64,000 bases of DNA from Clostridia bacterium. GTDB taxonomy: Bacteria > Bacillota > Clostridia > Oscillospirales > CAG-272. Within the stretch, counting starts at the first letter, position 1; each line of letters begins with the position of its first letter. Below the pieces are notes generated by a model. That model ran no database searches. It saw only the letters and a program-made list of their open reading frames with translations, and was not told where the DNA came from. The DNA is taken from assembly GCA_017466685.1 (NCBI GenBank), contig JAFTTS010000045.1:1-64000 (forward strand). Reading direction: 5' to 3'. Below, in pieces: positions 1 through 64,000 of the stretch. Both the position numbers and the translations under genes were made by a program.

Positions 1-557
1 CGCTTATTTTGACGGATAACACAAAGAAATACGTGTTCCTCAAAAACGGTGAGGAGCTGACAAGTCGAATATACGGAATAATCATGGATATGCACGGTGA
101 AAACCTTCGCGAGGAGGTAGGCTTTGATATGATAATCCGCGGATATATCAACATCCTGCTTGGCATGTTCTACCGTTACAACATACTTGAAAACGTATGG
201 GATATTTACACAAACGAAGCTATCAGAAAAATCCGTCCCGCACTCGAATACATAGACGATAATTACCGTGACGAAATAACGCTCAAATCCCTCGCCGACA
301 CGATACACGTCAACCGCGAATACTTCTGTCGCACCTTCAAAAAAGCGACAAACATCACGCCGACGGAATACATAAATCACGTTCGCATCTGGAAAGCGGA
401 GGGACTGCTTACAACAACGGACAAAAGTATCCTCGAGGTTGCAACGGATGTTGGATTTTCGTCTGTATCCTATTTCAACAGAGTTTTCAGGAAGTTCAAA
501 ACCACAACTCCCTCTGCGTACAGAGAGATCCTTTATGCGAAGAATAAGCTGATATAA
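1..557 (+). CDS. AraC family transcriptional regulator, C-terminal part (5' end outside window)
   Basis: The reading frame is open to the first base, so the true start lies upstream; the TTG at 9 is only the first possible start codon in view. The visible 180 or so residues end in two helix-turn-helix units of the AraC/XylS DNA-binding domain: 'LADTIHVNREYFCRTFKK' followed by 'VATDVGFSSVSYFNRVFRKF'. The missing N-terminus would be the ligand-binding domain, commonly a cupin fold in this family. It ends in TAA and faces the FkbM gene, with a shared hairpin terminator between them. The target genes are unknown. Family assignment is secure; the ligand cannot be told from this fragment. Confidence 0.9.
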   Translation, partial: LILTDNTKKYVFLKNGEELTSRIYGIIMDMHGENLREEVGFDMIIRGYINILLGMFYRYNILENVWDIYTNEAIRKIRPALEYIDDNYRDEITLKSLADTIHVNREYFCRTFKKATNITPTEYINHVRIWKAEGLLTTTDKSILEVATDVGFSSVSYFNRVFRKFKTTTPSAYREILYAKNKLI

Positions 558-563
558 AAAATC

Positions 564-593
564 AAGGTATGAGAAAGATAACACTCATACCTT
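564..593. terminator. Bidirectional intrinsic terminator between AraC gene and FkbM gene
   Basis: A perfect 10-bp inverted repeat (AAGGTATGAG and CTCATACCTT, arms 564-573 and 584-593) has a 10-nt loop. It is followed by TTTTT on the plus side and preceded by AAAAAA, so it can stop both convergent genes. Confidence 0.85.
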
Positions 594-604
594 TTTGTTA
601 TATC

Positions 605-1702
605 CTATTTTACAGCCAACAAATTAAGATCCCACGCGGGAACATATTCATATCTGCGAAGATAAAGCTTATCATACCCCATCGCCTTTACAAGCAACGG
701 CAGACGGTATAAATCTTCACTCCGATGATAGAGCGACACAAGCAACTGCGGATGCTCTCTGTCAATAGTCTCACGTGAACCGATCAACGCCTCGTATTCC
801 GCGCCCTCGACGTCATATTTGATGTAGTCACATTCGCCCGAATATACGCTGTCAAGACGCGATGCCGTAACAGTTTTGATCTTTGCGCCCGTTTTAAGCG
901 CATCACTTCCGATAAGCGTGGAATTACGGTTTCCGCCCGCTGTGAATTCAAGCGTCACATCCTTGTCCCATGCGGCGAAATTGTACGCCTTGATCTCATA
1001 TGGCGCACTCTCGGCAAATGCTGTCAGCTTTTTGTACGTCCGTGCATCCGGCTCAAACGCCACAACACGCGAAAGTTCAGGTGCAAACCCATAAAGCTCA
1101 CGTATACTGTCGCCGTTGTATGCGCCAAGATCGGCGGTATAACGGTAATTTTTCGTATCAAGTATACGTCCCATCACGTCATCATTTGTAACCGTGTGAC
1201 GGCGGAGATATTCGAGCTTACCCGTCAGGCGATAAAGTATCACGTCGCAAAAGGTCTGCTTTGATAAGTCGTCCGCAAGCATATCGCACACGCGCTCAAA
1301 CTCGTCACGGTGACGCTCAAAAAACTCAAGATCAAACAACTCACCGTCATTAACAACGGGAACATCCGGAATATAAAGTTCACGCTCTCCGTCAAGACGG
1401 TAAATATTAGCAAGCACCTCGGGAAGCTGTGTACCGAAGGACACCACAATGATAAAATCGTCATACTTCTCGCAGATCTCGGCATAACTCATAACTGTCT
1501 TGTTATGAAAAATCTGATGACGTACAAACCCATCCGATGCAAAAAAGTCGGAAACCTCGATTCCCTTCTCTGAAAAAACGGCGAGGATCTTGTCCGCACC
1601 GTTTCCCATTCCATACATCACGATCGGCTTTGTCGATTCTTTAAGCGTCTGCCACATATCGCGACCAACGTCTATTTCCTTAACCGAATGATATATCTTC
1701 AT
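605..1702 (-). CDS. FkbM family SAM-dependent methyltransferase
   Basis: A 365-residue protein. The N-terminal third has a Rossmann-like 'VMYGMGNGADKIL' segment as in proteins that pair a nucleotide-binding-like region with an FkbM domain. The C-terminal half has the SAM-binding loop 'TADLGAYNGDSIREL' and the FkbM motif 'YIKYDVEGAEYEAL'. FkbM enzymes methylate hydroxyl groups of sugars or secondary metabolites; the substrate here is unknown. The start ATG overlaps the stop of the upstream amidohydrolase gene by 4 bp (ATGA), suggesting translational coupling. It ends in TAG, one of very few TAG stops in this window, and the terminator hairpin follows directly, so TAG does act as a stop here. 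Confidence 0.88.
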   Translation of the reverse strand: MKIYHSVKEIDVGRDMWQTLKESTKPIVMYGMGNGADKILAVFSEKGIEVSDFFASDGFVRHQIFHNKTVMSYAEICEKYDDFIIVVSFGTQLPEVLANIYRLDGERELYIPDVPVVNDGELFDLEFFERHRDEFERVCDMLADDLSKQTFCDVILYRLTGKLEYLRRHTVTNDDVMGRILDTKNYRYTADLGAYNGDSIRELYGFAPELSRVVAFEPDARTYKKLTAFAESAPYEIKAYNFAAWDKDVTLEFTAGGNRNSTLIGSDALKTGAKIKTVTASRLDSVYSGECDYIKYDVEGAEYEALIGSRETIDREHPQLLVSLYHRSEDLYRLPLLVKAMGYDKLYLRRYEYVPAWDLNLLAVK

Positions 1703-2517
1703 ATTTTCAAAAATCTCTTTGCATTATTATAGAAAATGTCCTCGCGTTCTTTTTCGGTGAGTTCAACCTTGAGCAGACGTTCGATCTCGCCCTCAGTGTT
1801 TTTAACGGGATAATCCGTACCGAACATAACGCGGTCAGTTCCAAGCTTATGTATCAACTCGCCTGCATACTCTGACGTCATCGCCCATAAAGCACTTGAG
1901 GTATCATACCAAACGTTCGGTCTGCCGGAAAGATACTCCACCGCCTCATCCCATGCACCATAACCGCCGAGATGTGCCGCAACGACCTCAAGCTTCGGAA
2001 AACGGTCGAGTACACGTGCTAATTTTTTAGGCTCGGAGAAGCGGTATTTCGGACGCGGATCGCCCATATGCAGATAAAGCGGCATACGTCCCTCAATTGT
2101 CTCGTAAAGCCCCATCATACGCGGCGAGTCAATATCAACGCCCTGAATATCCGGGTGAATCTTAACTCCGCGAAGTCCGATAGACTCTGCACGGTTAACC
2201 TCTGCCGCAAAATCCGGATAATCCTGATGCATACCCATGAATCCCACGGTTTCGTATCCATCATCACGCGATTTCTGAGCCAGTGCCGCAATCGAATCAT
2301 TGACCTTCTGAACCTGATGTGCATTCGTCGCGACAGAGAAAAGCAGCATACCTTTAACATTGTTCGCCTTACTGTTTTCGGCAAGCTCCGAATAGGTTCC
2401 CTTACCTTCGGAAACAAACTCGTAAAACGCATTGAGACTCGTCACCGCTTTTTCGGCAATAGCCTCGGGATATGTGTGAGTGTGGATATCAAATATTTTA
2501 TACGACCTGTTTTTCAT
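1699..2517 (-). CDS. Amidohydrolase family metal-dependent hydrolase
   Basis: 272 residues, TIM-barrel amidohydrolase-2 type. Visible metal-site motifs are the N-terminal 'DIHTHTYPE', the central 'GVKIHPDIQG', 'YLHMGDPRP' and 'VVAAHLGGYGAWDEA', and the C-terminal Asp in 'VMFGTDYPVKN'. The family includes decarboxylases and hydrolases; the substrate cannot be named from sequence. It starts 2 nt after the lysC stop, so the order lysC, amidohydrolase, FkbM methyltransferase looks like one operon. No signal peptide is seen, so it should be cytoplasmic. Confidence 0.85.
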   Translation of the reverse strand: MKNRSYKIFDIHTHTYPEAIAEKAVTSLNAFYEFVSEGKGTYSELAENSKANNVKGMLLFSVATNAHQVQKVNDSIAALAQKSRDDGYETVGFMGMHQDYPDFAAEVNRAESIGLRGVKIHPDIQGVDIDSPRMMGLYETIEGRMPLYLHMGDPRPKYRFSEPKKLARVLDRFPKLEVVAAHLGGYGAWDEAVEYLSGRPNVWYDTSSALWAMTSEYAGELIHKLGTDRVMFGTDYPVKNTEGEIERLLKVELTEKEREDIFYNNAKRFLKI

Positions 2518-2519
2518 GA

Positions 2520-3833
2520 TTAATAAACAAATTCCTGGTAAATTGCGCGAAGTGCATCCTCAAAGTCCGCTTCCTCAACGCCGACGATGATACTGATCTC
2601 GCTTGAACCCTGGTCGATCATGCGGATGTTGATACCTGCGCCGCTTATTGCCTTGAAGACACGTGCCGCAGTACCCTTTGCCTTAACCATAGCGCGTCCG
2701 ACGACTGCAACGAGCGCAAGTCCGTCCTCAATTTCAAGAGTCTCGGGATTTACATGACGGCAGATACCCGTCTTGATCGCTTCACGCTTGCCTTCAAGCT
2801 CATGAGTGTTTAATATGATACTCATGTTGTCGATACCCGAAGGAAGATGCTCGAAGCAAATACCGTTAGTTTCAAGAACCTCAAGAACACGGCGTCCGAA
2901 GCCAACCTCAGCGTTCATCATGTCCTTTTCGATCGTGAGTACCGAGAAGCCCTTCTTACCTGCAACACCGGTGATGACGTTGCCTGTGTCATACTTATCG
3001 CTCGAGGAAACGATAAATGTACCGTGAGCCTCGGGATTGTTTGTATTTCTGATGTTTATCGGAATACCTGCGATACGTACGGGGAAAATTGCATCCTCAT
3101 GGAGTACGGTCGCACCCATGTATGAAAGCTCACGCAGCTCGCGGTATGTGATCTCGTTAATGACACGGGGAGAATCGACGATGCGCGGATCGGCCATAAG
3201 GAAGCCGTCAACGTCCGTCCAGTTTTCGTAAATATCACACTCAGCGGCACGTGCAACGATAGAACCGGTAATATCCGAGCCACCGCGCGAGAATGTCTTG
3301 ATGGTGTCATTCGGCATGGAACCGTAGAAACCGGGGATAACAGCATATTCGTGCTGTTTCAGGACCTCGGAAAGAACCGTATTTGTGCGCTCGGAATCGA
3401 AAAGACCGTTATCATTGAAGAAGATAACCTCTGCCGCATCGATAAAGTCAAAGCCGAGATAACGTGCAAGAATCTTACCGTTAAGATACTCGCCACGGCT
3501 TGCGGCAAAGTCACGTCCTGCCTTATGTATGAAGGCGTTCTTTATAAGATGGAAATCATCCTCAAGCGAAAAATCGAGTCCGAGCTCGGCAATGATACCG
3601 TTATAACGAGCTTCGATAGCCGAGAAGTATTCGTTGATATCCTCGCCTCTTGCTGCCATGTCATAGCAGGTGTAAAGCATATCGGTGACCTTTGTGTCAT
3701 CCTTGAAACGCTTACCGGGCGCGGAGGGAACGACGTAACGGCGCTCTGCCTCAGCCTTTATAATATCTGCAACCTTCTTAAACTGTGCGGCATCCGCAAG
3801 AGAACTGCCGCCGAATTTTACAACCTTTAACAC
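2520..3833 (-). CDS. lysC: Aspartate kinase
   Basis: Phosphorylates L-aspartate with ATP, the first step to lysine, threonine, methionine and diaminopimelate. The N-terminal 'VVKFGGSSLADAAQFKKV' is the kinase signature. 'TFSRGGSDITGSIVARA' and 'NWTDVDGFLMADPRIV' are further family motifs, and two C-terminal ACT domains (roughly residues 290-437) include 'ISGAGINIRMIDQGSSEI'. I chose the GTG at 3833 (437 aa) because AGAGG lies 9 nt upstream; a TTG three codons earlier is possible. It is transcribed from a perfect consensus promoter with a leader of about 50 nt, too short for a lysine riboswitch, so control is more likely by feedback through the ACT domains. Confidence 0.95.
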   Translation of the reverse strand: MLKVVKFGGSSLADAAQFKKVADIIKAEAERRYVVPSAPGKRFKDDTKVTDMLYTCYDMAARGEDINEYFSAIEARYNGIIAELGLDFSLEDDFHLIKNAFIHKAGRDFAASRGEYLNGKILARYLGFDFIDAAEVIFFNDNGLFDSERTNTVLSEVLKQHEYAVIPGFYGSMPNDTIKTFSRGGSDITGSIVARAAECDIYENWTDVDGFLMADPRIVDSPRVINEITYRELRELSYMGATVLHEDAIFPVRIAGIPINIRNTNNPEAHGTFIVSSSDKYDTGNVITGVAGKKGFSVLTIEKDMMNAEVGFGRRVLEVLETNGICFEHLPSGIDNMSIILNTHELEGKREAIKTGICRHVNPETLEIEDGLALVAVVGRAMVKAKGTAARVFKAISGAGINIRMIDQGSSEISIIVGVEEADFEDALRAIYQEFVY

Positions 3834-3889
3834 GATAATCAACCTCTGTATATAAATATTTATATTGACAATATTATTGCATATATTAT

Positions 3890-3918
3890 ATTATATGAAA
3901 AAAAAGGCACTTTGTCAA
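3890..3918 (-). promoter_or_regulatory. Consensus sigma-A promoter for lysC
   Basis: On the minus strand TTGACA (3918-3913) and TATAAT (3895-3890) are separated by exactly 17 bp. The predicted start of transcription is near 3883, about 50 nt before the lysC GTG. Confidence 0.85.
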
Positions 3919-3943
3919 GTGTCGATCGAAATTTCGTAAGCGT

Positions 3944-3976
3944 TGACAGCCGCACCCGAAAAAAGCACGGCTGTCA
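3944..3976 (-). terminator. Hairpin downstream of the carboxypeptidase gene
   Basis: A perfect 9-bp stem (TGACAGCCG and CGGCTGTCA) with a 15-nt loop lies 53 nt after the carboxypeptidase stop. No clear T-run follows on the minus strand, so it may be a weak terminator or an RNA 3'-end stabiliser. Confidence 0.45.
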
Positions 3977-4029
3977 TGTACATATTAACAAAGTGAAATT
4001 TTAATATCGCACGAAAGTCACACAGACTG

Positions 4030-5526
4030 TCAGTTCCCTGCGGAAATATATTCAAGATACTCCTCAAGACACATATTCATCTGATACATCTTCTGTGCGT
4101 GATAACGTCCGACATAACGGTAATGCCACGGCTCAAACGATATACCCGTAACCTCCGTCTTATCCTCGGGATAGCGAAGAATGAAACCAAACTTCCAGCA
4201 GTTTTCCTTTAACCACGTGTAAGCCGCTTCATTTGCAAACGACTTGTCAGCTCCCGGCAGATTGTGCAAGTCGGCGCAAAGTCCCGTCTGATGCTCACTC
4301 GAGCCGGGCGGATTTGAGAAGGATGCAACATAATCATAGTCGTTGTTATACTGTGCAAGATACATATTAAAGAGATATTCCTGATAGCTGTAGCTTCTGT
4401 ACGCGCTCGTTACGCTGACATCCTCATAGCCTGCTGCACGAAGCTCCTTGAACATCGCCTCAAGCGACATCGCCGCATTTTTACGAAGCATCTGTGTTTC
4501 GCGTCCATCCTGTCTCGTGTCAACAACAGAGGTAAGATCCTGCGGAATATGATCGGCACCGAGCTTATTATTGATATTAACAAGCGTCAGAAATTCATCG
4601 GTGTTTCCGGGGTTCATATATTCCTCGTAAGCCGCGAGATTGGAGACAAAACCAAGATCGGGAAGCTCTGCCAGTGCCTCTGCTTCTTCATCGAGCGGTT
4701 CAAGGCCGACTGCAGACTGAAGCAAGAACGAAAGCTCGGCATAAATCGGATCCTCACCCTTGGGAAGCTTACCGTTTTCACCCAAATTGGTCACGATTCG
4801 CTCAATCTTCACAGTGTGACTGCCCTCATCAACCTCGACGTTGATTCCGCTTACATATGCGCTGACAAACTCAACCGGAACATACAATTCCTTATCCTTG
4901 AAATAACAGTTTGCGCTAAGACGGGTTTCAACGCCGTTCACGTAAACCACACGCGAATCGGTTACAAATCGGATAGTTTCGGCTTCGTCGCCTTTGATAA
5001 CATATTTCATATCCTCGTTCGAACCGGTAATGGCGAGGTCACACATAGCCGCAACATCGGTAAAGCTGACATAAATCTCACCGTCTCTGACAGCCTGTGA
5101 GCTCGGAAGCGAATATTCGTTATCACCGATTGAATAGCTGTAGCTTGACGACTTGTCCTCGGGCGCACTCGTCAGAACCAGCATGAAAATTCCGCCGACG
5201 ATAGCCGCCATAAGCGCAAATACCGCGAGAAAAAGCAAAAATCTCGCGCCAAATGTCTTCAAACGTGCATTGCGCCTTTTTTTGATATAATATCTTTCCC
5301 GCTGACGGTTAACACGATTGATCTCGATCTGCTCGTGAGTCAGCTTGACCTCACTTTTGGTTGCACGGCGCTGTGTGGGCGTTTGATCCTTGATGCGGTT
5401 CATCGACTGCCCTGTAGTTTGGCTATTGCGTCCGTTCTGGGTTGGTCTTCCCTGAGTCTGACGGTTTTGCTGTCCCTGCGGCGGAACATTCGGTCTGCCG
5501 TTATTCGGTTGACGGTTATTGTTCAT
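4030..5526 (-). CDS. Membrane-anchored VanY-type D-alanyl-D-alanine carboxypeptidase
   Basis: 498 residues from the ATG at 5526, chosen because ACGAGG sits 5 nt upstream; an ATG six codons earlier lacks this. The first 80 or so residues are cytoplasmic and very rich in Asn, Gln, Arg and Pro, followed by a basic patch. A single transmembrane helix follows ('FLLFLAVFALMAAIVGGIFMLV' region). Next comes a region resembling a copper amine oxidase N-terminal-like domain ('VNGVETRLSANCYFKDKELY'). The C-terminus is VanY/DacB-like, with zinc motifs 'SSEHQTGLCADLHN' and 'FEPWHYRYVG', so the catalytic site looks intact. It should trim terminal D-Ala from peptidoglycan stems outside the membrane. No van cluster surrounds it, so housekeeping or sporulation cell-wall remodelling is more likely than glycopeptide resistance. 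Confidence 0.88.
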   Translation of the reverse strand: MNNNRQPNNGRPNVPPQGQQNRQTQGRPTQNGRNSQTTGQSMNRIKDQTPTQRRATKSEVKLTHEQIEINRVNRQRERYYIKKRRNARLKTFGARFLLFLAVFALMAAIVGGIFMLVLTSAPEDKSSSYSYSIGDNEYSLPSSQAVRDGEIYVSFTDVAAMCDLAITGSNEDMKYVIKGDEAETIRFVTDSRVVYVNGVETRLSANCYFKDKELYVPVEFVSAYVSGINVEVDEGSHTVKIERIVTNLGENGKLPKGEDPIYAELSFLLQSAVGLEPLDEEAEALAELPDLGFVSNLAAYEEYMNPGNTDEFLTLVNINNKLGADHIPQDLTSVVDTRQDGRETQMLRKNAAMSLEAMFKELRAAGYEDVSVTSAYRSYSYQEYLFNMYLAQYNNDYDYVASFSNPPGSSEHQTGLCADLHNLPGADKSFANEAAYTWLKENCWKFGFILRYPEDKTEVTGISFEPWHYRYVGRYHAQKMYQMNMCLEEYLEYISAGN

Positions 5527-5582
5527 ATTAACCTCGTATATCATAGCGAGTGATAATCACATCGCAGTATTTGTAATGTATC

Positions 5583-5612
5583 ATTCTAATTATAACACAT
5601 AATTCGCGTCAA
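5583..5612 (-). promoter_or_regulatory. Probable promoter of the carboxypeptidase gene
   Basis: Minus-strand TTGACG (5612-5607) and TAGAAT (5588-5583) with an 18-bp spacer, about 60 bp upstream of the start codon. The match is good but not perfect. Confidence 0.5.
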
Positions 5613-5700
5613 ATAAATAGGAAATCGTAATTTTTTTAAATATTTTTTCAAAAACGCAAAAATATACATTTTCCGGGATTACAGAAAAATACAAATCCGA

Positions 5701-6402
5701 TTATTTCCCCCAATTTTCAGACAGTATTTCCCGCCATAATCCCCTGAGATATTCCCTGTGACGTTTATAATCGGGACAGTAAGCGGCAACATTCTCCCAG
5801 AAGCGTTTTGAGTGATTGAATTCATGCATATGACAAAGCTCATGAACGATGATATAATCAACAGCCTCAGGCGACGCCATAATGCAGAACCACGAAAAAT
5901 TAAGTGAGGCGCGGCGTGAACAGCTTGCCCAGTGTGAGGTCGCACTGTTGAATTTCACCGCACTCGGCACAAGTCCCATTAACGCGGAAAGCTCGGTAAC
6001 TCTCTTTGAAATATATTCCCTTGCATATTTTTTGTAAAGCTCCACCACCGCAGTACGTATCTCCTCCGAGGAAAGCGTGGACGGCAGGTAGAAGGCTTCG
6101 TCATCGATCTGCATTTTCATGTCTCCATCCGCACGTATTTCACGCCTTGTTCCGAGAAAACGTACCGTAGAACCGTAATCAAGCAAAAACGACTCACGCG
6201 AAGCAATCATCATCTTCTGACGCTCACACTCCGCCGCAATACGTTCGGCATAAGGTAGCATTAGCTCATTTATTTTATTTAAGGCCACACGTCTTGGCGC
6301 AAGTATCTCCGGAGTACCGTCTTTTGCCAAACGGAAACAGACCGACCGTCTGTCACTGCGCTTTACACGGCAAACGACCGTACCTATCTCAAGCGTTTCC
6401 AT
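5701..6402 (-). CDS. YgjP-like (DUF45) zinc metallopeptidase
   Basis: 233 residues from the ATG at 6402. This start has CGAGGA 9 nt upstream and overlaps the queH 3' end by 14 bp; an upstream ATG at 6426 would lack this spacing. The signature is 'YIIVHELCHMHEFNHSKRFW', the HExxH-plus-distal-His site of the M48-related WLM/YgjP group. The preceding 'HWASCSRRASLNFSW' is also typical. No transmembrane helices are seen. The substrate of this family is not established. Translational coupling with queH suggests co-expression but no obvious shared pathway. Confidence 0.87.
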   Translation of the reverse strand: METLEIGTVVCRVKRSDRRSVCFRLAKDGTPEILAPRRVALNKINELMLPYAERIAAECERQKMMIASRESFLLDYGSTVRFLGTRREIRADGDMKMQIDDEAFYLPSTLSSEEIRTAVVELYKKYAREYISKRVTELSALMGLVPSAVKFNSATSHWASCSRRASLNFSWFCIMASPEAVDYIIVHELCHMHEFNHSKRFWENVAAYCPDYKRHREYLRGLWREILSENWGK

Positions 6403-7018
6403 GCTTAAACATCCTCGAAAATTCACAGCCGCAGAAATCCTGCCTGTAAAGTCCGTACTCGCGTGAGAGTTCTATCGAACGCTTGTAGCCCTCTCTTTTT
6501 TTGAACTCTGACGGCAGATAACGAACACCGTACTTTTCCGAAAGCTCTGCACCGATCTCATTAAGCATTTCAGCGTTTTTGTGCGGACTGACGGTCAGCG
6601 TTGTTGCGAAATAATCATATTTCCCGTCATTTTCCGCCATGTAACGTGCCGTCATATCAAGATGCTCACGGTAACAGGCAAAGCAGCGTACACCACCCTC
6701 AGCAAGCGTTTCAAGCCCACGTGACAATTCAAGAAAACGGCTCGGCTCATGCTCGCAGACGATAAGCTCTACCTTATTTTTGTGTTCCATTACCGAGATT
6801 AGTCGACTGAGCTCATCTGCACGCTTTTTGTATTCGTTTTCGTCGGTAATATTCGGATTGTAAAAAAACAGCGTTATATTAAAATATTTGGTAAGATACT
6901 CGAGAACATAGCTCGAGCAAGGTGCACAGCAAGCGTGCAAAAGCAACCTCGGAGCTGACTTTTTTGCCTCTATCAGCGAGAGCTCCTTGTCGAGCATTGC
7001 CTGATAATTTATTTTCAT
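6389..7018 (-). CDS. queH: Epoxyqueuosine reductase QueH
   Basis: 209 residues, the usual size. Motifs are 'LLHACCAPCSSYVLEYL' at the N-terminus, 'FYNPNITDENEYKKRADEL', 'RCFACYREHLDMTA', 'FATTLTVSPHKNAEML' and the C-terminal 'DFCGCEFS'. The Cys pairs are the Fe-S and metal ligands of this family, which performs the last step of tRNA queuosine synthesis by reducing epoxyqueuosine. No other queuosine genes are in the window. It is divergent from the SGNH hydrolase gene, with a 95-bp spacer between the two start codons. Confidence 0.93.
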   Translation of the reverse strand: MKINYQAMLDKELSLIEAKKSAPRLLLHACCAPCSSYVLEYLTKYFNITLFFYNPNITDENEYKKRADELSRLISVMEHKNKVELIVCEHEPSRFLELSRGLETLAEGGVRCFACYREHLDMTARYMAENDGKYDYFATTLTVSPHKNAEMLNEIGAELSEKYGVRYLPSEFKKREGYKRSIELSREYGLYRQDFCGCEFSRMFKHGNA

Positions 7019-7034
7019 ATTTTTTAAATTAATA

Positions 7035-7063
7035 TTGCAACCCGGCTTTCTTTGTGGTATAAT
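7035..7063 (+). promoter_or_regulatory. Sigma-A promoter for the SGNH hydrolase gene
   Basis: TTGCAA (7035-7040), 17-bp spacer, TATAAT (7058-7063). It points toward the SGNH gene whose likely TTG start is at 7114. Confidence 0.75.
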
Positions 7064-7113
7064 TATTTTATGGTATGATCTATATTATTAACGAAAAGGG
7101 GGGCGGAACGGTT

Positions 7114-8112
7114 TTGAGTAAAAATAAAAGAAGAAAAAAGCATCAAAATAAAAAAGAGAAAATATATCCGATAAAGCCCGTTCCCACTGCCACTGAAAAA
7201 ATCAAAGAAATCACGGTCGATGTCCCGAAAGCTGTCAGCTGTGTGCCGTGGTCGGTTATAGTAACAAATCTGATATTTGCAATTATAACCGTTGCCATCG
7301 CTGTTTTTATGATATCACAGCTTTTCTGCGAATATAACTATAAATATTCCACGCATGACCTTCCGCCAAAGGCACAGAATGACAGTGAACTGCAAAAAAT
7401 CGAATCTATTGACGAAGCCGACGCACCGCCGATTCCGAGAGAACCGGTTATTTACGATTTTGCAAGTGCCGTCCCCGAAAGTGCGGCCGTTGATTACGAT
7501 TATTTTGACGACACTGTATTCATCGGAGACTCGCGAACAAAGGGACTTATAACATATTCAAAGCTCTCACCGTACGACTTTTCCTCTGTCGGACTCAATG
7601 TCGGACTTTTATTGACGCAACCGTTCATCCGTCTGCCCGATGATGATGGAGAGCTGCAGTCATATACGCTCCTTGAAGCACTCGAACGCGAGGACGTAAA
7701 TTACAAGGCTATCTATATAGCAACCGGTCTTAACGAGCTTGGCTGGCCCGCGGACGGATTTATCGCGGCGTTTTCCGATCTCATTGACGCCCTGCGTGAA
7801 GTCACGGACGTTCCGATATACGTTCAGCTGATAATTCCCGTAACGACCTATTCCTCAGAAACAACAAAATTCGGTATCACCAACGAAAAGAACGTAATAT
7901 TCAATGAACGTCTGATCACCCTTGCCAAGGAAAAGGAGCTGTTTCTTCTCGATCCGCGCGAGCTTTTCACGCTTGAGGACGGAACGCTCGATCCCGCACA
8001 TTCGTCAGACGGAGTTCACTTAAACCGCGATTCCTGTGCGATCCTTGCGGATTATTACCGTACTCATGTCGTTGACCTGTATGAATACGACAACACCCGT
8101 CCGCAGGAATAA
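7114..8112 (+). CDS. Membrane-anchored SGNH/GDSL-type hydrolase
   Basis: 332 residues from a TTG start at 7114, chosen because AAGGGGGGCGG lies 7 nt upstream; the ATG at 7075 has no ribosome binding site. A lysine-rich N-terminus precedes one transmembrane helix ('VTNLIFAIITVAIAVFMI'). The extracellular part has the SGNH block I 'DTVFIGDSRTKGL' and the C-terminal block V 'DPAHSSDGVHLN'. These supply the catalytic Ser and the Asp/His pair. Surface-anchored SGNH enzymes usually de-esterify or acetylate cell-envelope polymers; the substrate is unknown. It is monocistronic, facing ruvX. Confidence 0.82.
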   Translation: MSKNKRRKKHQNKKEKIYPIKPVPTATEKIKEITVDVPKAVSCVPWSVIVTNLIFAIITVAIAVFMISQLFCEYNYKYSTHDLPPKAQNDSELQKIESIDEADAPPIPREPVIYDFASAVPESAAVDYDYFDDTVFIGDSRTKGLITYSKLSPYDFSSVGLNVGLLLTQPFIRLPDDDGELQSYTLLEALEREDVNYKAIYIATGLNELGWPADGFIAAFSDLIDALREVTDVPIYVQLIIPVTTYSSETTKFGITNEKNVIFNERLITLAKEKELFLLDPRELFTLEDGTLDPAHSSDGVHLNRDSCAILADYYRTHVVDLYEYDNTRPQE

Positions 8113-8147
8113 CATTCCAAACACATCAAAACAATAAAAGCAGATTT

Positions 8148-8181
8148 CGGAGCTGTCCTTGCCAGAATGCAGACAACTCCG
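8148..8181. terminator. Probable shared terminator between SGNH gene and ruvX
   Basis: Inverted repeat CGGAGCTGTC and GACAACTCCG with one mismatch and a 14-nt loop, followed by a T-rich stretch. It sits between two convergent genes. Confidence 0.5.
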
Positions 8182-8186
8182 ATTTC

Positions 8187-8606
8187 TTATTTTCTTCGAC
8201 TGTCGAGGTAATTCTGCAAAATTATCTGAGCCGAAAGTGTATCGACTGCCGCCTTACGTTTCTTTCCGCGTGTGTCGGTAAAATTGAGTATCTGATGTGC
8301 CGCCATCGTGCTGCACCTCTCGTCAAACATCTCAATTGGCAGTCCCGTCGCCTCACCAAGCAGCTTTGCAAATTCCTCTGCGTGCTCGGCTCTTGGACCG
8401 CGAGTTCCGTTCATATTGATCGGAAGCCCGACAACTATCCTCGTAACACCGTACTCCTTTGCCTTTTCGCTGACAAGCAATGCGGTTTTCGGCATATATG
8501 TGGAGTTCACGTATCCGATGCCGTTTGCAAGCATACCGAGCGTATCACTGACGGCAAGTCCCGTTCGTGTGTCACCGAAATCGACACCAAGAATTCTGTC
8601 TGCCAT
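8187..8606 (-). CDS. ruvX: Holliday junction resolvase RuvX / pre-16S rRNA nuclease YqgF
   Basis: 139 residues from the ATG at 8606, which has GAGG 6 nt upstream. The RNase H-like fold begins 'RILGVDFGDTRTGLAVSD'. The catalytic acidic residues include the Asp of 'GVDFG', 'MFDERCSTMAA' and the C-terminal Asp in 'VDTLSAQIILQNYLD'. Members of this family process the 5' end of 16S rRNA, with a proposed role in Holliday junction resolution. It overlaps or abuts the kinase gene upstream (stop at 8615) and is the last gene of that minus-strand run. Confidence 0.93.
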   Translation of the reverse strand: MADRILGVDFGDTRTGLAVSDTLGMLANGIGYVNSTYMPKTALLVSEKAKEYGVTRIVVGLPINMNGTRGPRAEHAEEFAKLLGEATGLPIEMFDERCSTMAAHQILNFTDTRGKKRKAAVDTLSAQIILQNYLDSRRK

Positions 8607-8614
8607 CCCTAACC

Positions 8615-9550
8615 TCACAGTACAATTTCATTTTCGCGCATAAATTCTTCAACCTGCGCCGTTGTCGGAATCGAGCTTGCCGCACCTGCTTTGGTGGAAA
8701 CCAGTGCACCAACCACATTCGCATATGTGACCGCACGTACAATATCGCCTGTTTTCATATATTCAAGCGTCATCGCGGCAGAAAATGCATCGCCTGCAGC
8801 AGTTGTATCAACGGCTTCAACCTCATACGGAGCAACGACTTTCGAATATTTTCCGTCATGGATATACGCACCTCGCTCACCAAGCTTGATGACAACATAT
8901 TTCGTCTGAACCTTCTGCATAAGTACCGTTGCCGCACGCAGAGCTTCGTTGATCGTTGAAGGCATGATACCCGTCAGCGCATAGGTTTCAATTTCATTCG
9001 GCGAAATAACCTCGAGCGGACCGAGACGGTCAAGAGGATAATTACGTCTGGCAGGTCCGGCATCAATAAAGACAGGGATGTTTCTCGCCTTCGCAAACTG
9101 TGTTGCCCCAATCACCGCTTCCGTCGGAATCTCAAATTGAAGAAGCACTGCATCGGGAATACACGTCATCGCATCCTCAACATCTTCCACGGTGAGATTC
9201 GCATTCGCGCCGGGATAGACCACAATACGGTTGTTTGCGTTTTCCTCAACGATTATTGACGCAAGTCCCGTCGGCGCGTTTCTGTCGTTTATTATGAAGC
9301 GCGTATCAATTCCGCAGTCCTCATAAAGTGACATAAGTCGCTGTGCATGAGCATCGTTTCCGAGTCTTGCGCAGAAGATCGAATCCGCACCGAGTCTTGC
9401 CAGAGTTATAGCAGCGTTTGCGCCCTTTCCGCCGGGAACATAATCATAGCCGCGGCGTTCAATCAGAGTCTGACCTGCTTCGGGCATCTTGCCGACACGC
9501 ATCACAAAGTCCATATTCGCAGAGCTGACAACGAGAATTCTCTTTTGCAT
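8615..9550 (-). CDS. rbsK: PfkB-family carbohydrate kinase, ribokinase-like
   Basis: 311 residues. N-terminal 'SSANMDFVMRVGKMP' and the PfkB signature 1 'YVPGGKGANAAITLARLG', with signature 2 'DTTAAGDAFSAAMTLEYM' carrying the catalytic Asp. These strongly resemble ribokinases (ATP-dependent phosphorylation of ribose at O5), but no ribose transporter or RbsD lies nearby. Another nucleoside or sugar substrate therefore cannot be excluded. Its position between purM and ruvX suggests a nucleotide or ribose-salvage context. An AAAGGA motif precedes the ATG. Confidence 0.85.
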   Translation of the reverse strand: MQKRILVVSSANMDFVMRVGKMPEAGQTLIERRGYDYVPGGKGANAAITLARLGADSIFCARLGNDAHAQRLMSLYEDCGIDTRFIINDRNAPTGLASIIVEENANNRIVVYPGANANLTVEDVEDAMTCIPDAVLLQFEIPTEAVIGATQFAKARNIPVFIDAGPARRNYPLDRLGPLEVISPNEIETYALTGIMPSTINEALRAATVLMQKVQTKYVVIKLGERGAYIHDGKYSKVVAPYEVEAVDTTAAGDAFSAAMTLEYMKTGDIVRAVTYANVVGALVSTKAGAASSIPTTAQVEEFMRENEIVL

Positions 9551-9595
9551 TCAAAACATCCTTTCTCCAGAGTTTCTTAAAAAGCAATATCTAAA

Positions 9596-10762
9596 TTAAT
9601 ATTCGTAAGTATTACCGCCGTCGATTATTGTAACGTGGTTCTTACCGTCACCGGAAGCCTCACAGTGTCCGACGATCTTCGCTTCAACACCATACTTCTC
9701 TGCAGCCGCAATAATAAACTGTGCGTCAGCCGCATCGCAGTAAAGCTCCATTCTGTGTCCCATATTGAACACCTGATACATTTCTTTATCGCCAATGTCG
9801 GAGTTCTTCTTGATAGCGGCAAAAAGCGGAGGTGTATCAAAAAGATTATCCTTAATATAATGAATACCCGAGCCGAAGTTTTTACACTTTGCCTGTCCGC
9901 CGCCGGTACAGTGGATCATACCGTGTACAGCCGAACGCTTTGTGTCGAGTATCTCCTTGATGATTGGAGCATATGTACGTGTTGGCGAAAGAATAGCATC
10001 AATTGCAGTAACGTCGGTTCCGGGGAGAATATCGTTAACGCCGTATGTACCGCAGTAAACCTTGGAATTATCGATGGTGTTCGAGTATGTTTCGGGATAC
10101 TTCGCCGCATATTCATGAGAAAGCATGAGGTGACGTGCCGCAGTCAGACCGTTCGAGCCCATACCTGCGTTGTACGCCTTTTCGTAGGTCGCCTTACCGT
10201 AAGAAGCAAGACCAACAATAACGTCGCCTGCCTTGATATTGTCACAGTCGATAACGTCACTGCGTTTCATTCTGACAAAGAAGGTAGAGTCAACGATAAG
10301 AGTTGAAACAAGGTCACCAACGTCCGCAGTCTCACCGCCCGACATCGTGATTCCGACGCCGTAGCCTTTAAGCATCTCACAGAAATCGGTGTAACCGTCG
10401 ATAACCGCCTTGATAGCCTCACCGTTTACGCGATGAGCATTTCTTCCGATGGTGTTTGAAAGCACGAAGCCGTCCGTCGCACCGATACAGAGAAGATCAT
10501 CAAGGTTCATTACAACGGAATCCTGCGCGATATTGTAGAACGCGGAAAGATCACCCGTTTCCTTATATTTGATGTAAGCAAGCGAGGATTTTGTTCCGGC
10601 ACCGTCGGCGTGCATAGCCGCACAGTATTCGGGATCACCGCAGGGATCGGGAATTATCTTACAGAATGCACCGGCGAAAACACCCTTGTCCTGCTTTGAA
10701 ATTGCACTGTGTACCTCGTCTTTGGTGGCAGAAACGCCACGGGATAAATAAGCGTCAGACAT
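9596..10762 (-). CDS. purM: Phosphoribosylformylglycinamidine cyclo-ligase (AIR synthase), long form
   Basis: 388 residues, longer than the roughly 340-350 of the common bacterial PurM. It matches the long form I associate with Bacteroidota and some Clostridia. Motifs are 'YLSRGVSATKDEVHSAI', 'MHADGAGTKSSLAYIKYKE', 'TMSGGETADVGD', 'GLASYGKATYEK', and a C-terminal PurM domain with 'HCTGGGQAKC'. It would close FGAM to AIR in purine synthesis using ATP. No other pur gene is nearby, which is unusual as purM normally sits in a pur operon. Function is inferred from family; an AIR-synthase-related protein with another role is possible. Confidence 0.85.
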   Translation of the reverse strand: MSDAYLSRGVSATKDEVHSAISKQDKGVFAGAFCKIIPDPCGDPEYCAAMHADGAGTKSSLAYIKYKETGDLSAFYNIAQDSVVMNLDDLLCIGATDGFVLSNTIGRNAHRVNGEAIKAVIDGYTDFCEMLKGYGVGITMSGGETADVGDLVSTLIVDSTFFVRMKRSDVIDCDNIKAGDVIVGLASYGKATYEKAYNAGMGSNGLTAARHLMLSHEYAAKYPETYSNTIDNSKVYCGTYGVNDILPGTDVTAIDAILSPTRTYAPIIKEILDTKRSAVHGMIHCTGGGQAKCKNFGSGIHYIKDNLFDTPPLFAAIKKNSDIGDKEMYQVFNMGHRMELYCDAADAQFIIAAAEKYGVEAKIVGHCEASGDGKNHVTIIDGGNTYEY

Positions 10763-10818
10763 TTTTATATCTCCTTTTGAATATATATTTTAAATTTATT
10801 GTAAATCAAGCCGTAAAT

Positions 10819-11364
10819 TTAAAGCTCGATCTGCATTGCATCGGTTGAATTGGGATAGCAGGTGACATCCAGGATCCGCTGATTTGCACTGCCGCGGAAT
10901 TTTAGTGTAAGATCACGCTTTGCATCAACATACCGTCCGTCAACAAGATAATTCGTCTCGGATAAAAGCTCATGAACAGACGGCTCGGTTTCACATTTTT
11001 TCAGAAGCTGTTCGTATGTAAAACCGCTGTAGGTCATTATATCAAGTCCCCGGTCACGCGCTTTTTTCGCGATAACGGCAAGCTCGTGTCCCCATAAAAA
11101 CGGTTCACCGCCGCTGAACGTAAGTCCTTTAATAAGCGGATTTTTGCAGATGTCGCGCCAAAGCTTATCTGTCGTTGTCAGCTTTCCGCCCGAATACGAA
11201 TGCGACTCGGGATTGTGACAGTTATAACACTTGTGCGGACAGCCCTGCGTGAATATCACGTACCGAAGCTGCGGCCCGTCAACGATCGATTCGCGAACAA
11301 CACCAAACAGTCGTATCGGCAGGCTTTCGATCGGCTCGTCATTGCCGAAATTTCTCTGTAACAT
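10819..11364 (-). CDS. nrdG: Anaerobic ribonucleoside-triphosphate reductase activating protein
   Basis: 181 residues, radical SAM. The cluster motif is 'FTQGCPHKCYNCHNPESH' (CX3CX2C), followed by 'LTFSGGEPFLWGHELA', the GGEP-type SAM-binding motif. It installs the glycyl radical on NrdD with SAM and a 4Fe-4S cluster, allowing dNTP synthesis without oxygen. The partner nrdD is not in the window. It lies 14 bp downstream of the small membrane protein gene and 56 bp upstream of purM, so these genes may be cotranscribed. Confidence 0.93.
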   Translation of the reverse strand: MLQRNFGNDEPIESLPIRLFGVVRESIVDGPQLRYVIFTQGCPHKCYNCHNPESHSYSGGKLTTTDKLWRDICKNPLIKGLTFSGGEPFLWGHELAVIAKKARDRGLDIMTYSGFTYEQLLKKCETEPSVHELLSETNYLVDGRYVDAKRDLTLKFRGSANQRILDVTCYPNSTDAMQIEL

Positions 11365-11378
11365 TTTTTATAATTCCT

Positions 11379-11654
11379 TTATAAAACAAGATTTATCACC
11401 GTCGCCGTTATAAGAAGAAGCGCGATAACAATAAGACTGATAATGCGGATAAGCGCGGTAATACCCGGCTCTCTTCCCTCTCGCTTGTCTTTTCTGTAAG
11501 CGATAATATCAATCACCGAAAGTATCACCATAGCAAGCGACATAAGCGGAAGAACATAATTTGCCGCCGTAGCTTCATCGGTGAAACGAGCAAAAAGTGC
11601 CGCCGCCAAAAGAAGCACCGCCGTTACCATACCGTAGATCTTCAGCTTACTCAT
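11379..11654 (-). CDS. Small three-helix membrane protein, unknown function
   Basis: 91 residues with three predicted transmembrane helices (about residues 7-24, 32-52 and 67-90) and a charged cytoplasmic loop 'YRKDKREGREPG'. I do not recognise a family. Its start overlaps the 3' end of the large anchored protein gene by 8 bp, so translational coupling and functional association with that protein are likely. Confidence 0.7.
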   Translation of the reverse strand: MSKLKIYGMVTAVLLLAAALFARFTDEATAANYVLPLMSLAMVILSVIDIIAYRKDKREGREPGITALIRIISLIVIALLLITATVINLVL

Positions 11655-14600
11655 CGGTCTCCTCCCTCTTGCGACTCAACAACACGATAACAATCACCGT
11701 TATGGCAGCGACTATGATACCGCCACCGATCCACATGAATTTTTCATAATCGGGTTCGGAATCGGGTGACTGCCGTTTCTCACGTGACTGCTCAATAACA
11801 TCAGCCAGCGATTCATCGTTATATACGCTCGAAAGTCCGTCAAGCGATTTAACAGACAGCGAGGAGGACTGTATCTCTCCACCACCGACAAGTATCTGCA
11901 AGCCGTCAACAGAATCCGCATTTTCAAAATTAGTGCCAACATCAATATAAAGAGTTGTCCATTCGCCCTGATTGACCTCGCCGAGTGCTTCAAATCGTTC
12001 CCCCCCGGCAAAGAGAACCACCTTCACGGGAACGGGAATTACTATCGTCGGGCTGACCTTGGTAACCTTTATCGTAAGCTCAAGGATCGGAGTCAGAGAA
12101 AAGTCCTCGGGATACTCAAAGCTATGGAAAATACCCATCCAACCGGGATTTCCGCCATCGCCGTAAAGTGAACCGTCAAGCGGTGCCGACAAAACATTTC
12201 CCGTATCGCTGACTATCCTCAGTGACTTCGAAAAATATCCCGGCTTAATGTCTCCGATGCTCGAAGTTCCGCTGAACGTATAATATGAGAAGCGTCCCCG
12301 TACATTTTCTGGCGCAGTCACGGTTGCCGCGGCAGAGGTGAGCAGCTTGTTCTTTAACTTACCCGAGTCATAATTCGGAAAAAGATCAAAAAAGCTTTCA
12401 ACCTCAAGGCGTGTTGCCACCTCATCCGTAACGCTCGACGAACGGTCCGTGTCTATAAGCCGTACCGCCTCTGTGATACCGTTATTGTAAGCGGCTGTGC
12501 AGGCAATGTAAGCGTCAACCTTGTCGTCAAAGAGTGCCATATAGTATCCGAGGGCAAAACTTTCAAGCTTTTCCTCATCGCTCACAACCGAAACCGTATA
12601 AACAGAATCGCAGAATATAATATGCTTGCCGGAGCAGTTATTGTTTCGGAGGATATCCTTGATGGACGTACAGTCTTTTGTGTCAATATATTCCGAGGTC
12701 TCATCCTTACCAACGCGGTATATTCTTTCGATGGCAACCTCCCATGGAAACTGTCCGTATGCCTCGGTCTCTCCGATAAGTAAGGGGAGATACTCTGTAA
12801 GATCTGTCTCATCGGAGCGCAGACCGTTATCCGAGATAAGAAGATCGGTCAGTGAAACATACACCTTCGCCGAGGGATTGACCGCCGCAAGATTCATATA
12901 GATACTGCGAAGATTATATGCAGTGTATCTTACCGCGTCACGAAGCGATTCACCCTCTGCGATAATATTCTCGCCGAAGCCGTACACAACGCCGATAACG
13001 CGTCCGCCACGACACCAGTTTTCGGCTGTGTATGCACCGAGTGCGGCGATATATTCGGTGCCGTCATCTGCCTTTATCATCTTGGCATAGTTGATATAAT
13101 CATCCGCACTGTAAGTCGCGTAAAGCTCGTCGGCATATCCGTGTGACCAGCCGCTAAAACGAAGCAGGACTTGTACACCGGCATCGGAAAGGACGGTTAT
13201 CTTCTGCGAAAGAGAATCAAGATAGGTTTCATTCAGATAATACGCCTTACCGTTGTAAATATACTGAAAGCCCTCACTCTTGTTAACAAACGCAAGCTGA
13301 GTGTCAACCTCAAGCAAGGTGACACCGACATCAAGATCACCGATAAGTGAAATATCAGGCGTGAAAAATCCCTTTTCATCGGCAGAAAACGCAGTTGCTT
13401 CACCTGCACGCTTTTCGGGATTACTTAAATAGAACGGCTTATCAATCAGGGTATATCCGCCGCCTTCATGCAGGATAACGGCAAGAAAACGGCTGTGCAG
13501 TGCGTGTTTATTGCTGCTTGATATTTTCCATTTCAAATCAAAGCGTGCGCTCATAAGTCCCGTAACGATCGGTGTTTTTGAAAGAAGCTCATCGTCGCTC
13601 GGAAGGTCAGCACTGTCCCAGGCATATATCGCGATCTGTCCCGATTGGTTTGCGATTGCGATCTCGCTGTCAACCTCGCCGATAAAGCTTACCGTAACAA
13701 AATCGTCATTAATGTAACACGAGCTGATCTTTCCGCACGTTACATAATCGTCCGCCTTATACTGCACCGTGGGTGTTATGGATAAAAGCTCAACACTTCC
13801 CGTCCCTGCTTCAAAAACAAGCCTTATACTGTGAAGCATGGAAATATCACCGACGTGTGCATAGAGATACTGTGCATCCTCACCCTTTGACATCGGCACA
13901 ACAACGCTCTTGTCCTCACTGTTCACCTGCGTATCCGAGGTGGAATAATAAAGCGTAAAGCTGTCGGATTCGCTTTTATTGATAAGCTTTATACGGAGCG
14001 TATTGGCGTCCAAAATCCCCTCAGGCAGTGAAACATCCGCCTCAAGCTGCATATCCTCCGTTTGCGATGACACCATCAGTATGCTCTTTTTTTCAGGAGA
14101 AAACGACGCTGTACCGCCCGTTACCGAATAAACATCAAACATAAACCGTTCGGTCAGTTCACGGTCGATCATCTCGTCGGCATAAACACTGTCAATATAA
14201 AAATTGTATACGCCCGTCTGCGGCAGAGTTGTGTCAATCGTAACCTCTATCTGCGCTGACACAATATCGCTTCGTCCGTTCCACATACCGATATCAACAG
14301 AAACGGTATTCCACTGTCCGCCCGTGATAAGACCGAGCTGCTTTACGGTGTCTCCTTCGCTCGTGGCAAGTATCAGTCGGGTGTAATAAACGGCATTGGG
14401 ATCGGGAGCATAAAGCGGAACATATATGTCATATTTTATCTTGCGGTACTTTGAGAGGTCAAGGCTCTCCTCAAATTTCACCAAAACCGAGCGCATATCA
14501 CCGGCATCCCCCCATCGGGATGTAACCTCAAGCAAGGAGCGTTCCTCGCCGCCAAGGGTGAGCGTTCTGCGGCGTGCCGTGTAAACATTTTCATAAGGAG

Positions 14601-14754
14601 TGAAGCCATCGGAGGAAGCCCCAAAGTCGGCGATAGTATATACATCCCCGGGTTCTGCAAAAGCGGTAACGCCAAACATTAAAGCAGTCAGTATAAGCAT
14701 AAAAATGAACACAAAGCCATACCGCAAACGTCCGATTTTTCCCGCGTTTTTCAC
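11647..14754 (-). CDS. Large secreted, C-terminally anchored DUF5722-like protein
   Basis: 1035 residues from a GTG start with GGAGG 9 nt upstream. There is a signal peptide (about 1-33, ending 'VTAFAEPGD'), and a C-terminal transmembrane helix ('WIGGGIIVAAITVIVIVLL') with an RKRE stop-transfer tail. Residues of about 30-450 look beta-rich and carbohydrate-binding-module-like. The centre (about 460-800) resembles DUF5722, a TIM-barrel-like glycosidase-related domain: 'YNGKAYYLNETYLDSLSQ' and 'VLLRFSGWSHGYADELY'. A second beta-rich module follows (about 850-970). It probably binds or cleaves a polysaccharide at the cell surface. The DUF5722 call is from memory of the family pattern. Confidence 0.72.
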   Translation of the reverse strand: MKNAGKIGRLRYGFVFIFMLILTALMFGVTAFAEPGDVYTIADFGASSDGFTPYENVYTARRRTLTLGGEERSLLEVTSRWGDAGDMRSVLVKFEESLDLSKYRKIKYDIYVPLYAPDPNAVYYTRLILATSEGDTVKQLGLITGGQWNTVSVDIGMWNGRSDIVSAQIEVTIDTTLPQTGVYNFYIDSVYADEMIDRELTERFMFDVYSVTGGTASFSPEKKSILMVSSQTEDMQLEADVSLPEGILDANTLRIKLINKSESDSFTLYYSTSDTQVNSEDKSVVVPMSKGEDAQYLYAHVGDISMLHSIRLVFEAGTGSVELLSITPTVQYKADDYVTCGKISSCYINDDFVTVSFIGEVDSEIAIANQSGQIAIYAWDSADLPSDDELLSKTPIVTGLMSARFDLKWKISSSNKHALHSRFLAVILHEGGGYTLIDKPFYLSNPEKRAGEATAFSADEKGFFTPDISLIGDLDVGVTLLEVDTQLAFVNKSEGFQYIYNGKAYYLNETYLDSLSQKITVLSDAGVQVLLRFSGWSHGYADELYATYSADDYINYAKMIKADDGTEYIAALGAYTAENWCRGGRVIGVVYGFGENIIAEGESLRDAVRYTAYNLRSIYMNLAAVNPSAKVYVSLTDLLISDNGLRSDETDLTEYLPLLIGETEAYGQFPWEVAIERIYRVGKDETSEYIDTKDCTSIKDILRNNNCSGKHIIFCDSVYTVSVVSDEEKLESFALGYYMALFDDKVDAYIACTAAYNNGITEAVRLIDTDRSSSVTDEVATRLEVESFFDLFPNYDSGKLKNKLLTSAAATVTAPENVRGRFSYYTFSGTSSIGDIKPGYFSKSLRIVSDTGNVLSAPLDGSLYGDGGNPGWMGIFHSFEYPEDFSLTPILELTIKVTKVSPTIVIPVPVKVVLFAGGERFEALGEVNQGEWTTLYIDVGTNFENADSVDGLQILVGGGEIQSSSLSVKSLDGLSSVYNDESLADVIEQSREKRQSPDSEPDYEKFMWIGGGIIVAAITVIVIVLLSRKREETDE

Positions 14755-14865
14755 CGATGCATACCTCCATAATATAACAATAAAATATATATAATTATAT
14801 TATATCATTTTTTTCTGAAAAAAGCAAATGTTTTTTTGAATTTCATACAAATTTTCGATAGACTG

Positions 14866-14894
14866 TTGTAATAACGCAAAAACTATGGTATAAT
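14866..14894 (+). promoter_or_regulatory. Sigma-A promoter for metA
   Basis: TTGTAA (14866-14871), 17-bp spacer, TATAAT (14889-14894). The leader to the metA ATG is only about 60 nt, which leaves no room for a SAM riboswitch or T-box. Confidence 0.75.
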
Positions 14895-14960
14895 AGTTGC
14901 AATCGATAGCGAAGGCTTCTATTTTTGAAAGCCGAATATTACTGTAACAAGGAGACAAAA

Positions 14961-15884
14961 ATGCCTATTAAAATACCGCAGGGACTTCCTGCCGCAGAAA
15001 CTCTTGAAGGCGAAAATATATTTGTAATGAGTGATTTTCGCGCCGAGCATCAGGATATACGTCCACTGAAGATCGCGGTGCTCAATCTGATGCCGACCAA
15101 GATCACCACCGAAACACAGCTCATACGCCTTCTCTCAAACAGCTCGCTGCAGATAGAGATCACCCTGCTCCAGACCGCAACACACCGTTCAACTCACACC
15201 TCTGAAGAACATATGAAGGCCTTTTATAAAAACTTTGACGACATAAGAGGCGAAAACTTCGACGGACTTATCATCACAGGTGCACCGGTTGAAAACCTCG
15301 ATTTCCACGACGTTACATACTGGGATGAGCTCTGTGACATCATGGAATGGTCGAAGACACACGTTTTTTCAACGCTTCACATCTGTTGGGCGGCACAGGC
15401 AGGACTGCATTATCATTACGGCGTTAACAAGCATCCGCTCGATAAAAAGATGTTCGGCGTTTTCGATCACTATGCACTCCGTCCAAACCATCCGATCGTA
15501 CGCGGCTTTGACGAGGTATTCAAAGCACCGCACTCACGTCACACGGGTATCGCCGAAAGTGAAATAACCAAGGTGAGCGAGCTTGAGCTTATCGCAAGAA
15601 GTGACATCGCAGGTCCTTATATTATCGCCGCAAAAAATTCGCGTATGCTTTTTGTAACGGGACATTCGGAATATGATTATGACACCCTTTCAAAGGAATA
15701 TTTCCGTGACGTTGACAAGGGACTTGAGATCGAGCTTCCGTATAACTATTTCCCGAACAACGATCCGCAAAGACGTCCTCCGAACGTGTGGCGCGGACAC
15801 TCCAACCTGTTATTCTCCAATTGGCTTAACTATTTTGTATATCAGAACACACCGTACGATCTTGACGACCTTTCAAAAGCGTAA
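14961..15884 (+). CDS. metA: Homoserine O-acetyltransferase (MetA fold)
   Basis: 307 residues from the ATG at 14961 with AAGGAG upstream. The catalytic Cys is C142 in '[18 protein letters not shown]', with the later His and Glu residues in place ('[13 protein letters not shown]'). Residue 111 is Glu ('[10 protein letters not shown]'), the residue that selects acetyl-CoA in the Bacillus cereus enzyme, whereas Gly111 gives succinyl-CoA in E. coli. I therefore call it an acetyltransferase, despite frequent annotation of the family as succinyltransferase. It starts methionine synthesis from homoserine. It is monocistronic with its own promoter and terminator. Confidence 0.93.
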
Positions 15885-15910
15885 ATATTTTTTCACACTT
15901 TGCAAACACT

Positions 15911-15949
15911 AATACTGCGGGCGAAATAAACCGCGGTATTTTTATTTTT
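15911..15949 (+). terminator. Intrinsic terminator after metA
   Basis: AATACTGCGG and CCGCGGTATT pair with one G-U wobble across a 10-nt loop, followed by TTTTTATTTTT. Confidence 0.85.
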
Positions 15950-15961
15950 GGAAGTGATATC

Positions 15962-16387
15962 ATGGATAAAAACGAAGCCTTACTTCAGGAAATTTATAAA
16001 AACACAACAATGGGCGGTGACGCGCTTATTGACCTTATGGACAAAACTCAGAATCCGGAAATGCGTACCGAAATGACACGTGAGCTTGAGCGATACCGTG
16101 AATACTCATCACGTGCAACAAATCTGCTCGCCGAGAGAGGACTCAAGCCCGAGGAACCGGGTATGATGGCAAAGGCAGGCAGTAAGATCGGTATGGCGTT
16201 CAACACCATGCTCGACACAACGACCTCGCACATCGCCGAAATGATGATAAACGGCGCAACAATGGGTATTATCAACATCGAAAAGCAGTTCAACGAAAAC
16301 AATCCCACCGGTGAAGCACGCAAGCTCGCCGAGGAGGTTCTCGATTTTGAAAAAAGCACCGCCGATAATTTAGCGAGATTTCTTTGA
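15962..16387 (+). CDS. Small helical, possibly ferritin-like protein of unknown function
   Basis: 141 residues, almost all alpha-helical and Met-rich in the middle ('MMAKAGSKIGMAFNTML', 'SHIAEMMINGATMGI'). The length and helix pattern resemble DUF2383-like four-helix bundles found in Clostridia; I cannot assign a role. The metal-ligand spacing of true ferritins is not clear by eye. Its start is a few bases past the metA terminator, so it either has a promoter overlapping that hairpin or depends on read-through. Confidence 0.7.
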   Translation: MDKNEALLQEIYKNTTMGGDALIDLMDKTQNPEMRTEMTRELERYREYSSRATNLLAERGLKPEEPGMMAKAGSKIGMAFNTMLDTTTSHIAEMMINGATMGIINIEKQFNENNPTGEARKLAEEVLDFEKSTADNLARFL

Positions 16388-16411
16388 GTTTCCCTTTTAG
16401 CAAAAAAACAA

Positions 16412-16440
16412 TGGTATCCGCATATTATGTGCAGATACCA
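16412..16440. terminator. Bidirectional terminator between two convergent genes
   Basis: TGGTATC and GATACCA arms (16412-16418, 16434-16440) with further inner pairing, an A-run on the left and a T-run on the right. It serves the small helical protein gene and the M56/M23 gene. Confidence 0.75.
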
Positions 16441-16449
16441 CATTTTTTA

Positions 16450-18024
16450 TTACTTGGCAAATAATGCTTCCGGATCAAGATATGCGCCGTCTTTGATCAT
16501 GGCAAATCCGAGATTCGGACCTGTCACTTCGCCCGTGCTTCCGACTGCTCCGATCTTTTCACCGCTCGCAACCTCATCTCCGATAGAGACAAGTGACTTT
16601 TCAAGATGGTGATAAAGCGTTATCCATCCGTCGCCGTGATCGACTTCGATAAAGTTACCCACCGACGGATTATATCCGCAGTTTGTGACTTTACCGTCTG
16701 CCGCGACGAAAACATCCGCACCGAGTGCCGCAGAAACGTTCACTCCGTTATTGAATATAACTACTCCGAACGGATTTGTGCGGCTGCCGAAATGACCTGT
16801 TATCTCGCCGTATTCGGCAAGTGGGCAGGAAAACTCAAGCACAGAGATTGGCTGGGAAGACTCAAGTATAACACCCTCAAGCTCACATTCAACATCGTCG
16901 ATATAAATATCCTCAACAGTCGTCACTTCATAGAGCATCTCCACGGTCGTTTCATCATAGATGTTATCCACGTAAACAGACGGTTCTTCCCCGATTTCAA
17001 TTTTACTGTCAGCAGGTGTCTCTTTCACGTCCTCAACCTCGATCTCAACAGACAGATCCTCCGTTTCCTCGGGTTCGACGAATGTTGTCACAACCTCTGA
17101 TTCTGTTTCATTTTCAGGCTTGCTGTCTGCTTCAACCGCCGTTACACTTATAAAGAAAACCGTCATCATTGAAAGTATAAGTCCTGCGCCAATAAAGCTG
17201 CATATTGTTATTTTTTTCGATTTCATAATAAATTCAATCCTTTCATTCAGCACCGGCGCACCGAATGAGCAAACCGCCTCTGTCATGCGAACCTCTTCTG
17301 CGGCAATAAGGCAAAGCGCATAATCATAGTTACTCGTCCCACCGCTTAAAACCGTCTCGTCGCACGCAAGCTCAATATCACGATTTGCAAGCTGCCACAT
17401 AACCCATACAAGCGGATTACACCAATTAAGGCAGACCGCTGCGGCAATAAGCCATTTAACAAGCTGATCTGCGCATTTGATGTGCTGCTTTTCATGGGCA
17501 ATTATCAGCTCAAGTCGGGAAATATCGAGCGCGAGCATTTGTGACGGAATAAATATGATCGGGCGAAAAACTCCGCAGGAAAACGGCACACCTGCACCGT
17601 CCCCGTATCGTACATCCGCTCCACACCTACAAATCTCATATTTTTCGCTGACAGGCTCGGCATGAAGTGCGATTTTTCTCATTCGTACATACGCCGATAT
17701 TAAAAATCCTGCGCTGATTACCGTTCCGAGTGCAAGGACTGATTTTATGATCACATCAAAGTCAAAATGAGCTGCTTCAGGCGCAGTGGCATCCCCCTGA
17801 TATACCGCATCCGACGCATCGATATACACCGTTTGCGTAGGATTTGCAGGCTGCTCTACTTCGATCTCTATTTCAAAATTAAATGAAAAAGGTATAAGAA
17901 ACCGAAGTGCCGCAAGTATCCAGAGAAGGCGAAAACAGCGTTTGGGCAGCCGCTTCAAAAGAAACAACCGCAGCACTATGATGACAAGTATCATCACACT
18001 TGCGCTGATTGCCGACGTAATCAT
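16450..18024 (-). CDS. BlaR1-type M56 peptidase with C-terminal degenerate M23 (LytM) domain
   Basis: 524 residues. The N-terminal part is a BlaR1/MecR1-like M56 membrane peptidase with several helices and the zinc motif 'LIIAHEKQHIKC' (H177, E178, H181). A helix near residue 275 and a Glu-rich linker (about 295-385) lead to an extracellular M23 domain (about 400-524). In that domain all three expected zinc ligands are replaced: the HxxxD pair is N425/N429 ('FNNGVN'), and the distal His is G506 ('TGPNLGF'). Only H473 of the two catalytic His remains. The domain is likely a binding sensor rather than an enzyme. It overlaps blaI by 4 bp (ATGA), so the pair should form a signal-repressor unit responding to the cell wall. 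Confidence 0.9.
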   Translation of the reverse strand: MITSAISASVMILVIIVLRLFLLKRLPKRCFRLLWILAALRFLIPFSFNFEIEIEVEQPANPTQTVYIDASDAVYQGDATAPEAAHFDFDVIIKSVLALGTVISAGFLISAYVRMRKIALHAEPVSEKYEICRCGADVRYGDGAGVPFSCGVFRPIIFIPSQMLALDISRLELIIAHEKQHIKCADQLVKWLIAAAVCLNWCNPLVWVMWQLANRDIELACDETVLSGGTSNYDYALCLIAAEEVRMTEAVCSFGAPVLNERIEFIMKSKKITICSFIGAGLILSMMTVFFISVTAVEADSKPENETESEVVTTFVEPEETEDLSVEIEVEDVKETPADSKIEIGEEPSVYVDNIYDETTVEMLYEVTTVEDIYIDDVECELEGVILESSQPISVLEFSCPLAEYGEITGHFGSRTNPFGVVIFNNGVNVSAALGADVFVAADGKVTNCGYNPSVGNFIEVDHGDGWITLYHHLEKSLVSIGDEVASGEKIGAVGSTGEVTGPNLGFAMIKDGAYLDPEALFAK

Positions 18025-18380
18025 TTTAGCTCCTCCACCATCGCTTTAAGGCGTGCGATTTCTTCGGATGAAAGCCGTTTTCCCTCAATAAGACAGGCAA
18101 CAAGCTTGTCCGCCGCACCCTCATAAAGCTTATCGATAAGCTCGGAGGTTTCGATCTCCTGCACCTCGCGCTTTGTAACAAGGGCATGACAGAGAAAATT
18201 CGGCTCACTTCGTTTGATCGCATCCTTTGCAATACATTTCTTGATGACTGTATATGTGGTGTTGACGTTCCAGCCGATTTCTTCGCCGAGGATTTCGGCA
18301 ATTTGTTTTGCGGTGGTGTCGCCGTTTTTCCAGAGCACATTCATCACCTTTAATTCGGAATCGAATAATTTTATTGTCAT
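18021..18380 (-). CDS. BlaI/MecI/CopY family transcriptional repressor
   Basis: 119 residues, winged-helix. 'LFDSELKVMNVLWKNGD' and 'GWNVNTTYTVIKKCIAK' are the family DNA-binding signature; the C-terminus is the dimerisation and proteolysis region. It is the first gene of the pair with the M56 sensor peptidase and is preceded by a promoter flanked by three inverted repeats. Known members repress their own operon until the sensor triggers their cleavage. No beta-lactamase is adjacent, so the regulon is probably a cell-envelope one. Confidence 0.93.
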   Translation of the reverse strand: MTIKLFDSELKVMNVLWKNGDTTAKQIAEILGEEIGWNVNTTYTVIKKCIAKDAIKRSEPNFLCHALVTKREVQEIETSELIDKLYEGAADKLVACLIEGKRLSSEEIARLKAMVEELK

Positions 18381-18436
18381 AAAACTCTCCTTTGTTTTGA
18401 CGCTTCACATGGGCGTGCACTCCCACGATCTGCGCC

Positions 18437-18454
18437 ATACTATCATGATAGTAT
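18437..18454. promoter_or_regulatory. Candidate BlaI operator 1 (18-bp perfect palindrome)
   Basis: ATACTATCATGATAGTAT is a perfect palindrome lying at the predicted transcription start of blaI. The TAC/GTA ends match the known style of BlaI/MecI operators. Confidence 0.7.
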
Positions 18455-18458
18455 ATAC

Positions 18459-18487
18459 ATTCTACCACAATAGTATGGATTTGTCAA
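18459..18487 (-). promoter_or_regulatory. Promoter of the blaI-M56 operon
   Basis: Minus-strand TTGACA (18487-18482), 17-bp spacer, TAGAAT (18464-18459). An imperfect dyad (TACCACAATAGTA, 18463-18475) lies inside the promoter, consistent with repression. Confidence 0.8.
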
Positions 18488-18488
18488 T

Positions 18489-18502
18489 ACTACTCGAGTA
18501 GT
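18489..18502. promoter_or_regulatory. Candidate BlaI operator 2 (14-bp perfect palindrome)
   Basis: ACTACTCGAGTAGT, a perfect palindrome directly upstream of the -35 box of the blaI promoter. Confidence 0.6.
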
Positions 18503-18554
18503 TTTTTGAAAAAATTTTTTATCAGCGGCGAAAACGCTCAAATCAAAAGCCGGC

Positions 18555-18589
18555 AAAAAAGGAAAAAGCCGCCATTCAAACCTGCGGCT
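18555..18589 (-). terminator. Intrinsic terminator downstream of spoVM
   Basis: Stem AGCCGC and GCGGCT (18567-18572, 18584-18589), followed on the minus strand by TTTTTCCTTTTTT. It closes the long yicC-to-spoVM minus-strand block. Confidence 0.8.
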
Positions 18590-18601
18590 CTTTCGATATA
18601 T

Positions 18602-18679
18602 TCACTTTTTTCCGATTTTAAAAATTCTTCTGAGAAGCGGAACAAATATCCGCGGTGACTTCATAACAACAACTTTCAT
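18602..18679 (-). CDS. spoVM: Stage V sporulation protein M
   Basis: A 25-codon gene easily missed by gene callers. It encodes MKVVVMKSP followed by RIFVPLLRRIFKIGKK. It has the length, amphipathic-helix pattern, basic C-terminus and Pro9 of Bacillus SpoVM, the small protein that recognises forespore membrane curvature and anchors SpoIVA. The position is also right: in Bacillus subtilis the order is prpC-prkC-rsgA-rpe-thiN-spoVM, and here it lies 82 bp after thiN in the same orientation. AAGGGA is 11 nt upstream of the ATG and a terminator follows. It indicates that the organism can sporulate. Confidence 0.88.
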   Translation of the reverse strand: MKVVVMKSPRIFVPLLRRIFKIGKK

Positions 18680-18761
18680 AAGTATAACATATCCCTTCGT
18701 GAGTGTAATTGGCACGCTTGTTTACTCCTCACTTCAGCATATGCGCATTTTTGCAAGTTTG

Positions 18762-19421
18762 TTAATCACGGCTCTCTATTATGAGCATAACACCGTCACA
18801 AAGCGATATCTCTGCAAAATCCGCAGTTATCTCATTGCTCACGGCATATGAATATTTTCTCGTCAAACGAACACCGTCAAGCGGATAAAACACGCCGCTC
18901 ACCGAAACGCCAAGACAAGCATCCGACAGCGAAACCAGCGACAAATATTTGTATCCCCTCTTAACCGTGATCGAACGGCACTCACCGTCAGCCGAAAGCA
19001 CACGAACAGTATTGCGTCCGTCCGTCATCATGCAGCAAGCACCCCGATCGACGATATATTCAAGCAGAAAGACACTCGAAAGCGTATGGTCAAGTCGTCC
19101 GCCGAGTCCGCCGATTATATAGATGTTCTCTGCTCCGCGCTCAAGGGCTGTGTCAACCGCAAGCTGGGTGTCTGTGTCATCCTTTATCGCGGGAACAATG
19201 ATCTTTTCAAGCGTATCAAGCTCATGCGGCGAGAGTGCGGATTTGTCAAGCGAATCGAGATCACCGAGCAATATGTCGGGAATGATACCGAATCTGCGCG
19301 CCGTAAGATAACCGCTGTCTGCGGCAATTACAAGATCATTGTCCTTTGGTGTGAGAGATAAGTCCGAGAGCGAATCGGCAAACACCGAACCACCCGTGAA
19401 AATATAACAGTCCATGCTCAT
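18762..19421 (-). CDS. thiN: Thiamine diphosphokinase
   Basis: 219 residues from the ATG at 19421, which overlaps the rsgA stop (ATGA); an ATG at 19433 would give 223. The motifs 'DILLGDLDSLDKSAL', 'KDDTDTQLAVDTALERGAE' and 'YIIGGLGGRLDHTLSS' are the family active-site segments. The enzyme transfers pyrophosphate from ATP to thiamine, giving the coenzyme TPP. It is the last large gene in the prpC-prkC-rsgA-thiN block. The rpe gene that separates rsgA and thiN in Bacillus is absent. Confidence 0.92.
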   Translation of the reverse strand: MSMDCYIFTGGSVFADSLSDLSLTPKDNDLVIAADSGYLTARRFGIIPDILLGDLDSLDKSALSPHELDTLEKIIVPAIKDDTDTQLAVDTALERGAENIYIIGGLGGRLDHTLSSVFLLEYIVDRGACCMMTDGRNTVRVLSADGECRSITVKRGYKYLSLVSLSDACLGVSVSGVFYPLDGVRLTRKYSYAVSNEITADFAEISLCDGVMLIIESRD

Positions 19422-20440
19422 TTTTTGTCCCATTTGTGCTTGTTTTTCAGCACTTCGTAAAATTCGAGGTAGCTCTTATGACGCTCGAGCGGTATTTCGC
19501 CTGCTTTGACCGCTTCGATGAGTGCACAGCCATCCTCTTTTGTATGCGTGCATTTTGTGTATTTACAGCAACCGATGTACGGCTCAAACTCGCGGAACAC
19601 ATAAGGCAGATCGTCCTTCGTATAAAAATCGAACTGCACGAAATCAAGCATTCCGAAGCCGGGAGTATCGGCAAGATAACCTGTTGTACCTTCACCGAAC
19701 TGGTGTGCCAGAGGATAAAGCTCAATGTGACGTGTTGTATGACGTCCGCACTCGGTCTTTTGGCTGATCTCACCCGTTGCAAGTCCGAGAGATGGGAAAA
19801 GTCGGTTCATGAGCGTTGACTTTCCAACACCCGATGCACCTGCAAACGCCGAAACCTTATCCGCATTTTCACGTATAAACGCTTCAAGCTCACCGCCGTC
19901 GATTCCAAGTCCCTCTACGAAAACGTGAAAACCGCATTTCCTGTAAATTGAAGCATAATTCTCTGCCGCCTCAGGCGCAAGGTCAGCCTTGGTGATAATT
20001 ATAACGGGCTCTATATGCTTATATTCGGCAATGGTTATCAGCTTGTCAACAGTCGAGAGCGCAGGCTCGGGCTTTGCCGCGGCAACAACGGCGAAGATCA
20101 TATCAAGATTCGCCATCGGAGGACGGATAAGCTCGTTTTTACGAGGAAGCGTTTCTTCGATCATAACACCGCCGCGAGCTTCGTCACGTTTTGTGCGTCC
20201 AGTTCTCGAATCGGCATCGGACGCCATGGCAAGCTCGGTGTCAACGCGTATCATAACGTCATCGCCGACGAGCAGTGTCAGCTTTTCATGACGAAAAACA
20301 CCGCGTGCCTTACAAAGCAAAGTGTCCGCTTCGAGCTTCATACCAACACCGCGAAGCATATCGGCATCACTGCGGCTTATACGAATTTCATATATACCGC
20401 CGACACCCTTGATTATTTTACCTTTAAGCTTAAGCTCCAT
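19418..20440 (-). CDS. rsgA: Ribosome small subunit-dependent GTPase A
   Basis: 340 residues. It has an N-terminal OB domain ('GVGGIYEIRIS'). The circularly permuted GTPase domain has 'IITKADL' (G4) before 'GASGVGKSTLMNRLFP' (G1) and 'DTPGFGML' (G3), and there is a C-terminal zinc knuckle ('CCKYTKCTHTKEDGC'). It checks late 30S subunit maturation. It starts 6 bp after prkC, matching the conserved kinase-GTPase pairing. Confidence 0.95.
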   Translation of the reverse strand: MELKLKGKIIKGVGGIYEIRISRSDADMLRGVGMKLEADTLLCKARGVFRHEKLTLLVGDDVMIRVDTELAMASDADSRTGRTKRDEARGGVMIEETLPRKNELIRPPMANLDMIFAVVAAAKPEPALSTVDKLITIAEYKHIEPVIIITKADLAPEAAENYASIYRKCGFHVFVEGLGIDGGELEAFIRENADKVSAFAGASGVGKSTLMNRLFPSLGLATGEISQKTECGRHTTRHIELYPLAHQFGEGTTGYLADTPGFGMLDFVQFDFYTKDDLPYVFREFEPYIGCCKYTKCTHTKEDGCALIEAVKAGEIPLERHKSYLEFYEVLKNKHKWDKK

Positions 20441-20446
20441 CGGATA

Positions 20447-22306
20447 TCACTCTTCTCCGGTGTCATTGACTGAACCACCTAAAATTGCGTCAAGCAGTTC
20501 TTCCATTGCTTCGTCGGAATCGTCCGGGATATTGTCGGAACTGTCAGTGCTGTCAAGCGGAGCATCAACAGTCTCGTCATCCGCGGTTGTTTCCTCGGTT
20601 TCAACAATAAACGGTCCCTTACTCATAACAAAGTCAATCTTCGTTCCGCTGGGCACCTGCTGCTCCTGAGAAACAGTCTGACTGATAACTCTGCCTGCTT
20701 CAACGCTTTCGTTATATTCCTCGGAAACATAACCGAGCTGCAGTCCGCGTTCGGCAAGCAGCGCCATAACTTCACTTTCTGTGCAATTGGTGAAATACGG
20801 AACCACTGTGTATTCAATATCCTGACCGCTGCTGACATAAATCGTGACGTGACTGCCGCCTTCAAGTATTGTACCGGGCTCGGGATCGGTGCGGATAACA
20901 TAGCCGGGGCTTATAATATCATGCGGCTCTTTTACAATGATCGGAATAAGCCCGAGATTCTTGACCGCAATTTCCGCCGTACGTGAATCATCATACTGAT
21001 AATCGGGAAGCTCACAGGTCGTTGCACCCTTGCTTACTTTAAGCGTAAGCTCACATTTCTGATTTTTAGCAGGATCGATCTTTCGCTTTTCATCGGGGAG
21101 CGGATCCTGTCCGATAATTTGATTCTGCGGATATTTGGCATCGTATATATACTCAACCTCGACATTGTAATTACCCTTTTCAAGCTCTGCTTCAAAGTCT
21201 TCACTGTAAAAGCTGTCGATAAACTTGGGAATGACGATCTGCTCTGAGGTATCGTTTGCCAAGCTGTCTCCAAGCTTCGTAAAAACAACAACGGCACTGA
21301 TTATGAAAACGATCAGGAACGAGCTCGCAACACCTGCAACGACCGGGAACATCGAACGGCTTGCACGCGTCGGTCTCGTAAGCTTCTTAACATTATCGGG
21401 CATAGCCTGTCCACCCTCTGAAGACATATCGGAGGTGGTTTCGGTCTTGGGCATCTTGAAAACAGTTCTCGGATTATTCTTAACCTGAGCTAAGTGACGA
21501 AGCATCTGTGCCGCACTCTGGAAACGGTTATCGGGATTTTTCTCCATCGCGCCCATTATGATCTGTTCAAGTCCGAGAGGCAGTGAATCATTAAGCTCAC
21601 GAGGCGGACGCGGACGGTTTTTAACCTGCATTATCGCAACGGTTACAGGGCTGTCCGCAACAAACGGAAGCTTACCGGTCGCCATTTCGTACATGGTTAC
21701 GCCGAGCGAATAAATGTCACTTCTGCGGTCGATCTTCTTGCCGCTTGCCTGCTCGGGACTAATATAGAATACCGTACCGATAGCCTTGTCCGTCATGGTT
21801 ACGGTTTCCGCATTTGGCAGCTTTGCGATACCGAAGTCCGCAACCTTTATCGAGCCGTTTTTGAGCATCATGATATTCTGCGGCTTGATGTCACGGTGGA
21901 CAACGCCTTTCTGATGTGCATGATCGAGAGCTAAAAGTATCTGCTCTGTGATGCTCATTATTTCATTAAAGCTGAGAGTTCCTTTCTTTAAAATGTAATT
22001 TTTCAGAGTGATACCCTCAACAAGCTCCATTACGATATATTTGAGCGAATCCTTAACGGAAACATCGTAAATATTAACGATATTCGGATGAGAAAGCATC
22101 GCAACCGCTTTACTTTCGTTAATGAAACGCTTAACCGACTGAACGTCATTGTTGATCTCATCCTTGAGCATTTTAACGGCAACATTACGGCGCATGAGAA
22201 GATCGGTCGCCTCGAAAACGACGGCCATACCGCCGATGCCGATAACTTTAATGATTCTGTAACGTTTGTCGAAAACCTGTCCGACATATCTTTCAAACTG
22301 ATCCAT
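20447..22306 (-). CDS. prkC: PASTA-domain Ser/Thr protein kinase PrkC
   Basis: 619 residues. A cytoplasmic kinase (about 1-280) has 'GIGGMAVVFEA', catalytic Lys in 'VAVKMLKDE', 'VHRDIKPQNIMML' and 'VADFGIAKLP', followed by a juxtamembrane linker. A transmembrane helix ('VVAGVASSFLIVFIISAVVV', about 325-345) precedes three extracellular PASTA repeats to about residue 575 and an acidic Asp/Ser/Thr-rich tail. PASTA domains bind peptidoglycan fragments or lipid II, so the kinase links cell-wall state to growth and, in Bacillus, spore germination. It starts 2 nt after its phosphatase partner. Confidence 0.95.
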   Translation of the reverse strand: MDQFERYVGQVFDKRYRIIKVIGIGGMAVVFEATDLLMRRNVAVKMLKDEINNDVQSVKRFINESKAVAMLSHPNIVNIYDVSVKDSLKYIVMELVEGITLKNYILKKGTLSFNEIMSITEQILLALDHAHQKGVVHRDIKPQNIMMLKNGSIKVADFGIAKLPNAETVTMTDKAIGTVFYISPEQASGKKIDRRSDIYSLGVTMYEMATGKLPFVADSPVTVAIMQVKNRPRPPRELNDSLPLGLEQIIMGAMEKNPDNRFQSAAQMLRHLAQVKNNPRTVFKMPKTETTSDMSSEGGQAMPDNVKKLTRPTRASRSMFPVVAGVASSFLIVFIISAVVVFTKLGDSLANDTSEQIVIPKFIDSFYSEDFEAELEKGNYNVEVEYIYDAKYPQNQIIGQDPLPDEKRKIDPAKNQKCELTLKVSKGATTCELPDYQYDDSRTAEIAVKNLGLIPIIVKEPHDIISPGYVIRTDPEPGTILEGGSHVTIYVSSGQDIEYTVVPYFTNCTESEVMALLAERGLQLGYVSEEYNESVEAGRVISQTVSQEQQVPSGTKIDFVMSKGPFIVETEETTADDETVDAPLDSTDSSDNIPDDSDEAMEELLDAILGGSVNDTGEE

Positions 22307-22308
22307 AA

Positions 22309-23112
22309 TTACCGCTCCTTTATATATTTTACAAGTACCGCGGTTATATTGTCTGTTCCGCCGGCGTCGTTGGCAGCTTTTATGAGGCGATCTGTTTTAT
22401 CGCAAAGCTCCGATTCAATATCTGTAACGAGTTCAATATCAAGATCTGAGGAGATCATAGCGTATATGTCCTCGGGCATAAGCAGACCGGAAAGTCCGTC
22501 CGAGCAAAGAAGTAAGTAAGCGACGTCAAGCTCCGAAAGATCGACGGAGAAAATGTCCGATTCAATTTCGGATGCAATTCCGACAGCGCGTGTGATACGG
22601 TTGCGGAAAGGATGGTTTCTCGCTTCCTCGACGCTGACTGTGCCGCTGTCAATAAGATGCTGAACATAAGAATGGTCGTGAGTAATCTGAGTGATCGTAT
22701 TATTCGAAATTAAATAGAGACGGCTGTCTCCGATATTGATAACGTAAACCATATTGTCGCAGAAAAGCGCGCCGACAAGCGTAGTACCCATACCCTGATA
22801 CTCGGGCGAGGTCTGCGCAAGGTCATATACTGCTTTGTTAGCGTCACGTGCGGCATCATCGAGAATAACACAAGCATCGTCACTTGTAAGCGAGATTTTG
22901 CCGCCGCGGCCCGTTTTTGCCTTTGCATACTTGACAACATTCTCAACAAATGCATCAATCGCCTGTTTGCTTGCGACGTTACCGCTTTTAGCACCGCCCA
23001 TACCGTCACAAACGACACAGAGCGTTGCATTTTTGCATACGGGACGGATAATGTAACTATCCTGATTTTCCGTACGCATCATACCGACATCACTTTTACC
23101 GAAAAAATTCAT
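22309..23112 (-). CDS. prpC: PP2C-family Ser/Thr phosphatase (PrpC/Stp1)
   Basis: 267 residues with PP2C motifs 'GMMRTENQDSYII', 'CVVCDGMGGAKSGNVASKQ', 'GMGTTLVGALF', 'INIGDSRLYL' and 'LLCSDGLSGLL'; the metal-binding Asp residues are present. It dephosphorylates PrkC and its targets. The start codon is 12-13 nt from the nearest ribosome binding site (AAGGAGAGGA), longer than usual. A small hairpin (TTGGGG and CCCCAA, 23133-23149) abuts that site and may modulate translation. A 122-bp gap separates it from rlmN. Confidence 0.94.
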   Translation of the reverse strand: MNFFGKSDVGMMRTENQDSYIIRPVCKNATLCVVCDGMGGAKSGNVASKQAIDAFVENVVKYAKAKTGRGGKISLTSDDACVILDDAARDANKAVYDLAQTSPEYQGMGTTLVGALFCDNMVYVINIGDSRLYLISNNTITQITHDHSYVQHLIDSGTVSVEEARNHPFRNRITRAVGIASEIESDIFSVDLSELDVAYLLLCSDGLSGLLMPEDIYAMISSDLDIELVTDIESELCDKTDRLIKAANDAGGTDNITAVLVKYIKER

Positions 23113-23234
23113 TTATACGATCATTCCTCTCCTTGGGGCAGTTCCCCAAACGGTTAATACGAGCATCTTACATTTATATTAATATAACGATACAGTACAA
23201 AAAAGAATAAAATTTCAAAAAGCCGCGAACAGTT

Positions 23235-24317
23235 TTATTCGTCTGCCTCACTGTCCGCTTTCAATTTAGCGCGTCGAAGCTGACCGCAGGAAGCGTTGAT
23301 ATCTCCTCCAAGCTTACGTCTGACGGTTGCATTGACGCCGAGCGAATTAAGTATTTCACAGAATTTCTTGACCGCGTCACCGCTTGAACGCGAAAATCCG
23401 CTCTCCTCAACCTCATTTACAGGGATGAGATTAACGTGTATCGGAAACGGCTTTGATGAGCGGTAAAGTCCGTGCTTCAAGGTGTGTGCGAGACGCTTGG
23501 CATATTCGGGCGAATCGTTCTTTCCCGCAATAAGCGTATACTCAAACGAAATACGCCGTCCCGTTGCCGCGAAGTAACGACGGCAGGCATCAAGCAACGA
23601 TTCTATGTTCCATTTATTATTAACCGGCATTATTGATGAACGGGTTTCGTCATCCGCCGCGTGAAGTGAGATCGAAAGGGTTATCTGAAGATCATGCCGT
23701 GCAAGCTCGTCAATCTTATCAACAAGTCCGCAGGTTGAAAGCGAAATGTGTCTTGAGCCGATATTAAGTCCCGAAGGATCACCGACAAGGCTCAAAAATT
23801 TGAGTGTATTATCAAAATTATCAAGCGGCTCACCGATACCCATCATAACTATATTCGAAATACGCTCACCCATATCACGCTGGGCGGCAATAACCTGACC
23901 GAGCAGTTCAGCGGGAGAGAGTCGTCTTACAAGTCCACCGATGGTCGAAGCGCAGAATTTGCACCCCATCGGACAGCCGACCTCGCTTGATATACAGATG
24001 GTGTTTCCGTGCTTATAACGCATGAAAACGCTCTCAATAACATTTCCGTCGTGAAGTCCGAAAAGATACTTCACCGTTCCGTCGAGCTTTGAAACCAATT
24101 TTTGTTCAACACTCGGGAAATCGACAAGTGCAGTCTCTGAAAGTTTTTCACGGAGTTTTTTTGAAATATCGGTCATGCCGTCTATTGAAACGCCGCGGTG
24201 CATCCAGGAAAAAACCTGCTTTGCGCGGTATTTCGGCTCACCGAGCAAGCATAAAAATTCTTCAAGCTCGGGAATATTCATCGAAAGAAGATCGGCTTTG
24301 CCGTTTACAGTCAACAT
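23235..24317 (-). CDS. rlmN: Dual-specificity 23S rRNA / tRNA adenine-C2 methyltransferase
   Basis: 360 residues, radical SAM. The CX3CX2C cluster is 'GCPMGCKFCASTIGG'; 'MGIGEPLDNFDN' and the C-terminal catalytic Cys in 'GGDINASCGQLRRAK' are conserved. It methylates A2503 of 23S rRNA and A37 of some tRNAs through a Cys-linked intermediate. An intact Cys pair argues for RlmN; Cfr is less likely in this housekeeping context. It starts 9 bp after rsmB. Confidence 0.95.
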   Translation of the reverse strand: MLTVNGKADLLSMNIPELEEFLCLLGEPKYRAKQVFSWMHRGVSIDGMTDISKKLREKLSETALVDFPSVEQKLVSKLDGTVKYLFGLHDGNVIESVFMRYKHGNTICISSEVGCPMGCKFCASTIGGLVRRLSPAELLGQVIAAQRDMGERISNIVMMGIGEPLDNFDNTLKFLSLVGDPSGLNIGSRHISLSTCGLVDKIDELARHDLQITLSISLHAADDETRSSIMPVNNKWNIESLLDACRRYFAATGRRISFEYTLIAGKNDSPEYAKRLAHTLKHGLYRSSKPFPIHVNLIPVNEVEESGFSRSSGDAVKKFCEILNSLGVNATVRRKLGGDINASCGQLRRAKLKADSEADE

Positions 24318-24326
24318 AATCTATCC

Positions 24327-25655
24327 TTATTTTTTACGAAGTTTGGCAACAAAGAAACCGTCCGTACCGTGTAGATTCGGAAGCAGAGTCAGCATACCGT
24401 CCGCACTTTCAAGCGTACCAATACTGAAATCCTCCGGGGAAAATTCGCTGTTTCCTTCAAGAAATCGCTTAACGACCGCTTCATTTTCCGCTTTGTTGAG
24501 CGTGCACGTTGAATAACACAGCACTCCGCCACTCTTAACATATGCCGCCGAGTTTGAGAGTATCGCATACTGAATCTCGGGAAGTCTGTTTATTTCCTCG
24601 TCGGATTTATAACGTATCTCGGGCTTCTTCGCGATAACACCGAGTCCCGAGCAAGGCACGTCACAAATAACGGTATCTGCCGATGAAACAAGAGCCTCAT
24701 CACGCTTCGAACCATTCTTTTCTGCGGTTCCTATTATATTTATACCAAGCCGCTTTGCGCCCGAGTCAACAAGGGAAAGCTTGTTTTTATGAAGATCGAA
24801 GCTCATAACACGGCCACGGTTTTCCATAAGTATCGCCGCCGAGAAGCTTTTTCCTCCCGGGCAGGCACAGGTGTCTATAAGAACTGTATCGGGTTTCGGG
24901 GATGCTGCAAGCACGGCTATTTGTGACGCTTCGTCCTGAATATAGACGTGCCCGTCGGAAATAAGTTCCGAAACCTCCTTTGGCAGTGTCTTTTTGGTAA
25001 GACGTACACCAAACGGCGAATAGCTCGTCGGTACTGCATCAATACCCTTTTCGGTAAGCCTTGCGAGAAGCTCGTCACGTGATATTTTCAGCGTATTCAC
25101 CCGAAGCGTTACATCGGGATGCACCTCAAACGCCGAAAGTACAGCTTCAACATCGGAAACCGACTCTGCAAGCACCGAGAGCACATCCTCACCGCAGGAA
25201 TATCGCACAGAAAGATAATCAGGCGAACCCTCGCTCGGATACGGTAAATTATTCTTACCCATAGTACGCAGAAAACCGCGCAGAAGTGCATTTATAAACG
25301 ATGCGGCACGAGGTGCATTTCTTTTTGCAAGATTTACGGTTTCGTTAACTGCCGCGCTGTCGGGTATACGGTCAAGCCATATAAGCTGATAGAGTCCCAT
25401 CCGAAGAAGAGTTATAACCTCTGGATCGAGCTTGTCTATCGGCTTTGATGAAAGCTTTCCGATTATATGGTCAAGCGTGATTTTCCGCTCGATAACGCCG
25501 TAAACAAGAGTTGTATAAAGTCCCCTGTCTGCTCCCTCAAGCGAGAAACGCTTTATTGACGAATCAATTTCGAGGCTCGAATATTTTTTATCGCGTTCGC
25601 AGAGTATAAGCGAACGGTAAGCCGCTTCACGGGCAGTGTGTTTTTTCTTTTCCAT
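24327..25655 (-). CDS. rsmB: 16S rRNA (cytosine-C5)-methyltransferase RsmB
   Basis: 442 residues. The N-terminal NusB-like RNA-binding domain (about 1-140) precedes a Rossmann methyltransferase with 'DTCACPGGKSFSAA', 'VICDVPCSGLGVIAKK' and the catalytic Cys in 'LCYSTCTLNKAENEAVV'. It methylates C967 of 16S rRNA. The start codon directly abuts the stop of the zinc peptidase gene. Confidence 0.95.
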   Translation of the reverse strand: MEKKKHTAREAAYRSLILCERDKKYSSLEIDSSIKRFSLEGADRGLYTTLVYGVIERKITLDHIIGKLSSKPIDKLDPEVITLLRMGLYQLIWLDRIPDSAAVNETVNLAKRNAPRAASFINALLRGFLRTMGKNNLPYPSEGSPDYLSVRYSCGEDVLSVLAESVSDVEAVLSAFEVHPDVTLRVNTLKISRDELLARLTEKGIDAVPTSYSPFGVRLTKKTLPKEVSELISDGHVYIQDEASQIAVLAASPKPDTVLIDTCACPGGKSFSAAILMENRGRVMSFDLHKNKLSLVDSGAKRLGINIIGTAEKNGSKRDEALVSSADTVICDVPCSGLGVIAKKPEIRYKSDEEINRLPEIQYAILSNSAAYVKSGGVLCYSTCTLNKAENEAVVKRFLEGNSEFSPEDFSIGTLESADGMLTLLPNLHGTDGFFVAKLRKK

Positions 25656-26351
25656 TTATCTTCGTCTGTCCGAGCGTTTTGCAAGAAGGAACAATCTTAT
25701 AAGGTTAGCAAGCGAAACAGCGAGTGCCGCAACATATGTCAGTGCCGCAGCCGTTAAGACCTTGCGTGCGCTTTTAAGCTCGTCCTTATCAAGCTGTCCC
25801 GATGAGGTTAAAGCCGTCATTGCACGTGAGCTTGCGTTAAATTCAACGGGAAGCGTTACAAGCTGAAACACCGTCGATAAACCAAACGCAATAACACCGA
25901 CATACGCAAGCGTCGGATATGATAAGAGTATACCGAGAAGCACAAGCGGCACAGCAAGGTTTGAACCGATATTCGTGATCGGTATTATCGCCGAACGAAG
26001 CTTCATCGGAGAATATCCGACTGCATACTGAACCGCATGACCTGCCTCATGTGCGGCAACACCTATCGCGGCGGCGTTTCTCTGTGAATGCACCGTATCG
26101 GAAAGATAAACGGTGTTATCCTTGGGATTGAAGTGGTCTGTGAGATCACCCTTAACCTGTGCGATACGAACATGGTGAAGTCCGTTTGCATCAAGTATCT
26201 GTCTTGCCGCGTCAAAACCGCTCATACCGCGCTTTGAAGCAACCTTTGCGTATTTTTTAAATGTTCCCTGAACGTTCATCTGCGCCCAAAACGCAAATAT
26301 AACCGCAGGAAGAACGAGTACAAGATATGTTACATCTATACCGTAAAACAT
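25656..26351 (-). CDS. YugP-like membrane zinc metallopeptidase
   Basis: 231 residues with a transmembrane helix at the N-terminus ('YLVLVLPAVIFAFWA') and two or three more toward the C-terminus. The catalytic motif is 'IGVAAHEAGHAVQYAVG' (HEAGH), preceded by the family segment 'KDNTVYLSDTVHSQRNAAA'. This is the Zn_peptidase_2 group; its substrate is unknown. In Firmicutes it often sits in this fmt-rsmB neighbourhood, as here. Confidence 0.9.
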   Translation of the reverse strand: MFYGIDVTYLVLVLPAVIFAFWAQMNVQGTFKKYAKVASKRGMSGFDAARQILDANGLHHVRIAQVKGDLTDHFNPKDNTVYLSDTVHSQRNAAAIGVAAHEAGHAVQYAVGYSPMKLRSAIIPITNIGSNLAVPLVLLGILLSYPTLAYVGVIAFGLSTVFQLVTLPVEFNASSRAMTALTSSGQLDKDELKSARKVLTAAALTYVAALAVSLANLIRLFLLAKRSDRRR

Positions 26352-26362
26352 TATAATTCCTC

Positions 26363-27319
26363 TTACTTTGAATATTTTGCGAGCACGTCACCGACGGCTA
26401 TCTTTCTTCCGTTAATATAATCGGCGGCACTCATGCGGCTCTTTCCCTCGGGAAGAAGGTTAGTCACGGCAATCGAACCGAGCGCACAGGCAACCTCAAT
26501 GCGATTCTTCGCCGCGTCACAGGAGAGAACCTCACCGGGATTATCATGTGATTTTTTATCGTCAACAAGCTCTGCACGAATTATCTTGAGTGCTTTACCA
26601 TTATGGGATGCAACCGAAAGCGGAAACGGTGAAAGTCCGCGGATACGGTTGAATACCTCTGTCGCATTGCAGGAAAAATCGAGTATACAGTCTGCATTTT
26701 CGATCTTAGCGGCATATGTGGACTTGTCATCATCCTGCTTTTCACGGGATGCACTGCCGTTTTCAAGTGCTGTAACCGTTTCAAGAAGAAGCTTCGCACC
26801 TGCCTCGGCAAGCTTATCGTGCATGGTTTCAAAATTGTCGTCAGCCTCAATCGGAACGCTCACCTTTGAGAGCATATCGCCCGTGTCGAGTCCGACATCC
26901 ATATACATTATTGTGATGCCCGTTTCAGCTTCACCGTCGATAATGGCACGCTGTATCGGAGCCGCACCGCGATATTTAGGAAGAAGTGAGCCGTGTACGT
27001 TAATGCAGCCGAGGCGCGGATAATTAATAACATTTTCGGGCAGTATCTTACCGTAAGCGGCTACGATTATAAGCTCGGGCGCAAGGGAATCGAGAAGTGC
27101 GGCAAATTCATCACCGCGCAGTGTCGTCGGCTGATATACAGTGATACCATGCTCCTCGGCACACACCTTAACGGGCGGTGGAGTCAGTATCATTTTGCGT
27201 CCCTTGGGCTTATCGGGCTGGGTTACAACGCCGATCACGTTTGCACCTGCGTCGATCAAAGCTTCAAGCTGTATCTTCGCAAAATCGGGCGTACCCATGA
27301 ATAATATCTTTGATTTCAT
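26363..27319 (-). CDS. fmt: Methionyl-tRNA formyltransferase
   Basis: 318 residues from the ATG at 27319, next to the def stop; the longer open frame upstream overlaps def and is not coding. Motifs are 'ILFMGTPDFAKIQLEALI', the folate site 'NVHGSLLPKYRGAAPIQRA' and 'TGITIMYMDVGLDTGDML'. It formylates initiator Met-tRNA with 10-formyl-THF. Its presence makes a working deformylase somewhere in the genome necessary, which bears on the broken def gene next door. Confidence 0.95.
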   Translation of the reverse strand: MKSKILFMGTPDFAKIQLEALIDAGANVIGVVTQPDKPKGRKMILTPPPVKVCAEEHGITVYQPTTLRGDEFAALLDSLAPELIIVAAYGKILPENVINYPRLGCINVHGSLLPKYRGAAPIQRAIIDGEAETGITIMYMDVGLDTGDMLSKVSVPIEADDNFETMHDKLAEAGAKLLLETVTALENGSASREKQDDDKSTYAAKIENADCILDFSCNATEVFNRIRGLSPFPLSVASHNGKALKIIRAELVDDKKSHDNPGEVLSCDAAKNRIEVACALGSIAVTNLLPEGKSRMSAADYINGRKIAVGDVLAKYSK

Positions 27320-27320
27320 A

Positions 27321-27791
27321 TTACGCTTCAACCTCGTCAGGATCGAGCATACGGATAGCATGGTCTGTGAAAAGTATGCCCTCAAGGTGGTCAAGCTCAT
27401 GACAGAATGCACGCGCCGCAAGCTCGGAGCCTGATACGGTGTGCTCTTTGCCGTCAAGTCCCGTATAGCGAACGGTAACCTTCATCGGGCGGTCGGTTAT
27501 ACCCCACTGATTCGGAACGGAGAGGCATCCCTCAACATCCTGCTGATTACCTTCACGCTTGATGATTTCCGGATTTATCATGATATATGGCTTGTTTTCC
27601 TCAACCTCGACCACGACCATCCGACGCAGCTTACCAACCTACACCGCCGCAAGACCGCATCCGTTAGCAGCACGCATTGTTTCAACCATATCGGCGGCAA
27701 GAGTCTTTATCCGCTCGTCGATAACCTCAACGGGACGGCTCTTTTTGCGGAGAATCGGATCTCCATCCTTTACTATGTTCAGTTTAGCCAT
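27321..27791 (-). pseudogene. def: Peptide deformylase gene interrupted by an in-frame TAG at the catalytic Gln codon
   Basis: Reading from the ATG at 27791, 157 codons encode an otherwise normal deformylase: [20 protein letters not shown] at the start, then 'GCGLAAV', a TAG at codon 51 (27641-27639), then 'VGKLRRMVVVEVEE'. Motif 2 'EGCLSVPNQWG' and motif 3 'FCHELDHLEG' are intact. Codon 51 is the invariant Gln of motif 1 (GxGLAAxQ, Gln50 in E. coli), so one C-to-T change turned CAG into TAG. Translation would yield 50 residues, or a 99-residue fragment without motif 1 from an internal GTG/ATG. It could be a true recent pseudogene, a suppressed stop, or a sequence error. Confidence 0.85.
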
Positions 27792-27815
27792 AAATAATTC
27801 CTCTCTATCGTCAGA

Positions 27816-30071
27816 TCAAAGCGAAGCCGGGTTAACGTCAACCGATATCGCCGCCTTTGCACTCGCCTTCGGAAAATCAGCCAAAAGCTTACCAATAAGC
27901 TCGCGCATACGCTTTGTAACCTGACATTTTATTATAATTCTCATTCTGAAAACATTGTTAACTTTATATATCGGAGCTTCAAACGGTCCGAATATGTACA
28001 TCGGCAGGTCAGAATATTCTCCCGACGTATATTCACGCAGCTTTGTGTCAAGCTTCAGTGTTAATTCAAGCACTTCCTTTTCATCTTCTCCGTGTACACC
28101 GAGCAACACAAACTCGCAAAACGGCGGAAACTGAAGCTGACGTCGAAGCTTTATCGCACTTGAATAAAAGCCGGTGTAATCCTGCTTCGTGGCAAGATTT
28201 ATCGTTTCGTTGTCGGGCGAATAGGTCTGTATAACTGCCCTGCCCGGCTTGTCGGCACGTCCCGCTCTTCCGATAACCTGCGTTAAAAGCGCGAATGTAC
28301 GCTCCGATGCACGAAAGTCGTCAAGATAGAGCGCACTGTCTGCATTGATAACGCCAACGAGCGTAACATCCGGGAAATTGTGTCCCTTTGTAACCATCTG
28401 CGTGCCGATCAGTATATCCGCTTCATGTGAACGGAACTGTGACAGTATCGCTTCATGCGAAAACTTAGCCGTCGTTGAATCCGCGTCAAGACGTAAGATT
28501 TTAGCCTCGGGAAACAAAGCGTGAAGCTCCTCGGCAACAAGCTGTGTACCAAAGCCCTTTCTTGACATATGCTCCGACTGGCATTTCGGGCAAATCTCCG
28601 GTACAGTCTGCGTATAGCCGCAGTAGTGACATTTTAAAATATCGCCGTCATATTCGCGGTGATAGGTAAGCGAAACCGAGCAATTCGGACAAGTCACGAC
28701 CTCGCCGCATTTAAGACAGCTTATAAAATTATTATATCCGCGTCTGCTGACAAAAAGAATCGACTGCTCATTATTTTTAAGATTTTTCGAAAGCTCCTCG
28801 CGAAGCACGTCCCCGATGGGAGTTATCTGCCCCTTTGTCGAGTCAACGCGCAGGTCGGCAATCTTCACCTCGGGAAGCACTGCACTTCCGTAGCGTTCGT
28901 TCAACGTAACGAGGGTGTATATCTCCTCTTTTGCGCGGTAAAACGATTCAAGCGACGGTGTTGCCGAAGCAAGCAGCATGAGTGCGTTATTCTTCGCCGC
29001 ACGGTATCTTGCGATATCGCGTGTGTGATACTTCGGATTCATGTCCGATTTGTAGGTGTGCTCCTGCTCCTCATCGATAACGATCATACCGAGATTGTCA
29101 AGCGGAGCAAATATTGCCGAACGTGTACCGATAACAACGTCAACCTCATGTGCACGTATACGCTTCCACGTGTCAAGCTTCTCACCATCCGAAAGCGACG
29201 AATGTATCACCGCGACACGCTCACCGAAAAATCCGCAGAAAAGATCAACCGTCTGCCCGGTCAGCGATATTTCGGGAACAAGCACGATAACCGAACGTCC
29301 GCCCTCGATAACGCTGTCAATAACCGACTTGATAACACGTGTCTTTCCGCTTCCGGTAACTCCGTAAAGCAAAGCCGCGCACGCCTTGTTTGACGTTGCA
29401 AGAGAAGAAAGCGTTTTGCGTGCCGCTTCCTGCTCATCGCTTAAAATGTTTGAGTCGGCAACCTTTCCGCGACCTCGGTACGGGTTTCGTATAACTTCAC
29501 ATTCGCGAACCGAGAGTATACCCTTTACAACCATGTTTTTCAGCGTTGCATAGGAAACGCTCGCTTCTTTTGCAAGCTCGGATGCCGAACGCTCCCCGTC
29601 TGCGATAAATATAGCAGCACGCTTCTCTGCAGCACCGAGTCTCGTCACCGATGTGTCGCAAGCAACGCGGTAATACCGTTCAACCGGATCACGTCTTGCG
29701 CGAAACAGTGAAGCATAAGCTCCGCCGGGAAGTATCGTTTGTACCGCCTCACCTGTTGAACAAAATGTACGCTCGCGAAGAAAATCGCAAAGACCGAGTA
29801 ATTCCTCGGAAAGCGAAAACCGTTCGTCTGCAACGGCAAGTATAGGCTTGAGCTTTTCATATTCGGACGAACCCAAAACAGCCGTAACGATCGCACTTCT
29901 GCGAACACCCGTACGCTGTGCACCGCCGAAGCTTACCGAAACGATCGAGCCACGCTTAACACGTCCCAAAAGCTCGCTTGGAATCAGATAGTCATAAACC
30001 TTATCGGCAGAATACGGCAGCTCAAGTATCCTCACCCTCGCAACAGAGAGCGGTACTGCCTCACAGGACAT
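27816..30071 (-). CDS. priA: Primosomal replication restart helicase PriA
   Basis: 751 residues. N-terminal 3'-DNA-binding domain, then helicase motifs 'LLYGVTGSGKTRVIKSVI' (Walker A) and 'MIVIDEEQEHTYKSDMNPKY' (DEEQ). Eight zinc-binding Cys lie in the segment from 'CLKCGEVVTCPNCSVSL' to 'CHYCGYTQTVPEICPKC'. Helicase C motifs include 'GTQMVTKGHNFPDVTLV' and 'QVIGRAGRADKPG'. It restarts stalled replication forks. The start overlaps the rpoZ stop by 1 bp. Confidence 0.95.
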   Translation of the reverse strand: MSCEAVPLSVARVRILELPYSADKVYDYLIPSELLGRVKRGSIVSVSFGGAQRTGVRRSAIVTAVLGSSEYEKLKPILAVADERFSLSEELLGLCDFLRERTFCSTGEAVQTILPGGAYASLFRARRDPVERYYRVACDTSVTRLGAAEKRAAIFIADGERSASELAKEASVSYATLKNMVVKGILSVRECEVIRNPYRGRGKVADSNILSDEQEAARKTLSSLATSNKACAALLYGVTGSGKTRVIKSVIDSVIEGGRSVIVLVPEISLTGQTVDLFCGFFGERVAVIHSSLSDGEKLDTWKRIRAHEVDVVIGTRSAIFAPLDNLGMIVIDEEQEHTYKSDMNPKYHTRDIARYRAAKNNALMLLASATPSLESFYRAKEEIYTLVTLNERYGSAVLPEVKIADLRVDSTKGQITPIGDVLREELSKNLKNNEQSILFVSRRGYNNFISCLKCGEVVTCPNCSVSLTYHREYDGDILKCHYCGYTQTVPEICPKCQSEHMSRKGFGTQLVAEELHALFPEAKILRLDADSTTAKFSHEAILSQFRSHEADILIGTQMVTKGHNFPDVTLVGVINADSALYLDDFRASERTFALLTQVIGRAGRADKPGRAVIQTYSPDNETINLATKQDYTGFYSSAIKLRRQLQFPPFCEFVLLGVHGEDEKEVLELTLKLDTKLREYTSGEYSDLPMYIFGPFEAPIYKVNNVFRMRIIIKCQVTKRMRELIGKLLADFPKASAKAAISVDVNPASL

Positions 30072-30355
30072 CAGTTCTGTCCCTTTAAGTCGATGCTGTC
30101 CTCGTTGATGACATATTCGCCCTGATGAATACGGTTGATTGCATTTTTAACCGCCTTTTCATCGCGGATCTCGCGCTTGATCATCGAAGCCAAGGACTTG
30201 TCTGTTTCCTTGTTGGCAATAAGCTTCTCTGCCTGCTCGCGCTGGTGAACGTACTCATCTGTAACGAGTCTTGCACACTTTGCGGTTGCGATGCAAAGCA
30301 TATAGCGATTGAATTTGCCGTTTTTGCTGAGTTCTTCAACTGAAGGATAAATCAT
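30071..30355 (-). CDS. rpoZ: RNA polymerase omega subunit
   Basis: 94 residues with 'YPSVEELSKNGKFNRYMLCI' and 'ATAKCARLVTDEYVHQREQA', the omega pattern, followed by a helical tail. It stabilises beta-prime in RNA polymerase. Its place between gmk and priA is the conserved Firmicutes order. The upstream spacing to gmk is 27 bp. Confidence 0.9.
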   Translation of the reverse strand: MIYPSVEELSKNGKFNRYMLCIATAKCARLVTDEYVHQREQAEKLIANKETDKSLASMIKREIRDEKAVKNAINRIHQGEYVINEDSIDLKGQN

Positions 30356-30382
30356 GATAATACCTCTTTCTTTATGCCGTTA

Positions 30383-31012
30383 TTATTCGGCGAAAAATTT
30401 CTTTGTAAATTCGTTGGCACGCGATACGCGGCTCTTTTCTGCAATAACTATGTCCATGATCCTATGTACAGCATCATCGATCATATTTTCACCGTTTATG
30501 ACGATGTAATCATATTCGCCGAGCTTTGAAAGCTCCACCTTCGCGGTTTCAAGACGACGCCTTATAACATCCTCAGTGACATTGTCTCCGCGACCTCTGA
30601 GTCTTGCTTCGAGCGTTTTGAAATCGGGCGGAGTTATCATAATCAGCACCGCCTCGGGACACTTCTGTTTGATCTGCATTGAACCGGCAACCTCGATCTC
30701 CAGAATGACGTTATGTCCTGCCGCAAGATTTTCGTTAACCTCTTTTTTCGGTGTACCGTAATAGTTACCGCAGTACTCCGCGTGCTCAAGCATCATGTCG
30801 TCTGCAATACGTGCTTCAAAATCCTCACGGTCGATGAAATAATAATTGACACCGTTTCGCTCGCCTATACGGGGTGCACGTGTTGTTGCGGAAACGGAAT
30901 AAATGAAGCTGTCGTCAAGCTCAAGCAGTCGTTTGATGAGCGTACCCTTTCCGCTTCCCGAAGGACCTGATATAACAAGCAGCAAGCCTTTTTTCATGTT
31001 CTCCATAGTCAT
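30383..31012 (-). CDS. gmk: Guanylate kinase
   Basis: 209 residues. P-loop '[20 protein letters not shown]', GMP-binding '[20 protein letters not shown]' and '[15 protein letters not shown]'. It makes GDP from GMP and ATP. The ATG at 31012 overlaps the remA stop (ATGA) and has AGGAGAGGG just upstream; in-frame ATGs at codons 3 and 6 are alternatives. Confidence 0.95.
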
Positions 31013-31290
31013 CCCTCTCCTGTCTCCTCGGGCTCCTCATCGTCCTCACCCTCGTCACGGTCAGACAGACGGTTTGAGATGGTTTCCGATTGGAACGCCG
31101 ATAAAATTACGTGTTCACTGTCCGTTATAATAACAGCACGTGTACGCTTGCCGCAGGTTACGTCAATGGCACGTCCGCTGTCCTTTGCATCCTGGATAAG
31201 ACGCTTGATCGGTGCACTGTCGGGGCTTACCACCGCAACAACACGCTCGGCGGCAACCATGTTTCCGAATCCAATATTAATAAATTTCAT
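31009..31290 (-). CDS. remA: Extracellular matrix regulator RemA (DUF370)
   Basis: 93 residues: '[20 protein letters not shown]' then '[19 protein letters not shown]' and '[18 protein letters not shown]'. This is the DUF370/RemA family, a ring-forming DNA-binding protein that activates matrix genes in Bacillus. The acidic C-terminal tail (about 15 residues) is longer than in the Bacillus protein. Its target in Clostridia is unknown. Confidence 0.92.
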
Positions 31291-31304
31291 GGAAATCCAC
31301 CTCT

Positions 31305-32198
31305 TTACTCGATATTCTGTATCTGCTCGCGTATCTTTTCAAGCTCACTCTTGATTTCAACAACAATAGCGGCTATCTCAACATTGCTTGCCTTTGAACC
31401 GATAGTGTTTGTCTCACGGTTCATCTCCTGCATGAGGAAGTCAAGCTTACGTCCGACCGGCTCATTCGATGTGAAGATCTCACGCATCGCCGTAAAGTGA
31501 CAGCCGAGTCTTACCAGCTCCTCGTCAATTGCAACGCGGTCTGCATAAATGGCACATTCTGTAAGTACCATGTTCGGGTTAAGCTCAACGGCGTTATCGG
31601 CGAGTATCGTTTTGAGACGGGTTTCGAATTTGGTTTTGTAAGCGGCAATGTCGTCCTCGGAATATTCCTTGATCTTCGCCGTAAGCGATTCGATTTTTTC
31701 AAGCTTTTCAAGTATATCCGCCTTAAGACGCTCACCCTCTGCTTCACGCACACGTATAAACGCCGCGATTGCCTCATCAAGTACAGGCTGTATCGTCAGC
31801 CAGTCACGCTCGGCATCCTCATCGGGCTTGGTGATGTTAAAGATGTCACGGTTCTGTGCAACGGACATAACCGAAATGTCGTCCTTAAGTCCAAACTCAT
31901 CTCTGAGCGTATACAGTGCGTCAATGTAACTTTTGGCAAGAGCACGGTCAATGTCAACCGTCATACCGACATTTTCGACCACCTCAACGCCGACATATAC
32001 ATCAAGCTTTCCGCGGGAGATACCCTTCTGCTGAACATACTGACGTACTCTGTCCTCAAGGAAGCTGTACATTCTCGAAATCTTAACCGTACAGTCAAGA
32101 TAACGGTTGTTTACGCTTTTTAATTCAACTGTGATATTTTTGCCGTTCGACGTGTCTGCCGAGGTTGCTCTGCCGAAGGCTGTCATACTCCGTATCAT
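31305..32198 (-). CDS. yicC: YicC family endoribonuclease
   Basis: 297 residues from the ATG at 32198, which has AAAGGA 9 nt upstream; the longer open frame to 32249 adds 17 implausible residues. Conserved '[11 protein letters not shown]' start, '[19 protein letters not shown]' and the C-terminal '[20 protein letters not shown]'. YicC proteins are RNases implicated in small-RNA turnover. It is the promoter-proximal gene of the long minus-strand block. Confidence 0.93.
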
Positions 32199-32237
32199 GT
32201 TATGTGTTCCTTTCAATAAATAAGGGCATATATATTT

Positions 32238-32266
32238 ATTATACCTCATTTGAAACGATTTGTCAA
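32238..32266 (-). promoter_or_regulatory. Consensus sigma-A promoter for the yicC-remA-gmk block
   Basis: Minus-strand TTGACA (32266-32261) and TATAAT (32243-32238) with a 17-bp spacer, about 40 bp upstream of yicC. It probably drives at least yicC to rlmN. Confidence 0.85.
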
Positions 32267-32481
32267 CCGAAAATGCAGATAAATCCTCATTTTTTTGCTT
32301 GTTAATTATAAGTTTTCAAACTTACTCGGAAATAAAAATCGACACCCTTGAAAATAATCGACCGCATCCCTGTCAGTCGGAGCACAAATTCACCCTGCAG
32401 TTGAATTTTCTTCATTTTTTTGAATGGTGAAAATCCTGCACTAAAAATCGGTTAACTTTTGGGGCTTTATAAAAAACATAC
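32267..32481. other. Non-coding spacer between divergent transcription units
   Basis: AT-rich, with no gene recognised on either strand. It holds one copy of a 14-nt direct repeat, TTTTTTTGAATGGT (32415-32428), whose second copy lies at 32594-32607 just before the AraC gene. A regulator site is possible but unproved. Confidence 0.5.
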
Positions 32482-32511
32482 TTGACAAAGCACGTTGTAT
32501 TGTGATATACT
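32482..32511 (+). promoter_or_regulatory. Promoter for the AraC-type regulator gene
   Basis: TTGACA (32482-32487), 18-bp spacer, TATACT (32506-32511), about 105 bp upstream of the first possible start codon. Confidence 0.7.
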
Positions 32512-32618
32512 TAAATTGTAGCCGTTTATCTGAGAAAATATAAAAATTTTGCAAACACAAGAGTTGCCTTAACAAACAGCGTTAATTATTTCCTTTTTTT
32601 GAATGGTCTTTCCGGCAG

Positions 32619-33572
32619 ATGCCGAATATTCCCGATTTCCGGGAGAAAGGAAAAGTACCGTGTGCGGATAATACACACCGTACCGCTAATTCGATGAAAA
32701 AGAATCATTTCTCGTCTGAATTTATGTCTTATCGGGATAATATCTTTTTTCGTATTCATTCGTTCGAGCTTGAAATATCTCAAAACGAGCGAGTGGATTA
32801 TCCCGAGGTTCACGCTCATCACTATGACGAAATTCATTATATCTTCAGCGGCACCACTACGCTCATGCTCGAAGGAAACAAGCCTGATGTCGTTCTGAGT
32901 GAGGGAGATTTTTGTCTTGTTCCTGCCGGAGTATATCACTGCCGTCTTTCAAACGAGGTCAGCCATGTGATCTTCGCCGTTGAAATAGAATCGGGAAAAT
33001 CGCAGAAAAAGGGTGACAGCGAAGCATATCATAAGCTGCGTGCCATACTCGACGCAAAGGGCGTTCCGTTTGTTTTCAACGATCCGAATATCACAGACGC
33101 GATGCTTCAGTACCAAAAGCTGAGATACAAGGATTCTCTATTAAAAGAGACACAGCTCGCAACAGTTTTAATGAATGCTATACTTTACGCATTGAACCTG
33201 CTCCGTGAAAGCGACATCCCCGTTGACGCAGATACACTTCCCAAGCCGACAAGCGAGCTCACCGACAAACGCAGAATTATCATCGAAAACCACATTGATG
33301 ATTTCTTCAACAGCAATGACGGCCTCAAAACTCTTGCAGCAAAGCTCTATTTATCAGAACGACGTACAAGTGAGATCGTACGCGAAATAATGGGAGAGAG
33401 CTTCAAGGATCTTGTCATCAAGGAGCGTATGACGGTTGCAAGCATATTGATAAAATGCAAAAAATATTCACTTGAGAAGATCGCGGACATGGTCGGCTAC
33501 CACTCATACAGCGGCTTCTACACAGCATACAGAAGCTTTTTCGGTCATCCGCCGACAGATGATGTTGTTTGA
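32619..33572 (+). CDS. AraC family transcriptional regulator with N-terminal cupin domain
   Basis: Up to 317 residues. The cupin part has 'YPEVHAHHYDEIHYIFSGTT' and 'LSEGDFCLVPAGVYH'. The C-terminal AraC helix-turn-helix pair has 'LKTLAAKLYLSERRTSEIVR' and 'LEKIADMVGYHSYSGFYTAY'. The start is uncertain: the ATG at 32619 lacks a ribosome site, and the ATG at 32694 gives a more family-like N-terminus (292 aa) but also lacks one. The cupin suggests sugar or small-molecule sensing. Possible targets are its own gene and neighbours. Confidence 0.88.
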   Translation: MPNIPDFREKGKVPCADNTHRTANSMKKNHFSSEFMSYRDNIFFRIHSFELEISQNERVDYPEVHAHHYDEIHYIFSGTTTLMLEGNKPDVVLSEGDFCLVPAGVYHCRLSNEVSHVIFAVEIESGKSQKKGDSEAYHKLRAILDAKGVPFVFNDPNITDAMLQYQKLRYKDSLLKETQLATVLMNAILYALNLLRESDIPVDADTLPKPTSELTDKRRIIIENHIDDFFNSNDGLKTLAAKLYLSERRTSEIVREIMGESFKDLVIKERMTVASILIKCKKYSLEKIADMVGYHSYSGFYTAYRSFFGHPPTDDVV

Positions 33573-33627
33573 TTGTCAAAATCCGCACCCGATTATAAAA
33601 ACTAAATAAATTTGTGCAAAACACACC

Positions 33628-33656
33628 TTGACAAAGGCTTGCCGTGATGTTATAAT
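33628..33656 (+). promoter_or_regulatory. Consensus sigma-A promoter for panT-coaX
   Basis: TTGACA (33628-33633), 17-bp spacer, TATAAT (33651-33656). The leader of about 80 nt contains a short TCCGA/TCGGA hairpin but nothing I recognise as a riboswitch. Confidence 0.85.
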
Positions 33657-33743
33657 GTAAGCATCCGACGAGCTTTTTTGTCTTATCGGAAATAAATTTT
33701 TGCGCTGTATCATGCCAAGCGTGAACGGCAGCAGGAGGAAATT

Positions 33744-34349
33744 ATGAATAATCGCACAAACTCTCACGAAAAGATCCGAAGAATGTCTATGTATGCCTTG
33801 CTGGCAGCGGTTGTTGTTGTATTGCAGTTATTGTCAACCTACATCAAATTCGGAACAGTCGAAATTACACTTGCTCTCACGCCCATCATTGTCGGTGCAG
33901 CTATTTACGGTTGGAAATGCGGAGCTTTCCTTGGCTTTGTTATGAGCGCCGTTATATTTATCATGGGCGTTTCCGCAGGTGGTGCAATGATTCCGATGGT
34001 ACAGTATAATCTACCGGCTTCCATAATTGTTTGTTTCGGAAAAGGCATAGCGGCAGGTGCTGTTGCCGGTATCGTTTACAAGGTAATAAGCAAAAAATCT
34101 CCCGTTCTTGCGGCTTTTTCAGCAAGCGCACTCACACCTATTGTCAATACCGGTATCTATATTATCGGCATGATCACAATTTTTAATGGTTATCTCACAC
34201 AGGGCTCCACAGAATCTTCTCCCATTCTTTCATTCATCCTTTTGGTTTTGTCGATAAACTTCTTTATAGAGCTCGCTGTCAATCTGGTATTAGCCACAGT
34301 CATCACTCGTGTTGTTGATTATTACAACGCAAAATTAAAGAAGCAATGA
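33744..34349 (+). CDS. ECF transporter S component, probably for pantothenate
   Basis: 201 residues with about five or six transmembrane helices and the N-terminal S-component pattern 'MSMYALLAAVVVVLQLLSTY'. Small-residue-rich helix 1 is where S components dock on EcfT. The stop overlaps the coaX start by 4 bp (ATGA). Fusion of transport with pantothenate kinase in one operon strongly suggests pantothenate (PanT) specificity, though folate-family S components look similar. The energising EcfA/T genes are elsewhere. GGAGGAAATT precedes the ATG. Confidence 0.85.
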   Translation: MNNRTNSHEKIRRMSMYALLAAVVVVLQLLSTYIKFGTVEITLALTPIIVGAAIYGWKCGAFLGFVMSAVIFIMGVSAGGAMIPMVQYNLPASIIVCFGKGIAAGAVAGIVYKVISKKSPVLAAFSASALTPIVNTGIYIIGMITIFNGYLTQGSTESSPILSFILLVLSINFFIELAVNLVLATVITRVVDYYNAKLKKQ

Positions 34350-35125
34350 TTCTTACATATAACATCGCAAATGACGAAATAACGCTCGGCTTTATCGAGG
34401 ACGACGTGCTTGTTGACACCGTCCGCGTTTCTGCCGATATAAAGCGTACCTCGGACGAATACGCCTGTATTTTCGGCGGACTCATGGAGCTTCACAAAAT
34501 AAAGCCGGACCTCCTTGACGGCGCAATCGGTTCATCCGTTGTACCAACGCTTACCGAAACCGTACGTGCCGCACTCGAAGCGGTCATCGGTGTCCGTCCA
34601 CACATACTCGGCGTCGGAACAAAAACAGGACTCAACATCTTAACCGACGATCCCTCGCAGCTCGGCGCAGATCTTGTTGCATCCGCAGTCGGAGCACTGA
34701 AAAAATATGAATCCCCGATGATACTTGTCGATTTCGGTACGGCAACAACATTTTCCGTGCTTGATAAAAACGGCTCATTCATCGGCTGTGCAATAGCTCC
34801 GGGACTTTCCCTTTCCGCAGAAGCACTCAGCAGCGGTGCAAGCTTACTTCCGCATTTCGCGCAGTCCACGCCGAAAAAATGCATTGGAACGAACACGCTT
34901 GAAAGTATGCAAAGCGGCTGTATTTTCGGTAGTGCCGCAATGATAGACGGTATGATCGAGCGTATCGAAGCCGAGCTTGGAATGAACACGAAAATCATCG
35001 CATCGGGCAAAAATGCCGCGGCGGTAACATCCCTTTGCAAGCGTGATATCGTCTGTGATGACACGATGCTTCTGCTCGGTCTTGCGGAGATTTACCGAAA
35101 GAATCAGCGAAAAAAGAAACAGTAA
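34346..35125 (+). CDS. coaX: Type III pantothenate kinase
   Basis: 259 residues. Conserved 'DDPSQLGADLVASAVGAL', 'MILVDFGTATTFSVLDKNG' and 'IGCAIAPGLSLSAEALSSGA', with the acidic active site in the DxGTAT motif. It phosphorylates pantothenate, the first step to CoA. A monovalent cation is required by this class, which is resistant to CoA feedback. It is coupled to the S component gene upstream. Confidence 0.95.
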   Translation: MILTYNIANDEITLGFIEDDVLVDTVRVSADIKRTSDEYACIFGGLMELHKIKPDLLDGAIGSSVVPTLTETVRAALEAVIGVRPHILGVGTKTGLNILTDDPSQLGADLVASAVGALKKYESPMILVDFGTATTFSVLDKNGSFIGCAIAPGLSLSAEALSSGASLLPHFAQSTPKKCIGTNTLESMQSGCIFGSAAMIDGMIERIEAELGMNTKIIASGKNAAAVTSLCKRDIVCDDTMLLLGLAEIYRKNQRKKKQ

Positions 35126-35144
35126 AATACACATAAACAAAAAA

Positions 35145-35186
35145 GGTTGTATGTACCAAAAGCGATACATACAGCCTGTTTTTTTA
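35145..35186. terminator. Bidirectional intrinsic terminator between coaX and alpha-galactosidase
   Basis: An 11-bp stem (GGTTGTATGTA and TACATACAGCC, one G-U pair) with a 10-nt loop, flanked by A-run and T-run. It closes two convergent genes; the alpha-galactosidase stop lies in its tail. Confidence 0.88.
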
Positions 35187-37409
35187 TTTAGCGATAAAAT
35201 GCCATACGCGGCTCTCGCCGTCACTCCACTTGCCACCGTTTGCACCGGCGATTCCGAGATTGAGTCCTGCATTCATAAGAAGCGCACCCGAATATTCACG
35301 TCCCGTTTCGGTGTCAACATATATCTTCTCGGGATCAAGTCCGCAGAGTCGAATGTAACGCGAAACAGCCACGGCGGTACGGATAACAACATACGTCAGA
35401 AGCACCTCGTTCTTGTCCTGCGATACCGATTCCCATGCGGATGCCGATATCATCGTTCCCTTGCTTTCGGTGGGATTGATGAGACGGTAATAATCACCGT
35501 TCTGAATAACGTCATAATACTTATGATAAGCCGCAACCTGTTCGCGTACAAGTGCACGTTCCTCATCGGTCAGCTTTGTCAGATCAAGCTCATAACCGAA
35601 CGAGCCCGACATTGCAACGTCGCCGCGTGTTTTAAAGGGTGTTTCTCTGCCCGTCTGGTGGTTGGGAGAAGCGGATACGTGTGCGCTCATTGCCGACGGC
35701 GGATATACGATAGACGTACCGTATTGTATTTCAAGACGCTCCATCGCATCCGTGTCATCACTAGTCCAGATCTGCGGACTGTAATAAAGCATACCGGGGT
35801 CAAAACGTCCGCCGCCACCTGCACAGTTTTCAAGAAGGAGATGCGGGAACTTATTAATAAGGCGCTCCATCAGCTCGTATACGCCGAGCACGTAACGGTG
35901 GAATACTTCCTTCTGTCTTTCGGGAGGAAGAAGCGCACTGCCAACCTCGGTAAGATTACGGTTGAAGTCCCATTTTACATATTCAATATTTGCACTGCCG
36001 AGCACCTTGCACATCTGTTCAAATATATTGTCGCGAACGTCCTGTCTTGTCATATCAAGCACATACTGCGAACGTCCGATGGACATTTCTCTGCCCTCAA
36101 CCTTGAGACACCAATCGGGATGATCCCTGTAAAGCTGACTATCGGGACAGATCATTTCCGGCTCAAACCAGATACCAAACTTGAGTCCCACGGCGTTAAC
36201 ACGGTCAACAAGAGATTTTATACCGCCGCGAAGCTTATTTTCGTTTACATACCAGTCACCGAGCGCACAGTCATCGGTGTTTCGCGTACCAAACCAGCCG
36301 TCGTCCATAACGAGCATCTCTATTCCGAGCTTTGCGGCTTCCTCTGCGATTGCAACAAGCTTATCGTCGTTAAAATCGCAGTAAGTTGCTTCCCAGTTAT
36401 TGATGATGATCGGACGCTTTGCACACTTCCAGTCACCGCGGCAGAGATTGTAACGGTAAAGCTTATGATATGTACGGCTCATTGCACCGACACCGCCGTT
36501 TGAATATACCATTACCACCTCGGGAGAGCTGAACTCCTCACCGGGTTCAAGATGCCAACCGAAGGTTTCGGGATTGATACCCATAAGTACACGCGAGGTA
36601 CGGAAGAAATCAACCTCGATCTCGACGGCAAAGTTACTCGAATAGACGAGCGAGAAGCCGTAAACCTCACCGCTTTCCTCGGTGTAACCGTCACGTGCAA
36701 GTGCAACGAACGGATTGTTATGATGGCTCGATGTTCCGCGCTTTGAATGTATACCCTGCAGACCAAACTCAAGATGACGCTTGACAAGTGTTCTCTCCTT
36801 TGCCCAGCGTCCCTGGAGATGAAGCATTTCAAAATCCATATCGGGCAGGTCAACCGTCGTCGAGTGTATACGCTCAATCTCAAATGCACTGTCCGATGTG
36901 TTCTTAACGCGGACACTTCTCGTTATCGCATCGAGATTGTTAAATGCTGTGTAAACAAGCGTAACCTCTGCTCCAGTGAGACAATCGGTGCAGACGACCT
37001 CAAGCGTATCTGCCTCGTCGTCGGTGTTTACATAGGTTGCAGGCAGTCCCTTGATACCGGGCTTGCCCTTGTATATTTTATGTGATTTGTAACGGATATC
37101 CGTCGCATTACAGCCGCTTTTACCGCGGATGGAAAGTGCGGAAATACGCATATCGCCGGCACCCTCACAGGGATATTCAAGTCTTGCTGTGTCAAGCGAC
37201 ATATACCCCTCAACATCCTCATGAGCGGTAAGTGCACTCGTTGTCGATGCTCTTATGTACTGACGCAGGTAGTCAAGATCCGCATCGGGTACGTATGCAC
37301 CGTAATAGAGATGCAGCAGAAATCCCATCGGACTTATTTTAAAAGCATACGTCGAATTCGGTGTATCAAGCTTGAAAACTTTAAGCTGTTCGTTGTAAAT
37401 AATAGACAT
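35184..37409 (-). CDS. GH36 alpha-galactosidase
   Basis: 741 residues, the usual GH36 length. N-terminal beta-supersandwich (about 1-320), then the catalytic barrel with 'VMDDGWFGTRNTDDCALGDW', 'FGIWFEPEMICPDS', nucleophile Asp in 'YVKWDFNRNLTEV' and acid/base Asp in 'IWTSDDTDAMERLEIQYGTS'. It has no signal peptide, so it cleaves imported alpha-galactosides such as raffinose or melibiose. AAGGAG precedes the ATG. No transporter or sugar regulator is directly linked, apart from the AraC gene 2 kb away. Confidence 0.95.
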   Translation of the reverse strand: MSIIYNEQLKVFKLDTPNSTYAFKISPMGFLLHLYYGAYVPDADLDYLRQYIRASTTSALTAHEDVEGYMSLDTARLEYPCEGAGDMRISALSIRGKSGCNATDIRYKSHKIYKGKPGIKGLPATYVNTDDEADTLEVVCTDCLTGAEVTLVYTAFNNLDAITRSVRVKNTSDSAFEIERIHSTTVDLPDMDFEMLHLQGRWAKERTLVKRHLEFGLQGIHSKRGTSSHHNNPFVALARDGYTEESGEVYGFSLVYSSNFAVEIEVDFFRTSRVLMGINPETFGWHLEPGEEFSSPEVVMVYSNGGVGAMSRTYHKLYRYNLCRGDWKCAKRPIIINNWEATYCDFNDDKLVAIAEEAAKLGIEMLVMDDGWFGTRNTDDCALGDWYVNENKLRGGIKSLVDRVNAVGLKFGIWFEPEMICPDSQLYRDHPDWCLKVEGREMSIGRSQYVLDMTRQDVRDNIFEQMCKVLGSANIEYVKWDFNRNLTEVGSALLPPERQKEVFHRYVLGVYELMERLINKFPHLLLENCAGGGGRFDPGMLYYSPQIWTSDDTDAMERLEIQYGTSIVYPPSAMSAHVSASPNHQTGRETPFKTRGDVAMSGSFGYELDLTKLTDEERALVREQVAAYHKYYDVIQNGDYYRLINPTESKGTMISASAWESVSQDKNEVLLTYVVIRTAVAVSRYIRLCGLDPEKIYVDTETGREYSGALLMNAGLNLGIAGANGGKWSDGESRVWHFIAK

Positions 37410-37447
37410 ATTCTTCTCCTTATGTAGGCCATTTCTTCAATAACAAC

Positions 37448-37476
37448 ATTATAACAATTCCTCACGTTAAAGTCAA
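37448..37476 (-). promoter_or_regulatory. Sigma-A promoter for the alpha-galactosidase gene
   Basis: Minus-strand TTGACT (37476-37471), 17-bp spacer, TATAAT (37453-37448), 39 bp upstream of the start codon. Confidence 0.8.
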
Positions 37477-37537
37477 GTAAAATTTGCAATTTTCTTAACG
37501 ATCTGACAATTATTAAGATTTATACATAAAATTACGC

Positions 37538-37566
37538 TTGATTTATATCTCATTTACTGTTATAAT
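37538..37566 (+). promoter_or_regulatory. Sigma-A promoter for the subtilisin pair
   Basis: TTGATT (37538-37543), 17-bp spacer, TATAAT (37561-37566), about 42 bp before the first subtilisin ATG. Confidence 0.8.
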
Positions 37567-37607
37567 AGTTTATATTATCATTTTTTGCCTTAATGAAAGG
37601 AAACCTT

Positions 37608-40600
37608 ATGAAAAAAAGATTTATCGCATCCATTCTTGCCTTGTCGCAGGTTTTTATAATGTCACACTTCCCCGTAGCTTCAGATTCTCCCGAAATCGAC
37701 GTTATTGTCGAGCTTAACCTGCCAGAGGGAGAAAATGCAGGTGAATATGCGCAAATGTGTGCCGAATACACTTCGAAGCTTATCAAGGACAGCGAGTCTG
37801 ATTACGTATACGACACCCTGCTCTGTGGTTTTCACCTTTCATTACCGGAAAGCTCACTTTCAAAGCTTGAGAAACTCAGCTTCGTTTCAGAGGTTTACAC
37901 CTGTGCCGAATACGAAATGCTCTCTTATTCCGAAAGCGAAAATGCCATGCGTTCAGCAGAGATGATCGGTTATGAAATGTCAGAGGAGCTCGGACTGACG
38001 GGCGAGGGCATAAAGATCGCAGTCATCGACTCGGGCTTTGACGTCACACATCCCGCATTCGACACAGAGGTTACGGAAACGCTCAATTTAAAAACCTACG
38101 CCGCCGTCATAGGCTCGTCACGTCTCAATGCGCTTCGTTATCTTTTAAACGCGGAAAGTCTGCGCCATAACTCCAAGATCCCGTTCAGATTCGACTATGC
38201 CGACAACGATACAGACGTCATTTCCGAAGAACTGCATGGAACTCATGTTGCCGGAATAATCGGAGCAGCACCAACCGAAGTAAGCAATATGCAGGGTATC
38301 GCGCCCGGTGCACAGTTACTTTTGATGAAGATCTTCTCCGACTCCTCGGCAACCGCAAACGATTATTCACTCATCGCCGCACTTGAGGATGCAATAAAGC
38401 TCAAAGCGGACATAATAAACCTCAGCCTCGGTCAATATTCCGGTTCAACCGATCAGAATACGATCGTCGGACTTGACAAGCTGATACAAAAAGCAGAGAG
38501 TCTCGGAACCGTGATCGTCTGCGCCGTCGGAAATGACAGCGTTTCAACCTCACTCGGTAAGCTCGCGGACGAGGAAAATGTCATATACCCTCTCGCAAGC
38601 TACACCGATTACGGTACACTCAGCTTCCCGTCAACAGCCGATTACCCACTCTCGGTCGCAAGCGTTGACAACTTTGTTCATTACGCAGATCACTTCCGTC
38701 ATACGGAAAACACAGAAATAACTCCCGAATTTACGGACACAAATGAGGCAAGCGGTGTTATCACAGGTACGTTCACCGAATATTTTGACGGCAAAACGCT
38801 CGAATACGTTGTCATCCCCGGTCTTGGCGAGGAAAAGGACTACGAAGGTCTTGATTTAAAAGGCAAGCTCGCTCTTATCGAAAGAGGAACGGTAACCTTT
38901 GCCGATAAAGTCAAAACAGCCGCAAAACACGGTGCGATCGGTGCGATCGTTTACAATAACGTCGAGGATGAATACGTCAACATGGAGCTCACGGGTGCAG
39001 GCATTCCGGCAATATTCATAAGCCGTGAGGACGGTCTTGCACTTATAAATGAAAGCGTACATAAAGTTATGTTCAGCACGGACTTCAACGTCACCTGGCA
39101 GAACGAAACCGCCGGAAAGATCTCGGATTTCTCCTCTTACGGCTGTACTCCTTCATTAACTCTCAAACCTGACATAAGCGGCGTCGGCGGAGGTGTTTTA
39201 AGCACGGTCAACGGCGGCGGATATGATGGTGCGGAGGGTACATCAATGGCGGCACCTCAAATAAGTGGAATATGCGCTCTTTACATGGAATACGAAAACA
39301 AAAGCGGCACGGTCATAAATCAGGTCAAGCGTGCCGAAAAGATCAAAACCGCACTTATGAACTCGGCTGTACTTGTCCTTCAGGAAAACGGAGTTGAATA
39401 TTCCCCTCGTGCGCAGGGTGCGGGACTTGCCAGCATCCCCTCTCTTTTGGGCCGCGAGGTCGAGATCACATATACCGCAAACGGTAAGCCCAAGGCGGAG
39501 CTTTTTGATAAGCTTGGTGAGAGCGTAACGATCGACGCCACACTCAAAAATCTCACCGATGCACCCCTTGAGCTTTCCCTCGGAGCAACACTCACAAGCG
39601 ACGGTTACACCGAGCTCGAATTTGACGGCAAAACCGATTATTACAGCACGCTTGAAGCCATAGCCGACACCGCATCAAAAATCACCTCGGGTAATAGTGG
39701 CAATCTCAACCGTTACGCCAAGGATTATTCTCCCCTCAAGGTGACTCTGGCGGCAGGCGAAAAGCGTACCGTTTCAATAACAGTAACATTCGATAAGGAT
39801 TACCATTCCTCGCTCGATGAGATCTTCACAAACGGTCACTTCGTCGAAGGCTTCATCATCTGCGAAACCGAAAACGCAACCGCATCCATGCCCTATATGG
39901 GATACCTCGGCGATTGGTGTGAAGCCCCCGTTATCGATGCGGATTTCTATGCCGGCGAAACCGAGATGTTCAACGCCACAAAAATGCTCGTCAAATACGG
40001 AGACAGCTATTCCATCGCGGGAATCAACTTCTTTGCCGAGCCCGATATCAGGGATTCAGCGGCGGTCTCATTCTCGCCGAACGGTGACGGTTATGCCGAT
40101 TCGATCCACCTTGCGGCAACCAATATAAGAAACGTCCGCAGTGCGATCTTCACCGTTAACGACTCCGAGGGCAACGTGATTGAGCGCAAGGAATATGAGT
40201 ACATAAACAAGACGAACACCAGCGAAGGAACTGTCATCTTCAAGCTCTCGTGGAAAGGCGGCGACGGTTATTATGACCGTTATAAGCTCCCCGACGGAAA
40301 GTACACCATGAATGTCACATACACTCTCGATTACGGCGAGGAGAACACGCAGTCCTATTCATATCCTTTCACGCTTGATACAACTCTTCCCGATGTTACG
40401 GACATCACATTAAACGACGATGAACTGACAATAAGTGCAGAGGATGAAAACGGAATTTACGCGATCTGCGTTTACGCAAACGAAACCGAAAAATCAGACA
40501 CCGAATTCAAAATATCTCCCATCGCAACATTCGATATCAGCGATTATGAGGGCGAGTATCTTTATTACGACGTGATCGACTATGCGTATAACGTTCGCGT

Positions 40601-40634
40601 CGGTAAAATAGACCTTGCCGAGCTCGCACAGTGA
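37608..40634 (+). CDS. S8 family subtilisin-like serine peptidase with PA domain (active)
   Basis: 1008 residues from the ATG at 37608, with GAAAGG upstream. Signal peptide (about 1-25), propeptide (about 30-120), then the S8 domain with D141 ('KIAVIDSGFDVTHPAF'), H210 ('EELHGTHVAGIIGA'), oxyanion N309 and S546 ('GGYDGAEGTSMAAP'). A protease-associated insert (about 380-490) carries 'KGKLALIERGTVTFADKV'. The C-terminal half has several Fn3-like beta modules, the arrangement of streptococcal C5a-peptidase-type cell-envelope proteinases. No LPXTG or membrane anchor is seen, so it is probably secreted or held by the C-terminal modules. Confidence 0.92.
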   Translation: MKKRFIASILALSQVFIMSHFPVASDSPEIDVIVELNLPEGENAGEYAQMCAEYTSKLIKDSESDYVYDTLLCGFHLSLPESSLSKLEKLSFVSEVYTCAEYEMLSYSESENAMRSAEMIGYEMSEELGLTGEGIKIAVIDSGFDVTHPAFDTEVTETLNLKTYAAVIGSSRLNALRYLLNAESLRHNSKIPFRFDYADNDTDVISEELHGTHVAGIIGAAPTEVSNMQGIAPGAQLLLMKIFSDSSATANDYSLIAALEDAIKLKADIINLSLGQYSGSTDQNTIVGLDKLIQKAESLGTVIVCAVGNDSVSTSLGKLADEENVIYPLASYTDYGTLSFPSTADYPLSVASVDNFVHYADHFRHTENTEITPEFTDTNEASGVITGTFTEYFDGKTLEYVVIPGLGEEKDYEGLDLKGKLALIERGTVTFADKVKTAAKHGAIGAIVYNNVEDEYVNMELTGAGIPAIFISREDGLALINESVHKVMFSTDFNVTWQNETAGKISDFSSYGCTPSLTLKPDISGVGGGVLSTVNGGGYDGAEGTSMAAPQISGICALYMEYENKSGTVINQVKRAEKIKTALMNSAVLVLQENGVEYSPRAQGAGLASIPSLLGREVEITYTANGKPKAELFDKLGESVTIDATLKNLTDAPLELSLGATLTSDGYTELEFDGKTDYYSTLEAIADTASKITSGNSGNLNRYAKDYSPLKVTLAAGEKRTVSITVTFDKDYHSSLDEIFTNGHFVEGFIICETENATASMPYMGYLGDWCEAPVIDADFYAGETEMFNATKMLVKYGDSYSIAGINFFAEPDIRDSAAVSFSPNGDGYADSIHLAATNIRNVRSAIFTVNDSEGNVIERKEYEYINKTNTSEGTVIFKLSWKGGDGYYDRYKLPDGKYTMNVTYTLDYGEENTQSYSYPFTLDTTLPDVTDITLNDDELTISAEDENGIYAICVYANETEKSDTEFKISPIATFDISDYEGEYLYYDVIDYAYNVRVGKIDLAELAQ

Positions 40635-40648
40635 CCAAGGAGGTAAAA

Positions 40649-43486
40649 ATGAGAGCAACCACATTAATATCATCAATACTCGCCTTTGCGCAGATTTCCC
40701 TCTCGGGTCCGTCAGGCACACCTGTCGAAGCATACCGCGGCGAGGACATGACGGTCGCTATTCTCGACTGCGGCTTCACTTTCACACACGAAATTTTCGC
40801 GCTCGAGGATGCTTCACCGCGTATAACCAAGGAAATTTCCGATTCTCTGCTTGCCGAAACGTCGATTGCAGATAACGAAGACGCACCCGCATCGGTTTAC
40901 GTAAATCCCAAGATCCCCTTTGCATACGACTATGGTGACAACGATTCCGATCTCTCGCAGGCAAACTATAATTACCACGGAACCGCAATGATATCAATAA
41001 CCGCAGGTAACGGAAGCTTTTCCGAGCTGAACATCCCTGCCCTGACAGGAGTCGCACCCGAAGCACAGGTTCTTGCAATGAAGGTTTATTCGGATACGCT
41101 GGGAGCGGTCACAGAGGCTGCGATGTGTGCGGCAATCGAGGATTCCATCACCCTCGGAGCGGACGTGATACTCATTGCGCTCACCGATATGTATGAGCTT
41201 GAGGAAGGTGCTTCGATTGAAAGCATCAATGCATTGATCGAAAAAGCCGAAAGCGAGGGCATCATTGTCGTAACTGCCGCCGGAAATGCTTCAAGCTACG
41301 GCACAGGCAGTATATTCGACCGTGAACTGGCGATCAGCTTTCCGACAACCGATAATCCCGACGTCGGCACGATAACCTGGCCGGGCAACATAGAATCAAC
41401 TCTCTGCGTCACAAGCGCCGTGAACAACATACTTGAAAATGACAGCTTCATTCTCTCTGACGGCAGCCGTATCCCTTATTCCGATTCAAATTCACTCTTT
41501 ACCGATATAACAAACGGAAAATCGTTCGCATCTTATTTCAATGGGCGTACACTTGAATATGTGATGACCGACGGCATCGGAACACCCGAGGAGCTTGCCG
41601 CGGCAGGTGATCTCACGGGTAAGCTTGCCGTGATAAACAGAGGCAATATCACGTTTACACAAAAGGCAGTGAACGCCGCAAGCCTCGGTGCTATCGGAGT
41701 TATCGTTGTAGATAACGTAACCGATGCATCATCAACGCTGACGATGAGCATGGACCTCACAGGCACAACGATTCCGGCAATTATCGTTTCAAAGGACGAC
41801 GGTGCGCTTCTTGCAGCCTGCAAAAACAAATCGATCACCGTAAAAGCCGGTGAAATCTTCGAAACCAAGCTTCGCGAAACACCGTCCATCGCAGAAAACA
41901 CCGCGTACGGAACCACCTCCGAGCTTGGACTCAAGCCTGACCTTGCCGCGGTAGGAACAAACGTCTGCTGTGCCGCAACCGACGGTACTTACGGCTATCT
42001 GACTTCAACAACAGCCGCTGCCGCAAGGGTTGCCGGAATGTCACTGCTTGTGAAAGAACGCTTTGCCGATGTCTTCCCGAGCATTGAAAAATCAGATCTT
42101 GTGAGCATCACAAAAGCCGCACTTGTAACATCAGCAGACCTCATGGCACCGACATATTCGCCCGCATATTCACCGCGTATCCAGGGAGGCGGAGCTGCAA
42201 ACCTCGAATCCGCAATGAACACAGGTCTGCTTCTCTTGTCGGGTGACTCATATAAAATCGAGCTTGGCGACAACAATGAACGTACACTCGATTTCGAAAT
42301 TACAGCATATAACCTTTCAAGGCTTAAGCGTACATTCAAGCTTGATGCGATCGTCGGCTCGGACGACTTCACTGAATTTCCTGCTATGCTGCTTGATTCA
42401 CCGGGCTCAAAGAATCCCCTTTCAAAGCGTCTCGGCTATGAGGCTTCAGATACGCTCTCGTTTATTTTACCGTTCACTCCCTTTAAAAATGCCGATGTTG
42501 CAGTTGAAGGCGAAAGCTCACAGCTTAACGCGGCATCAGACAATTACACTGCACACAGATTCGTTCTTGAAGCAAATTCAAGCAAGACATTCAACATCAA
42601 AATAACGCTTGACGAGGAAACCTATAACATTTACCGCGAACAGTTTGAAAACGGCTTCTTCATTGAAGGCTTCATGCGTCTTAGTGCCGGCAATGACACT
42701 GCTTCCATTCCATTTCTCGGTTTTTCGGGAGATTTCGGCGCGTCACCTTCCCTCGATGCGGATATTTACAGCGGCAAGCAGGCAATTTACGAAAACAGTT
42801 ACCTCTATCTCGATTCGGGAGAGCTACTGTCCGATCCGTACATGAACATCCTCGGTAGAACTATGGGTAATTCATCTGTTTCATACGACAAGGAGCGCAT
42901 AGTTTTCTCCCCTGTCAGTGCAGGTACAGATTCTTCCGTAATGCTTAATCTCGCACTTCTGCGTTCAGTGTACGATGTTACCGTTACGGTAAGTGACAGC
43001 AGCGGCAAGACCATCAGCACAGCAAAGCACGGTGATCTCACAAGAACCTATTACGATTATCTCTCGGAGCAGTTGATAAGTCCCAAGCTGTACATCTGGA
43101 ACGGCCGTGCCGAAGATAACTCCGTTTATATTTATCCCGAAGGCGACTATACCGTAACCGTAAGCTACCGTCCGGCAGGCTCGGAAGAAACAGACACGAT
43201 TTCATATAAGCTTTCACTTGACAGCACCGCTCCGGTCATAGAAACCGCCGAGCTCATTTCCGAGGGAGAAAAAACACTTCTGAAGCTCGAGGTCACGGAT
43301 AATTACGGCGTGGGAACGATACTTGTCTGCGACAGCGATGAGGAGAATGCTGCTTTTTCGGGCAACGGCACATATGATGTCAGCGAGCTTACGGGAAAAT
43401 ATATCTACGTTGACGTCTGTGACACAGCGCAGAATTCAACTGTCATCCGTCTTGACAATCCGAACTACACCGAATCCGACGATTGA
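40649..43486 (+). CDS. Subtilisin-like S8 protein with Ser-to-Thr active site (probable pseudoprotease)
   Basis: 945 residues from the ATG at 40649, with AAGGAGG 5 nt upstream and 14 bp after the first subtilisin. Domain order matches its neighbour: signal peptide, S8 fold with PA insert, Fn3-like modules. D40, H110 and N213 align with catalytic Asp, His and oxyanion Asn. The nucleophile region reads 'YLTSTTAAAARVAG' instead of 'GTSMAAPQISG', placing Thr455 at the catalytic Ser and losing the Pro. The propeptide is also missing: D40 sits only about 15-20 residues after the predicted signal cleavage, against about 115 in the neighbour. Both changes point to loss of proteolysis. It may bind the same substrate or assist its paralogue. 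Confidence 0.88.
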   Translation: MRATTLISSILAFAQISLSGPSGTPVEAYRGEDMTVAILDCGFTFTHEIFALEDASPRITKEISDSLLAETSIADNEDAPASVYVNPKIPFAYDYGDNDSDLSQANYNYHGTAMISITAGNGSFSELNIPALTGVAPEAQVLAMKVYSDTLGAVTEAAMCAAIEDSITLGADVILIALTDMYELEEGASIESINALIEKAESEGIIVVTAAGNASSYGTGSIFDRELAISFPTTDNPDVGTITWPGNIESTLCVTSAVNNILENDSFILSDGSRIPYSDSNSLFTDITNGKSFASYFNGRTLEYVMTDGIGTPEELAAAGDLTGKLAVINRGNITFTQKAVNAASLGAIGVIVVDNVTDASSTLTMSMDLTGTTIPAIIVSKDDGALLAACKNKSITVKAGEIFETKLRETPSIAENTAYGTTSELGLKPDLAAVGTNVCCAATDGTYGYLTSTTAAAARVAGMSLLVKERFADVFPSIEKSDLVSITKAALVTSADLMAPTYSPAYSPRIQGGGAANLESAMNTGLLLLSGDSYKIELGDNNERTLDFEITAYNLSRLKRTFKLDAIVGSDDFTEFPAMLLDSPGSKNPLSKRLGYEASDTLSFILPFTPFKNADVAVEGESSQLNAASDNYTAHRFVLEANSSKTFNIKITLDEETYNIYREQFENGFFIEGFMRLSAGNDTASIPFLGFSGDFGASPSLDADIYSGKQAIYENSYLYLDSGELLSDPYMNILGRTMGNSSVSYDKERIVFSPVSAGTDSSVMLNLALLRSVYDVTVTVSDSSGKTISTAKHGDLTRTYYDYLSEQLISPKLYIWNGRAEDNSVYIYPEGDYTVTVSYRPAGSEETDTISYKLSLDSTAPVIETAELISEGEKTLLKLEVTDNYGVGTILVCDSDEENAAFSGNGTYDVSELTGKYIYVDVCDTAQNSTVIRLDNPNYTESDD

Positions 43487-44562
43487 GCACGTTCACGGAT
43501 CACCGAAACAGCTATAGATAACCCGATCGGCAAAAATAAAAGCCCGAAAAAGCCGAACAGCTTGGTTCCGACGAACATTGCAATAAGCGTCACAAGCGGA
43601 TGCAGTCCAACCTGCCGTCCGACGATCCTCGGCTCGATTATATTGCGTATCACGGTTATTGCCGCCCATAAAACGAGCAGTCCGATGCCGTGTACCGTGC
43701 CACCTCGCAAGAGATCGATCACTGCCCACGGAACCATCACTACACCTGTTCCAACGGCAGGCAGGACATCAAGCAATGAGATCAGAAATGCATAAACCGC
43801 CGCGTTTTTCGTACCGATAACCGAAAGCCCGAAAAAGAGCTCCGCAAATGTTATCAGCATGATAAGCGCATAAGAGCGGAGATATTTTATGATTATAGTC
43901 AAAAATTTATCTCTCATATCACTCATCACCCCGACTGCTTTCTCCGGTAGTCGGGATTTTAATATGCCGAGAATGTTTTCATAATCAATAATGAAGAAAA
44001 AGCTTGATATTACCGCGAAAAAGAGTTCGATTATAAACCCCGGGACAGCCGCGGCAAAGCTTGAGATTTTTGAAAGTACACGAACAGAAATATCTGAAAC
44101 AGTCGTCCCGAGCGAGGCTTTAACGCTTTCAAACAAACCGCCGAGATCCTCTGAAAATTCACTTGTTCCCTGCCCGTCGATCCGCGAAACGATATCGTTC
44201 ACCCATTCAAATATCCCCGCGATAAAGGGTTCGATATTTTCGGAATAGATAGTCGGAAGCCTTCCCGAAAAATCGCCGATCAGAACAGTCAGCTTAACAA
44301 CGCTAAGAGCCAGAAGTATTCCAATCGTTCCATAAAAGATCAGCAAAATCAGTATTGAGGTCGGTTTTCGTTTCATGGAAAATTTATGCCCTAAAAAACG
44401 CACGATCGGACTCAGCACCGCGGCTATCACAAAACCGATAATAAACGGCAGCACAATAAAAACGGCATACTTGAGAAGAACATACAGGGTTGCTCCAATC
44501 GTCAGATAATAGAGCGCGGATATAATGAAGCTTTTCTTTTTTTCCGTATATATCCCTCCCAA
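43465..44562 (-). CDS. AI-2E family permease, YtvI-like
   Basis: About 360-365 residues with six to eight transmembrane helices. Family segments are 'YVLLKYAVFIVLPFIIGFVI' and the C-terminal 'VGLHPLVTLIAMFVGTKLFG'. Members include sodium/proton antiporters and the sporulation protein YtvI; transport substrate unknown. The 3' end overlaps the convergent pseudoprotease gene by 22 bp and ends in TAG. The start is odd: the best ribosome site, GGGAGGG, stands 6 nt before an ACG (44547), whereas the TTG at 44562 has that ribosome site inside the coding part. No in-frame ATG or GTG is close by. Confidence 0.85.
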   Translation of the reverse strand: MGGIYTEKKKSFIISALYYLTIGATLYVLLKYAVFIVLPFIIGFVIAAVLSPIVRFLGHKFSMKRKPTSILILLIFYGTIGILLALSVVKLTVLIGDFSGRLPTIYSENIEPFIAGIFEWVNDIVSRIDGQGTSEFSEDLGGLFESVKASLGTTVSDISVRVLSKISSFAAAVPGFIIELFFAVISSFFFIIDYENILGILKSRLPEKAVGVMSDMRDKFLTIIIKYLRSYALIMLITFAELFFGLSVIGTKNAAVYAFLISLLDVLPAVGTGVVMVPWAVIDLLRGGTVHGIGLLVLWAAITVIRNIIEPRIVGRQVGLHPLVTLIAMFVGTKLFGFFGLLFLPIGLSIAVSVIRERAQSSDSV

Positions 44563-44658
44563 AAAATCGTTATAGTATATTATTACTCGCAGTTAAGACG
44601 TATATTCCGATAATTAAGGTAAAAATCAAATAATATTCACAAATTGTTCAATGTTTGC

Positions 44659-44672
44659 CCACAATAGTATGG
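44659..44672. promoter_or_regulatory. Candidate BlaI-type site upstream of the foldase gene
   Basis: CCACAATAGTATGG is identical to 18465-18478 inside the blaI promoter. It overlaps a possible weak promoter (TTGTTC at 44644, TATGGT at 44668) for the foldase lipoprotein. The left TAC half-site is not conserved here. Confidence 0.4.
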
Positions 44673-44714
44673 TAATATAAAATGTGATATTAAAATATAT
44701 TCAGGAGGACTATC

Positions 44715-46184
44715 ATGTCAAAAAACAACAAAAATGCAGCCAAAAGTAAGCCGGGCAACGGCGGTATAGTGGTTGCACTCATACTCGTTTTAATCTTCGT
44801 TATCGGTATGGTCGCAATATCCGCTTGCGAAAACATCCGTGCAAACTCCGGTGCTGAACTGCGTGCCCAGATCGCGGCATCAACAAACAATACCGCTGCA
44901 GAAGGCGAAGAAGACGACAGCATCTCGGTTGACGGTGCAATGATGACCTATTTCTTCAATGACTACTACAACAACTTCCTTAACTACTACGGAAGCTATA
45001 TTTCAGCAATCGGACTTGATCCGACAGTGTCACTCAAATATCAGTACACATCCGAGGATCAGAGCGAAACCTGGTTTGATTACATTATGAACGGTGCAAC
45101 GCAGAACGTTTCTGGTCTCCTTACCATAAACAAAGCAGCAGCAGCGGAAGGCGTTGAGCTCACAGACGAGGAAAAGGCAGCGATAAAGGCTCGTACTGAC
45201 GAAATGGATGCAAGCCTTTACGGAACCGGAGTCAAGAGAAACGATATTTACAATGCAATGTGCATCGAAGCTCTCGCATATAAATATCAGCTTTCCAAGG
45301 AGCTTGAGCTTGCTCCCTCTGAGGAAACAATAAACACATACTACGAGAACTCCGCTAACAACTATAAGTTTGTTGACGTACTCACCTTCTCCCTTAACTA
45401 TATCGATCCCGAGAGCACCGAGGAATCCACTGCAACTCTCACCAAGGAAGAAGCACAGGCATATATCGATAAGCTCGCTGCGGCAACCGATGCCGAAAGC
45501 TTTAAGGAGCTTGCAAAAGAAGCAACCCTCGCTGCCGAGCCCGAGATTCCCGAGGAAGACCTTGGCAACAGAATCGACGCTCTCGCAACAGAAGGCAAGA
45601 CCTATGGCACTGACGATTTCTCCAAGTGGGCATACGGCGAAGAGGCTGCTGTGAATGCAACCTATACCGAGGATGATGAGACAAACTCTGCATTCACTGT
45701 CTATATGCTCACAAAGACACCTTACCGTTCCGAAGCCAACACAGTAAATGTCCGCCACATTCTCTTCATTGCAAGCGATGAAAAAGAGCTTAAAAAGGCA
45801 CGTGAAAAGGCAGAGGATATTCTCGCAGACTTTAATGCAGGCGATCCAACAGAGGAAGCATTCGGCGTTCTCGCTCTCGAATATTCCGAGGATACCGGCT
45901 CCTGCTACAGCGGCGGTCTTTACAACAACGTCGCTCCCGGCGAGATGGTTGAAGCCTTCGACGCATGGTGCTTCGATGAAAGCCGTGTTCCCGGCGACAC
46001 AGGTATCGTTGAAACAGAGTATGGCGTTCACGTTATGTATTATGTTGATAACGGTCTTACCGATTGGCAGGCAAGCGTTTCCGTTGACATTCTCAATGAA
46101 ACACTCACCGCTCTGAGCACACAGTGGTCAACGGCGTACACCGTAGAATTTGATCCGAGCGTCCTTGCAGCAATCCCCGGCTGA
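44715..46184 (+). CDS. PrsA-like parvulin peptidyl-prolyl isomerase, predicted lipoprotein
   Basis: 489 residues. A basic N-terminus and hydrophobic stretch end in 'MVAISAC', giving a lipobox with C38, so it should be anchored on the outer face of the membrane. The middle is helical (SurA/PrsA-like chaperone region). The parvulin domain (about 345-440) has 'NVRHILFIASDE', 'ALEYSEDTGSCYSGGLYNN' and the closing 'TEYGVHVMYYVDNG'. It should help fold secreted proteins such as the nearby subtilisins. AGGAGG precedes the ATG, and a terminator follows. The acidic, Glu/Ala-rich central region is longer than in Bacillus PrsA. Confidence 0.88.
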   Translation: MSKNNKNAAKSKPGNGGIVVALILVLIFVIGMVAISACENIRANSGAELRAQIAASTNNTAAEGEEDDSISVDGAMMTYFFNDYYNNFLNYYGSYISAIGLDPTVSLKYQYTSEDQSETWFDYIMNGATQNVSGLLTINKAAAAEGVELTDEEKAAIKARTDEMDASLYGTGVKRNDIYNAMCIEALAYKYQLSKELELAPSEETINTYYENSANNYKFVDVLTFSLNYIDPESTEESTATLTKEEAQAYIDKLAAATDAESFKELAKEATLAAEPEIPEEDLGNRIDALATEGKTYGTDDFSKWAYGEEAAVNATYTEDDETNSAFTVYMLTKTPYRSEANTVNVRHILFIASDEKELKKAREKAEDILADFNAGDPTEEAFGVLALEYSEDTGSCYSGGLYNNVAPGEMVEAFDAWCFDESRVPGDTGIVETEYGVHVMYYVDNGLTDWQASVSVDILNETLTALSTQWSTAYTVEFDPSVLAAIPG

Positions 46185-46204
46185 TAAAAATCAATAAAAA
46201 AATT

Positions 46205-46242
46205 TCACCGTCAGGTATATAAAAGCTTGACGGTGATTTTTG
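46205..46242 (+). terminator. Intrinsic terminator after the foldase gene
   Basis: TCACCGTCA and TGACGGTGA (46205-46213, 46228-46236) with a 14-nt loop and a TTTTT tail. Confidence 0.88.
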
Positions 46243-46299
46243 TATTATAAGTAAGCTTTGCAAAACAAAAAAGCCCTACACGAAGTAAGGCTTTCGATA

Positions 46300-46376
46300 T
46301 GGGGTGAATGAAGGGGGTCGAACCCTCGACCTCCAGGGCCACAACCTGGCGCTCTAACCAACTGAGCTACATCCAC
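46300..46376 (-). tRNA. tRNA-His (GTG)
   Basis: Minus-strand cloverleaf with acceptor GTGGATG/CATTCAC, D-arm 'AGCTCAGTTGGTTAGAGC', anticodon stem CCAGG/CCTGG around GTG, and T-arm 'GAGGGTTCGACCCC'-type. A C discriminator and encoded CCA are present. A G precedes position 1, matching the extra G-1 that marks tRNA-His. Confidence 0.95.
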
Positions 46377-46452
46377 CATCTCTGAGCAGACAAGTCACCC
46401 GGACCTGCGCTGCCGTTATCTGAACCCGAACACTTTTTTCATATCCGGGATT

Positions 46453-46529
46453 TGGCGTACCCGGAGGGACTCGAACCCCCGACCTACTGCTTAGAAGGCA
46501 GTTGCTCTATCCGGCTGAGCTACGGGTAC
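46453..46529 (-). tRNA. tRNA-Arg (TCT)
   Basis: Minus-strand cloverleaf with acceptor GTACCCG/CGGGTAC, anticodon stem ACTGC/GCAGT around TCT, T-loop 'GGGGTTCGAGTCCC', G discriminator and encoded CCA. It reads AGA and AGG codons and is separated from tRNA-His by about 75 bp, in the same orientation, so both are probably cotranscribed. The remaining 46530-46723 stretch has nothing recognisable. Confidence 0.95.
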
Positions 46530-46723
46530 ATAAGCATTTGCTCAATCAACATACAATATTATACACTATCGCACCTCGTTTGTCAAGGGGTTTTATAAAT
46601 TTTCCGAACATAATATTTTGGGGTACGATACACGAAAATTATGTCAATTTTGCCGAATAGCAATACGGTGTTGCAGAATCAAAAACGGCCACCCGAAAAA
46701 GATGACCGTCTCCAATATCACAT

Positions 46724-48142
46724 TTAAACCTTGACCTTTGCCCATTTACCGCCGGAGAAGCGTATAAGCATAAACAAGAGGCGCAAATACTGGTCGATCG
46801 ACATCGCAACCCACGCACCGATAACACCAAACGGCAGAACATAACACATAAGATATGTCATAGTCGGACGAACGAGCGCAATACAAACAAGGCTGACGAC
46901 CGCCGCATATGTAGTGTCACCTGCACCGCGTACACATCCGCTGTAAATAACCTGCGATATCTGTGCAGGCGTTATCGCGGCGAGGATGAACAGTATCTTG
47001 ACACCCGTATTCACAATAAGCTCGGCATTTTCCTCTCCCTTTGACATAAAGAGATTTATCAGCAATTCACCGCCGAGGGTAAAGAGCAATATCAACAGCA
47101 CCGCAATGCAAAATCCGATACGCTGTGCCGTTTTGCCGTAAATAATAGAATAATCGGGACGCCGTTTACCGAGATTTTGTCCGACAAGCGAGGACGCCGC
47201 AACACCGAGACCGTCACCGAAGCAGAACGAGAGATTCACAATGCTCATACAGATCGTATGCGTTGCAAAATCGGTCGTACCAAGCTCGGCAACCATCTTC
47301 GCAACGATAAAGAAGCCAAAGCGCATGAACACCTGCTCAATCGCGGCAGAGCTTGAAATCTTACAGATCAGCGAAAGATCCTTCCTTTTAAATTTAAAGA
47401 GTGACGAGGGACGAAGATGCAAAAATCTATCCGGATGCGAAACCGAATAAATCGACATCGCACACGAGGTCATATTACCAAGCATCGTTGCAATTGCCGC
47501 ACCGGTAACGCCAAGCTTCGGGAAGAAGAACAATCCGTTTATGAGCAGTGCGTTAAAGCAGCAGTTGACGATATTTGCAGTCATGTTCGTCGTCATTGAT
47601 ATGCGAGTGTTACCAGAGCCGCGTTGTGCCGCATTGATGAGAAGGCTTATTGACGTACAGAGCATACCGATCATCGTTATACGGAAATATGAGGTCGCCA
47701 TTCCGATTGTGTCATCTTCAGCACCACTGAAACGAAGAAGCGGCTCTGCAAAATATATCGCCGTTCCGACAAGCACGATTCCGAGAATCATACAAAGTGA
47801 AAGCGCCTGTGCAAGCGTTTTGTTTGCGCTCTCACGGTCATTTTCACCCTTGCGTCGGCTGACGATCGCCGTAACACCGATGTTAAGTGCAAAAAACACC
47901 GCATAGAAAATAAACCTCGGCTGACTCGTAAGTCCAACCGCCGCAACCGCATCAGTTCCAACCGTACTGACCATTATCGAGTCGATAAAATTGACAAGGC
48001 CTAAAAGAACAGACTCCATCGTCGCAGGCCATGCAACCTTAACAAAGCTCTTATAAAATTCCTTTGTATCATATTTTTCCTGCTGCTTCTGTGCAGGCTT
48101 CAGCATATGATCTGGCGCATAAAGCCGCCTTAATAGTTCCAT
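46724..48142 (-). CDS. MATE family efflux transporter
   Basis: 472 residues from the ATG at 48142, with GGAG 8 nt upstream; the longer open frame is not needed. About 12 transmembrane helices in two MATE repeats, with 'WPATMESVLLGLVNFIDSIM' at the start and the half-repeat 'ATHTICMSIVNLSFCFGDGL'. It should export drugs or metabolites using an ion gradient; the substrate is unknown. It is divergent from a DtxR-type regulator with back-to-back promoters. Confidence 0.92.
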   Translation of the reverse strand: MELLRRLYAPDHMLKPAQKQQEKYDTKEFYKSFVKVAWPATMESVLLGLVNFIDSIMVSTVGTDAVAAVGLTSQPRFIFYAVFFALNIGVTAIVSRRKGENDRESANKTLAQALSLCMILGIVLVGTAIYFAEPLLRFSGAEDDTIGMATSYFRITMIGMLCTSISLLINAAQRGSGNTRISMTTNMTANIVNCCFNALLINGLFFFPKLGVTGAAIATMLGNMTSCAMSIYSVSHPDRFLHLRPSSLFKFKRKDLSLICKISSSAAIEQVFMRFGFFIVAKMVAELGTTDFATHTICMSIVNLSFCFGDGLGVAASSLVGQNLGKRRPDYSIIYGKTAQRIGFCIAVLLILLFTLGGELLINLFMSKGEENAELIVNTGVKILFILAAITPAQISQVIYSGCVRGAGDTTYAAVVSLVCIALVRPTMTYLMCYVLPFGVIGAWVAMSIDQYLRLLFMLIRFSGGKWAKVKV

Positions 48143-48182
48143 TGTGGCATCTCCTGTCCTGCGGAAAACATCCGCTTTTATA

Positions 48183-48211
48183 ATTGTAGCAGATTTTTCG
48201 CCTTTTTTCAA
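48183..48211 (-). promoter_or_regulatory. Promoter of the MATE gene
   Basis: Minus-strand TTGAAA (48211-48206), 17-bp spacer, TACAAT (48188-48183). Confidence 0.65.
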
Positions 48212-48238
48212 TAGTAACGTGAAAATTATTATTTAAGC

Positions 48239-48267
48239 TTGAAAAATTCACATTTATGTGGTATGAT
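48239..48267 (+). promoter_or_regulatory. Promoter of the DtxR-type regulator with dyad in the spacer
   Basis: TTGAAA (48239-48244), 17-bp spacer, TATGAT (48262-48267). The spacer holds CACAT-TT-ATGTG (48249-48260), a short inverted repeat placed where a repressor would block RNA polymerase. Confidence 0.65.
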
Positions 48268-48296
48268 ATATTTATAAAAAAGTGGGAGGTGACAGT

Positions 48297-48671
48297 ATGC
48301 GCTTGCAGGAATCGGGAGAAATGTATCTCGAAACGATATATGTCTTATCAAAAAACAACGCAAATGTTCACTCTATCGATGTCGGTGAATATCTCGGTTA
48401 TTCAAAGCCCAGTGTCAGCCGTGCAATGAGCATTTTAAAAAGCGGCGGATACATAACCATGGCAGCCGACGGCACACTGAATTTAACCACACTCGGCCGT
48501 GAGATCGCCGAAAAGATATTTGAACGTCACACAATACTCACAGCACTTCTTGTTTCGCTCGGAGTTGACGATGAAACTGCCGCCGAGGATGCCTGCCGTC
48601 TTGAGCATGACATAAGCGACAAATCACTTGAAGCGATCAAACAGCATCTTATAAAAGAAGGTAAGATATAA
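48297..48671 (+). CDS. DtxR/MntR family metal-dependent regulator
   Basis: 124 residues from the ATG at 48297 with GGGAGG 7 nt upstream. The winged helix has 'ESGEMYLETIYVLSKNNANV' and 'YLGYSKPSVSRAMSILKSGG', followed by the dimerisation and metal-binding part ('LLVSLGVDDETAAEDACRLE'). The short length, with no SH3 domain, fits the MntR subgroup. It probably senses Mn(II) or Fe(II). It ends just before a terminator; the divergent MATE gene may be a target. Confidence 0.9.
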   Translation: MRLQESGEMYLETIYVLSKNNANVHSIDVGEYLGYSKPSVSRAMSILKSGGYITMAADGTLNLTTLGREIAEKIFERHTILTALLVSLGVDDETAAEDACRLEHDISDKSLEAIKQHLIKEGKI

Positions 48672-48679
48672 TAATGAAA

Positions 48680-48712
48680 AGCTGTCCGACAAAAAACGGG
48701 CAGCTCTTTTGT
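48680..48712 (+). terminator. Intrinsic terminator after the DtxR-type regulator
   Basis: AGCTGTCC and GGGCAGCT (one G-U pair) with a 10-nt loop, followed by CTTTTG. Confidence 0.75.
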
Positions 48713-48730
48713 TATGCTGTTGACTCAAAA

Positions 48731-48928
48731 TCACTTCGATTTGTAATAAAGCAAGCAGTGACAGTAACCCTCAAACTCGGGATCGGCAATCTGATCGCGA
48801 AACTCTTTGCACATACATTTGTATTCCTCAGCCTTACCGATACGGCAGGGACAGTATCCGCCCTTGGCTTCAAGTCCCGCTTTAACCGTTTTAACTATCT
48901 CCTCGTCAGGATTTAACGTAATTTTCAT
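48731..48928 (-). CDS. Ferredoxin-thioredoxin reductase catalytic-subunit-like protein
   Basis: 65 residues from the ATG at 48928 (GGAGA 6 nt upstream), overlapping the SulP 3' end by 23 bp. The Cys pattern is 'GGYCPCRIG', 'YKCMCKEF' and 'GYCHCLLY', matching the CPC, CxC and CHC motifs that hold the 4Fe-4S cluster and redox disulfide of FTR catalytic chains. It lacks the N-terminal part and the variable subunit of plant and cyanobacterial FTR. It probably moves electrons from ferredoxin to thioredoxin-like partners in an anaerobe. Confidence 0.88.
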   Translation of the reverse strand: MKITLNPDEEIVKTVKAGLEAKGGYCPCRIGKAEEYKCMCKEFRDQIADPEFEGYCHCLLYYKSK

Positions 48929-50597
48929 TTTCACTCTCCGCGACATTTTTCTCTGCCTTGACACAAATATTGTCTTCGATAAGAACCGCATCTATTGTCT
49001 TATAAACACACCCGTCACCAAGCTCACCGAATATACCGCTCTTATCAAACACCTTTGCAACCGTATCATTCATTCCGCAGAACACAACACGCTTACCTTG
49101 TGCCTCAAATTCACTCGCTAACTCGCCGAGCGTTTCAACTGATGTGATGTCTATATCCGGCACACCGCGAAGCGATATTATGATCTCATCATGCTCTGAT
49201 AACGCCGTAAGCTTATCGGTCAGCTTGCCGATATTCGCGAAGAACATATCACCGGTAACATATACAACAACGCCGTTATCGTGTCCCGAACCAAGCTTAC
49301 CGCGAGCTTCAAGACGTTTTGCATCAACCGGTGCGGATGTAACGTCAATATGCGCCGCATTCTTGATGAATACCATCAGCGAGAATATGATACCGATAAC
49401 GATAGCAACCGTGAGATCGAAAACAACCGTTGCAATCATAGTTATAAGGAACTGCAGTATCGCGCCGATGAACTTCTTCTTAAATATGTACTTTATCTCG
49501 TGCCATTCGTTCATGCGCCATGCGGTTACAAGCAACACACCGCCAAGTGCCGACATCGGAACGAGCGACATAACTCCGCCAAGCAAAAACATCGCCGCAA
49601 GCAGCCACAGTGCATGGAAGATGCCCGTCAAACGAGTCTGTGCACCCGACTTTATCGCAACGCTTGTACGTGCAATTGCCGCAGTCGCAGGAACACCGCC
49701 GAAGAACGGGATCAGTATGTTTCCGACGCCCTGTGCAACAAGCTCTGTGTTCGCATCAAACGGCTCGTTCTTCATTCGTGATGCAGACGCACCGCAAAGT
49801 AAGCTCTCGATCATACCGAGTGCCGCAACGGTAAGCGCCGACGGAAGAAGCGTCATCAATGTGTCAATATTAAGTCCGGAGAAAGAAAGTCTGTCAGACA
49901 AAAACAGGGTTTTCGGAATCTCGCCGACAGTCGCAACTCCATCAAAGCGGAATATAACATATATCACAGTCGAAACAATGATACCGATAAGCGAGGACGG
50001 CACCTTCGCATTCCACTTTTTCGGCCAAAGAATCATTATTTCAACAACAATAATTCCGAGAAAAAGCGTCCAGAGATGCGGAGTGAAACCAAGTCTGCCA
50101 TACGAAATAAGCTTTTCGATAGCCGTATTACCCTCGGAAACAGTTCCGAAGAAGTTATCGACCTGGCCGAGCGCGATTATCACAGCAATACCGGATGTGA
50201 AGCCTGTAATAACGGGACGGGGTATCAACGAAACCAGCTTGCCGAGTCTGAAAATACCGCACACAAGCAGTATCACGCCCGCAATCAGACAAACAACGAA
50301 TACGCCGTTAAGACCGATAGCCTCATTTGCCGCAATAGTAATAAGTACGGCACTCATTGCACCGGTCGGACCGGATATCTGGAACGATGCACCCGAAAGC
50401 GCACTTATCACAACGCCTGCGATAATAGCCGTTATAAGTCCCGATGCAGCAGTTGCACCGCTCGCAACACCAAACGCAAGTGCAAGCGGAAGTGCCACAG
50501 CGGCAACAGTAAGTCCGGCAAGTAAATCTTTTATGAGTCTTGAAGCGTTATATCCCGAAAACTCACGCTTCAACATAGATGTGTAATTTTTAAACAT
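48906..50597 (-). CDS. SulP family inorganic anion transporter with STAS domain
   Basis: 563 residues with 10-14 transmembrane helices, 'LLAGLTVAAVALPLALAFGV' at the start and the family motif 'VQGVGNILIPFFGGVPATAA' (here beginning 'AQGVGN'). A C-terminal cytoplasmic STAS domain (about 440-545) contains 'IISLRGVPDIDITSVETLGE'. SulP proteins carry sulfate, bicarbonate or dicarboxylates; the anion is not predictable here. Linkage to the FTR-like protein hints at sulfur or redox metabolism, but this is only context. Confidence 0.92.
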   Translation of the reverse strand: MFKNYTSMLKREFSGYNASRLIKDLLAGLTVAAVALPLALAFGVASGATAASGLITAIIAGVVISALSGASFQISGPTGAMSAVLITIAANEAIGLNGVFVVCLIAGVILLVCGIFRLGKLVSLIPRPVITGFTSGIAVIIALGQVDNFFGTVSEGNTAIEKLISYGRLGFTPHLWTLFLGIIVVEIMILWPKKWNAKVPSSLIGIIVSTVIYVIFRFDGVATVGEIPKTLFLSDRLSFSGLNIDTLMTLLPSALTVAALGMIESLLCGASASRMKNEPFDANTELVAQGVGNILIPFFGGVPATAAIARTSVAIKSGAQTRLTGIFHALWLLAAMFLLGGVMSLVPMSALGGVLLVTAWRMNEWHEIKYIFKKKFIGAILQFLITMIATVVFDLTVAIVIGIIFSLMVFIKNAAHIDVTSAPVDAKRLEARGKLGSGHDNGVVVYVTGDMFFANIGKLTDKLTALSEHDEIIISLRGVPDIDITSVETLGELASEFEAQGKRVVFCGMNDTVAKVFDKSGIFGELGDGCVYKTIDAVLIEDNICVKAEKNVAESENENYVKS

Positions 50598-50654
50598 TTG
50601 ACAAAACCTCAGAATCTATTGTGAATTTATTAAAAGAAAAAATGCAAAATCATA

Positions 50655-50686
50655 GCAGTACGCCTACTTCATTGTAAACGTACTGC
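50655..50686 (-). terminator. Probable terminator after ilvE
   Basis: GCAGTACG and CGTACTGC arms with a 16-nt loop downstream of ilvE on the minus strand, followed by a broken T-rich run. Confidence 0.5.
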
Positions 50687-50703
50687 CGTTTTATTTTTAA
50701 AAA

Positions 50704-51774
50704 TCAGTCTACCTTAACAGTCCAGCCGAGAGTGTCGGGCTGCTTACCCCACTGAATACCGGTGAGGTTATCATAGAGCTTGCGTGCGATCTCGCCAATC
50801 TCGCCGTTGTTGATGGTCATCTTGTTGCCGTCGCGGTTGAGCTCGCCGATAGGGCTGATAACAGCTGCTGTACCGGTTCCGAATGCTTCGTTAAGCTTAC
50901 CTGCCTTATGAGCTTCAACAACCTCGTCGATCGAAAGACGGCGTTCTGTAACCTTATATCCCCAGCTCTTAAGAAGCTCGATGCAGGACATACGAGTAAC
51001 GCCGGGGAGGATAGAGCCAGCCTCGGTTGTGGGAGTGATGACCTCGCCGTCGATAACGAAGAATACGTTCATAGCGCCAACTTCATCAATATACTTGTGC
51101 TCAATACCGTCAATCCAGAGAACCTGCGCATAACCAAGCTCTTCAGCCTTCTTCTGACCGATGAGGGATGCTGCATAGTTACCGCCGCACTTTGTGAAGC
51201 CTGTACCACCCTTGACAGCACGTACATACTCGGATTCAACAAAGATCTTAACGGGGTTGATGCCTGCCGCATAGTAAGAGCCTACAGGCGAGAGGATGAT
51301 TGCGAAAAGATATGTCTTTGCAACGTGTACGCCGAGGTGTACGTCGGTTGCGATGATGAACGGACGAATGTAAAGCGATGTGCCGTCCTTTACGGGAACC
51401 CAGTCGCGGTCAACATCGATGAGAGTCTTAAGTGCGGTGATGCAGTCGTCAACGTCAACTGCAGGAATGCACATACGCTCGTTTGTACGGTTCATACGCT
51501 CGAAGTTCTTTTCAGGGCGGAAGAGCTGAATGTCACCGTTCGGTGTGCGGTAAGCCTTGAGTCCCTCGAAGATCTCCTGTGCATAGTGGAACACCATTGT
51601 TGCAGGATCGAGCGAGAAGTTCTGATAAGGCACGATACGTGCGTCATGCCAGCCCTTTCCCTCGGTGTAGTTCATTAAAAACATATGGTCGGAGTAAAAG
51701 TTTCCGAAGCCGAGCTTATCCCAATCGGGCTTTGCCTTGGGAGCTGTTGTTCTTTCGATTTTGATATCTAACAT
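50704..51774 (-). CDS. ilvE: Branched-chain amino acid aminotransferase
   Basis: 356 residues from the ATG at 51774, with GGAGG 7 nt upstream. Class IV PLP fold: 'FHYAQEIFEGLKAYRTPNGD', the PLP Lys in 'GFTKCGGNYAASLIGQKKAE', and 'EVGAMNVFFVIDGEVITPTT'. It transfers amino groups between Glu and the branched-chain keto acids. It stands alone with its own promoter and terminator. Confidence 0.95.
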   Translation of the reverse strand: MLDIKIERTTAPKAKPDWDKLGFGNFYSDHMFLMNYTEGKGWHDARIVPYQNFSLDPATMVFHYAQEIFEGLKAYRTPNGDIQLFRPEKNFERMNRTNERMCIPAVDVDDCITALKTLIDVDRDWVPVKDGTSLYIRPFIIATDVHLGVHVAKTYLFAIILSPVGSYYAAGINPVKIFVESEYVRAVKGGTGFTKCGGNYAASLIGQKKAEELGYAQVLWIDGIEHKYIDEVGAMNVFFVIDGEVITPTTEAGSILPGVTRMSCIELLKSWGYKVTERRLSIDEVVEAHKAGKLNEAFGTGTAAVISPIGELNRDGNKMTINNGEIGEIARKLYDNLTGIQWGKQPDTLGWTVKVD

Positions 51775-51811
51775 TTTTGTTACCTCCAAAAAATATATTA
51801 CATTAAAATAT

Positions 51812-51840
51812 ATTATACAACAGATGATTCAATATTTCAA
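51812..51840 (-). promoter_or_regulatory. Promoter of ilvE
   Basis: Minus-strand TTGAAA (51840-51835), 17-bp spacer, TATAAT (51817-51812). The leader of about 30 nt excludes a T-box. Confidence 0.75.
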
Positions 51841-51980
51841 GATATCAAAATAAATAAATTTCAAGTTTTTTTTGCGCCTATATGAGAAATGTTTACAAAA
51901 AAACGCATAAATGTCCGCCTGAGGGCAAAAATAGGTGCGTGACAAAGCTTTACATCAACATAATATTTTGGAGGTAAAAC

Positions 51981-53276
51981 ATGAAAGAATACAATGAAAA
52001 GCTCTCACGCGGCTTAAGCGCAGTCCTCGCCGCATTCATGCTTATCGGCATCGCCATTCTTCCCTGCCGTGCCGAATATAAGCTCTCGCCTGCCCTCGAC
52101 ATCATCGCCGAAGAATACAAAATTGCCAAAAGCGGTCTTGTCGGAACGGATATCTGCTTTGACAAATCCGATTTCACCGAATCGCTCGGGATAAGCTCGG
52201 TCGGCAAGATCACCGTAACTTCCCTGCCCGACGTCACACTCGGCAGGCTCAAGCTCGGTACACGGTGGGTTGAGGTTGGTCAGACCATTTCCGAGAAAAA
52301 TCTTGACTCACTCAAATTCGTACCGTTCGGAAGCAATGAGATCGCCGCAACGTTCGGCTTCTGCCGCGGCAGTGACATTTACGGAACCGAATATGAATGT
52401 ACTGTATACACCCTCAAAACCGTGAATACCGCACCTACAATTGAAAGCGCAAGCAGTGTCAGCACAACCGCCGATGCCTATTCGGGCGTTGCATATTACG
52501 GTACACTCAAAGCAACCGACGCAGAGGGTGACGCTCTGACCTTTGAAATCCTCTCAAACGCTTCAAACGGCACTGTACGACTGACCGACCGTAATCGCGG
52601 TTACTATGAATACACCTCTGACAAAAGCTTCACGGGTAAAGACAGCTTCACAGTTCGCGTAACCGATAAATACGGCAATCGTTCCGCCGAAGAAAAGATC
52701 ACTCTGCGTGTCGATAAAGCCGAATCGGGCGAGGTGTTTGCGGATATGGACGGTCACTGGGCAAATTCCGCGGTCATTTCCTGTGTTCGCTCAGGAATAA
52801 TTAACACGGCGCAGGATGGCGACCGTTTCTATCCCGATGAGAGGATCAGCCGCGCACAGTTCCTTTATCTTGCAATGAGCGCAGCAGGCTACAGCGGTTT
52901 CACAACCACGAACACAGGCTTTGCCGACGATGCTGACATCCCTGCCGAATATAAGGGATGTATCGCCGTTGCCGATGCAATGGGAATAATCGAGGGCGCA
53001 GTGTATGACAGCACGGTGAAATTCCATCCGAACAATCAGATAACACGTTGTGAAGCGGCAATGATCATCTCAAGGCTCACGGGAATAAGTGGTGATACAG
53101 TCAGCGTATTCGCAGATTCGGACACTATCCCTGCCTGGGCAAAGGGCGCGATGTACGGTCTTTATAACGAGGGAATCCTTCGCGGAAACGGTGACGGCAC
53201 ACTCGGAGCATACAGTCCTCTGACACGCGGTGAAGCGGCACAGATGATAAGCGCCACTGCCAAATTCTCCGCTTAA
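51981..53276 (+). CDS. SLH-domain surface protein with cadherin-like Ig module
   Basis: 431 residues. Signal peptide (about 1-34). An unassigned N-terminal region follows (about 35-150), then an Ig/cadherin-like module with 'YSGVAYYGTLKATDAEGDAL' and 'YTSDKSFTGKDSFTVRVTDK'. Three SLH repeats close the protein (about 250-431), each starting near 'FADMDGHWANSAV', 'FADDADIPAEYKG' and 'FADSDTIPAWAKG'. SLH domains bind pyruvylated secondary cell-wall polymer, so it is a wall-attached surface protein. GGAGG precedes the ATG. A bile salt hydrolase gene follows 10 bp later. Confidence 0.9.
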   Translation: MKEYNEKLSRGLSAVLAAFMLIGIAILPCRAEYKLSPALDIIAEEYKIAKSGLVGTDICFDKSDFTESLGISSVGKITVTSLPDVTLGRLKLGTRWVEVGQTISEKNLDSLKFVPFGSNEIAATFGFCRGSDIYGTEYECTVYTLKTVNTAPTIESASSVSTTADAYSGVAYYGTLKATDAEGDALTFEILSNASNGTVRLTDRNRGYYEYTSDKSFTGKDSFTVRVTDKYGNRSAEEKITLRVDKAESGEVFADMDGHWANSAVISCVRSGIINTAQDGDRFYPDERISRAQFLYLAMSAAGYSGFTTTNTGFADDADIPAEYKGCIAVADAMGIIEGAVYDSTVKFHPNNQITRCEAAMIISRLTGISGDTVSVFADSDTIPAWAKGAMYGLYNEGILRGNGDGTLGAYSPLTRGEAAQMISATAKFSA

Positions 53277-53286
53277 CGAGACGAAA

Positions 53287-54231
53287 ATGTGTACCGCCGT
53301 CAGCATAAGCGGTGAGCGTCACCTTTTCGGACGCACACTGGATATTGAATCATCATACGGAGAAAGCGTCATCGCAGTGCCGAGGAATCACCGCCTTGAT
53401 TTTCTCCGTGAACCGCCGCAAAAATCGCACCTCGCATTGATAGGCATAGGCTGTGTCCGCGGCGGTGTACCGCTATATTTTGACGCGATGAACGAAGCGG
53501 GATTATCAGCCGCAGGACTCAATTTTTCGCTCAGTGCAAAGTATCATCCTGCCACTGATAATGTGCATAATATCGCGTCCTTTGAGGTGATACCGTGGAT
53601 ATTGTCACAGTGCAAAAATCTTCAGGAAGCAAAGGAATTATTGCAGAATACAAGCATCACGAATGACAGCTTTTCCGTCGATCTTCCCTCAACTCCGCTT
53701 CACTGGATAATCGCAGATAAAACGGGCTCGATCACTGTTGAATCGGTGTCATCGGGACTCAAAATTTACGAAAACCGTTTCGGAATATTAACAAACGAAC
53801 CGCCGTTTGAATATCACGAATTTCACCTTGCTGATTTTCTCCGCTTAACGCCAACTACACCGCAAAACGACCTCTGCCGCGAAATCGAGCTCACTCCCTA
53901 TTCACGCGGTATGGGAGCGATTGGGCTGCCGGGAGACTTTTCATCAGCATCACGGTTTGTACGGGCATTTTTCGTAAAATCACACATCGAAACCGCACCG
54001 AAAAGCGATGAAATAAACCGTTTTTTCCACGTCATGAACAGTGTCAATGTCCCATACGGATGCCAAAAAAACGAGAGTGGGCAGAATATGTACACGCTCT
54101 ACACCTCATGCGCCGACGCGGAAACACTCACCTATCATTTTGCGACATACGACGACCGTCAGATCCGCTCGGTGAAGTTAACGGATGAGCTCATGAACGG
54201 AACTGCCCTCTCACAACTGCAGATTGAATAA
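53287..54231 (+). CDS. Choloylglycine hydrolase family protein, probable bile salt hydrolase
   Basis: 314 residues, the usual Ntn-hydrolase size. After Met removal C2 is the nucleophile; R16, D19, N79, N170 and R223 sit in the segments 'FGRTLDIESSYGE', 'MNEAGLSAAGLNF', 'GILTNEPPFEYH' and 'GDFSSASRFVRAFF'. All family catalytic residues are present. It would cut the amide of taurine- or glycine-conjugated bile salts, or penicillin V-like amides. It has no signal peptide. The start is 11 nt after the SLH gene stop with a weak ribosome site, so the two are probably cotranscribed. Confidence 0.92.
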   Translation: MCTAVSISGERHLFGRTLDIESSYGESVIAVPRNHRLDFLREPPQKSHLALIGIGCVRGGVPLYFDAMNEAGLSAAGLNFSLSAKYHPATDNVHNIASFEVIPWILSQCKNLQEAKELLQNTSITNDSFSVDLPSTPLHWIIADKTGSITVESVSSGLKIYENRFGILTNEPPFEYHEFHLADFLRLTPTTPQNDLCREIELTPYSRGMGAIGLPGDFSSASRFVRAFFVKSHIETAPKSDEINRFFHVMNSVNVPYGCQKNESGQNMYTLYTSCADAETLTYHFATYDDRQIRSVKLTDELMNGTALSQLQIE

Positions 54232-54237
54232 AAAACG

Positions 54238-54266
54238 ATCCCCACCCGATTTTTTTGGATGGGGAT
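54238..54266. terminator. Hairpin terminator after the bile salt hydrolase gene
   Basis: ATCCCCACCC and GGATGGGGAT arms with one mismatch and a T-rich loop. The T-run after it is poor, so termination strength is uncertain. Confidence 0.55.
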
Positions 54267-54354
54267 ATGCTGTTATTTTAAGTAAAATCAGCCTCTACTC
54301 TCAGCTCCGCATAAAAAATTCGACACATTTATGTCAAAAACAGAGTCATTTCCC

Positions 54355-54383
54355 TTGACATTGGGAAGTTAGTGTGATATAAT
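54355..54383 (+). promoter_or_regulatory. Consensus sigma-A promoter for the surface-glycan operon
   Basis: TTGACA (54355-54360), 17-bp spacer, TATAAT (54378-54383), about 90 bp before the aminotransferase gene. The tightly spaced genes to 64 kb have no obvious internal terminator. Confidence 0.85.
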
Positions 54384-54474
54384 TATATAATGTATAAGTA
54401 TGATTATGCTCGCTTGACGGGCACGGCAAATTCCTAAATTACAAAAAATACATAAAGTAAGAAGGTAATGCACA

Positions 54475-55701
54475 ATGAAACCGTTTGAGAAAAAAATCTA
54501 TCTGTCCACTCCCACAATGCATGGGGATGAAATAAAGTACATCAAAGAAGCATACGACACCAACTGGATGTCCACCGTTGGCGAAAATATCAATGTTCTC
54601 GAGAAAAGCATCGCCGAAAAAGTCGGATGCAAATATGCAGTTGCGCTCTCGTGCGGAACATCAGCACTTCACCTTGCCGTAAAACTCGCCGGAGTTAAGC
54701 AGGGTGATACTGTATTTTGTACCGATATGACCTTCGATGCAACCGTGAATCCCGTTATTTACGAAAAGGCAACTCCCGTCTTTATCGACACGGAATACGA
54801 CACCTGGAATATGGATCCCGTTGCACTCGAAAAGGCGTTTGAGATTTATCCCGAAACAAAAGTCATCGTAATCGCTAACCTTTACGGAACTCCCGCAAAG
54901 CTTGACGAGATCTGTGCCATTGCAGATAAGCACGGCGCGATCATCATCGAGGACGCGGCAGAATCCCTCGGTGCAACCTACAAGGGCAGACAAACCGGTA
55001 CATTCGGTACATATAACGCAATCTCCTTCAACGGAAACAAGATAATCACCGGTTCATCGGGCGGTATGCTGCTGACAGACGACCTCGAAGCGGCAAACAA
55101 GGCACGCAAATGGTCAACGCAGAGCCGTGAGAACGCGCCGTGGTATCAGCATGAGGAGGTCGGTTACAATTACCGCATGAGTAACGTCATCGCAGGCGTT
55201 GTTCGCGGACAGCTTCCCTACCTCGAAGAACATATCGCGCAGAAGAAGGCGATCTACGAGCGTTACAAGGAAGGCTTCAAGGATCTGCCCGTTATCATGA
55301 ACCCTTATGACGAAAACATCATGGAGCCGAACTTCTGGCTTTCATGTATGCTCATAAACAAGGACGCAATGTGCAAGCAGGTCAGAAGCGATAACGATGC
55401 CTGCTATATTTCCGAGCCGGGTAAATCCTGCCCGACCGAAATACTCGAAGCTCTTGCCAAATACAATGCCGAGGGCAGACCGATCTGGAAGCCCATGCAT
55501 ATGCAGCCTATGTACCGCATGAATCCGTTCATCACCAAGGACGGAAACGGTCGCGGCAGAACAAACGCTTATATCGCAGAAGGCTGTATCGACGTCGGCG
55601 CGGATATATTCGACCGAGGACTCTGCCTGCCGAGCGATAACAAGATGACAGCCGAGGAGCAGGACATCATAATCGAGATCGTCAAGAGCTGTTTCAATTA
55701 A
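54475..55701 (+). CDS. DegT/DnrJ/EryC1/StrS-family sugar aminotransferase
   Basis: 408 residues. 'WMSTVGENINVLEKSIAEKV' and 'ALSCGTSALHLAVKLAGVKQ' open the PLP fold. The Asp that binds the pyridine nitrogen is in 'AIIIEDAAESLGATYKG', and the PLP Lys is K189 in 'ISFNGNKIITGSSGGML'. 'HEEVGYNYRMSNVIAG' is typical of the PglE/EpsN-like branch that makes 4-amino sugars on a nucleotide carrier. The 4,6-dehydratase and acetyltransferase needed for a bacillosamine-type sugar are not in view. It is the first gene of the glycan operon. Confidence 0.92.
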   Translation: MKPFEKKIYLSTPTMHGDEIKYIKEAYDTNWMSTVGENINVLEKSIAEKVGCKYAVALSCGTSALHLAVKLAGVKQGDTVFCTDMTFDATVNPVIYEKATPVFIDTEYDTWNMDPVALEKAFEIYPETKVIVIANLYGTPAKLDEICAIADKHGAIIIEDAAESLGATYKGRQTGTFGTYNAISFNGNKIITGSSGGMLLTDDLEAANKARKWSTQSRENAPWYQHEEVGYNYRMSNVIAGVVRGQLPYLEEHIAQKKAIYERYKEGFKDLPVIMNPYDENIMEPNFWLSCMLINKDAMCKQVRSDNDACYISEPGKSCPTEILEALAKYNAEGRPIWKPMHMQPMYRMNPFITKDGNGRGRTNAYIAEGCIDVGADIFDRGLCLPSDNKMTAEEQDIIIEIVKSCFN

Positions 55702-55713
55702 ACGGTAACCCTC

Positions 55714-57693
55714 ATGAAAAAGAAGCTTGCTATCATTGGCGCAAACGACCAGCAGAACCCTTTGATACTAAAAGCGAGAGAGATGGGCTTCGAAACCCAC
55801 ACCTTTGCATGGCAGACGGGTGGTGAGATCGGCGAGGAAACCTCCGATCACTTTTATCCGATCAGCGCAGGCAACAAAGAAGAAATTCTCGCAAAATGTA
55901 AAGAGATCGGAATTGACGCCATCGTTTCAATCGGTTCGGATATCGCCGCACAGACAACAGCATATGTTTCGGGAGCTCTCGGACTTCCCGGTAACCACTT
56001 TGAAAATGTGAGTGGAGCATCAAACAAGCTCCGTATGCGAAACAAGCTCACCGAGGCAGGTATCCCTCAGCCGAAATATGCCGAAATCGGTGACACTATC
56101 CCGTTCGATACACTTAACTCGCTTACATATCCGCTTGTCGTAAAGCCGAGTGACCGTTCCGGCGGACGAGGACTTGCATATATAAACGATGCAGGTGAGC
56201 TTTTCGGTGCGATCAACAATGCACGTGAGGTGTCATTCGAGAGAAAGGCGATCGTTGAAGAATTTATCGACGGTCAGCTCTATAGCTGTGAATGCCTTTC
56301 ATATGGAAATGAACACAAAATTGTCGGCTTTACAGAAAGAGACACTGTTCTCATCGGAACGCGCATCTGTGAGTACCGCCACACACAGCCGGCTATTCTG
56401 CCGCTTTCGATTGAAAACAGGTTAAAGGAAACCGTCCCGACGATACTTAAAACGCTCGGTCTTTCAGACGGTGCATCCTCGATTGAATTTATCGTTGATA
56501 AAAACAATAATCCCTACATAATCGAAGTAACGCCGACAATGTACGGCGACTATATCGGAACTCACCTTGTTCCGCTCGCATACGGCTTTGACTATACACG
56601 GGCTGTTATCGATATCGCCTGCGGTAAGTCTGTAAAACCAGCAGACACTCTGCCGAAGATGCGTGCCTGCGTAAGCTTTGAATACAACTCCGAAACGGGT
56701 TCACGCGGCGCACACACAATTTCGAGCGAACAAATCAAGGAGCTCGGCGGATGTCTCAAATTCCGTCCTACAAAAAAAGCTCCGTATTTCACCGAGAGCG
56801 ATACAGTTCTCGCGCTCAACAGCGAATACACCGCATTCTGGTGTGCCCTTAAAGAAATCGGCGCGAAACGTGTGTTCATTCCGTTTTACGCTTCATCGGT
56901 ATGGGCAAAGATCGCAGACGAGTTCGGAATTGAATGCGTATATTATCACATCGACAAGAATTTTCTCCCCGTTGATATTGACGAGCAAGAGGGCGACGCA
57001 GTATTTCTTATCAATTACCACGGTCTTTGCACCGGGTATATCAAAAACGCGCCCTTTAAGAATAAAGTCGTCGATAATTCAATGGCATTTTTCGAGGATG
57101 CGTCCACAGAGGAAAACACGTACACGATTTACAGTGCACGAAAGTTCTTTGCCGTACCCGACGGTGCATATCTTGTTTCGAGTGCTCCCCTTAAAAATGT
57201 CCCGACGCTTGAAGCCGATATCTCGTATAAGCGCACAAGAATGTTGTTTCATGCACTCGAGCTCGGTCAAGGCGCGGCATATAAGGAATCGCAAACAAAC
57301 GAACAGGAGCTTGTCACTTTGAGAAAAGCGATGTCCTCTTTAACAAAAACACTTCTCGCCTCGGTAAATTACGATGACGAAAAGAAAACAAGACAGCGAA
57401 ACTTTGGTATACTTCATAACGCATTGGCACAGCATAATCTGCTTTCCATCGACCATGACGGCAATTTTGCACCGCAGTTCTACCCGTTGCTGGTATCCGC
57501 GGATATTCGCAGCCGCCTCGTCGAGAAGAAAATATATATCCCCTTAATGTGGAGAGGAACGCTTTCTGCAAAGTTTGACGGTCTTGCCGAAAAAACATTT
57601 TCCGAAGAATTGCTTCCGCTCCCGATTGAGCCGGACTATTCCGAATCTGATATGGAATATCTGGCAAAAACGGTCATTGCCCTTTTAACATAA
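55714..57693 (+). CDS. Fused ATP-grasp ligase and PLP aminotransferase-fold protein
   Basis: 659 residues in two halves. Residues 1-310 are ATP-grasp: 'KLAIIGANDQQNPLILKARE' pre-fold, 'YPLVVKPSDRSGGRGLAYI', 'AIVEEFIDGQLYSCE' and the metal site 'IEFIVDKNNNPYIIEVTPTM'. Residues of about 350-659 resemble small DegT-type PLP proteins: 'YTAFWCALKEIGAKRVFIPF', 'VVDNSMAFFEDA' and a probable PLP Lys, K477, in 'TIYSARKFFAVPDGAYL'. It could make an amino compound and ligate it through an acyl phosphate, or the PLP half may be regulatory. I do not recognise this fusion as a named enzyme. Confidence 0.85.
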   Translation: MKKKLAIIGANDQQNPLILKAREMGFETHTFAWQTGGEIGEETSDHFYPISAGNKEEILAKCKEIGIDAIVSIGSDIAAQTTAYVSGALGLPGNHFENVSGASNKLRMRNKLTEAGIPQPKYAEIGDTIPFDTLNSLTYPLVVKPSDRSGGRGLAYINDAGELFGAINNAREVSFERKAIVEEFIDGQLYSCECLSYGNEHKIVGFTERDTVLIGTRICEYRHTQPAILPLSIENRLKETVPTILKTLGLSDGASSIEFIVDKNNNPYIIEVTPTMYGDYIGTHLVPLAYGFDYTRAVIDIACGKSVKPADTLPKMRACVSFEYNSETGSRGAHTISSEQIKELGGCLKFRPTKKAPYFTESDTVLALNSEYTAFWCALKEIGAKRVFIPFYASSVWAKIADEFGIECVYYHIDKNFLPVDIDEQEGDAVFLINYHGLCTGYIKNAPFKNKVVDNSMAFFEDASTEENTYTIYSARKFFAVPDGAYLVSSAPLKNVPTLEADISYKRTRMLFHALELGQGAAYKESQTNEQELVTLRKAMSSLTKTLLASVNYDDEKKTRQRNFGILHNALAQHNLLSIDHDGNFAPQFYPLLVSADIRSRLVEKKIYIPLMWRGTLSAKFDGLAEKTFSEELLPLPIEPDYSESDMEYLAKTVIALLT

Positions 57694-57781
57694 GGCAAAC
57701 CGCACGGCTCGTTGCAGCCGAAAAAAGTTCGACTCGTTGCAGACGGATGACAAAAAAATCATAAATTAAGGAGTTTAAGTT

Positions 57782-59149
57782 ATGCCAGCTGTATTTACTT
57801 ATATTCTCATAATGCTCGCGGCTATCATCATTTGGTTCTTAGCATTCAAGCGCCCGATCTATGAGGGTATTCTTTTAAGCTTTATCATTTTACTTTTTGT
57901 AACAGGTACATGGTCGAATGTGTTCGTATATATCGACGATGCACTCGGAACCTCGCTTCTCTATTCAATGATGGCATTCTGTGCCATGTCGCAGCTACTC
58001 ACCAAAACAAAGGTCATCGACAACTGTGTTATGATCATCATCGCGCTTTTAGGACGAATCCCCGGCGGTGCAGGCTATGCGTCTATTGTAGCCAGCAGCT
58101 TTATGGGTGCTCTCTCCGGAAGCGGCCCCGGTAACGTTATGGCAACCGGTACTATCACTATCCCTGCAATGATCAAATCCGGATTCCCGCCGGAGCTCGC
58201 CGCAAACGTTGAAAGTACGGCAAGCTACCTCGGAAATATGATCCCGCCTTCCTCAAATATAGTTGCGGCTCTCGGTGCGCTCAATGCATATTTAGCTATC
58301 AACGGCAAGGACGAGGTCTCAACAGGTACATTCTGGATCGTTTGTTGGGGATGCTCACTGTGGTTCATTCTTTCGAGATTCGTTCAGCTCTTTGCATTCT
58401 GTAAATATTATAAGATCAAGGGTATGGCGAAAGAGGATGTTCCCAGCCTCAAGCAGACTATCAAAGAAGGCTGGAGCGGTTTACTTCTCCCCGTTGTTAT
58501 CCTGCTTCCCTTCATTTTTGACGCAGTATGCAATGCAAACTTCCTCACCGCCCGTCTCGGTGCGACCGGCGCAAGCTATTTCTCAAAATCGCTTCTTATC
58601 TTCACGGCAGGTGTCGCTACCATATTCGGCATCCTGATCTCGAAGGACAGAAAGAAAATGACACTGACCGAGATCATCTCGACCTTTGCAGGCAGCGTAA
58701 AGGGTATCGTTCCCACCGTTGCAACCTGTATTCTCGGTTATATGATCGGTGCAATGTTTACAGATCTTGAAGTCGGAGAAGAGCTTCAGGCTGTATTCGA
58801 GGCTATGAACTTTAACATTGTAACACTTGCATTTGTCATTCCGCTTATAACCTGTTTTATTTCGATGGTTATTCCCGGCTCGTCTATTGTTGTTATGCTC
58901 GGTGAAGTTTTCATCGCGATCTTTGCAAACGCAGGAGCTGATCCTCTGCTCGTTGCGGCAATGCTTCCCTGTATCTGCGGAATTATGTGCGGAATCACAC
59001 CGCCGTTTGCTCTCGGTATGTATGCAGGTATGTCCCTTGCAAAATCGGATTTCACGAAAACGCTTAAGAACGACCTTTGGTGGCTCGCCGCACAGTACGT
59101 GCTTGAAGTTATCGTACTGCTCGGTGTACTCCCCATTTTAGGTCTGTAA
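57782..59149 (+). CDS. TRAP transporter large permease subunit (DctM-like)
   Basis: 455 residues with about 12 transmembrane helices. The DctM pattern shows in 'GGAGYASIVASSFMGALSGS' and 'PGNVMATGTITIPAMIKSGF', and again in the second half 'VIPGSSIVVMLGEVFIAIFA' and 'CGIMCGITPPFALGMYAGMS'. TRAP systems import carboxylates such as C4-dicarboxylates or sialic acid, driven by sodium. The two permease genes lie inside a glycan operon without a substrate-binding protein gene, which is unusual. AAGGAG precedes the ATG. Confidence 0.88.
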   Translation: MPAVFTYILIMLAAIIIWFLAFKRPIYEGILLSFIILLFVTGTWSNVFVYIDDALGTSLLYSMMAFCAMSQLLTKTKVIDNCVMIIIALLGRIPGGAGYASIVASSFMGALSGSGPGNVMATGTITIPAMIKSGFPPELAANVESTASYLGNMIPPSSNIVAALGALNAYLAINGKDEVSTGTFWIVCWGCSLWFILSRFVQLFAFCKYYKIKGMAKEDVPSLKQTIKEGWSGLLLPVVILLPFIFDAVCNANFLTARLGATGASYFSKSLLIFTAGVATIFGILISKDRKKMTLTEIISTFAGSVKGIVPTVATCILGYMIGAMFTDLEVGEELQAVFEAMNFNIVTLAFVIPLITCFISMVIPGSSIVVMLGEVFIAIFANAGADPLLVAAMLPCICGIMCGITPPFALGMYAGMSLAKSDFTKTLKNDLWWLAAQYVLEVIVLLGVLPILGL

Positions 59150-59161
59150 GGAGGTCGCACA

Positions 59162-59437
59162 ATGAAAAACTTCAGAAAAAAAGCAGCATATTATCTTTCC
59201 TACATATACGGAACAGGTATCGCAGTGTCACTTTTTGTCGGCGCACTTTCCTTCCTCGGATACGTCGCTGCAATGATCATCGGCGGCGATATCGCGACAG
59301 ATATCTGTACATTTATTTATAAGCAGATTTATCCCGTTATCATATATATATCTTCCCTCTCCGTTCTTCTCGGACTTGTCAAGATGTATTTAGCCGGCGA
59401 GAAATCGCTTGTTCCGCCTAAAAAGAAGAAACAGTAA
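59162..59437 (+). CDS. Small TRAP-type permease subunit (DctQ-like)
   Basis: 91 residues with two clear hydrophobic helices (about 12-38 and 52-76) and a Lys-rich C-terminus. It follows the large permease by 12 bp with AAGGAGG upstream. Position and topology fit a minimal DctQ subunit, though the full family has four helices. The sequence alone would not identify it. Confidence 0.65.
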   Translation: MKNFRKKAAYYLSYIYGTGIAVSLFVGALSFLGYVAAMIIGGDIATDICTFIYKQIYPVIIYISSLSVLLGLVKMYLAGEKSLVPPKKKKQ

Positions 59438-59454
59438 CTAAAAGGGGACCTACT

Positions 59455-60114
59455 ATGCGAAAATTCCAACTTTTCATAAAACGTGCTTTTGATCTGACTG
59501 TCTCGCTTATAATGCTTCTCTTTATGATCATTATCCCGATCATGATCGTGATCCCGATAGTCATCAAGCTGACCTCAAAAGGTCCTGCGGTGTTCACTCA
59601 GGAGCGAGTCGGTAAGGATGGAAAGATTTTTAAAATCTATAAGTTCAGAACCATGCTGATTGCAGAGGAACGATTCGCCGCTGACGGCAGACCGCTTGAA
59701 CCCAAGGAAAGCATCACCAAGGTTGGACGTTTCCTTCGAAAAACCAGCCTTGATGAGCTCATGCAGATATTCAATGTTATCAACGGCACAATGAGCTTTG
59801 TGGGTCCCCGTCCCACTTTACCCTATCAGGTTGAAAACTATAACGAACGCCAGAGGACACGCCTCAATATGCGTCCCGGAGTAACAGGCTGGGCGCAGGT
59901 TAACGGACGAAACGATCTTGGCTGGAGTGAAAAGATCGAATACGATATCGAATACATAGAAAATTTCAGCCTTTGGTTTGACATCAAGATTCTTTTCAAA
60001 ACCGTTGCCGTTGTCTTAAAGCAGGACGGCATTGCATTCACAAAGGCCGATGCAATAAACGCAAAGGCACCGAAAACACAGCAGGAAAAAGAGCCCGAAA
60101 CAATCGAAAAATAA
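59455..60114 (+). CDS. Monotopic phosphoglycosyl transferase (sugar transferase, PglC/WcaJ type)
   Basis: 219 residues. One N-terminal re-entrant helix ('[20 protein letters not shown]'), then '[20 protein letters not shown]', 'KFRTM', the catalytic-region '[20 protein letters not shown]', 'VGPRP' and '[16 protein letters not shown]'. It moves a phospho-sugar from UDP-sugar to undecaprenyl phosphate, starting the repeat unit. The small size matches PglC, which uses UDP-diacetylbacillosamine and fits the aminotransferase in this operon. There is an extra basic and acidic C-terminal tail. Confidence 0.93.
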
Positions 60115-60131
60115 TTTGGGGGTAATACATT

Positions 60132-61361
60132 ATGAAAGCGCTTGTACTTTGCGGAGGAGTTCCGCAGATCGAACTCATCAATAATCTTAAAGCTCGCGGT
60201 ATATTCACGATTTTAGCAGACATGAACGACAAGGTTGCCGCAAGAGCATATGCAGATAAATTCTATAAGGTGTCCGTACTCGATGTGGATGCCGTGAGAC
60301 AGGTTGCCGTCGACGAAAAGGTTGACTTTCTCATAACGGTTTGCGCTGATCAGGTACTGCAGGTCGTCGCACAGATTGCCGAGGAGTTAGGGCTTCCGTG
60401 GTATATCGATTACGAAACCGCCGAAAATGTTTCCAAGAAGTCCTATATGAAGAAGATCTTCTGGGAAAACGGCGTTCCGACAACAAAATATGTTATCCTC
60501 GACCACTTTGAGGAGGAAAAGATCGCGCATTTACGTTACCCTATCATTGTAAAGCCGGTTGACGCATACAGCTCACGCGGTGTCTGCAAGGTGCAAAACA
60601 TCGACGAGCTTCGTGCCGCACTTGATGTCGCTATCGAAATCAGCCGCACAAAGACCGCTATCGTCGAGGAATTTGCAGAGGGTGACGAGATCAGCGTCGA
60701 TGTTTACGTTGAAGAAGGTAAGGCGCACGTGCTTTGTCTGACAAACATCTATAAAATCGGTGAGGACGGCAAGTTTATTATCAACAGAAGCCGTATCCCT
60801 GCGGACGTATCTCCCGAGATCGCAGACAAAATTGCCGATACCGTACAGAAAATCGCCGATGCCTTCGGACTCAAAAACAATCCCATGCTCGTACAGCTTA
60901 TCAGCGACGGCGAGAACATATCCGTCATCGAGTTCTGTGCACGTACAGGCGGCGGTATCAAGTTCCAGATGATAAAGAGAGTTTCCGGCTTTGACGTGGT
61001 TGATGCCGTTGTTGCTCTGACTCTCGGTGAAAAGCCTCATGTCGGCGAGGTAAAGAAGCTTGACAACCTCATTCTCAATGAATTTGTTTATACATATCCG
61101 GGCGAGTTACAATCGCTCGAGGGCTTTGACGAGCTGCTTGACGAGGGCATCATCGCCACATATTCCGCTTTCAAAACTCCCGGCGCAAAGTTCACTCAGA
61201 TAAACAGCAGCGGTGACCGCGTGGCATTCTTCAGCATCGAAGCTGACACCGTCGCCGAGCTCAAGCGTAAGCACAAAATCGCAAATGAACGTATCCGCGC
61301 GATAAGCACAGAAGGCAAGGATATCATCCGCCATGACCTCATCGCAAAATATGATGCATAA
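60132..61361 (+). CDS. ATP-grasp domain ligase in glycan operon
   Basis: 409 residues. N-terminal dinucleotide-like 'KALVLCGGVPQIELINNLKA' pre-ATP-grasp, then 'LRYPIIVKPVDAYSSRGVCK', 'AIVEEFAEGDEISVDVYVEE' and the Mg site 'NISVIEFCARTGGGIKFQMI'. It belongs to the CarB/amino-acid-ligase-like group that joins a carboxylate to an amine through an acyl phosphate. In this operon it may attach an amino or hydroxy acid to an amino sugar. Substrates cannot be read from sequence. TTGGGGGT precedes the ATG. Confidence 0.85.
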   Translation: MKALVLCGGVPQIELINNLKARGIFTILADMNDKVAARAYADKFYKVSVLDVDAVRQVAVDEKVDFLITVCADQVLQVVAQIAEELGLPWYIDYETAENVSKKSYMKKIFWENGVPTTKYVILDHFEEEKIAHLRYPIIVKPVDAYSSRGVCKVQNIDELRAALDVAIEISRTKTAIVEEFAEGDEISVDVYVEEGKAHVLCLTNIYKIGEDGKFIINRSRIPADVSPEIADKIADTVQKIADAFGLKNNPMLVQLISDGENISVIEFCARTGGGIKFQMIKRVSGFDVVDAVVALTLGEKPHVGEVKKLDNLILNEFVYTYPGELQSLEGFDELLDEGIIATYSAFKTPGAKFTQINSSGDRVAFFSIEADTVAELKRKHKIANERIRAISTEGKDIIRHDLIAKYDA

Positions 61362-61372
61362 GGATTAATGAT

Positions 61373-62593
61373 ATGAACGTATTATTCCTTTCGATAAGTC
61401 CGATCGCAAACGCCGCAGGACACAGTATTTCTCTCGATCTGCTCCATGAGTTTCAAAAGAACGGTCATAACGTGTACATAGTTTGCGGCTTGGAGCGCAA
61501 GGAGAATGCAGAAACAACACTTTCCGATGAAGCAGGCTGTAAGGTGCTCCGCGTTAAGATCGGAAACAACAAAAAAGCGAATATTATTGAAAAGGGCATC
61601 ACAACCGTTATGCTCCCATCAATGTATAAAAAAGCAATCAAGAAATATTTTTCCGACGTGAAGTTTGACCTTGTACTCTACCCGACTCCTCCGGTAACCC
61701 ACTTCGAAACGGTTAAATTCATCAAAAAGCGCGATAATGCCAAGACTTATCTCATGCTCAAGGATATCTTCCCTCAAAACGCAGTTGATATCGGTATGAT
61801 GAGAAAATCGGGAGTTAAAGGTATTCTCTATAAGTATTTCCGCAAAAAGGAAAAGAAGCTTTACGCAATATCGGACAGAATCGGATGTATGTCGCAGGCG
61901 AATGTTGATTATGTCCTTGGGCACAATCCCGAGGTTTCAGCGGACAAGGTTGGAATTTGTCCCAACGCAATCGAGATCCAGGATGTGCGTATCTCAGACG
62001 AAGAAAAGACGTCAGTACGCGAAAAGTACGGTATTCCGCTTGACAAAAAGATTTTTATTTACGGCGGAAACCTCGGAAGGCCGCAAGGTATACCGTTCAT
62101 TATCGAATGCCTTAAAGCGCAGATAAACAACCCCGATGCATATTTCCTCATCGTTGGCGACGGCACCGAATACGGTAAGCTTGAAGCCTTTACGGGCAGC
62201 ATGGATGCATCAAACATAAAACTTATGAAGAAGCTTCCGAAAGAGGATTATGACCGTATGGTCGCCGCGTGTGACGTTGGTATGATCTTCCTTGATCACC
62301 GCTTCACCATCCCGAACTTCCCAAGCCGTCTGCTCGCATATATGCAGGCGGAGCTTCCCGTCCTCGCTTGTACCGACCCGAATACCGATATCGGCAAGGT
62401 TATAGCTGACGGCGGACTCGGTTGGTGGTGTGAAAGCAACGACGTGGCAGGCTTTAACTCTGCCGTCAATGCCGCACTTGCCGCAGACCTGAAGGCACTT
62501 GGTAAAAACGGATATGACTATCTTGAGGGACACTACACCTCAAGGATTGTATACGAAACAATAATTTCTGAAATCAAAGACGGTCATCAGTGA
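61373..62593 (+). CDS. Glycosyltransferase family 4 (WbuB-like)
   Basis: 406 residues in two Rossmann halves (GT-B). 'LSISPIANAAGHSISLDLLH' at the acceptor side; donor-side motifs are 'IFIYGGNLGRPQGIPFIIEC', 'DAYFLIVGDGTEYGKLEAF' and 'PSRLLAYMQAELPVLACTDP'. The family commonly adds HexNAc or amino sugars to lipid-linked precursors, agreeing with its neighbours. It acts at the cytoplasmic membrane face. Confidence 0.9.
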   Translation: MNVLFLSISPIANAAGHSISLDLLHEFQKNGHNVYIVCGLERKENAETTLSDEAGCKVLRVKIGNNKKANIIEKGITTVMLPSMYKKAIKKYFSDVKFDLVLYPTPPVTHFETVKFIKKRDNAKTYLMLKDIFPQNAVDIGMMRKSGVKGILYKYFRKKEKKLYAISDRIGCMSQANVDYVLGHNPEVSADKVGICPNAIEIQDVRISDEEKTSVREKYGIPLDKKIFIYGGNLGRPQGIPFIIECLKAQINNPDAYFLIVGDGTEYGKLEAFTGSMDASNIKLMKKLPKEDYDRMVAACDVGMIFLDHRFTIPNFPSRLLAYMQAELPVLACTDPNTDIGKVIADGGLGWWCESNDVAGFNSAVNAALAADLKALGKNGYDYLEGHYTSRIVYETIISEIKDGHQ

Positions 62594-62630
62594 TAAAAAC
62601 ACCGATGTACTGTCGGAAATGTGGGATATT

Positions 62631-63686
62631 ATGAGAATCGTTGTAAACGACATTGCCGCATCAAAGGGCGGAGCACTCACTGTTCTAAAGGATTTTTACA
62701 ATTGCGTCAGGGAGAATGACACCGAAAACGAATGGATCTTTCTCCTTGGCGATAAATTGCTCGAGGAAACAGACAATATAAAAATCATAACGCTTCCCGA
62801 AATCAAAAACAGTCGCTCTAAAAAGCTTATGTTTGATCTTTTTAACGGCAAGAAATTTATAAAGTCGCTTGAACCCGACGTCGTTTTCTCTCTGCAGAAT
62901 ACGGTGACATTCGGGCTTGATGTGCCGCAAATACTCTATATCCACCAATCCATTCCCTTTCAGAAAATCAAAAAATTCTCCTTTTTTAAAGGCTCGGAAC
63001 GCTCGTTAGCTATAATCCAGCATCTTATCGGTCGGGTGATAAAAAAATCCGCCAAGGTCGCGGACAAGGTTATCGTTCAGACAAAGTGGATGAAGGAAGC
63101 CGTTTGCAAGCAGTGTCATTTGTCAAAGGAAAAGGTTCTGCAGATTCCCCCGGCCGTTGCGGACATTTCAGCGTACAATACTTCACATGAATTCAACAAA
63201 AACAGCTTCTTCTATCCAACCGCTCCGGCTATTTATAAAAACAACGCTGCAATTTACAAGGCGTGTGAAATGCTTGATGCCGGAAATCTTGACTATGACG
63301 TAACGCTGACACTCACCAAAAGCACAGAAAAGAAAAACATACATTTTGTCGGCAGGCTCCCATACGGCGAGGTTATCGAAGAGTATGCGAAGAGCACGCT
63401 GATCTTCCCTTCATATATTGAAACATTCGGCTTTCCTATGGCGGAAGCACGCAAGGTCGGAACAGTTGTCCTCGCTTCGGATTGTCCGTTTTCACGCGAG
63501 GTTCTGGAAAACTACGAAAACGCTTACTTTTTCGATCCCTTCAAGCCGGAAGAGCTGGCATCGCTTATGGAGCGTGTCATTTCCGGCGATATACAAAAGA
63601 AAAAAACGTCAACCGCGCAGGATGACACTCAAAACGGTTGGCTGACTATAATGAACGAAGTCATTAACTTAAAACACAACAATTAA
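62631..63686 (+). CDS. Glycosyltransferase (GT-B, GT1/GT4 type)
   Basis: 351 residues from the ATG at 62631; an ATG four codons earlier is possible and neither has a strong ribosome site. 'RIVVNDIAASKGGALTVLKD' opens the GT-B fold; the donor half has 'IHFVGRLPYGEVIEEYAKST' and 'SYIETFGFPMAEARKVGTVV', with the typical E-x7-E spacing. It probably adds a later sugar of the repeat unit. The donor and acceptor are unknown. Confidence 0.87.
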   Translation: MRIVVNDIAASKGGALTVLKDFYNCVRENDTENEWIFLLGDKLLEETDNIKIITLPEIKNSRSKKLMFDLFNGKKFIKSLEPDVVFSLQNTVTFGLDVPQILYIHQSIPFQKIKKFSFFKGSERSLAIIQHLIGRVIKKSAKVADKVIVQTKWMKEAVCKQCHLSKEKVLQIPPAVADISAYNTSHEFNKNSFFYPTAPAIYKNNAAIYKACEMLDAGNLDYDVTLTLTKSTEKKNIHFVGRLPYGEVIEEYAKSTLIFPSYIETFGFPMAEARKVGTVVLASDCPFSREVLENYENAYFFDPFKPEELASLMERVISGDIQKKKTSTAQDDTQNGWLTIMNEVINLKHNN

Positions 63687-63707
63687 TTCCCGAGGTATCT
63701 TTCAAAA

Positions 63708-64000
63708 ATGCGAACTTCAAAATATTTTTCAGACGGCGTAATACTCGTTTTTGCAGCTTGTGTTGTCTTCTCCTTTTTATTCCAGATATTTAAGATCACC
63801 GCGCCGGTGAATATATTATATATTGCATCTCTGTTGCTTGTTCTGGGCTGCTATTCGTTCAGCGGCTGCTTGAATAAAATCACATTGACACTGGGCTCTA
63901 TTATTCTGTTTTCTTCTGTAATATACGGCTTCAACTTCAGCAATATGGACTATTATACACACGCACTCATCACTCTTTGTATATTTATTTGTATTGAAGT
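63708..64000 (+). CDS. Integral membrane protein, 5' part only; possibly polysaccharide polymerase
   Basis: An ATG at 63708 (CGAGG about 12 nt upstream) opens a frame that runs off the window after 97 codons. It begins MRTSKYFSDGVILVFAACVV and contains at least four hydrophobic helices in a row with short loops. A multi-helix protein at this point of a glycan operon is often the O-antigen polymerase/ligase (Wzy-like) or a flippase. The visible part is too short to decide. Confidence 0.7.
   Translation, partial: MRTSKYFSDGVILVFAACVVFSFLFQIFKITAPVNILYIASLLLVLGCYSFSGCLNKITLTLGSIILFSSVIYGFNFSNMDYYTHALITLCIFICIE

Follow-up and report, generated by a model that had tools for sequence, protein, structure and literature searches.

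The window (the whole stretch of DNA analysed, 64,000 nucleotides) encodes a fusion protein in which an M56 membrane protease with the key residues of BlaR1 is followed by an M23/LytM domain that has lost all three of its zinc ligands. The gene lies directly downstream of a blaI-type repressor gene, which overlaps its start by ATGA. We consider it somewhat likely that the two genes form a self-regulated signalling unit of the BlaI/BlaR1 kind, in which the LytM pseudoenzyme serves as the input domain of the antirepressor. The features of the unit are listed in Table 1; the coordinates, strand and residue numbers given for the fusion ORF in the first-pass annotation of this DNA were correct.

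Table 1. Features of the blaI-fusion operon, with positions in the window, strand and basis of assignment.
Feature	Position	Strand	Basis
M56-M23 fusion, BlaR1-like antirepressor/sensor, 524 aa	16450..18024	-	ORF, translation, Pfam
M56 membrane metallopeptidase domain, aa 3-265	17230..18018	-	Pfam Peptidase_M56 133 bits; all BlaR1 key residues
HEKQH catalytic motif (H177, E178, H181), equivalent of BlaR1 H201ExxH	17482..17496	-	PMC9834060
E218xxxD222, equivalent of BlaR1 E242xxxD246	17359..17373	-	Invariant in aligned M56 ORFs; PMC9834060
S253-F254, probable autocleavage site (BlaR1 S283-F284), inferred	17263..17268	-	Alignment position before conserved R262; PMC9834060
Last transmembrane helix, aa 274-291	17152..17205	-	AlphaFold2 secondary structure
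Linker, acidic and low-complexity, aa 299-400	16825..17130	-	Sequence; pLDDT mostly below 50
M23/LytM pseudoenzyme domain, aa 424-518	16471..16755	-	Pfam Peptidase_M23 87 bits; LytM structure match
N425..N429, replacing zinc-binding HxxxD	16738..16752	-	Alignment with intact homologues
H473, catalytic non-ligand histidine, retained	16606..16608	-	
N504-L-G506, replacing HxH	16507..16515	-	Alignment with intact homologues
Terminator-like hairpin 3' of the fusion gene	16411..16441	-	
blaI-type repressor, 119 aa	18021..18380	-	Pfam Penicillinase_R 75.6 bits; MecI/BlaI structures
BlaI-type operator, perfect dyad TACTATCATGATAGTA	18438..18453	.	Sole perfect TACTAYNNNNRTAGTA match in genome (~89% complete)
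Operator-like dyad 2, one mismatch, overlaps the -10 box	18460..18475	.	
Operator-like dyad 3, one mismatch, abuts the -35 box	18488..18503	.	
Promoter TTGACA-17-TAGAAT, 11/12 consensus matches	18459..18487	-	

The residues of importance in S. aureus BlaR1 are H201ExxH, E242xxxD246, Asp210, Tyr261, Arg294 and the autocleavage pair Ser283-Phe284 (PMC9834060). Residues were matched to the fusion protein by motif spacing and not by direct alignment, which placed Asp210, Tyr261 and Arg294 at D186, Y235 and R262, respectively. The catalytic HEKQH at residues 177-181 was intact, as had been claimed, and R262 and the catalytic positions carried the identical residue in every fetched M56 ORF that aligned there. 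No transpeptidase family was detected in the fusion protein with Pfam, and M23 occupied the C-terminal sensor position. Strictly speaking, the fusion protein falls outside BlaR1: it lacks the penicillin-binding sensor, and its score with the NCBIfam model blaR1_generic was 64 bits, below the cut-off of 400. The system resembles BlaR1/MecR1 and BlaI/MecI of S. aureus and B. licheniformis in the key residues of M56, the adjoining BlaI-family repressor, the 16-bp TACTA-type dyad operators and the presence of a C-terminal domain at the sensor position. It differs in that the sensor of BlaR1/MecR1 is a penicillin-binding (class D beta-lactamase-like) domain, in whose place the fusion protein has LytM/M23, and in that no beta-lactamase link was found for the window system in the ~89% complete assembly. 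The comparison of a dead LytM domain with a dead penicillin-binding sensor, as first drawn, was inexact, since the active-site serine of BlaR1 is acylated by beta-lactam (PMC9834060).

The same 16-bp dyads surrounded a near-consensus promoter before blaI in all five genus operons (the window, G002, G003, G004 and G005), and in these five genomes the only perfect TACTAYNNNNRTAGTA matches were those at the blaI promoter. In G001, which yielded no fusion, the one perfect match lay elsewhere. A second perfect operator, for example at a beta-lactamase or PBP gene, was not found in the genome of the window (assembly ~89% complete). Because the three operators around the promoter are conserved in the genus operons and one of them is the sole perfect match in the genome, the operon is probably an autoregulated two-gene unit. 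One-mismatch matches genome-wide were considered as targets and dropped as coincidence-like; the TACAATATAGRTAGTA sites examined carry a TTACAATAT -10-like sequence, another candidate lay inside coding sequence, and no regulon beyond the operon itself is claimed. The BlaI of the window aligned with MecI, with Cys-Leu at the position of the scissile Asn-Phe of MecI/BlaI. Related BlaIs typically have Leu or Ile there, so cleavage of the repressor at the putative Cys-Leu site is plausible.

In M23 enzymes, zinc is bound by both the His and the Asp of HxxxD and by the second His of HxH; the remaining His of the latter motif and a separate histidine act on the catalytic water (PMC9662197). The M23 domain of the window reads N425-NGV-N429, YHH473L and GPN504-L-G506F at the places of HxxxD, YxH and HLH in intact homologues. 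Since the three ligands map to N425, N429 and G506, all of them are lost (H425N, D429N and H506G), together with one of the two catalytic histidines (H504N). The loss of all zinc ligands had been noticed in the first-pass annotation and was borne out. The survival of H473 also held, but this residue is the other catalytic histidine and not a zinc ligand as had been supposed, and N504 likewise replaces a catalytic histidine and not a ligand. The domain shares the LytM beta-sheet fold with active M23 endopeptidases and differs from them in having NNGVN and NLG in place of HxxxD and HxH.

The fusion protein was modelled with AlphaFold2 at an overall pLDDT of 67.8, with values mostly of 74-88 in the M23 domain and a disordered acidic linker. 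Modelling from five sequences gave a poorer result, with a pLDDT of 63.6, and the first model was used. Foldseek matched the model to the M23/LytM domains of StM23 (9gy1, Foldseek rmsd 1.7), DipM, ShyA, EnvC, Csd1/2, SpoIIQ and LytM. The structure matches also included 6jn1, which is, according to its entry title, a site-mutant M23 enzyme with a bound pentapeptide; since this mutant was solved with the peptide, peptide binding may persist after loss of the site.

In the signalling unit that we favour, BlaI would repress its own operon from the three dyads around the promoter. The LytM domain would be extracellular, with a topology taken from that of BlaR1, and would be reached via the acidic linker of ~100 residues. 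Its groove-forming fold would have been kept and its zinc binding and catalysis lost in this lineage, giving binding without cutting. Binding of an external ligand by this domain could then trigger the cytoplasm-facing M56 zinc protease, which, if both cleavages follow the BlaR1 pattern, would cut the fusion protein itself and BlaI and thereby induce the operon. More cautiously, we infer that the ligand may be a cell-wall component such as a stem peptide or muropeptide. The descent of the LytM domain from a wall peptidase speaks for a wall peptide, and a wall enzyme is the main alternative.

A receptor of the latter type, with a wall hydrolase or another extracytoplasmic protein docking in the dead LytM groove and the system either reporting the availability of an autolysin or recruiting one, is unlikely but is the best placed of the other explanations. 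The degenerate LytM domains of DipM and EnvC are protein binders, and DipM is catalytically inactive, with autolysins docking in its degenerate groove (PMC10336132). DipM was the best PDB sequence match and carries the identical N-x3-N replacement, and EnvC and Csd1/2 were among the fold matches. However, the LytM regulators known so far are free-standing proteins of the Gram-negative periplasm, and no amidase or transglycosylase gene lies beside the operon. DipM, EnvC and NlpD resemble the window domain in their LytM fold and degenerate site, yet they work as soluble activators of hydrolases in the periplasm and have LysM or coiled-coil parts, whereas the window LytM domain is coupled to an M56 protease and a repressor.

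Fusions were searched for in genomes of the family (395), the order (394) and the class (391) and among the fetched M56 neighbours. The search was made with fusion profiles, and the 27 distinct M56-M23 fusions recovered are a sample and not a census. All five site residues were present in 17 of the 27. At least one zinc ligand was lost in seven (the window, G022, G723, G557, G664, G689 and G718), and in three others (G072, G852 and G882) the zinc ligands were kept and a catalytic histidine was lost. HxxxD, H and HxH were intact in all four same-genus fusions (L005, L006, L008 and L009). The nearest homologue, L005, was about 59-61% identical to the window copy in M56 and 39% in M23. On the M56 tree the window copy was sister to the intact L005 with full support, and at least four independent changes of the site-loss label were required. 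The NxxxN/NxG copy was present in one genome only. In a plasmid search, no match spanned 80% or more of the fusion protein, and a genome-contig scan gave three matches only, all in the M23 region and all from Dehalococcoidia. The other fusions share with the window copy the pair of domains, their order and, in the relatives checked, an upstream blaI, but most of those recovered keep the M23 site whereas the window copy has lost all three zinc ligands. What stood of the first reading is an M56 antirepressor beside blaI with a zinc-less, apparently maintained LytM domain at the sensor position; ligand loss as a general rule among M56-M23 proteins did not survive the alignment, with 17 of 27 copies intact, including the four from the genus. 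Because the nearest homologues are intact, the M23 domain of the fusions may, within the genus, be mainly an enzyme.

Of 111 free M23 domains from the same genomes, 65 were fully intact, compared to 17 of 27 for the fusions (p = 0.83). Zinc-ligand loss was not significantly enriched in the fusions relative to these free domains (7/27 versus 20/111, p = 0.42), nor was it when only fully aligned M23 domains were compared (6/26 versus 8/99, p = 0.07). The idea that fusion promotes ligand loss was dropped on these non-significant comparisons. Degenerate M23 domains are common in the genomes sampled. Four genus genomes encode free M23 proteins (L292, L295, L297 and L299) with Asn replacing the zinc-binding second histidine of HxH and with HxxxD and the catalytic histidines retained. 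In five genus genomes, free M23 proteins of ~540-555 aa (L311, L313, L314, L316 and L328) retain the zinc ligands and vary freely at the first H of HxH (T, K, A, N, I). The G022 fusion (L142), an open frame of ~1549 aa, has CxC in place of HxH, possibly an altered metal site.

The first-pass annotation had held that intact homologues would make the window copy simply decayed. Homologues are indeed intact, but decay is not what the fold residues and evolutionary rates indicate. The window M23 domain kept 17 of 18 conserved non-catalytic positions compared to one of five active-site positions (Fisher p = 0.0027), the 18 being positions outside the active site at which 14 or more of the 17 intact M23 domains agree. 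Its coding region is without stops, and differences from L005 at codon positions 1, 2 and 3 were 0.41, 0.44 and 0.77, respectively. In M56, the relative rates of the window and L005 lineages were equal. In M23, the window lineage was richer in unique changes with most outgroups (28 versus 11 with L006, p = 0.009). When the five site columns were removed, the count with L006 as outgroup was 24 versus 11 (p = 0.04), and the excess over L005 was non-significant for seven of eight outgroups. As read from the sequences, the loss is concentrated on catalysis and the fold is retained. Simple decay, in which the M23 domain is functionless in the window species and drifting and M56 alone matters, would fit the intact sites of all four same-genus homologues and the lower identity to L005 in M23 (39%) than in M56 (61%). 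It is nevertheless improbable given the retained fold positions, the stop-free frame with most variation at third codon positions, the rate excess that mostly disappeared without the site columns, and the recurrence of ligand loss in other lineages. Replacement of the domain by recombination with a free-standing M23, a swap instead of stepwise loss, is very unlikely: the M23 trees did not resolve the placement of the window copy, and although its best M23 identity was 48%, to a free M23, and a clade with free genus M23s was not rejected (p-AU 0.22), neither was a sister relation to the M23 of L005 (p-AU 0.20), the closest free M23s are intact so that ligand loss would still be needed, and the operon position is conserved.

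The signalling unit with a LytM pseudoenzyme as input domain remains the reading we favour for the window. A broader proposal, which we make tentatively and regard as possible but rather doubtful, is that the M56-M23 fusions are a family of wall receptors, in which a LytM endopeptidase would repeatedly and independently have been made into a zinc-free peptidoglycan receptor controlling the proteolytic release of BlaI. These fusions have been described in one sentence, with no role assigned, M56 being among the domains found in under 1% of M23 hits (PMC9662197), and the wall-receptor reading, if true, would give them a function and would describe a pathway of the BlaR1 type in which the wall itself is sensed. 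The window fusion lends itself to testing whether an enzyme has become a receptor within a known antibiotic-sensing architecture. As intact and dead versions occur in one genus, domain swaps could show whether signalling requires catalysis. Three same-family BlaI-M56 pairs (L068, L069 and L071) were without M23 and had quite different C-terminal domains, which suggests that the sensor domain in such pairs is often swapped.

Several other genes lie near the operon. Just upstream of the blaI promoter is a SpoVM-like ORF of 25 aa, MKVVVMKSPRIFVPLLRRIFKIGKK (18602-18679, minus strand), which scored 16.1 bits with NCBIfam SpoVM_broad, below the cut-off of 31; similar peptides were also found upstream of blaI in L005 and L006. 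On the other side, a gene for a 1035-aa protein (11647-14754, minus strand) with a hydrophobic C-terminal segment and a DUF5722 match (58.7 bits) adjoins a divergent MetA gene (14925-15884). Near the blaI unit there is also a gene for a Stk1/PrkC-type Ser/Thr kinase with PASTA domains (20447-22306, minus strand), followed by rsgA and a thiamine pyrophosphokinase gene. This kinase is likely another wall sensor encoded nearby.
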